Shown in pieces: positions 1 through 25,636 of a stretch of DNA of 25,636 nt (the first letter of the stretch is position 1; every line of letters begins with the position of its first letter). This DNA is from a bacterium (GTDB taxonomy: Bacteria; CG2-30-53-67; CG2-30-70-394). The notes beneath the pieces were generated by a model that did not search any database, was not told the DNA's origin, and saw only the letters and a program-made list of their open reading frames with translations. Location: NCBI GenBank assembly GCA_024278555.1, contig JAJRSX010000056.1:1-25636 (forward strand), read 5' to 3'. The position numbers and the translations under genes were made by a program.

Positions 1-985
1 AGGTGATCGGCCGGACCTCATTGAGCTTGCGGCCGTCGGCGCGGATCCCCTCGTCGACGATCTGCCGGCGCATCACCTCCGCCTCGATATCGTGGAGGAG
101 CCCCTTGATCGGGCCACGGAGGCTCCCCTCCGGGTCGAACTTGGCGAGGGTCTCCTCCTTTACCGCGTCCAGGGCCCCCTGGCGTTCGAACTTCCCCTTG
201 ACCACGTTCGCCTCGGCGATCTTCGCCGTGGCAAAGGCACGGATGTCCGCCTCGATGGCGGTGAAGGCGGGGTCGGGCTCCACCTCGGCCAGGGCCCGGG
301 TCGGCTTGCCCACCTCCTTGGCCCACCCGCTCTGCAGCTCGCAGAGGTGGCGAATCTCGTCGTGGGCGAGCATGAGGGCGTCGATCATCACCGACTCGGG
401 GATCTCCTGCCCCCCGGCCTCGACCATGTTGATGGCGTCGTGGGTGCCGGCGACCATCAGGTCGAGGTCGGAGTCCTCGAGCTGGGCGCGTGACGGGTTG
501 ATCAGAAGTTCACCGCGGATCCGGCCGATCCGCACCCCGGCGATCGGGCCGAGGAAGGGGATGTCGGAGATGGTGAGGGCGGCGGAGGCACCGATCATCG
601 CCGCGACGTCCGGCGGGCACTCCGGGTCAAGGGAGTAGACCGTGGCGATCACCTGGGTCTCCGACATGTACCGCTTGTCGAAGAGGGGCCGCAGGGTGCG
701 GTCGATGATCCGCGAGTTGAGGGTCTCGTGGTCGCCGGCGCGCCCTTCGCGCCGCAGGTATCCACCGGGCACCTTGCCGGCGGCGGAGAACTTCTCCTGA
801 TAGTTGACGGTGAGGGGGAAGAAGTCGCGGGTCGGATCGGACCCCTTCAACCCCACGGCGGTGACCAGGACGTGGGTGTCGCCGTACTTCACCATGCAAG
901 AGCCGTTGGCCTGCTTGGCGAGCCACCCTGTCTCCAGGATGAGCTGACGACCACCTACCTCAGTTGTTACGGTATGACGTTCCAA
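1..985 (-). CDS. pnp: Polynucleotide phosphorylase, N-terminal part (3' end outside window)
   Basis: This is the 3'-5' phosphorolytic exoribonuclease of the RNA degradosome, acting in mRNA turnover in the cytoplasm. About 328 residues are visible, covering the first RNase PH domain (with MVKYGDTHVLVTAV near the N-terminus and FFPLTVNYQEKFSAAGKVPGG after it) and the start of the alpha-helical linker; the rest lies left of position 1. The start is a TTG at 985-983, giving MERHTVTTEVGG; no ATG fits, and a good Shine-Dalgarno (GAAGGAGT, plus-strand 991-998) sits 6 nt upstream. It follows rpsO by 85 nt, the usual rpsO-pnp order. Short hairpins are possible in that spacer (for example CACCC/GGGTG at 1005-1020). 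In E. coli the pnp leader is cut by RNase III for autoregulation; whether that applies here is inference. Identification is secure. Confidence 0.95.
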   Translation of the reverse strand, partial: MERHTVTTEVGGRQLILETGWLAKQANGSCMVKYGDTHVLVTAVGLKGSDPTRDFFPLTVNYQEKFSAAGKVPGGYLRREGRAGDHETLNSRIIDRTLRPLFDKRYMSETQVIATVYSLDPECPPDVAAMIGASAALTISDIPFLGPIAGVRIGRIRGELLINPSRAQLEDSDLDLMVAGTHDAINMVEAGGQEIPESVMIDALMLAHDEIRHLCELQSGWAKEVGKPTRALAEVEPDPAFTAIEADIRAFATAKIAEANVVKGKFERQGALDAVKEETLAKFDPEGSLRGPIKGLLHDIEAEVMRRQIVDEGIRADGRKLNEVRPIT

Positions 986-1070
986 TACAGACTCCTTCGC
1001 ACCTCACCCCCTGGTGGGTGCACATGGCCGGCACCCGGAGAACGGGCGATCCGGACGCTTACTGCCGAAC

Positions 1071-1340
1071 CTACCGGCGGATACCGAGGCGCTGGATGAC
1101 CGTCCGGTAGCGCTCGATGTTCTTCTTCTTCAGGTAATCGAGGAGCCGGCGGCGCTGGCCAACGAGCTTCAGGAGCCCGCGGCGCGAGTGGTGGTCCTTG
1201 TGGTGGGCCTGAAAGTGCTCGTTGAGATAGTGGAGGCGCTCGGTGATGAGGGCGATCTGCACCTCGGGAGATCCGGTGTCGCCGTCGTGGACCGCGAACG
1301 ATTGGATAATGTCGGTCTTCTGATCGTGAGTGAACGCCAT
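1071..1340 (-). CDS. rpsO: Small ribosomal subunit protein S15
   Basis: S15 is a primary 16S rRNA-binding protein of the 30S platform. The 89-residue product has the standard family length and the conserved core ([38 protein letters not shown], and a basic C-terminus ending RLGIRR). It starts at an ATG at 1340 and stops with TAG at 1071. It lies between truB and pnp, as in most Proteobacteria, but is separated from truB by 326 nt that contain a candidate promoter (1438-1466), so rpsO-pnp is probably also transcribed on its own. Confidence 0.97.
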
Positions 1341-1437
1341 CTTCAGCTACCCCTACAGTTCCCGCCGCCCTAGGTGCGGAGGGCGCGACGTGCGATCACG
1401 CCGCCGGTGTTATTGAGTTCCTCGTGAACGGGCGCGG

Positions 1438-1466
1438 GTTGTACCACGCGCAGCCTGTTGGGGCAA
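1438..1466 (-). promoter_or_regulatory. Candidate sigma70-type promoter for rpsO-pnp
   Basis: On the minus strand TTGCCC (plus 1461-1466) is followed after exactly 17 nt by TACAAC (plus 1438-1443). Each box matches 4 of 6 positions of the TTGACA/TATAAT consensus. A transcript would begin near 1431 and leave a leader of about 90 nt before rpsO. The spacing and location are right, but the boxes are imperfect, so this is a prediction. Confidence 0.35.
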
Positions 1467-1493
1467 AGGGTTGTTGGGTCTCCCGAGGGGTAA

Positions 1494-1524
1494 AACCACG
1501 AAGGGCACGGAGACCACGAAGGAG
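1494..1524. repeat. Degenerate arm of the dispersed GAGACACAGAG repeat family
   Basis: The segment contains CCACGAAGG twice (1496-1504 and 1514-1522) around GCACGGAGA. It resembles one arm of the perfect inverted repeat at 23042-23173 (CCACGGAGACACAGAGG-type). It is a single arm with no partner nearby, probably a decayed remnant. Confidence 0.5.
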
Positions 1525-1666
1525 GGAGGTCAATAATTGTAGGGTGGCTGAGGTGCGTCAGGTTTGCGCGGGGGCGCAGGCCGGGACGCCGAGACGTATT
1601 GGTTGTATCTGGCGGCGCAGCGGGTGGTGAGGCGGCGCAAGGATGGCGTGCATCGGCCGCCCGTCT

Positions 1667-2623
1667 CTAAGAGAGGACGGCGGTGGGGCGGAACCCCCAC
1701 ACCGGCCTCCCCAGCGGGCGCGCTACCGCCAGCAGGGTGCCGCCGGGGGAATAGAGCAACGCCGGCTCTTCGATCTCCTGGGCGGGCGGCGGGCTGGTGT
1801 CGGCGAGGGTGATGGTCTGGCCGTTGCGCAGCTTGGTGTGGCCGGCGCTGTTGACCACCACCCGTTGGTTCGGGGCGAAGCAGTCGGCCACCGGCCGCAA
1901 CACCGCCGCGGCACCGCCCTCGTTCCACCGCGCCCGGATCTCATCGAGGGTGATGGCGTCGTCGAGGGTGTAGGGGCCGGCGGCGGCGCGGACCAGGGTG
2001 GCCAGCACCCCGCCGCAGCCGAGCTGTTCGCCGAGGTCGTGACAGATGGTGCGCACGAAGGTGCCGGAGGAGCAGCGCATCTCAAAGTCGACCTCCCAGA
2101 AGGGGTCGCCGGGGCGGACCTCGAGGACCACGAGCCGGTAGACCCGGACCCGCTTCGCCACCCGCTCCACCTCCTTGCCCTTGCGTGCCAGCTTGTAGAG
2201 GGGGACGCCGCCGACCTTCTTGGCGGAGTACATCGGGGGGATCTGCTCGATCTCGCCCTCGAAGTGGCCGAAGGCATCGCGGATCGCCCCCTCGGTGAGG
2301 TTGCTGGTGTCGCCGCTGAAGGTGACCTCACCGTCGAGGTCCTGGGTGTCGCGCGCCTCTCCGAGGCGCAGGGTGGCGTGGTATTCCTTCTCCCAGCCGG
2401 TGGCGAAGCGCGACAGGCGCGTTGCCTTGCCCACCAGCAGCGGCAGGACGCCACGCGCCGCCGGGTCGAGGGTGCCGACGTGGCCGATCCGCTTGATGTG
2501 GGTGATCCGCCGTACCTCCTGGACCGCCGCGTGTGAGGTGATCCCCCGTGGCTTGTCCACTACCACCACCCCGAGGGGCTCCCCACCCGGTCCCCACTCG
2601 CCCCGCGGCTCCGGCTCATCCAT
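1667..2623 (-). CDS. truB: tRNA pseudouridine(55) synthase TruB
   Basis: TruB makes pseudouridine 55 in the T-arm of tRNAs. The 318-residue protein carries the N-terminal VVVDKPRGITSH motif and the catalytic motif GHVGTLDPAARGVLPLL, with the catalytic Asp at about residue 53. It also has the FEGEIEQIPPMYSAKKVGGVPLY segment and a C-terminal PUA-like part (RVVVNSAGHTKLRNGQ). I chose the ATG at 2623 because GAGG lies 6 nt upstream. The more upstream in-frame codons (2629, 2665) lack a usable site and would lengthen the overlap with rbfA. With this start truB overlaps rbfA by 8 nt, consistent with translational coupling. Confidence 0.93.
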   Translation of the reverse strand: MDEPEPRGEWGPGGEPLGVVVVDKPRGITSHAAVQEVRRITHIKRIGHVGTLDPAARGVLPLLVGKATRLSRFATGWEKEYHATLRLGEARDTQDLDGEVTFSGDTSNLTEGAIRDAFGHFEGEIEQIPPMYSAKKVGGVPLYKLARKGKEVERVAKRVRVYRLVVLEVRPGDPFWEVDFEMRCSSGTFVRTICHDLGEQLGCGGVLATLVRAAAGPYTLDDAITLDEIRARWNEGGAAAVLRPVADCFAPNQRVVVNSAGHTKLRNGQTITLADTSPPPAQEIEEPALLYSPGGTLLAVARPLGRPVWGFRPTAVLS

Positions 2624-3020
2624 CGTCATCCTCGTTGTCGTCGGTGGTCTCCTCGGCATCCTCATCCATGTAGTCGATGTCGTCGAGCAGCGCCTCGATG
2701 TGCGCGCCCTCGGCCAAGGAGGTGTCGTAGCGAAAGTCGAGCTCGGGGATCCGTTTGACCCGCATCATCTTGCCGAGCCGCGCCCGCAGGTAGGAGGTCG
2801 CCGCCACCAGGCCGGCGTGGACCTCCTCCCACCCCTCCTCACCGGCGAGCAGGGAGATGTAGACGCGAGCGTGGCGCAGGTCGGGTGCCACCTCGGCGCC
2901 GGTGATCGTCACCCCGTGGACGCGCGGATCCTTGACCCGCCGGCCGATCAGCTCCGCGAGGAGCTCCACGAGCTGGCCGTTGAGGCGCTGTGGACGGGAG
3001 TAGTCGGAGGTGTAACGCAT
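2616..3020 (-). CDS. rbfA: 30S ribosome-binding factor RbfA
   Basis: RbfA is a KH-fold factor needed for 16S rRNA 5'-end maturation and 30S assembly. The 134-residue product has the family core (RPQRLNGQLVELLAELI, RVKDPRVHGVTITGAEVAPDLRHARVYISLL, RAR-GKMMRVKRIPELDFRYD) and an acidic tail (EDAEETTDDNEDDDG). The assigned ATG at 3020 gives a normal N-terminus. The sequence directly upstream (GAGCCCCCCC) contains no Shine-Dalgarno, because the terminal inverted repeat of a probable MITE (3021-3291) ends right at the start codon. Translation may therefore be inefficient or leader-structure dependent; that is inference. Confidence 0.92.
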   Translation of the reverse strand: MRYTSDYSRPQRLNGQLVELLAELIGRRVKDPRVHGVTITGAEVAPDLRHARVYISLLAGEEGWEEVHAGLVAATSYLRARLGKMMRVKRIPELDFRYDTSLAEGAHIEALLDDIDYMDEDAEETTDDNEDDDG

Positions 3021-3291
3021 GGGGGGGCTCGCTTCGCTCGCGGGGGTGGGGGGTGGGGGTGGGGGATGGGGGGGTCTGTGGCCGGCGACCTTCTTGTTGG
3101 CCTCCAGCCTTCAGCTATCAGCATTCCGCACCGGAGGTTGGGGATGTCGTCACCGTACGAGGGACTCGAGCCGGAGGCGATGGTCGATGAACGCCGATTG
3201 GTGCCGGCTCCCCATCCTCGTCTCATCCGGCCCGCAGGGCCGACCATCCCTCATCCCTCACTCCCTACCCCCGCGAGCGAAGCGGGCCCCT
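3021..3291. mobile_element. MITE-like non-coding element with about 50-bp terminal inverted repeats
   Basis: The infB-rbfA gap is flanked by inverted copies of one sequence. The left arm begins GGCTCGCTTCGCTCGCGGGG (about 3025) and runs through G-rich sequence to about 3073. The right arm, read on the minus strand from 3291, begins GGGCCCGCTTCGCTCGCGGG and continues with a matching G-rich run ending GGGATGG. The match extends for about 50 bp with a few G/A differences. The 170-bp interior has no open frame of interest, contains a CGGCCC-GCA-GGGCCG hairpin (about 3229-3243) and a TTCAGCTATCAGC motif near 3110. No transposase and no clear target duplication are visible. The outer arms can each fold (CCCGC/GCGGG), so it could also act as a processing or attenuation structure. 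Confidence 0.6.
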
Positions 3292-6025
3292 AGAGCTGTG
3301 CCGCCACCTCCTCCATCTCGAAGACCTCCAGGACGTCGCCCGTCTTGATGTCGTTGTAGCCCACCAGGCCGATGCCGCACTCGAAGCCGGCGGCCACCTC
3401 CTTGGCGTCGTCCTTGAAGCGCCGCAGGGAGCCGATCTTGCCGGTGTGAACCACCACGTTGTCACGCAGCAAACGCACGTCGGCGTTGCGCCGGATGACG
3501 CCGTCGAGGACGTAGCTGCCGCCGATGTTCCCCATCTTGGTGATCGAGAAGACCTCGCGGATCTCCGCGTGGCCGATGATCCGCTCTTCGTAGATCGCCT
3601 CCAGAAGCCCCTCCATGGCCTCGCGAATCTCTTCCGCGAGCTTGTAGATGATGGAGTGGAGGCGGATGTCGATGTTCTCCTGTTCGGCGAGCTTGCGGGC
3701 CGCGGCGGTGGGACGGACGTTGAAGCCGATGATGACGGCGTCGGACGCCTTGGCGAGGTCGATGTCGGTCTCGGTGATCGCCCCGACACCGGAGTGGATC
3801 ACTTGGAGCTGTGCCTTTTCCGTGGAGATCCGCTGGAGGGTGTCGGAGACCGCTTCTACCGACCCCTGCACGTCACCCTTGATGACCACCGGCAGGATCT
3901 TGGTCTCCCCGCCCTCAACTGCCGCCAGAAGCTCCTCGAGGGTCGATTTGCGGCCGCCGCGGGAGAGGTCGAGCTGGCGCTTGCGATCGGCACGTCGTGC
4001 CGCCACCTGTCGCGCCTCGCGCTCGTTCTTCATTACCACGAGGTCGTCACCCGGTGAGGGCACGCCGGCGAGGCCGACAACCTCCACCGGGGTGGCGGGA
4101 CCGGCCTCCTTCACCGGCTCGCCGTGGTCGTCGAGCATGGCGCGCACGCGACCGGACTGGCCGCCGATGACGCACGAGTCGCCCTTCTTCAGGATGCCGT
4201 GCTGGACGAGGATGGTGGCCACCGGGCCGCGTCCCTTGTCCATTCGGGCCTCGATCACCACCCCGCGGCAGGTCGCCTTGGAAGAGGCCTTGAGCTCCAG
4301 CATCTCGGCCAGCAGGAAGACCGCCTCCAGGAGGGCGTCGACCCCCTCGCCGGTCTTGGCGGAGATCGGCAGCATGGAGATGTCGCCGCCGTACTCCTCC
4401 GCCACCAGGTCGTACTCGGTGAGCTGCTGCTTGACCCGGTCGGGATCGGCGTCGGGGAGGTCCATCTTGTTGACCGCCACGACCACCGGCACCCCGGCTG
4501 CCTTGGCGTGGTTGATCGCCTCCACCGTCTGCGGCATGACCCCGTCGTCGGCGGCGACCACCAGGATGACCAGGTCGGTGACCTGGGCGCCGCGGGCGCG
4601 GATGGCGGTGAACGCCTCATGGCCCGGGGTGTCGAGGAAGGTGATCGCGCCGTCGTCGAGGCGGACCTGGTAGGCGCCGATGTGCTGGGTGATGCCTCCC
4701 GCCTCCCCGGCGGTGACGTGGGCGTGGCGCAGGTAGTCCAACAGGGTGGTCTTGCCGTGGTCGACGTGGCCCATGACGGTGACCACCGGCGGCCGCGGCT
4801 CGAGGTCGTCTTCGGCGATCTCCTCCACCCCGGGGAGGATCTCCTCCGGCTCCTTCAGCTCCTCGCGCTCGACGGTGAGGGCGCAGCCGTACTCGCCGGC
4901 CAGGAGCGCCGCCGTATCCTTGTCGATGGTCTGGTTGACGGAGGCCATCACCCCCATCCCCATGAGCTTGACGACCACCTCGTTGACCGGCACCTCCATC
5001 GCCTTGGCAAGGTCGCCGACGGTTGCCTCCTCATCCCAGGCGATGATCCGGCTTCCCTCGCCACCCTCACCGCTGAGGTCGATCACCTCGGTGCGCTCGA
5101 CCTCCGCCATCACGTCGCTGCGCTTGCGGCGCCGCTTGAAGCGGCGGCGACCGGCGGGCTGCGGCCCGGTTGGGCGGGCGGGACGCCGTCCCCTGTCCTT
5201 CTTGTTGACGACCGAGGTGACCACCTTCTTGCCGCGGGTGGTGGGGCGGCCGCCGGCGGGTAGGGGCGAACGGGTGGTGTCGGCCACCGACACCACATGG
5301 ACCCCGGGGCGTCGCCCCTCGCGTTTGGCGATCGGGACGCGGGTACGCCGCTCGTGCTCGCCGTACTCGACGCCGCCACCGGAGCGGGTGGTGATGGTGC
5401 GTGGCGGGGTGAGGTCGACGTGGCCGACGACCTCGCCGAGCTGCGACGGCTGTGCCTTGGCCGGGCCGAGGTCGGCATCGATCTTGCGGCCGGTGAGCGT
5501 CGGCGTCGTTGGCGGCCGCGGCGGCCGCGGCGGCCGCGGCGGCAGCGTCGGCTGTGCCGCCGGCGTCTTGGCGGCGACCTCCGGGGGAGTGGCCTCGACG
5601 TGGCCGACGACTTCGCCGAGCTGCGGCGGCGCGACCTTCTCGGCGACCGGGGCCGCGGGTTCGGCAACGGGCGGGGCAGCCTCGACTGCGGGTGCGGGGG
5701 CCTCCACCTCGGGTGTCGGCTCCGCAGGCGTGGGCGGCGCCTCGGAGGCGGCAGGCTTTGCCTTCGCCTCTACCTGGGTGACGGCTGCCGCTGCAGGGGC
5801 CGCCGCCGGGGCCGCCGGGACCTTTTTGCGCCGCTTACGCACCCGCACCTTGCTCGGCACCACGGGCGTCTTTTTGGCAAACTTCTCACGCATCCGCGTC
5901 GCCCCCTCGTTGGGGATGCGGCTGAGCTCGCTACGGACCTCGAAGCCTGCCTTCTTCAGGGCGGAGGTGAGCTTGTCCGGAGCAACTGAGAGCTCTTTGG
6001 CGAGATCGTGAAGGCTGATCGCCAT
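3290..6025 (-). CDS. infB: Translation initiation factor IF-2
   Basis: IF-2 is the GTPase that brings initiator tRNA to the 30S subunit and promotes subunit joining. The 911-residue protein has an IF2_N domain (MAISLHDLAKELSVAPDKL), then a long Ala/Pro/Arg-rich linker, and a second IF2_N-like domain (TVGDLAKAMEVPVNEVVVKL). The G domain starts at about residue 417, with G1 GHVDHGKTT, G2 GGITQHIGAY, G3 DTPGHEAF, G4 NKMD and G5 SAKTGEG. Domains II, III and IV follow (KGDVQGSVEA, IGHAEIREVFSI). The ATG at 6025 is chosen because it begins the IF2_N domain and has AGGA 8 nt upstream; the open frame extends to 6133 but that part overlaps ylxR-ylxQ. The linker contains a duplicated QLGEVVGHV peptide and a PPRPPRPPRP run from a 9-nt tandem repeat. 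Confidence 0.96.
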   Translation of the reverse strand: MAISLHDLAKELSVAPDKLTSALKKAGFEVRSELSRIPNEGATRMREKFAKKTPVVPSKVRVRKRRKKVPAAPAAAPAAAAVTQVEAKAKPAASEAPPTPAEPTPEVEAPAPAVEAAPPVAEPAAPVAEKVAPPQLGEVVGHVEATPPEVAAKTPAAQPTLPPRPPRPPRPPTTPTLTGRKIDADLGPAKAQPSQLGEVVGHVDLTPPRTITTRSGGGVEYGEHERRTRVPIAKREGRRPGVHVVSVADTTRSPLPAGGRPTTRGKKVVTSVVNKKDRGRRPARPTGPQPAGRRRFKRRRKRSDVMAEVERTEVIDLSGEGGEGSRIIAWDEEATVGDLAKAMEVPVNEVVVKLMGMGVMASVNQTIDKDTAALLAGEYGCALTVEREELKEPEEILPGVEEIAEDDLEPRPPVVTVMGHVDHGKTTLLDYLRHAHVTAGEAGGITQHIGAYQVRLDDGAITFLDTPGHEAFTAIRARGAQVTDLVILVVAADDGVMPQTVEAINHAKAAGVPVVVAVNKMDLPDADPDRVKQQLTEYDLVAEEYGGDISMLPISAKTGEGVDALLEAVFLLAEMLELKASSKATCRGVVIEARMDKGRGPVATILVQHGILKKGDSCVIGGQSGRVRAMLDDHGEPVKEAGPATPVEVVGLAGVPSPGDDLVVMKNEREARQVAARRADRKRQLDLSRGGRKSTLEELLAAVEGGETKILPVVIKGDVQGSVEAVSDTLQRISTEKAQLQVIHSGVGAITETDIDLAKASDAVIIGFNVRPTAAARKLAEQENIDIRLHSIIYKLAEEIREAMEGLLEAIYEERIIGHAEIREVFSITKMGNIGGSYVLDGVIRRNADVRLLRDNVVVHTGKIGSLRRFKDDAKEVAAGFECGIGLVGYNDIKTGDVLEVFEMEEVAAQL
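5511..5546. repeat. 9-bp tandem repeat (GGCGGCCGC x 4) inside infB
   Basis: Three exact copies of GGCGGCCGC and a fourth variant (GGCGGCAGC) stand in tandem. They encode the PPRPPRPPRP stretch of the IF-2 linker on the minus strand. The 9-bp unit keeps the reading frame, so copy-number change would only alter linker length. It also creates three overlapping NotI-type GCGGCCGC sites. Confidence 0.85.
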
Positions 6026-6036
6026 GCGTCGTTTCC

Positions 6037-6669
6037 TTAATCTGTGTGTGTCGGTGCGGTCTCCCGCGCCAGTGTGAGGAGCCATTCTACCCGCATCGCC
6101 GCACGTGGTGCACAGGCCCAGATGACCGCACACCGCTCGCGTCCCAGCGCCGTGCCCCAGGTCGCCTGGTTGCCGGCCGTGTGGAGCGGCAGGCCGGCGG
6201 CCTCGGCACGGTGGTGCCAGCGACGCGTGGTGGCCTCTCCAGCGTCTGCGGCGAGGAGGATGAGACCCTGTGTTGCACCCTGCTTGGCCATCGCCGCCTC
6301 GATCGCATCGCTGCCTGCCACCACCGCGCCGCCTTTGGCGTAGACCCCGAAGGCCTCGGCGAGCCGCTGGTTTGCCTGCTGGTGGAGATCGGCGAGAAAT
6401 GGCCCACTATCCACGGCCGCCATGCGGCGGCGAAAGCCGCGGCCGAGGCAGCCGGGTCGCACCACCTCGGCGAGGCAGGAGCGCCGGATGCAGCAATAGG
6501 CGCCGCGCCCCGGGAGACGACCGGCGAGGTCGGCGACCACGGTGCCGTCGGTCGTGCACGCCAGGCGCAAGAGGGACTCCTTGGGCGCCACCGAGCGGCA
6601 GACGAGACACTGCCGCTCCGCCGTGTGGCGATGCGGGGTCTCGGAGAGGAGGGGGGCGGCGACGCTCAG
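6037..6669 (-). CDS. Fused YlxR (DUF448) and L7Ae-like RNA-binding protein, probable CTG start
   Basis: The 210-residue product joins two nucleic-acid-binding modules. The first is a YlxR domain (QCLVCRSVAPKESLLRL, then GRLPGRGAYCC and CLAEVVRPGCLGRGFRR). The second is an L7Ae/YlxQ-like domain (LAEAFGVYAKGGAVVAGSDAIEAAM, LILLAADAGEATTRRW). Many annotators would start at the GTG at 6591, but that removes the first conserved YlxR cysteines (CLVC). No ATG, GTG or TTG exists in frame between the upstream stop and that point. A CTG at 6669 has a perfect GAAGGAGG (plus 6676-6683) 6 nt upstream and overlaps the nusA stop as CTGA. The gene ends 11 nt before infB. It probably acts in ribosome or RNA metabolism with NusA and IF-2; the biochemical role is unproven. 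Confidence 0.88.
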   Translation of the reverse strand: MSVAAPLLSETPHRHTAERQCLVCRSVAPKESLLRLACTTDGTVVADLAGRLPGRGAYCCIRRSCLAEVVRPGCLGRGFRRRMAAVDSGPFLADLHQQANQRLAEAFGVYAKGGAVVAGSDAIEAAMAKQGATQGLILLAADAGEATTRRWHHRAEAAGLPLHTAGNQATWGTALGRERCAVIWACAPRAAMRVEWLLTLARETAPTHTD

Positions 6670-8132
6670 GGCTGGCCTCCTTCACCCGGGGTGGCGACCT
6701 CTTCCGCTTCGTCCGCCTGTAGATCGGTGGAGGCCAGCTCCGGTCGCGCGAGGATCTCCTCGGGCTTCGGCTTGATCTCTTCGTAACGCTCTTCGAGCCG
6801 CTGGACCACCTTCTTGTAGACCTCGATCGCCTCTTCGCGCTCGATCCCCGGGAGGCTGCCGAAGGTCGCCGGGTTGGACTCCAGCATCTGCTTGAGGGTG
6901 CCGAGCTCCTGGCCCGCGAGGTCGGCGGCGAGCTGTGCGCCGACACCGTCGAGCTCGCCCACCGACAGGGAGCCGAGCTCGGTCAGGACCTGCTCCCGAG
7001 CCTTCTCCTGCGCCTCCATCAAGGTGTAGGCGTCCTCGGTGACGATGTCGATGCGGTAGCCGGTGAGCTTGGAGGCGAGGCGTACGTTTTGACCGCGACG
7101 GCCGATGGCGAGCGCCTGCTGCCCATCCTCGACGAGGGCGGTGGCCTGCTTGTTCTCCTCGTCGATCACGAAGCGGCTGAGCTCCGCCGGTGACAGGGCA
7201 CGCTGGAGGAGGAGGGAGGCGTCCTCGGTGAACTCGACGATGTCGATGCGTTCGCCGCGCAGCTCCTGGACCACCGCACGCACGCGCGACCCCTTCATGC
7301 CGACGCACGCCCCTACCGGGTCGATGTTCGGGTCTCGGGAGACGACCAGGATCTTCGCCCGCTCGCCGGGGTTCCGCACCGCGCGGACGATCTCGATGAT
7401 GCCGTCGTAGACCTCCGGCACCTCGTACTCGAAGAGCCCCTTGAGGAACTCCGGGTGGATCCGCGACAGGATGACCTGCGGCCCCTTCAGGTCGTCGGTC
7501 ACCTCGAGGATCATCGCCCGCACCCGCTCGCCGCGCCGGAACCGCTCATTGGGGATCTGCTCGCGGCGCGGCAACAGCGCCTCGGTGCGGCCCAGCTCGA
7601 CGACCACGTCGCCCTTCTCGTAGCGGATGACGTTGCCGTTGACCACGTGGCCGACGCGCTCCTGGTACTCGGTGAAGATGACGTCACGCTCCGCCTCACG
7701 GAGCTTTTGGGCGAGGACCTGCTTGGCGTTCTGGGCGGCGATGCGACCAAGCTCGTCGACGTCGATGCGCACCGCGATCTCGTCGCCCAACTCGACCTCG
7801 GGGTCAAACACCCGCGCATCCTCCAGGAGAATCTGGGCATCGACGGAGAGGGGCTCCTCCTCACCCTCGGCGAGGGGGGCCTCCTCTCCCTCCTCCTCAA
7901 ACTTGGGCTTCGGCTCGATGATCTCATCCACCACCGTGCGATAGAGGTATGCCTCGATCTCCCCCGAGTCGCCGATCTCCACCTCGATGACGGTGTTCTC
8001 CCCGTACTTGCGGCGCGCCGCGTGGGCGATCGCCTCGGTCACCGCGTCGAGGAGGATCTTGCGGTCGATGTTCTTCTCCTTGCTGATCTGATTGATCATC
8101 TGGAGGACATTCTGAAGAATCGGTGTGGCCAT
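6666..8132 (-). CDS. nusA: Transcription termination/antitermination factor NusA
   Basis: NusA binds RNA polymerase and nascent RNA and modulates pausing, termination and antitermination. The 488-residue protein has the polymerase-binding N-terminal domain (MATPILQNVLQMINQISKEKNID), an S1 domain (GHVVNGNVIRYEKGDVVVELG) and two KH domains (GMKGSRVRAVVQELRGERIDIV and GRRGQNVRLASKLTGYRIDI). The C-terminal region holds an acidic-repeat/HhH-like segment (ELDGVGAQLAADLAGQELGTL), so it is of the longer proteobacterial type. An acidic insertion (FEEEGEEAPLAEGEEEP) sits in the N-terminal domain. The ATG at 8132 has AAGGAG 9 nt upstream. It follows rimP by 17 nt, and its stop overlaps the next gene by 4 nt. 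Confidence 0.97.
   Translation of the reverse strand: MATPILQNVLQMINQISKEKNIDRKILLDAVTEAIAHAARRKYGENTVIEVEIGDSGEIEAYLYRTVVDEIIEPKPKFEEEGEEAPLAEGEEEPLSVDAQILLEDARVFDPEVELGDEIAVRIDVDELGRIAAQNAKQVLAQKLREAERDVIFTEYQERVGHVVNGNVIRYEKGDVVVELGRTEALLPRREQIPNERFRRGERVRAMILEVTDDLKGPQVILSRIHPEFLKGLFEYEVPEVYDGIIEIVRAVRNPGERAKILVVSRDPNIDPVGACVGMKGSRVRAVVQELRGERIDIVEFTEDASLLLQRALSPAELSRFVIDEENKQATALVEDGQQALAIGRRGQNVRLASKLTGYRIDIVTEDAYTLMEAQEKAREQVLTELGSLSVGELDGVGAQLAADLAGQELGTLKQMLESNPATFGSLPGIEREEAIEVYKKVVQRLEERYEEIKPKPEEILARPELASTDLQADEAEEVATPGEGGQP
6676..6683 (-). promoter_or_regulatory. Shine-Dalgarno that fixes the CTG start of the YlxR-L7Ae gene
   Basis: GAAGGAGG on the minus strand lies inside the last codons of nusA and is 6 nt from the CTG at 6669-6667. 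It is one of the strongest ribosome-binding sites in the window. It serves no other start codon, which supports the non-canonical start. Confidence 0.7.
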
Positions 8133-8149
8133 GGCGTCTTGCTCCTTGT

Positions 8150-8671
8150 TCAGCCGTCCGTGCGGTCCGAAAGGTGCTTCATCAACGCGTCGAAGTCGGG
8201 AGAGATCCGTGCCTTGGAGACCTGCTCGCGGGAGAGACGGATCTCGCCGTGTTCGGTATCGAGGGTGAGCGCCTCCCCGTCGTCGGTGGCGAGGCGACCG
8301 GTGAACCGCTTGCGACCGTCGATGGGGGCGTAGAGGGTCACCTCGATCCGCTCGCCCGCGGCGATCGCAAAGTGCTCGGCGCGGCGCAGGTGGCGGTGCA
8401 TCCCGGGGGAGGAGACCTCCAGGTCGTAGGGGTAGTGGATCGGATCCTCCACGTCGAGGAGGACGGAGATCTCCCGGCTCAGGCGGTGACAGTCGTCGAC
8501 GGTGACCCCCTCCTCACCCACGCGATCAACGGTCACCCGCAGGAGGCCGCGCTTGCCGCTGCCGCGGTACTCCACATCCCAGATGGTGAGACCGAGCTCG
8601 TCGGCGAGGGGGCGGATGAGGGCCTCGACTTGGCGGGCGACGGGGGCGGACATGGCAACGGAGGGGCTCAA
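8150..8671 (-). CDS. rimP: Ribosome maturation factor RimP
   Basis: RimP assists 30S subunit maturation. The 173-residue reading has the typical N-terminal domain (LADELGLTIWDVEYRGSGKRGLLRVTVDR), the CHRLSREISVLLDVEDPI segment, the YDLEVSSPGMHRHLRRAEHF motif and an SH3-like C-terminal domain. The start is uncertain. A TTG at 8671 (MSPSVAMSAPV) gives the listed length, while an ATG at 8653 (MSAPVARQVE) gives 167 residues. Neither has a convincing Shine-Dalgarno. It heads the nusA-infB operon and is preceded at 30-120 nt by two terminator-like hairpins, so readthrough or antitermination may control the whole operon. Confidence 0.93.
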   Translation of the reverse strand: MSPSVAMSAPVARQVEALIRPLADELGLTIWDVEYRGSGKRGLLRVTVDRVGEEGVTVDDCHRLSREISVLLDVEDPIHYPYDLEVSSPGMHRHLRRAEHFAIAAGERIEVTLYAPIDGRKRFTGRLATDDGEALTLDTEHGEIRLSREQVSKARISPDFDALMKHLSDRTDG

Positions 8672-8700
8672 AGGATGATCACCAACTTTACAAACCAGCG

Positions 8701-8733
8701 AAAAAAAGAAGTGGACCCACCGGGTCCACTTCT
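8701..8733 (-). terminator. Strong intrinsic terminator hairpin just upstream of rimP
   Basis: On the minus strand a perfect 12-bp stem (AGAAGTGGACCC paired with GGGTCCACTTCT, plus 8707-8733) with a 3-nt loop is followed by a run of seven T (plus 8701-8707). It lies only 30 nt before the rimP start, so there is hardly room for a promoter in between. Hence it is either the end of an upstream transcript or an attenuator in the rimP-nusA leader. Confidence 0.85.
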
Positions 8734-9104
8734 CTCATGCACCGGCACGAAAAAAGGGGAGGAGCAATAAACCACCCGGCGGCCTCCTCCGCAAGGGGCC
8801 GGGGGGGCGGAAGGGGGGGTTGTGTCTCCTGCGTAACGCTGTAAAACCGTGCTCTTGCGAAGGAGGACGAGGGGCCGTCGGCCCGCGGGCGAGGGACGTA
8901 GAGAGGCGGGTCGTGGGTGGCTCGCCGGGAGATCGCCGCGGCCCGGAAGATCGCCGTGCAATCTTTTTCATGGGCGCGGTGGAGGAGAATCCAGCTCGGT
9001 ACGGCCCTCGGTGCGCCGCCCTTCGGTTGGCGCATCCTACGCCTGTCTTTTCGGCCGTAATTCGGCCTTAAGGCGTCGCCAAGCGCGGCACTGCGCACCG
9101 AACA
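8734..9104. other. Intergenic region between the M16 peptidase gene and the rimP leader
   Basis: I see no convincing gene in this 370-nt stretch. No T-loop signature of a tRNA is present, which I looked for because E. coli has metY at this place. A 78-codon minus frame starting MKKIARRSSG (8971) has no ribosome-binding site and low-complexity Pro/Arg content, so I reject it. A small GGCCG-TAATT-CGGCC hairpin lies near 9053-9067. The operon's promoter should be here if the hairpins near rimP are attenuators, but I could not assign one. Confidence 0.4.
8750..8790 (-). terminator. Second terminator-like hairpin upstream of rimP
   Basis: On the minus strand GGAGGAG (plus 8784-8790) can pair with CTCCTCC (plus 8758-8764) across a 19-nt loop, followed by CC and six T (plus 8750-8755). 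It stands 16 nt ahead of the stronger terminator, making a tandem pair. The large loop makes it weaker than its neighbour. Confidence 0.5.
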
Positions 9105-10307
9105 TTACGGTGTCAGCGTCGCCTTCAAAGGCTCCGTGCCGAAGGTCTGCTCGGCCATTGTGCGGACGTCATCCACGGTGACCTCGGCGATTTCGCGGTT
9201 GAGCCGGTCGTACGGGTTCTCCGTCTCTCCCTTGAGGATCGGCAGCGCCACGATACGGTTGTAGCCGCTGGAGGTCTCCGCCGCCATGCGGAGCGACGAG
9301 AGCATCGCCGCCTTCACCATCTCCAGCCGCTCTTCGTCGATCCGCTCGGCGCACAGGCGCTCGATGATCTCCCGGGTCTCGGTGTGGATCCGTTCGAGGT
9401 TCTCCGGGGCGCAGCCGGTGGCGATCTCCAGGACCGAGAAGCCGTCGAAGCGGGCCGCCCCCGCGTAGATGCCGTAGCACAGGCCGAGCTCCTCGCGGAT
9501 GCGCTCGAACAGCAGCGCCGCCGAGTCGCCGCCGAGGCAGTAGGCCATGACGTTCTGGCGGGTGGCGTCGGGGTGGTGCAGGGGCAGGGCCGGGTAGAGG
9601 AGGGCGTAGCGCGCCTCCTGGATCTCCGGCTTGGTGAGGGCGAGGTCGCCGCCGCGGTAGTCGGTCGCGGGTACCACCATGGAGTCACGCGCGGGGCGGT
9701 GGTCGAAGTGGGCCGCCATCGCCGCCACCACCACCGACTCCTCAACGTTGCCGACCACCGAGACCAGCACGTTGTCGCCGCCGTAGTACCGCTTGCGGAA
9801 GTCGACGAGCTGGTCGCGAGTGAGCCCCCGTACCGTCTCCTCGGTGCCGATCACCGGGTGGGCGATGCCACTGGCGCAGAAGTGGGGCCAGGCGCGGTCG
9901 GCGAGATACGAGCTCGGGTCGTCGTCGTAGCGGCGCATCTCCGAGACGATCACCTCGCGCTCCTTCTCCAACTCGTCGGCGGGAAAGGTGGCGTGCTGGT
10001 AGAGGTCGCAGAGGATCTCAAAGGCGTCGTCGAGCCGCTCTCTGAGCGCGGTGATGTGGTAGACGGTCTGGTCGAACCAGGTCCAGGCGTTGAGCTTGCC
10101 GCCGATGCGGTTGGCGTCGCGGTTGATCTGCTTGGCGTCGCGCTTCTCCGTCCCCTTGAAGAACATATGCTCCAAGAAGTGGGCGGCGCCACAGAGGGGA
10201 CCCTCCTCCACCGCCGAGCCGATGTTGGTGAGGATCTGGATATTCACCACGTCGCTGGCGTTGCGGTGAAAGAGGAGGCGGCTGTTGTTCACTTCCAGGA
10301 GTTTCAT
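9105..10307 (-). CDS. M16 family zinc peptidase (single-domain, processing-protease type)
   Basis: This is a 400-residue member of the insulinase/mitochondrial-processing-peptidase family. The inverted zinc motif HFLEH is at residues 43-47 and the downstream glutamate region is ELEKEREVIVSEMRRYDDDP, both within the active N-terminal half. The C-terminal half has the usual ELGLCYGIYAGAARFDGFSVLEI segment. No signal peptide is visible, so it is probably cytoplasmic. The ATG at 10307 is chosen for its GGAG 5 nt upstream; the longer open frame to 10535 is antisense to nth and has an unlikely composition. It is divergent from nth with 50 bp between starts. Substrate unknown; such genes often sit near pnp, but here it lies on the far side of the operon. 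Confidence 0.88.
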   Translation of the reverse strand: MKLLEVNNSRLLFHRNASDVVNIQILTNIGSAVEEGPLCGAAHFLEHMFFKGTEKRDAKQINRDANRIGGKLNAWTWFDQTVYHITALRERLDDAFEILCDLYQHATFPADELEKEREVIVSEMRRYDDDPSSYLADRAWPHFCASGIAHPVIGTEETVRGLTRDQLVDFRKRYYGGDNVLVSVVGNVEESVVVAAMAAHFDHRPARDSMVVPATDYRGGDLALTKPEIQEARYALLYPALPLHHPDATRQNVMAYCLGGDSAALLFERIREELGLCYGIYAGAARFDGFSVLEIATGCAPENLERIHTETREIIERLCAERIDEERLEMVKAAMLSSLRMAAETSSGYNRIVALPILKGETENPYDRLNREIAEVTVDDVRTMAEQTFGTEPLKATLTP

Positions 10308-10357
10308 GGATGCTCCGTCTGCTTTGGGGGCGGGATCGTAGCGCGCCGGAGGCCGGT

Positions 10358-10993
10358 ATGAACAAGCGGACCGTACGGAACCTTTTTGAGCGCCTGCGCG
10401 CCGAGCGGCCCGAGCCGCGCGGCGAGCTGGTGTGGTCGACCCCCTTCGAGCTCCTCGTGGCGGTGGTCCTCTCCGCCCAGGCGACGGATCGCTCGGTGAA
10501 CCTGGCGACCGCCGACCTCTTCCCGGTGGCCTCAACGCCGGAGGCGGTGGTCGCCTTGGGGGAGGCGGGGCTCATCCCCCGTATCCGCCACATCGGCCTT
10601 TTTAATAGTAAGGCGCGCCACATCGTCGCCGCCGCGCAGATGCTCCTCGACGAGTACGGCGGCGAGGTGCCCCGGGACCGCGCCGCCCTCATGCGCCTCC
10701 CCGGGGTCGGCCGGAAGACGGCGAACGTCATCCTCAACAACGCCTGGGGCGAGGCGACGATCGCCGTGGACACCCACGTCTTCCGGGTCGCCAACCGCAC
10801 CGGCCTGGCGGTGGGCAAGACGCCCGATGCGGTGGAGCGGGGCCTCATGGAGGTGGTGCCGGCCGAGTTCCTGCGCGACGCCCACCACTGGCTCATCCTC
10901 CACGGCCGTTACACCTGCACCGCCCGCAAGCCGCGGTGCGGTAGGTGTTGCATCGTCGCCCAGTGCGGTTACCGGGCGAAGGTAACGGCGTAG
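10358..10993 (+). CDS. nth: Endonuclease III (DNA glycosylase/AP lyase)
   Basis: Nth removes oxidised pyrimidines and cleaves AP sites in base-excision repair. The 211-residue protein has the helix-hairpin-helix LPGVGRKTANVI with catalytic Lys120, the catalytic Asp138 (AVDTHVFRV), and four [4Fe-4S] cysteines at 187, 194, 197 and 203 with C-x6-C-x2-C-x5-C spacing. These numbers agree with E. coli Nth. The ATG at 10358 follows GGAGG by 5 nt; the frame is open further upstream but without a better start. It is divergently paired with the M16 peptidase gene. Confidence 0.97.
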   Translation: MNKRTVRNLFERLRAERPEPRGELVWSTPFELLVAVVLSAQATDRSVNLATADLFPVASTPEAVVALGEAGLIPRIRHIGLFNSKARHIVAAAQMLLDEYGGEVPRDRAALMRLPGVGRKTANVILNNAWGEATIAVDTHVFRVANRTGLAVGKTPDAVERGLMEVVPAEFLRDAHHWLILHGRYTCTARKPRCGRCCIVAQCGYRAKVTA

Positions 10994-11178
10994 GAGCCTG
11001 TCGACCTTTAGCCAGACCGCTTCATCCCGCCCCGCCTCACTTCGCCGCGGTGCGCGCCGCCGTGGCCTACGAATGACTAAAGGGTAGGGGAGCGAGCCAC
11101 CGATACGGAGCGGGAGATCGGTTTCCCCACGGAAACGAACCAGAACGGCATTCGCCAGGCCCCCGGGGTGTGGCGGTG

Positions 11179-11185
11179 AAAGGAG
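11179..11185 (+). promoter_or_regulatory. Shine-Dalgarno that selects a TTG start for the double-receiver gene
   Basis: AAAGGAG ends 5 nt before the TTG at 11191. An in-frame GTG at 11170 lies upstream of this site and has no site of its own, so TTG is the better start. Confidence 0.65.
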
Positions 11186-11190
11186 CGACC

Positions 11191-12234
11191 TTGGCTACCG
11201 CCCGTATTCTTAGCATCGACGATAGCCCCACCGTCTTGAAGCTGATCGAGATGATCGGCCAGGCGGCGGGTTACGAGGTCCACGTGGCCAACGACGGGCG
11301 GCGTGGGGTGGAGATGGCCGCGGAGATCCACCCGGACGTGATCCTCGTGGACTTCATCATGCCGGAGATGAACGGCCTCCAGGTGTGCAAGGCCCTGCAC
11401 GACAACCCGGAGACCCGCGACATCCCGATCATCCTCGTCTCCTCCAAGGGCGAGGCGGTGGGGGACAAGTTCGTCGCCACCCTCGGGGTGCGCCACTACT
11501 GCACCAAGCCGTTCAAGGCCGAAGAGTTGCTCGCCAAGCTGTCCGAGATCCTCGGCGAGCAGGGCGGGACGGCGCCGGAGGTCGAGCCGGAACCCGAGGC
11601 GGCGACGAATGGACAGCCGGTGGTCCTCACCATCGACGACAGCCCGACCATCCTGCGGCTGGTGGAGATGATCCTCACCAACGCCGGCTTCACGGTGCGC
11701 ACCGCCGCCGGCGGCGCCAAGGGGATCGAGCTGGCGCGCCAGCTCCACCCGGATGTGGTCCTGGTCGACTTCATCATGCCGGAGGTGAACGGATTCCAGG
11801 TGAGCAAGACCCTGCGCGAGGGTGCCGACACCCGCGATATCCCGATCGTCCTCGTCTCCTCGAAGGGGGAGGCGGTGGGTGAGCAGTTCGTCCAGACCCT
11901 GGGGATCCACCACTACCTCACCAAGCCGTTCCAGCCGGATCAGCTCGTTACCGAGGTGCGCAACGCCCTGCAGGCCGCGGCGGCGCCGGCGGCAGCCGAA
12001 ACGCCGGCAACGGCCGCACCCCATGTTGTTGCTCCGACTCCCGAGGCGGCGGTCCCGCCGCCGGCGACCGACGCAACCGATACAACCGACGATCCGGATG
12101 CGGTCGATGTCCTGCGTAGCCACCTCGACGCCCAGCTTGCGGCGATGGAGGAGCGTCTCATCTCCATCCTCGATCGGCGCCTGCAAGAGGTGGTCGAGGA
12201 GATCCGTAACTACGCTCAGGTCGGCAGCCGGTAG
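11191..12234 (+). CDS. Tandem double-receiver response regulator
   Basis: The 347-residue protein has two complete receiver domains. REC1 covers residues 4-122, with acidic pair D10-D11, phospho-acceptor D54 (VDFIMPEMNG), S84 and K106. REC2 covers 144-262, with D149-D150, D193, S223 and K245. An Ala/Pro-rich linker of about 60 residues and a charged, probably coiled C-terminal helix (HLDAQLAAMEERLISILDRRLQEV) follow. Both receivers share IDDSPT, VDFIMPE, LVSSKGEAVG and TKPF, so they look like an internal duplication. There is no DNA-binding or enzymatic output domain. As first gene of the chemosensory operon it is the likely phosphoryl acceptor for the CheA encoded downstream. The TTG at 11191 is chosen because of its well-placed AAAGGAG. 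It resembles Pil-Chp/Frz-type receivers in role, but I do not assign an orthologue. Confidence 0.9.
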   Translation: MATARILSIDDSPTVLKLIEMIGQAAGYEVHVANDGRRGVEMAAEIHPDVILVDFIMPEMNGLQVCKALHDNPETRDIPIILVSSKGEAVGDKFVATLGVRHYCTKPFKAEELLAKLSEILGEQGGTAPEVEPEPEAATNGQPVVLTIDDSPTILRLVEMILTNAGFTVRTAAGGAKGIELARQLHPDVVLVDFIMPEVNGFQVSKTLREGADTRDIPIVLVSSKGEAVGEQFVQTLGIHHYLTKPFQPDQLVTEVRNALQAAAAPAAAETPATAAPHVVAPTPEAAVPPPATDATDTTDDPDAVDVLRSHLDAQLAAMEERLISILDRRLQEVVEEIRNYAQVGSR

Positions 12235-12241
12235 GGGGGCA

Positions 12242-12754
12242 ATGGTGACCAGCGACAGGGCGCAACAGGCGGACGAGAGCCCCCATGCGGGAGAGCGGTT
12301 GTGTCTCTTCTCGGTGGCCGGCGAGGTGGTCGGGGTCCCGGTCGCCGCGCTTTTTGAGGTGGTGAGCGAGGCGCTGATCACCCCACTGTCCGAGGTCCCC
12401 GCGGGGCTCGTGGGGCTGATGAACTTTCGCGGCGAGATCCTTCCGGTCGTCGATCTGGGGCCGTGGATCGGCATCCCGGTGATCCCGCGATTGCAGGTGA
12501 TGGTGGTCTCCGGCGGTGGGCCCCAGATCGGCGTGGCAGTGGACAATATCCGCGACATGGTCGACGCGGCGGCGGCGGAGGACGCGGGCGCGGAGGGTGC
12601 GGGCGATGCCCCCCTCGGCGGCGCCCTGCAGCGGGTCTCCGGTGAGCGGCTGCACGGCGCCATGTCGCCGTCGGCGCGAGCGTGGATCGTCGACGCGGGG
12701 CGTCTGGTGGAGGAGTTGACGGAGAGTTTCAGCCCGGTCGCGGAGGTCGTATGA
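12242..12754 (+). CDS. CheW-like chemosensory coupling protein
   Basis: The 170-residue protein contains a CheW domain ([22 protein letters not shown], then [23 protein letters not shown]). It would link the membrane receptor to CheA in a signalling array. The N-terminal 18 residues are polar. A region rich in Ala, Gly and acidic residues ([17 protein letters not shown], about residues 111-127) interrupts the second half of the domain, which is unusual. The ATG at 12242 is 7 nt after the stop of the double-receiver gene, with a G-rich site (AGGGGGG); the adjacent GTG at 12245 is an alternative. Its stop overlaps the next gene as ATGA. Confidence 0.87.
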
Positions 12755-14640
12755 GCAGCGCACAAGGGACGGCAAACGTCCAGATCGAGTCCACCGAGGC
12801 GGTCCCCCGTGGGGGCTCTTGCCGGTTCGGCTGGAGTATCAAGCTGGCGCTGATCGGGGCTCTGGTCTGCGGCGGCTGGTTCTATGTCGCCCAGGAAGCG
12901 TATCGACAGGCGGGAGAGTCCGCCTTCGTCGGCGGCCAGGAGGCCCTCGCCGCGGCGCTCGCCCTCCAGCTCCCCAACGACGCCACGGTGCGCGGCTTCC
13001 GTCGTCCCGAAAAGGCAGCGGGCTGGCTTGCACCCATTGGCAATCTCCCCGGAGTCGACGCCGCCATTCTCGCCGACGCCTCCGGCAAGGTGATCGCCCT
13101 CACCCCTCAGGGCGCCCTCCCGGAACCGGTCAAGGCGGCGATCGGACGGTCTATTGCCGCTGCCGGCCACGGCGTGTGGAGCGCGGGCGAGCTCGGCAAC
13201 CGTTGGATGCTGGTTGCCGTCCCCCTCGCCAAGGGTGGCCCCTATGTTCACCTGGTGCGTTCCGACGCCCCCCTGGCGACCGTGGTGGCCCGCTTCCGTC
13301 TGGAGCAGGCGGCGTGGGCGGTGGCGACCCCGGTGGTCCTGGCGATGGTCGTCTTTCTCCTTACCGGCCCGGTGACCCGCCGCATCCTGGCGGTGAGCTC
13401 GCGGCTGCAGAAGGTCGGCCAGGGGCTCATGGAGACCAAGGTGCCGCGGGTGGGGAGCGGTGAGGTGGGGCGGCTGGAGGCCGCCTTCAATGGCGCCGTG
13501 TGGAGCCTGAAGGGGCGGATCGAGAAGGGCGCCGATGACAACTACCGCCGCCAGCACGAAATGCGCTGTCTGGAAAAGGCGCTGCAGCGGCTGCGCTCCG
13601 GCGACCTGAATGTGCAGATGGAGGGCTCGAGCGTCGCCCTCAAGCGGGTGCAGGAGATTTTCAATATCACCGTGCAGGAGCTGGGTGCGTTCCTCTACAG
13701 CCTGCGCAAGGGGGCGGAGCAGACCAACGACCGCAGCCGCAGCCTCACCGCGAGTGGTCGCGACGCCACCTTGAAGAGCAATGAGAGCCGGATCCATGCG
13801 GAGCAGCTCGCCGGTCAGATCGAGGAGCTCCTCAAATCCATCGAGGCGGCCAAGCGGGCGGTCGCCGGGGAGCAGGAGGCCCTCGCCTTCCTCGCCTCGG
13901 TGAGTGAGACCGGCGAGGGGTCGGTGATGCAGGTGGTCACCGATCTCTACGAGAAGGCGGACGAGGGGGCACGGCAGGTCGCCAACAAGGTGAGCGGCCT
14001 GTCGCAGCAGGGGATGGAGATCGGCAAGCTCACCGAGCTCATCGCCGAGGTCTCGGGTCAGACCAACCTGCTGGCGCTCAACGCCGCTCTGGAGGCATCG
14101 CGAGCCGGCGAGCAGGGACGCGGCTTTGCCGCGGTGGCCGATGAGATCCGCAAGTTGGCGGTGAAGGTCGCCGAGACCGCCGCGGAGATCCAGTTGATGG
14201 TGGAGACGGTGACCGAGGACACCAACGCGGCGCTGGCCCTGATCGACCACACCGGCTCGGAGCTCTCCGGCAACAAGGTCATGGTGGAGGCGGCCCTCGC
14301 CTCCTTCAACGACCTGGTGGAGAGTTCGAAGAGCGCCCGCGCCCACGCCCTGGTGGTGGAGGAGCGGCTTGTCGAGATCGACAAGGCCGCCCACGACCTC
14401 AGCGCTACCACCCACCGGATCGGTGATCGTGCAGCCTCCTCCACGACCACCCTGGAGTCGATGAACGACGATCTCACCGCCATCACCCGCATCGTCGAGG
14501 CCAGCATCAAGCGCCTCAACCGGCTGCAGCTCAGTCCACCTGAAGGGAGCGGTGACGAGGTGGTTGCGGCGAAGGGGGCCGGCGAGGAGAAAACGGCGGT
14601 GGTCGCGGTCAAACGGGGCGTCGCCACCACGGCCGGGTGA
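12751..14640 (+). CDS. Methyl-accepting chemotaxis protein, transmembrane
   Basis: The 629-residue receptor has TM1 at about residues 28-46 and a periplasmic sensing domain of about 140 residues ([40 protein letters not shown]) resembling a small PAS/Cache-like fold. TM2 lies at about 188-205, with HAMP-like sequence to about 260 and possibly a second HAMP unit ([21 protein letters not shown]). A coiled-coil signalling domain follows, with the conserved tip [28 protein letters not shown] split around residues 431-470. The C-terminal tail is Gly/Ala/Val-rich and lacks a CheR-docking pentapeptide. The ATG at 12751 has GGAGG 4 nt upstream and overlaps the CheW stop. No CheR or CheB is encoded nearby. 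Ligand unknown. Confidence 0.92.
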
Positions 14641-14647
14641 CACGGCA

Positions 14648-16843
14648 ATGGCCGGCCTCGACCGCGTACAGGTCCTCGACATCTTCCGGCAGGAGGCGGC
14701 CGAGCTCCTGCAGACCCTCTCCGACGGCCTGCTCCGCCTGGAGGATGCCGGCAGGGATCCCGCCGTGGTCCAGGAGCTGTTCCGCGCCGCCCACACCATG
14801 AAGGGGTCGGCGGCGATGATGGAGCTCACCACCATCTCCCAGGTCGCCCATCGCATGGAGGACATCCTCGGGGAGGTGCAGGGCGAGCAGGTGGCGGTCA
14901 CCGGCCCCCTCGTCACCCTCCTCTTGGAGGGGGTCGACACCATCCAGGAGGCCCTCGCCGGAGACGAGTCGGGGCTGGAGCCGTACAAGGCACGCCTGGC
15001 CGCCTTCGACCCGGGAGCGCCGCCCGCGGACGCCCCAACCGCGCCACCCAAACCGCGCGCGCCGCGCGCCGAGAGCCGCGACACGGGCGAGCGGCTGCAG
15101 ACGATCCGGGTCGATACCACCAAGCTCAACGGCCTGATCAACGGCGTCGGCGAGCTGATCATCAGCAAGAACATCCTCCAGGAGGCGATGGTCAACCTGG
15201 AGCAGATCCAGCGTGAGTTGGAGCAGCTCACCTTCCTCTTTGGCAGCTCCACCGTGCGTCTGGAGCGGGAGGTGGCGCACCAGGCGGCGACAATCGGCGA
15301 GGCCGCGGGCGAGGCGCTGCGCCAGGTTCACCACAAGGTGGAGGAGGAGATCCTGCCGGTGCGCGGCGAACTCGATCGCCTTGCCACGGGCCTCGCCGCG
15401 GCGATCGGCACGGTGACCGGCCAGGGCGACGTCCTCGCCAAGCACACCCTGGAGCTGAAAAACCTGGTGACCCAGGTGCGCATGATCCCGGTGACCGCGG
15501 TCTTCGACCGGGTGCCGCGGATCATCCGCGATGCCGCCGCCGCCGAGGCCAAAGAGGTGCGCCTGGTGCGCACCGGCCAACAGACCGAGATCGACCGCGG
15601 GGTCGCCGAGAAGGTATTCGACCCGCTCCTCCACATCATCCGCAACGCGGTCTCCCACGGCATCGAGCCGCCGGAGGTACGGCGTGCGGCGGGCAAGGAG
15701 GAGGTGGGCGAGGTCCGCCTGTCGGCGCGCACCGAGTGCGGCCGGGTGGTGATCGAGGTCTCCGACGACGGCGCCGGTATCGACACCGCACGGATTCGTG
15801 ACAAGGCCCTGGCGAGCGGCGTGGTGAGCGAGGCCGACGCGGCCGACTACAGCGAGCGCGACTGGCTCCAGATGATCTTCCGCCCCAGCTTTTCTACCGC
15901 CCGCGAGGTGACCGCCGTCTCCGGTCGCGGCGTCGGCATGGACGTGGTGAAGTCGGCCATCGAGGCGCTCAAGGGACAGGTGGAGGTCCACACCGACCAC
16001 GGCCACGGCACCACCATCACCCTGTCGCTGCCGTCGTCCCTGGACATCGCCCAGGCGATGCGCATCCGTGCCGGCGGCCAGGAGTTGATCTTCCTCATGG
16101 ACTCCCTGGAGACGGCGCAGGGGGGACGGAGCGGGGATGTGGTCATCGCCAAGGAGGGGCGCTTCCTCACCCTGGGGGAGCGGATGGTTCCCCTGTGCCG
16201 CCTCGACGGCCTCCTCCACCTGCCGCAACAGTGGTCGACCGGCTGGCTCGACCGACCGATCCTCGTCTTGCGGGTCCTCGATCGTGCGGTGGCGATCCTG
16301 GTCGACGAGATCGTCGACCACGAAGAGATCTTCGTAAAACCGCCCCACCCGGTGGTGCAGGCGCTCCCTCTCTACGCCGGCGCCACCCTCCTCGGCGACG
16401 GTCGGGTGCGCCCCATCCTCAGCGCCGGCCACCTCCTCGACCTGGTCGGTGGGCAGGGGTCGGACGGCAAGTGTCGCCTCACCCCCATCGTGCCCCTTGA
16501 CGAGGTTGCCGCCCGCCTTGCCGGCGGCGTGCTCCTGGTCGCCGGCTGTGACGCCCTCCTGCCGCCGGGCTGGCTGTCACTCCTTGCCGAACGGGGCGTC
16601 CAGGTTCTCACGGTCGACGAGGCCGAGGCCCTGGCCAGTATCGTCGCTATCGGGAAGGGTGCGCTCCTGTTGGCGCGGCCGCGGGTGGCGCAGGAGATCA
16701 GCGAAGGGGTCGCCGGGGTCACCGTCTGCGTCGTCTGCAATCAGGGCGAGACCCCGCCACCCGGCACCACCCACTGGGTCACCCCGCCGATCGACACCAC
16801 CGTCCTCGACGAGTGCCTCCTCGACCTGCTTTCAGCCGGATGA
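14648..16843 (+). CDS. CheA-type chemosensory histidine kinase with long P3 and a degenerate C-terminal receiver-like tail
   Basis: The 731-residue kinase has an HPt/P1 domain with phospho-acceptor His49 (FRAAHTMKGSA). A Pro/Ala-rich linker (about 108-150) has no P2 domain. The P3 dimerisation region is about twice normal length: about 110 residues separate VGELIISKN from TQVRMIPV. The ATPase domain has an N box at about 330 (IIRNAVSHGIEPPE), G1 DDGAGID at about 375 and G2 GRGVGMDVV. A P5/CheW-like domain extends to about 615. The last roughly 105 residues (GGVLLVAGCD... to DLLSAG) alternate hydrophobic strands and helices like a receiver but lack its acidic pair, phospho-Asp and Lys. The ATG at 14648 lies 7 nt after the receptor gene and has only a weak ribosome site. 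Partner of the upstream double receiver by context. Confidence 0.92.
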   Translation: MAGLDRVQVLDIFRQEAAELLQTLSDGLLRLEDAGRDPAVVQELFRAAHTMKGSAAMMELTTISQVAHRMEDILGEVQGEQVAVTGPLVTLLLEGVDTIQEALAGDESGLEPYKARLAAFDPGAPPADAPTAPPKPRAPRAESRDTGERLQTIRVDTTKLNGLINGVGELIISKNILQEAMVNLEQIQRELEQLTFLFGSSTVRLEREVAHQAATIGEAAGEALRQVHHKVEEEILPVRGELDRLATGLAAAIGTVTGQGDVLAKHTLELKNLVTQVRMIPVTAVFDRVPRIIRDAAAAEAKEVRLVRTGQQTEIDRGVAEKVFDPLLHIIRNAVSHGIEPPEVRRAAGKEEVGEVRLSARTECGRVVIEVSDDGAGIDTARIRDKALASGVVSEADAADYSERDWLQMIFRPSFSTAREVTAVSGRGVGMDVVKSAIEALKGQVEVHTDHGHGTTITLSLPSSLDIAQAMRIRAGGQELIFLMDSLETAQGGRSGDVVIAKEGRFLTLGERMVPLCRLDGLLHLPQQWSTGWLDRPILVLRVLDRAVAILVDEIVDHEEIFVKPPHPVVQALPLYAGATLLGDGRVRPILSAGHLLDLVGGQGSDGKCRLTPIVPLDEVAARLAGGVLLVAGCDALLPPGWLSLLAERGVQVLTVDEAEALASIVAIGKGALLLARPRVAQEISEGVAGVTVCVVCNQGETPPPGTTHWVTPPIDTTVLDECLLDLLSAG

Positions 16844-16858
16844 CAAGCGTTCAGCTTT

Positions 16859-16889
16859 CAGCGATCAGCTCTCGGTTTGCTGATCGCTG
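16859..16889. terminator. Perfect 11-bp hairpin between convergent cheA-type gene and argD
   Basis: CAGCGATCAGC (16859-16869) and GCTGATCGCTG (16879-16889) form a perfect stem with a 9-nt loop. It is centred between two convergent stop codons, so it may end transcription from both sides, although neither side has a good T-tract. The adjoining TTCAGCTTTCAGC also occurs, slightly changed, near 3110, suggesting a small dispersed repeat. Confidence 0.55.
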
Positions 16890-16896
16890 GCCGTTC

Positions 16897-18093
16897 TCAT
16901 CCTTCGCTCAGAGCCTGCTCCACCGCCCCAAGGGCCTCGGCTACCTCGGCCTCGGAGATCACCAGCGGCGGCAACAGGCGCAGGACCTGCGCTCCCGCCG
17001 GCAGGGCGATCACCCCCGCCGCCCGTAGCCGATCGAGAATCGGCGCCACCGGCCGGTCGAGGGCGACACCCACCATCAGGCCGCGACCGCGTACCTCCCG
17101 GATCGCCTCGTTGCGCGACGCGATCACCGCCAGCCCATCGAAGAGCTGCGCCCCGCGGGCGGCGGCGTTGGCGACCACGCCGCCGTCGGTGAGAAGCTCC
17201 AGGACCACCCGGGCCGCGGCGCACACCAGGGGGTTGCCGCCGAAGGTGGAGGCGTGGGTCCCAGGGGTCAGGACCGTTCCCGCCGCCTCGGTGGCGACGA
17301 TGGCGCCGATCGGCACCCCGCCGCCGAGCCCCTTGGCCAGGGTCATGACGTCCGGGGTGACCCCCTCGTGCTGGTGGCAGAAGAGCTTGCCGGTGCGCCC
17401 CATCCCGGTCTGGACGCAGTCGAAGATCAGGGTGAGGTCGCGCTCGTCGCAGAGCCGCCGCAGCCCGGCGAGGAAGCCCGCCGGCGGCACCACGATGCCG
17501 CCCTCACCCTGGATCGGCTCCACCAGGATGGCGCAGTGGGCGTCGGTAAGGGTCGCCTCCACCGCGTCGAGATCACCGTAGTCGGCGAAGTCGAACCCCT
17601 CCACGGTCGGCTCGAACCCCTTCCACACCTTCTCCTGGCCGGTGGCCGAGAGGGTCGCCAGGGTGCGGCCATGGAAGCTCTGGTGAAAGGCGAGGGTCCG
17701 GTAGCGGCCCGGGCCGAAGCGGTCGCGGGAGCGCTTGCGTGCCAGCTTGATCGCCCCCTCGTTCGCCTCCGCCCCGGAGTTGCAAAAGAAGACCCGGTCG
17801 CCGAAGGAGTGGGCGCAGAGCTGCTCGGCCACCGCCACCATCGGCTCGCAGCAGTAGAGGTTGGAGACCTGGATCAGCCGCGCCGCCTGGGCCGCGATCG
17901 CCTCCGTGAGGCGCGGGTGGCCGTGGCCGAGGCAGCAGCAGCCGATGCCGGCGGCGAGGTCGAGATAGCTGCGCCCCCCGTCGTCCCACAGGCGACACCC
18001 TTCGCCGCGGACAAAGGTCACCGGCAGCCGCCCATAGGTCGGCATCACCACCCGCTCCGCCCGCTCGATCCACGCTGGTTCGCCCGTCTGCAT
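16897..18093 (-). CDS. argD: Acetylornithine aminotransferase (class III PLP aminotransferase)
   Basis: ArgD converts N-acetylglutamate semialdehyde to N2-acetylornithine in arginine synthesis. The 398-residue protein has NSGAEANEGAIKLARK (PLP phosphate region), EPIQGEGGI, IFDCVQTGMGRTG with Asp225 for the pyridine nitrogen, and MTLAKGLGGGVPIGA with the Schiff-base Lys254. THASTFGGNPLVCAAA and RGRGLMVGVAL follow. Length and motifs fit ArgD better than other class III enzymes such as ornithine or succinylornithine transaminases, but the substrate cannot be fixed from sequence. The usual DEVQTG motif reads DCVQTG here, and CCC and CC clusters occur at residues 52-54 and 81-82. The ATG at 18093 has GGAGG 5 nt upstream. 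No argF or other arg gene is adjacent on its 3' side within the window. Confidence 0.9.
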   Translation of the reverse strand: MQTGEPAWIERAERVVMPTYGRLPVTFVRGEGCRLWDDGGRSYLDLAAGIGCCCLGHGHPRLTEAIAAQAARLIQVSNLYCCEPMVAVAEQLCAHSFGDRVFFCNSGAEANEGAIKLARKRSRDRFGPGRYRTLAFHQSFHGRTLATLSATGQEKVWKGFEPTVEGFDFADYGDLDAVEATLTDAHCAILVEPIQGEGGIVVPPAGFLAGLRRLCDERDLTLIFDCVQTGMGRTGKLFCHQHEGVTPDVMTLAKGLGGGVPIGAIVATEAAGTVLTPGTHASTFGGNPLVCAAARVVLELLTDGGVVANAAARGAQLFDGLAVIASRNEAIREVRGRGLMVGVALDRPVAPILDRLRAAGVIALPAGAQVLRLLPPLVISEAEVAEALGAVEQALSEG

Positions 18094-18420
18094 CGCTACC
18101 TCCGCTCGCCGCACCCGGCCCCATCCCCATGGAGAGGGGGGCTTTGTAGCACATCGCCGGGGCGCCCATCCCCACGCCACCGCTCCTCACCACCACCGCG
18201 GCCGCGGCACCATCCGCGGATTCCCGGGCGGCTCGGTGTCGCGGATGTGGGGAGCGCCCGCTGCCGGTAAGGGGAGGGAGCGGAGCAGGGAGGCGTGGGA
18301 GAAGAATCGCGGCCCGTGCAGGGGCCTTGGAGGCGGCGCCCGTGCGCGACGTTCCACCTGACGATCGCGCGGCGAACCGGTGGGTTGATTCCGCCGGTCG
18401 CCAGGCCCAAGACTGGCGCC
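18094..18420. other. Divergent intergenic region between argD and the small hypothetical gene
   Basis: This 327-nt GC-rich stretch should hold the argD promoter on the minus strand and that of the small plus-strand gene. It contains the self-complementary CCGCGGCCGCGG near 18200. I found no convincing sigma70 boxes, riboswitch or RNA gene. Confidence 0.4.
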
Positions 18421-18699
18421 ATGAAGCAGAGCGAGATCCTCGAAGAGCTGGAGCAGGTGGCGGCGCGTGCCGGGGTGCGGGTGCGCTACGAGCGGGCCGA
18501 GTTCACCGCCGGCTCGTGCATCCTCAACGGTGAGGCGATGATCATCGTCAACAGCAAGCTCTCCCCGCGCGAGCGGGTCCGCGCCCTGGCCCGCGAGGTG
18601 GCACGCCTCGACCTGGAGGCGCTCTTCATCCGTCCCGAGGTCCGCCGTTACCTGGAGTCGGCCCTGCCGCTGCCGGTGGAGGAGACGTCCGCGCGCTGA
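18421..18699 (+). CDS. Small hypothetical protein, possibly a degenerate zincin-like fold
   Basis: The 92-residue protein is not assigned to a family. It has an N-terminal helix (MKQSEILEELEQVAARAGV), a beta-rich core (RVRYERAEFTAGSCILNGEAMIIVN), then SPRERVRALAREVARLDLEALFIRPEVRRYL. The layout strand-turn-IIVN-helix with LAREVARLD resembles the place where short IrrE/ImmA-like zincins have L-x-HE-x-x-H, but no metal-binding histidines remain; this is a guess. No Shine-Dalgarno precedes the ATG at 18421. The frame is open upstream to 18295 but without a better start. It lies 68 nt ahead of the response-regulator gene and may be co-transcribed with it. Confidence 0.62.
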   Translation: MKQSEILEELEQVAARAGVRVRYERAEFTAGSCILNGEAMIIVNSKLSPRERVRALAREVARLDLEALFIRPEVRRYLESALPLPVEETSAR

Positions 18700-18767
18700 G
18701 AGGATCGGCTGTCCCGTGGCGTGGGCCGGGGGTCGAACGGACCCGCGGGCCGCGGGGGGAGCGCCTC

Positions 18768-19487
18768 ATGCGACACAAGATCCTCGTGGTGGAAGATGAC
18801 CGGGAGATCGCCGGGCTGGTAGCGCTCAACCTGCGCGATGAGGGGTGGGCGGTGGACCGGGCCGCCGACGGACGCGCCGCCCTCACCCACCTGCGAGCGA
18901 CCGCCTACGACCTGGTGGTCCTCGACCTGATGCTGCCGGACATGGACGGCCTCGACCTCTGCCGGACGATCCGCTCGCGCGACGACGACCCACCCATCCT
19001 CATCCTCACCGCCCGCACCGCGGAGCTCGACCGGGTGGTGGGGCTGGAGCTCGGCGCCGATGACTACGTCACCAAGCCCTTCAGTGTCCGCGAGCTGGTG
19101 GCGCGGGTGCGGGCCCTCTTCCGGCGGGTGGACAAGGCGCGCGGCGGCGACCGCGGCCGACCGCCGGAGCCGATCGAGGCCTTCGGCCTGGTCCTCGATC
19201 CCGAGCGGCGGCGGGTGACGGTAGACGCGCGGCCGGTGCAGCTCACCGCCAAGGAGTTCGACCTCCTGCACCACTTCGTCCGCCACCCGGGTCGGGTCTA
19301 TTCCCGTGCTCAGCTCCTCGATCTCGTCTGGGGGCGCGGCCACGACGGCTACGAGCACACGGTCAACTCCCACGTGAACCGCCTGCGGGCGAAGATCGAA
19401 GCCGACCCGGCGGCACCGCGTTACATCCGCACCGTCTGGGGGGTCGGCTACAAGTTCCCCGACGGCGACGACTGGGCCGAGGGGTAA
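18768..19487 (+). CDS. OmpR/PhoB-family response regulator
   Basis: The 239-residue regulator has a receiver domain with D10-D11, phospho-acceptor D53 (VVLDLMLPDMDG), T81 and K103 (YVTKPF). A winged-helix DNA-binding domain follows (about 145-235; LTAKEFDLLHHFVRHPGRVYSRAQLLD, VNSHVNRLRAKIE, YIRTVWGVGYKF). It probably binds direct repeats as a dimer. The ATG at 18768 follows a purine-rich GGGGGGAG. It ends 4 nt before the kinase gene, so they are one transcription unit. The three GTGAG repeats at 20946-20972 are a plausible target. Confidence 0.95.
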   Translation: MRHKILVVEDDREIAGLVALNLRDEGWAVDRAADGRAALTHLRATAYDLVVLDLMLPDMDGLDLCRTIRSRDDDPPILILTARTAELDRVVGLELGADDYVTKPFSVRELVARVRALFRRVDKARGGDRGRPPEPIEAFGLVLDPERRRVTVDARPVQLTAKEFDLLHHFVRHPGRVYSRAQLLDLVWGRGHDGYEHTVNSHVNRLRAKIEADPAAPRYIRTVWGVGYKFPDGDDWAEG

Positions 19488-19491
19488 CCCC

Positions 19492-20949
19492 ATGCTGCGC
19501 ACCCTCTACGCCAAGCTCGCCGCCGCCCTCCTCCTCCTCTTCTCTCTCCTTGGCCTGCTCTATGTGGCGATCACCCTCCTCAGCACCCGGCTCTACCTGC
19601 AGGAGGCGAACCAGCACCTGCACCGGGGGCTCGCCCGGCGGCTCGTCTCGGAGGGGCTGATCGGCGCCCGCGGGGAGGTGGACGAGGCGGCGCTGGGCGA
19701 CATCTTCCACACCCTGATGGTGATCAACCCGAGCATCGAGTGCTATCTCCTCGACCGCGAGGGGCGCCTCCTCGCCTTCTCCGCACCGCCGGGCAAGGTG
19801 AAGGCGAAGCGTGTCGCCCTCGCCCCCATCGAGCGCTTCCTGCGCGCCTCCCGGGGGGGGCCGGTGCTCGGCGATGACCCGCGCCACCCGGGGGTACGGC
19901 GGGTCTTCTCCGTCGCCCCGGTGGAGCGCGACGGGGCGCGGCGCGGCTACCTCTACGTGATCCTCGCCGGGGAGCGGTACCAGTCCGCGTTTCAGGCTTT
20001 GCGCCAGAGCTACATCACGCGCATGAGCGTCGGCCTCGTGTGTGCCGGCCTGCTCTTCGTCTTCACCGCCGGGCTGCTCTTCTTCCATCTCCTCACGCGG
20101 CCGTTGCGGCGGCTCACGGCGGCGGTGGAGTCCTTCCCCGGGCAGGGGCCGGCCCCCCACGGCCGGTCGGCGGCGGGGGACGAGATCGATCGCCTGGAGG
20201 CCTCCTTTCACGACATGGCGGCGCGTATCGAGGCACAGATGCAGCGGCTGCAGGCGGCGGACCACGAGCGGCGCCAGCTCGTCTCCAATATCTCCCACGA
20301 CCTGCGCACCCCCCTGGCATCGATCCAGGGCCACCTGGAGACGGTGACGCTGAAGTCCGAGAGCCTCTCGCCCGAGGAGCGCCGCCGCTACCTGGAGGTG
20401 GCCATGGCGAGCTGCCGGCGGCTGTCGCGCCTCATCGCCGAGCTCTTCGAGCTCGCCCGCCTCGACTCCCCCGAGACCCGGCTCCAGGCGGAGCGCTTCC
20501 CCCTGCCGGAGCTGGTCCACGACGTGGTCCAAAAGCTCGAGCTCGCCGTCGAGGCGAAGGGGCTCACGGTGGAGGTCCGGCGTGGTGAGTCGATCCCCTT
20601 CGTCCACGCCGACATCGGCCTGGTGGAGCGGATCCTCGAGAACCTGTTGAAGAACGCCATCGAGCACAGCCCGGAGGGGGGGGTGATCCGCGTCGACTTC
20701 TGCCGCACCGCGGGCGAGGCGGTGGAGGTGCGGGTGACCGACCGGGGTCCGGGCATCGACCCGGAGGACACGACGCGGATCTTCGAGCGCTTCTACCGCG
20801 TCCGCCAAGAGAGCCACCCGCGGGCCGCCGGCTGCGGCCTCGGCCTGGCCATCGTCAAACGCATCGTCGATCTCCATGGGGGCGTCGTCCACGCCGGCCG
20901 CGGCCCGGAGGGGGGCGCCACCTTCGCCTTCACCCTGCCGGTGGCGTGA
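19492..20949 (+). CDS. Membrane sensor histidine kinase, partner of the OmpR-type regulator
   Basis: The 485-residue kinase has TM1 at about residues 8-30 and a periplasmic sensor of about 145 residues (NPSIECYLLDREGRLLAFSAP, VFSVAPVERDGARRGYLYVILAGE) that looks PDC/Cache-like. TM2 lies at about 178-200, with a HAMP region after it. The H box has His269 (VSNISHDLRTPL). The ATPase domain shows the N box ENLLKNAIEHSPEG, G1 DRGPGID, the F box FERFYRV and G2 GCGLGLAIVKRIV. The ATG at 19492 lies 4 nt after the regulator's stop. The signal sensed is unknown. The next gene downstream encodes a secreted spondin-domain protein. Confidence 0.94.
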   Translation: MLRTLYAKLAAALLLLFSLLGLLYVAITLLSTRLYLQEANQHLHRGLARRLVSEGLIGARGEVDEAALGDIFHTLMVINPSIECYLLDREGRLLAFSAPPGKVKAKRVALAPIERFLRASRGGPVLGDDPRHPGVRRVFSVAPVERDGARRGYLYVILAGERYQSAFQALRQSYITRMSVGLVCAGLLFVFTAGLLFFHLLTRPLRRLTAAVESFPGQGPAPHGRSAAGDEIDRLEASFHDMAARIEAQMQRLQAADHERRQLVSNISHDLRTPLASIQGHLETVTLKSESLSPEERRRYLEVAMASCRRLSRLIAELFELARLDSPETRLQAERFPLPELVHDVVQKLELAVEAKGLTVEVRRGESIPFVHADIGLVERILENLLKNAIEHSPEGGVIRVDFCRTAGEAVEVRVTDRGPGIDPEDTTRIFERFYRVRQESHPRAAGCGLGLAIVKRIVDLHGGVVHAGRGPEGGATFAFTLPVA

Positions 20950-20972
20950 GAAAAATGTGAGATCTGCGTGAG
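20946..20972 (+). promoter_or_regulatory. Three GTGAG direct repeats at 11-bp period: probable response-regulator binding site
   Basis: GTGAG occurs at 20946-20950, 20957-20961 and 20968-20972, each start exactly 11 bp from the last, so all lie on one face of the helix. The first overlaps the kinase stop codon. OmpR-family regulators commonly bind direct repeats with an 11-bp period. The array sits 75 bp upstream of the spondin-domain gene, the right place for an activator. Confidence 0.6.
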
Positions 20973-21046
20973 GGAAAGCGGATTTCCGGTGGATACGGTG
21001 GGGCTGTTCACCACCCCGTTCCCCCCTTCGATCCAGGAGATCCGTC

Positions 21047-21793
21047 ATGCAGAAGCGACCCCTCGCCCCCCTCGGCCACCTCGTCCTCGGGCTGTGCACC
21101 CTCCTCTCCGCCCTCCCTGCGGCCGCCGGCGACGGCGGCCGGGTCATCACCATGGAGATCACCAACACCACCCACGCCATCTTCTTCACCCCCCTGCTGG
21201 TCACCGCCCACGCCCGCGACGCCCACCTCTTCCAGTTGGGCACGGCCGCCTCGGCCGAGCTTCAGGCGATGGCCGAGGGGGGCGATCTTAGCGGCCTCCT
21301 CGTCGCTCTCGGCGGTACGGACGGTGACACCGTCGCTGATCCCGCCGGTGGCCTCCTCGCCCCCGGTGAGACCGCCACCGTGACCCTCACGGTTCACCGC
21401 CACGCCGCCCTCTCCATCGTCGCCATGATGCTCCCCACCAACGATGGCTTCGTCGGCCTCGACGCGCTGCCCATCCCCGCGAAGCGCGGCCTCTACACCT
21501 ACGGGCTCACCGCCTATGACGCGGGCACCGAGGCGAACAACGAGCTCATCAACGGCGGCGGCGCGCCGGGCGTGTTGGGGATCCCGGCGGACCCGGGCGG
21601 TCGCGGCGGCACCGGTGGTACCGGCGTCACCACCATGGAGGCCAACCACAAGGTGCATGTGCACCGCGGTATCCTCGGAGACACCGACCCCGACGGCGGC
21701 ATCAGCGACCTCGACGTCCGCATGCACCGCTGGCAGAACCCGGTGGCGCAGCTCCGCCTCCGGGTGGGCGGTGACGACGAAGACGACGACTGA
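21047..21793 (+). CDS. Secreted spondin-domain protein
   Basis: The 248-residue product has a signal peptide (MQKRPLAPLGHLVLGL..., probable cut after PAAA near residue 27). A Spondin_N-type domain follows: ITMEITNTTHAIFFTPLLVTAH, FQLGTAASAELQAMAEGGD, LAPGETATVTL, MMLPTNDGFVGLDALP, LTAYDAGTEANNELING and VHVHRGILGD. The family is best known from animal extracellular-matrix proteins, and bacterial members are secreted proteins of unknown function. The tail is very acidic (GGDDEDDD), perhaps calcium-binding. The ATG at 21047 has AGGAG 7 nt upstream. It lies directly behind the two-component pair, with candidate operator repeats in between, so it is the likely target of that system. Confidence 0.87.
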   Translation: MQKRPLAPLGHLVLGLCTLLSALPAAAGDGGRVITMEITNTTHAIFFTPLLVTAHARDAHLFQLGTAASAELQAMAEGGDLSGLLVALGGTDGDTVADPAGGLLAPGETATVTLTVHRHAALSIVAMMLPTNDGFVGLDALPIPAKRGLYTYGLTAYDAGTEANNELINGGGAPGVLGIPADPGGRGGTGGTGVTTMEANHKVHVHRGILGDTDPDGGISDLDVRMHRWQNPVAQLRLRVGGDDEDDD

Positions 21794-21803
21794 CCGGCGG
21801 CCC

Positions 21804-21840
21804 GGGGCGGGGCGTCCGCACGGCGCGGGCGCCCCGCCCC
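21804..21840 (+). terminator. Perfect 11-bp GC hairpin after the spondin-domain gene
   Basis: GGGGCGGGGCG (21804-21814) pairs perfectly with CGCCCCGCCCC (21830-21840) over a 15-nt loop, starting 10 nt after the stop codon. No T-run follows, so termination may be weak or the stem may protect the 3' end of the transcript. Confidence 0.55.
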
Positions 21841-21970
21841 CTCCACGGTCGTCCCGTTGCTCCCCGCCGCCGGGCGGACCGCCGGCACCAGGCGGCAGCA
21901 GGGAGCCGGGACACCCTGTCCGGCGGGTCGGTCTCCCCGGCGCTTCTGCGGTGGCGCCCGCGCCCCTACC

Positions 21971-22858
21971 ATGGCGGCCATGCACCCCGCCCCCGGGACC
22001 ATCTACCGGCCCCCCTCCGAGGCCAACAGCCTCATCCTCCGGGCGACGATCGGTTGCTCGTACAACCGCTGCACCTTCTGCGGCATGTACCGCGACCGCG
22101 CCTTCCGGGTGCGGCCGCTGGCGGAGGTGGAGAGGGAGATCGCCGCGGCGGCGGCGATCGACCCCGGGGTGCGGCGGGTCTTCCTCGCCGACGGTGACGC
22201 CCTGGTGGCGCGGGCCTCCTTTCTGGAGGCGGTCCTGGCGGCGCTGCGCCGCGCCTTCCAGCGCCTGGCGCGGGTGGGCTGCTACGCCTCGCCCCAGGCC
22301 CTCGCGGTGCGCACCGTCGCGGAGATGGCGCGCCTGCGCGAGCTCGGCCTCACCCTCTACTACCTCGGAGTCGAGTCGGGCGAGGACCGGGTCCTCGCGG
22401 CGCTGGAGAAGGGGGTGGACGGGGCGGAGATGGTGCGGCTGGCGAACAAGGCGACAAGCGCCGGGGTGAAGCTCTCCACCATGATCCTCCTCGGCGCCGG
22501 CGGCGAAGCGCTCTCCGAGTCCCACGCGCAGGCCTCCGCCGCGGTGATCAACCGGATCCAGCCGCGCTACCTCTCTACCCTGGCGATGATGCCGGTCCCG
22601 GGGACGCCGCTCTTCGAGGCGGTGGAACAGGGCACCTACGCGGAGATGGCGCCGTTGGCGTTGGCGCGGGAGCTGCGCACCTTCATCGCCCGCCTGGAGC
22701 TCGGCGGGACGATCTTCCGCTCCAACCACGCCTCCAACTACCTGGCGCTCGCCGGCACCCTGCCGAAGGACAGGGGGCGGCTGCTGGCGGAGCTCGACGC
22801 CGCCCTCGCCGACCCCGATGCCGCCCCGTTTCGGGCTGAGTGGCGGCGCGGCCTATAG
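21971..22858 (+). CDS. Radical SAM protein with CX4CX2C cluster motif
   Basis: The 295-residue protein has a radical SAM core of the Elp3/MiaB/HemN type. Its cluster motif is GCSYNRCTFCGMY (Cys 29, 34 and 37), followed by VFLADGDALV, YYLGVESGEDRVLAALEKGV and GVKLSTMILLGAGGE. The cysteine spacing is CX4CX2C rather than the classical CX3CX2C. I remember related proteins with GCSHN-CTFC but not their function. After the core come MPVPGTPLFEAVEQG and a short helical tail. No B12, TRAM or SPASM domain is seen. Start choice is uncertain: ATG at 21971 or at 21980, neither with a clear Shine-Dalgarno. The gene is alone, so the neighbours do not suggest a substrate. Confidence 0.85.
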   Translation: MAAMHPAPGTIYRPPSEANSLILRATIGCSYNRCTFCGMYRDRAFRVRPLAEVEREIAAAAAIDPGVRRVFLADGDALVARASFLEAVLAALRRAFQRLARVGCYASPQALAVRTVAEMARLRELGLTLYYLGVESGEDRVLAALEKGVDGAEMVRLANKATSAGVKLSTMILLGAGGEALSESHAQASAAVINRIQPRYLSTLAMMPVPGTPLFEAVEQGTYAEMAPLALARELRTFIARLELGGTIFRSNHASNYLALAGTLPKDRGRLLAELDAALADPDAAPFRAEWRRGL

Positions 22859-22886
22859 GGATGGCCTTTCACTCGAACCGCCTATC

Positions 22887-22901
22887 CCCTTAGCTCATGA
22901 C
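22887..22901. repeat. 15-bp direct repeat, copy 1 (CCCTTAGCTCATGAC)
   Basis: The same 15 bases occur at 25414-25428, in the non-coding region on the other side of the subtilase gene, and similarity is lost quickly on both sides. It may be part of a short dispersed repeat. Confidence 0.5.
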
Positions 22902-23041
22902 GGACGGCTTACTTCCTTCTGAGAACGCCAGGTTGAGCATGGCGAGTGACATGGCATCCACCTGCGTAGGGGGGAGGCGTTTTCAAGTACGACATCTCAC
23001 GCTTCCTCGATCGGGAAATGGACAACCCCTCGAAGGGGAAA

Positions 23042-23173
23042 TTCACCACGGAGACACAGAGGGCACAGAGAACTCCATCGGAAAACAGCATGATGTTTGC
23101 AGCGTCCGCGGTGGTCGTCTCGTCCTTGACGATCCCTTGCCGTTCTCTGTGCCCTCTGTGTCTCCGTGGTGAA
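23042..23173. repeat. 132-bp palindromic repeat element with perfect 32-bp inverted repeats
   Basis: The left arm (23042-23073, beginning TTCACCACGGAGACACAGAG) and the right arm (23142-23173) are exact reverse complements over 32 bp, around a 68-bp spacer. Similarity continues imperfectly outward (CCCTCGAAGG against CCCTTGAAGG in inverted orientation). The arm sequence belongs to a dispersed repeat seen in many environmental bacterial genomes. No transposase is present, so it is non-autonomous if mobile. It could fold into a very stable hairpin in RNA of either strand. Confidence 0.85.
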
Positions 23174-23289
23174 ATGACCTTCAAGGGTGGCACCGTGACC
23201 ACCTGGTGATTCCTTCGATCCTGATGGGTGGATCCCCTTCCCACCCGACCCCTCGCACTCCGTCTTGGGCTCGCGGCCGTCTGCGCGGA

Positions 23290-24933
23290 TCAGTGGATGG
23301 CGAGGGTGGCGGCGGCGCTCGCCGCGCCGCTGGTGGTGACCACGACCGGCTGGGCCGTGTACTTGGCCAGGCGCGGCACCTTCACCGTGAGGGTGGTGGC
23401 GGTGCGGGCGATGACCGGCGCCGGCTTGCGGCCGATGGTCACCGTGGTGCCGGCGTCGAAGGCGGTGCCGGTGAGGGTGAGGCGGTGCTTGGGGAGGGCG
23501 TGGCCGGTGGAGAGGGCGGTGATCTCCGGGACGGCCGGGTTGTCCACGGTGACGGTGATCGGGGAGGTGGAGGCCGCATTGCCCGCGGCGTCCTCGGCCC
23601 ACAGCGACAGGGTGTGGGCGCCGTTGGCCGCCGCGGTGGTCTCCCACGCGAAGGTGTAGGGCGGGGCGGCGGCGGTGGCGTGGCGGTGGCCGTCGATGTA
23701 GAGGTCGACCCGGGCGATGCCGCCTGCATCGCCGGCGGCGGCGCGCACGGTCACCGTGCCGGCCACGGTGGCGCCCGCGGTCGGGGCGGTGAGGGCGAGG
23801 GTGGGGGGGATGGTGTCAGGGGGGGGCAGGGCGGCGGCGAGGGCGGCGGCGGCGTCGAGGCGGCCGGCGCCGAAGTCGTCATCGCGGCCGGCGGCGCCGA
23901 GGTCGACGGCGGTCGACTCCAGGAGGCCCTCGAGCTCGGAGGGGGTGAGGTCGGGGGCGGCGGAGAGCAGCAGCGCGGCGACCCCGGCCACCAGGGGAGA
24001 GGCGAAGGAGGTGCCGGAGACCGCCGCGGTGCCGCCGCCGCGGGCAGTGGTGTGGATGGCGACGCCGGGGGCGGCGAGATCGACGTAGGGGCCGTAGCTG
24101 GCCCACGACGGGTGGTGGTCGGCGGGATCGGTGGCGGCGACCGAGACGACGTCGGGCTGGTCGGCGGTGGGGTCGTAGACGCCGCCGTTGCCGGCGGCGG
24201 CGACCACCAGGCAGCCGTGGCCGCGGGCGTAGGCGAAGGCGCTCCCCAGGGCGGTGGAGGAGTGGATCCCCTCGAAGGAGAGGTTGATGACCCGCGCCCC
24301 GTTGTCCACCGCCCAGGTGACCGCCTTGAGGATCGAGAAGAGGGAGGCATACCCGTCGATGTTGGTGACCCGCACCGGCATGAGGGTGCACCCCCACGCC
24401 GCGCCGGCGACGCCGGTGCCGTTGTCGGTGGTGGCGGAGGCGACCCCGGCGACCTCGGTGCCGTGGCCGAAGACGTCGTGGGTGTCGGCGTCGTCGTCCC
24501 AGAAGTTCCACCCGGGGACGAGCTGTCCGGCCAGATCGGGGTGGGTGGCGTCGATGCCGGAGTCGAGGATGGCGATGGTGATCGACGGGTCGCCGTGGGC
24601 GAGGTCCCACGCCTCCGGCAGCCCCACGGTGGTGACGTGGTAGCCGACCACCGGGTCGTCGGGCATCTCGGCGGGTGGCAGGAGGCGGTTGCGCTCCACG
24701 AAGGCGACGGCCGGGTCGCGTGCCAGGCGCGCCATCGCCGTCGCCTCTTCGCCGGGGGCGACGCGTACCAGCCGGGTGCGGGTGGCGGCGTCGGCCGCCT
24801 CGCCGATCGAGGCGGCGGTCACCACCCCCGCCTTGAGGCCGATGATGAGCTCGCCGTCGAGTCGGGGGACGGGTCGGCCGGCGACGGCCGGGGTGGCGAT
24901 CAGGGAGAGGAGGAGGGCGAGGAGGAGGCGCAT
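23290..24933 (-). CDS. Secreted subtilisin-like serine protease with Ig-like and IPT/TIG domains
   Basis: The 547-residue S8 peptidase has a signal peptide (residues 1-18, cut after AVA). An I9-like propeptide region (about 20-95) includes GELIIGLKAG and ARDPAVAFVERN. The catalytic domain has the triad Asp124 (AILDSGIDATHPDL), His157 (FGHGTEVAGV) and Ser309 (SGTSFASPLVAG), with oxyanion Asn249 (AAAGNGG). It is followed by a bacterial Ig-like domain (about 393-487; GIARVDLYIDGHRHATAAAPPY split, LWAEDAAGNAASTS) and an IPT/TIG domain (about 488-547; PEITALSTGHALPKHRLTLTGTAFDAGTTVTIG). No sorting or anchor signal is seen, so it is probably released. The ATG at 24933 is chosen because it begins the signal peptide, although its ribosome site is weak. 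It is flanked on both sides by repeat-rich non-coding DNA, so horizontal mobility is possible. Confidence 0.93.
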   Translation of the reverse strand: MRLLLALLLSLIATPAVAGRPVPRLDGELIIGLKAGVVTAASIGEAADAATRTRLVRVAPGEEATAMARLARDPAVAFVERNRLLPPAEMPDDPVVGYHVTTVGLPEAWDLAHGDPSITIAILDSGIDATHPDLAGQLVPGWNFWDDDADTHDVFGHGTEVAGVASATTDNGTGVAGAAWGCTLMPVRVTNIDGYASLFSILKAVTWAVDNGARVINLSFEGIHSSTALGSAFAYARGHGCLVVAAAGNGGVYDPTADQPDVVSVAATDPADHHPSWASYGPYVDLAAPGVAIHTTARGGGTAAVSGTSFASPLVAGVAALLLSAAPDLTPSELEGLLESTAVDLGAAGRDDDFGAGRLDAAAALAAALPPPDTIPPTLALTAPTAGATVAGTVTVRAAAGDAGGIARVDLYIDGHRHATAAAPPYTFAWETTAAANGAHTLSLWAEDAAGNAASTSPITVTVDNPAVPEITALSTGHALPKHRLTLTGTAFDAGTTVTIGRKPAPVIARTATTLTVKVPRLAKYTAQPVVVTTSGAASAAATLAIH

Positions 24934-25055
24934 GGTGAGGCTCTCGACGAGTGGATCGGCACGCTCGGCCCCGGGTTGATTCGACGGCTTGTTTTCCCGC
25001 CCCTTGCCCGTCTGCGCGGACCTACCCCTGCCGAAGTGCGCGGCGAGGGGGGCGA

Positions 25056-25083
25056 CCATAGAGACACAGAGGACGCAGAGGCC
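25056..25083. repeat. Single arm of the GAGACACAGAG repeat family
   Basis: The segment shares GAGACACAGAGG and the following G-C-CAGAG pattern with the arms at 23042-23173, with several mismatches and no inverted partner nearby. It looks like a decayed or half copy. Confidence 0.6.
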
Positions 25084-25114
25084 TTGCAGATCTTTTTGGA
25101 TGCCCATCCGTGGA

Positions 25115-25131
25115 ACCTGTGACTCACAGGT
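25115..25131. repeat. Perfect 17-nt palindrome (8+1+8)
   Basis: ACCTGTGACTCACAGGT reads the same on both strands apart from the central base. It lies about 180 bp upstream of the subtilase start. It could be an operator for a dimeric regulator or the tip of a decayed hairpin repeat; its place inside a repeat-rich stretch makes the second at least as likely. Confidence 0.5.
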
Positions 25132-25179
25132 ACTCCCGCGGCGACGGTGTTGCCCCCGGCGGGCCGTCTCCGTGGCCGT

Positions 25180-25206
25180 AAGGATTTGCGTAGATCTGCG
25201 GATCAC
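25180..25206. repeat. GCGTAGATCTGCGGATC-type dispersed repeat fragment
   Basis: The segment TTTGCGTAGATCTGCGGATC resembles another short non-coding repeat I know from environmental genomes. It occurs once in this window, so its repeat nature rests on memory rather than on an internal second copy. Confidence 0.35.
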
Positions 25207-25297
25207 CCCCGCCTTCCAGGCCCCTGCGGTCCCCCGGCTCACCACCGGTGACGCCATCCCCCCGATCCTGCCTCCCCCTTCCCCCTCCCGAAATGCG

Positions 25298-25320
25298 AAA
25301 AAGGGTCCTGTCCCCTTTTC
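25298..25320. repeat. AAAAGGGtcctgtCCCCTTTT imperfect palindrome, REP- or terminator-like
   Basis: An A-rich/G arm and its near complement C-rich/T arm flank TCCTGT, so RNA from either strand would form a short stem followed by T residues. Similar GGGGACAGG-containing palindromes are common REP-like elements in Proteobacteria. It may terminate transcription in both directions. Confidence 0.5.
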
Positions 25321-25360
25321 TCGTCCTGAAAATCAGCGGCAACAGGATGGGGTTACCAGA

Positions 25361-25387
25361 CCGTAGGGTCGGCTTCAGCCGGCCGAC
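25361..25387. repeat. GTAGGGTCGGCTTCAGCC hairpin repeat
   Basis: GTCGGC (25368-25373) can pair with GCCGAC (25382-25387), and GGC-TTCA-GCC forms an alternative inner hairpin. The sequence resembles common short hairpin repeats of the type GTAGGGTCGGC...GCCGAC. A weak echo (TGTAGGGTGGCTGAGG) occurs at 1539-1554. Confidence 0.4.
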
Positions 25388-25413
25388 GCCGTCATCTCAA
25401 GAGATGGAGACTG

Positions 25414-25428
25414 CCCTTAGCTCATGAC
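25414..25428. repeat. 15-bp direct repeat, copy 2 (CCCTTAGCTCATGAC)
   Basis: This is an exact match to 22887-22901 in the same orientation. The two copies flank the subtilase gene and the repeat elements around it. Confidence 0.5.
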
Positions 25429-25577
25429 CGGCGATGGGCACTCGGAGAGAGGGCAAGATCCCGGGGGGAGGGGAGACCGCCAACAGGGTCGAGGGAGTCA
25501 CCAGGTGATCACGGCGCGAGCCTGGAGGGCGATTTCACCACAGAGATGGGATGAGGAGGCCGCTCTCCTCGCGAGCT

Positions 25578-25591
25578 CAGGTTCTAACCTG
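25578..25591. promoter_or_regulatory. CAGGTT-CT-AACCTG palindrome near the right edge
   Basis: A perfect 6-bp inverted repeat with a 2-nt centre stands 45 bp before the window's end, upstream of a good ribosome-binding site. It could be an operator for the gene that begins just outside; nothing else supports this. Confidence 0.3.
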
Positions 25592-25626
25592 GCTCAATGC
25601 TAACCACGGGCTCGGAGCCCACAAGC

Positions 25627-25633
25627 AAAGGAG
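25627..25633 (+). promoter_or_regulatory. Ribosome-binding site of a gene starting beyond the window
   Basis: AAAGGAG followed by AGC ends the window. A plus-strand start codon is expected within the next few bases after 25636. Confidence 0.4.
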
Positions 25634-25636
25634 AGC

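Follow-up and report, generated by a model that had tools for sequence, protein, structure and literature searches.

We found that a four-gene chemosensory operon in the bacterial lineage CG2-30-70-394 is an unusual variant of known chemosensory systems, probably akin to those that guide pili in crawling over surfaces, and not a new kind of system. The operon occupies positions 11191-16843 of the window, as we call the whole 25,636-nucleotide stretch analysed (contig JAJRSX010000056.1, assembly GCA_024278555.1), and runs from a double-receiver protein (REC-REC, 11191-12234) through CheW and a membrane chemoreceptor (MCP) to the histidine kinase CheA. Its four same-strand open reading frames matched, in this order, two Pfam Response_reg domains, CheW, HAMP with MCPsignal, and Hpt, H-kinase_dim, HATPase_c and CheW, and translation placed the ATG starts of CheW at 12242, of the MCP at 12751, overlapping CheW, and of CheA at 14648. 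The operon lies between nth and argD both in the window and in the sister MAG CG2_30_70_394, the only other genome of the genus, which carries it with 64-84% identity. The Pfam matches and this conservation bear out the gene content that had been read from the sequence in the original prediction, as does the absence of CheR, CheB and single-domain CheY genes in or adjoining the operon in both genomes. Comparison of the two also showed that the operon genes are under purifying selection, and the four-gene set is therefore neither chance nor decay. In a single scan of genome contigs, the sister genome was the sole match; the gene order recurs there unchanged, and related layouts were found in the genomes G240, G365 and G104.

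Features of the chemosensory operon, in positions of the window
Feature	Position	Strand	Evidence
Double receiver, 347 aa, TTG start	11191..12234	+	Pfam Response_reg x2; SD; 84% aligned identity in sister genome
REC1, acceptor site intact (D10 D11 D54 S84 K106)	11197..11556	+	97% identical in sister genome, dN 0.020 / dS 0.321
REC2, acceptor site intact (D149 D150 D193 S223 K245)	11617..11976	+	56% identical to REC1
C-terminal amphipathic Glu-rich helix of double receiver	12100..12231	+	77% identical, dN 0.121 / dS 0.542
CheW coupling protein, 170 aa	12242..12754	+	Pfam CheW E 1.1e-15
Transmembrane chemoreceptor (MCP), 629 aa	12751..14640	+	Pfam HAMP and MCPsignal; motif scan; alignment
CheA histidine kinase, 731 aa: Hpt, no P2, long P3, P4, P5, C-terminal pseudo-receiver	14648..16843	+	Pfam
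CheA P1 (Hpt), phospho-His in AAHTMKGSAAMM	14669..14950	+	Pfam Hpt E 3.6e-18
CheA P3 dimerisation domain, 125 residues	15104..15478	+	88% identical, dN/dS about 0.16
CheA C-terminal domain of receiver fold that lacks acceptor Asp, Lys and acid pocket (predicted pseudo-receiver)	16523..16840	+	AF2, VIA-align, hhalign

The double receiver consists of REC1, a linker, REC2, a Pro/Ala-rich linker and a C-terminal Glu-rich helix. Its TTG start follows the Shine-Dalgarno sequence AAAGGAG (11179-11185) by 5 bases, and TTG is likewise the start codon of its homologue in the sister genome. In the REC tree, REC1 and REC2 formed one clade (support 99/95), and on this sequence evidence REC2 is the sister of REC1 by duplication. 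Both belong to the lead-regulator lineage, nearest to the intact REC of the G240, G365 and G104 lead proteins (48-53%), and the CheY clade of the related operons has no member in this operon. A plasmid search with the REC-REC query found no close tandem relative. The protein had been read as having no output domain, yet it is not bare, ending in a conserved helix: identity between the window and the sister genome is 77% in the helix as against 44% in the flanking linker, and a similar helix is present in the proteins of the loci L111, L144 and L145. Judged by its conservation, this helix is a candidate output or targeting element.

In the window CheA, Pfam identified a single Hpt domain (residues 9-102) and no P2 domain, and the P3 domain measured 125 residues compared to 52-67 in short-P3 CheAs, confirming that the kinase lacks P2 and has a P3 of about twice the normal length. 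A low-confidence structure model (pLDDT 55) rendered P3 as two helices of about 60 residues each. These features are real, yet they make the kinase less distinctive than had been claimed, since loss of P2 is ordinary, the domain being missing from more than half of CheAs (PMC10782961), and a long P3 was found repeatedly in CheAs of pilus or alternative type.

CheA also carries a C-terminal receiver-fold domain that had previously been overlooked. Foldseek by itself returned general Rossmann-like matches for this region, and VIA-align resolved the fold. The AF2 model (pLDDT 83) aligned with receiver domains over 100 residues at 2.5 A (VIA-align Z 11.3), nearly all of the matches listed, from Z 11.3 to 9.2, were receivers, and hhalign matched the region to the REC profile (P 4.5e-4). 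Where VDDS, LLD and KPF are expected, the domain has VLLVAGC, ALLLARP and WVTPPI, and the acceptor Asp, acid pocket and Lys are missing in both species. As predicted by alignment and modelling, the window CheA ends in a receiver fold that has lost its phosphorylation residues.

Methylation by CheR and CheB is treated as a hallmark of chemosensory adaptation. In the window MCP, which comprises an extracytoplasmic domain, HAMP and a long signalling hairpin, a motif scan and alignment found neither the methylation consensus nor a CheR-binding-type tail. More widely, the methylation motif occurred in none of 11 receptors from cheR-less operons, but in 13 of the 17 that have cheR close by (Fisher p 7e-5). 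Absence of the motif is nevertheless not proof, because the FrzCD-like receptor of a cheR-containing operon (L156) also lacks the strict motif although cheR adjoins it. Receptors are expected to match in length for co-assembly, and each arm of the window MCP exceeds that of most MCPs elsewhere in the genome by about two heptads.

The idea of a minimal system did not survive a count of the whole genome, which contains cheR and cheB, three CheAs besides that of the window, several MCPs, a CheR-CheA-STAS-CheY cluster, flagellar genes including FliG, and the type IV pilus genes PilB, PilT and PilC in one cluster (PilC named by eye). Given these genes, only the operon is minimal, and the genomic CheR and CheB could act in trans on the window receptor. 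No pilus genes were recognised near the operon. The genus has a second cheR-less cassette (contigs C86/C20) of CheW, MCP and CheA; no receiver was found near it in the sister genome, and contig C86 begins inside the MCP gene.

We built four trees and applied AU tests; the REC tree was informative, while long branches obscured the CheA and CheA+MCP+CheW trees. In the CheA core tree the window CheA formed a long isolated branch for which no placement was significant, with AU p of 0.52 with L111 and L144 (the constraint with the best likelihood found), 0.44 with the Chp-type CheA of a P. aeruginosa plasmid, 0.31 with a FrzE-like CheA and 0.22 with F7. Placement in the flagellar class F7, a standard F class being what the original prediction had set against its own reading, was thus not significantly rejected for this isolated branch. 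An earlier tree gave p of 0.09 with the Chp-type CheA plus Deinococcus and 0.086 with F7. A grouping with Azospirillum/Eleftheria CheAs (87/85 in the first tree) was gone once sequences were added, and an NCBIfam search returned no equivalog at or above cut-off.

What the sequence shows is the four components and how well they are conserved, the duplicated RECs, the lost acceptor site of the CheA receiver and a receptor without methylation motifs. We lean, just beyond even confidence, towards a pilus-type (Chp/Pix-like) pathway that has been reduced, does without methylation adaptation and carries a two-regulator output in one tandem-duplicated REC-REC protein. The membrane receptor would sense something outside the cytoplasmic membrane and, via CheW, control CheA, which would autophosphorylate on its lone Hpt histidine and pass phosphate to both intact receivers of REC-REC without a P2 docking domain. 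REC-REC would take the position of PilG/PixG-type lead regulators, in place of the usual two separate regulators, and would act through its conserved C-terminal helix or a REC surface, with methylation-based adaptation presumably absent from the pathway. This reading is favoured because G240, G365 and G104 share the gene order and a homologous lead regulator, because the long P3 and missing P2 match the Chp-type plasmid CheA and Deinococcus CheAs, because PilB, PilT and PilC lie together in the genome, because receptors of cheR-less operons go without the methylation motif, and because the CheA tree constrained to L111 and L144 had the best likelihood found; the single Hpt, the isolated CheA branch, the lack of recognised pilus genes nearby, the genomic CheR and CheB and the flagellum encoded in the genome count against it. 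The pilus machinery, not the flagellum, is the most likely target, although we hold this at slightly less than even confidence.

In the Frz system the double receiver is FrzZ and the kinase with a terminal REC is FrzE; the operon might instead be an alternative-function (ACF, Frz-like) system with REC-REC as a FrzZ-type output and CheA as a FrzE-type kinase, whose target would be polarity, gene expression or something else unrelated to motility. The equal domain inventory of a Frz-type operon in G035 (L156) and the AU value for grouping with the FrzE-like CheA agree with this, as does the REC, linker and Glu-rich helix of the double receiver, which recalls the REC, linker and conserved Glu-rich helix of RomR (PMC3441718). 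We nevertheless regard it as unlikely: the window RECs scored 42-44 bits to the FrzZ-like protein versus 126-127 bits to the G365, G104 and G240 lead regulators, and the FrzCD-like receptor is cytoplasmic and adjoined by CheR and CheB, whereas the window receptor is membrane-bound and lacks both genes nearby. An MglA-type GTPase was not found either, the only PF00025 match (4322-4777) falling inside an open reading frame (3290-6133) read as IF-2. An MglA/RomR polarity module was rejected on the latter ground, and FrzZ orthology of REC-REC on the distance of its RECs.

The genomic cheR, cheB, MCPs, CheR-CheA-STAS-CheY cluster and FliG, together with the AU value for F7, would also suit an accessory array of a flagellar chemotaxis network, in which CheA would additionally phosphorylate genomic CheY and the genomic CheR and CheB would provide adaptation in trans; the longer receptor without methylation motif or tethering tail, and a CheA with a long P3 and no P2, make this quite improbable. 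Still less probable is a REC-REC shared with the C86 cassette, one receiver per kinase. Both RECs are intact and have diverged since duplication, and in the sister genome that cassette stands without a neighbouring receiver, but contig C86 starts within an MCP and its CheA could be served by single-domain receivers encoded elsewhere. It is similarly improbable that, in a pathway free of adaptation, REC-REC gathers phosphate from the window and C86 CheAs to detect their coincidence or to sum their signals, with the dead CheA receiver as a fixed kinase regulator replacing methylation feedback.

A conserved operon without CheR/CheB genes, receptor motifs or a live CheA receiver, and with a two-regulator output folded into one protein, offers a compact natural test of what such a pathway needs without methylation adaptation, and would connect chemosensory wiring of the pilus type with a lineage that is poorly sampled.

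Among related operons, those of G240, G365 and G104 (families f196 and f99, other than that of the window) read RR-CheY-CheW-MCP-CheA(Hpt, long P3, REC)-CheB. They resemble the window operon in gene order, in a lead regulator that is homologous over its full length and has a helix at its end (residues 25-342 aligned at 35% in G240), in the long P3, in a receptor without methylation motif and in having no CheR in the stretch read. Unlike the window operon, they retain CheY and CheB, the receiver of their CheA is intact, and in their lead regulator one REC is degenerate and the other intact, where the window protein has two intact ones. Of the genes whose adjacency in homologous operons would, by the original prediction, count against it, CheB and CheY are thus present and CheR absent, which goes halfway against that prediction. 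In L145 (G130), the lead regulator is a REC-DUF4388 protein. Deinococcus plasmid che operons (NZ_AP026561.1, NZ_CP044989.1), comprising REC, CheW, MCP, CheA and DUF4388, have neither cheR nor cheB. They share with the window CheW-MCP-CheA, a long P3 (140 and 152 residues, next to 134 in the Chp-type CheA of the P. aeruginosa plasmid) and receptors in which the strict motif is missing; their REC and DUF4388 proteins are separate, however, and the C-terminal receiver of CheA is still recognisable.

Many Tfp CheAs have several Hpt domains, a trait common in the class and not universal, whereas the window CheA has one. P. aeruginosa Pil-Chp and Synechocystis Pix/Tax share with the window a two-receiver output with CheW, MCP and CheA, and their CheAs likewise have no P2, a long P3 and a C-terminal receiver. 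Pilus chemosensory systems have two regulators each, and PATAN binds PilB (PMC10519157); in the window the receivers are fused in one protein without PATAN, the CheA receiver is degenerate, and PilH-type CheY and PilK/ChpB equivalents are lacking. The Frz-type operon of L156, our stand-in for Myxococcus FrzZ/FrzA/FrzCD/FrzE, has a REC-REC output and a P2-less CheA with a C-terminal receiver in common with the window, but differs in its CheR, CheB, cytoplasmic receptor, divergent frzZ and distant RECs. Flagellar F-class operons have cheR, cheB and cheY and a CheA with P2 and a P3 of about 60 residues, none of which the window operon shows. The claim that its wiring departs from the standard flagellar plan stands on the missing P2, long P3, longer receptor, two-receiver output and lack of adaptation genes, while that of unusual wiring is tempered by precedents in P2-less CheAs, long P3s, Deinococcus plasmids and Synechocystis, which lacks both CheR and CheB (PMC4758948). 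Taken together, the architecture read from the sequence points to the non-flagellar (pilus or alternative) side of the known systems.

The predicted four-gene operon of a REC-REC protein, CheW, a membrane receptor (MCP) and CheA is real. The genome totals 3.06 Mb in 211 contigs, one of them being the window. A single relative from the same genus was present among those searched, the MAG 'Nitrospirae bacterium CG2_30_70_394' (G001), and it retains the operon together with both flanks, nth upstream and the convergent argD downstream; the CheAs of six same-class genomes are distant ones only. CG2-30-70-394 appears among phyla in a published listing. Codon comparison with this sister genome gave dN/dS values of ~0.06 and ~0.12 for REC1 and REC2, ~0.13 for the MCP signalling domain and ~0.16, ~0.2 and ~0.1 for CheA P3, P4 and P5, with variable linkers, and the operon genes are under purifying selection. 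The TTG start of the first gene has AAAGGAG 5' of it. Past argD, a putative response regulator with an N-terminal REC and then a putative sensor kinase occupy 18768-20949.

Table. Genes of the chemosensory operon in the window
Gene	Position	Strand	Remark
REC-REC	11191-12234	+	first of four operon genes; TTG start
CheW	12242-12754	+	second operon gene
MCP	12751-14640	+	start overlaps end of CheW
CheA	14648-16843	+	fourth operon gene

Each receiver of the lead regulator has the other as its nearest relative (56% identity; support 99/95), and both have intact acceptor sites. Next closest (47-53%) are the intact receivers of lead regulators from related che operons in genomes G240, G365/G104 and G130. 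Three of these homologous operons (L144, L111 and L112, of G240, G365 and G104) have the order RR-CheY-CheW-MCP-CheA(REC)-CheB, so that CheY and CheB do lie adjacent there; no CheR was found in the 18-19 kb of sequence covered at each of these three loci or at the G130 operon (L145). The latter has no CheB, a divergent MCP and a REC-helix-DUF4388 lead protein (L145:7692-8984), which fits a link of DUF4388 to pilus-type systems; DUF4388 was also seen beside a Deinococcus CheA. The separate CheYs of the related operons form their own clade with one Deinococcus CheY (100/99), and the window operon lacks a member of it. The double receiver had been predicted to have no output domain; it has no PATAN domain, but a conserved C-terminal helix is present, within the span (residues 25-342) to which the G240 lead protein aligns. 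Directly downstream of two related operons are proteins with a REC, an acidic linker and a C-terminal helix (L111:5096-6235, L144:4301-5167), alike in layout to RomR. A Frz-type operon in a 9 Mb genome (G035; L156:4213-12485) encodes a divergent REC-REC, CheW, a 417-aa cytoplasmic MCP, CheA-REC, CheB and CheR.

In CheA, Pfam placed the Hpt domain at residues 9-102, found the HATPase and CheW domains intact and, as predicted, found no P2. The P3 region is likewise long, at 125 residues: P3 lengths among the CheAs gathered, taken by motif with a few CheAs unmeasured and one long value (L117) a doubtful motif match, were bimodal, at 52-67 versus 94-177 residues. The longer group also includes the Chp-type CheA of a P. 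aeruginosa plasmid (134), those of Deinococcus (140, 152) and many that carry a REC at the C-terminus. A Chp-type operon, MCP-CheR-CheA(1921 aa)-CheB (L122:1-9360), is present on pLHL1-KPC-3, a megaplasmid of P. aeruginosa. The final 130 residues of CheA gave no Pfam match and are collinear with a REC profile (hhalign P 4.5e-4); their predicted fold, from two sequences (pLDDT 83), matched receiver domains, the best Z being 11.3 across 100 residues. Since the acceptor Asp, the Lys and the acid pocket of this receiver fold are replaced in both species, the domain is a pseudo-receiver, probably a remnant of the CheA-REC architecture of the relatives. Its evolution is relaxed yet still constrained (dN/dS ~0.41). 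No paper among those searched combines 'pseudoreceiver' with CheA and chemosensory, which is weak evidence of novelty.

Near the hairpin tip, each arm of the window MCP is ~15 residues longer than in most other MCPs that this genome encodes, a feature common to receptors of loci L111, L104 and L105 and of Deinococcus. Neither a methylation consensus nor a charged pentapeptide-like tail was found in it. Among 28 receptors of CheA operons, the strict methylation motif was absent from all 11 whose operon lacks CheR and present in 13 of the 17 whose operon has it (Fisher p 7e-5, inflated by related rows; roughly 0.001 by hand calculation, with the cheR-less set hand-collapsed to ~7 lineages). Because the strict motif is missing as well from a FrzCD-like receptor whose operon does contain cheR, its absence is no more than suggestive.

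The original prediction took the set to be complete without cheR, cheB and cheY. This holds for the operon but not for the genome, which has two CheR matches, five CheB matches (some partial), ten MCP matches, FliG, and CheA genes on four contigs. One of these CheAs lies in a CheR-CheA-STAS-CheY cluster (contig C184), and the window operon is therefore an auxiliary pathway: the operon is minimal, the genome is not. Six T2SSE ATPases are encoded, among them a PilB and a PilT that cluster on contig C4 beside a PilC-like gene. A tandem CheB pair with a putative CheD ORF between them lies on contig C87 (L072:1-2870). The genus has a second cheR/cheB-less cassette, CheW-MCP-CheA (L075:2990-7913 on G001 contig C20; L068:1-3141 on C86 of the window genome). 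No receivers were seen near this cassette in the sister genome. The strict methylation motif is missing from its receptor too, and its CheA forms a group with the G130 one (97/93).

The wiring had further been predicted to be unlike standard flagellar chemotaxis. The system looks like a member of the type IV pilus (Tfp) class and probably works like one. A CheA without P2 is nothing unusual, as more than half of 13,673 CheAs have none (PMC10782961). In CheA trees the window/sister pair sat on a long isolated branch, and a combined CheA, MCP and CheW tree gave no resolution at this branch. Constraining the pair with L111 and L144 gave a likelihood slightly above the free search (AU p 0.52). Groupings with Chp-type (0.44), FrzE-like (0.31) and flagellar F7 (0.22) CheAs were also not rejected, and we therefore do not file the system as a Tfp member. 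The observation behind the original prediction is confirmed and its interpretation in part supported. In the simplest history, CheY and CheB would have dropped out of a pilus-type operon, with duplication of its lead receiver and decay of its CheA receiver.

The sequence shows the parts, their conservation, the receiver duplication and the lost acceptor sites. In the proposed mechanism, the signal would pass from receptor through CheW to CheA, and phosphate from there to either or both receivers of REC-REC. Methylation adaptation would be absent, so that the response would track stimulus level or be reset by dephosphorylation. Output may run through the conserved C-terminal helix or the receivers, most likely to pili. 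Pilus extension in P. aeruginosa is under the antagonistic control of a pair of regulators, PilG and PilH, and the lead regulators of Synechocystis bind PilB through their PATAN domain (PMC10519157). Neither CheR nor CheB is present in Synechocystis (PMC4758948).
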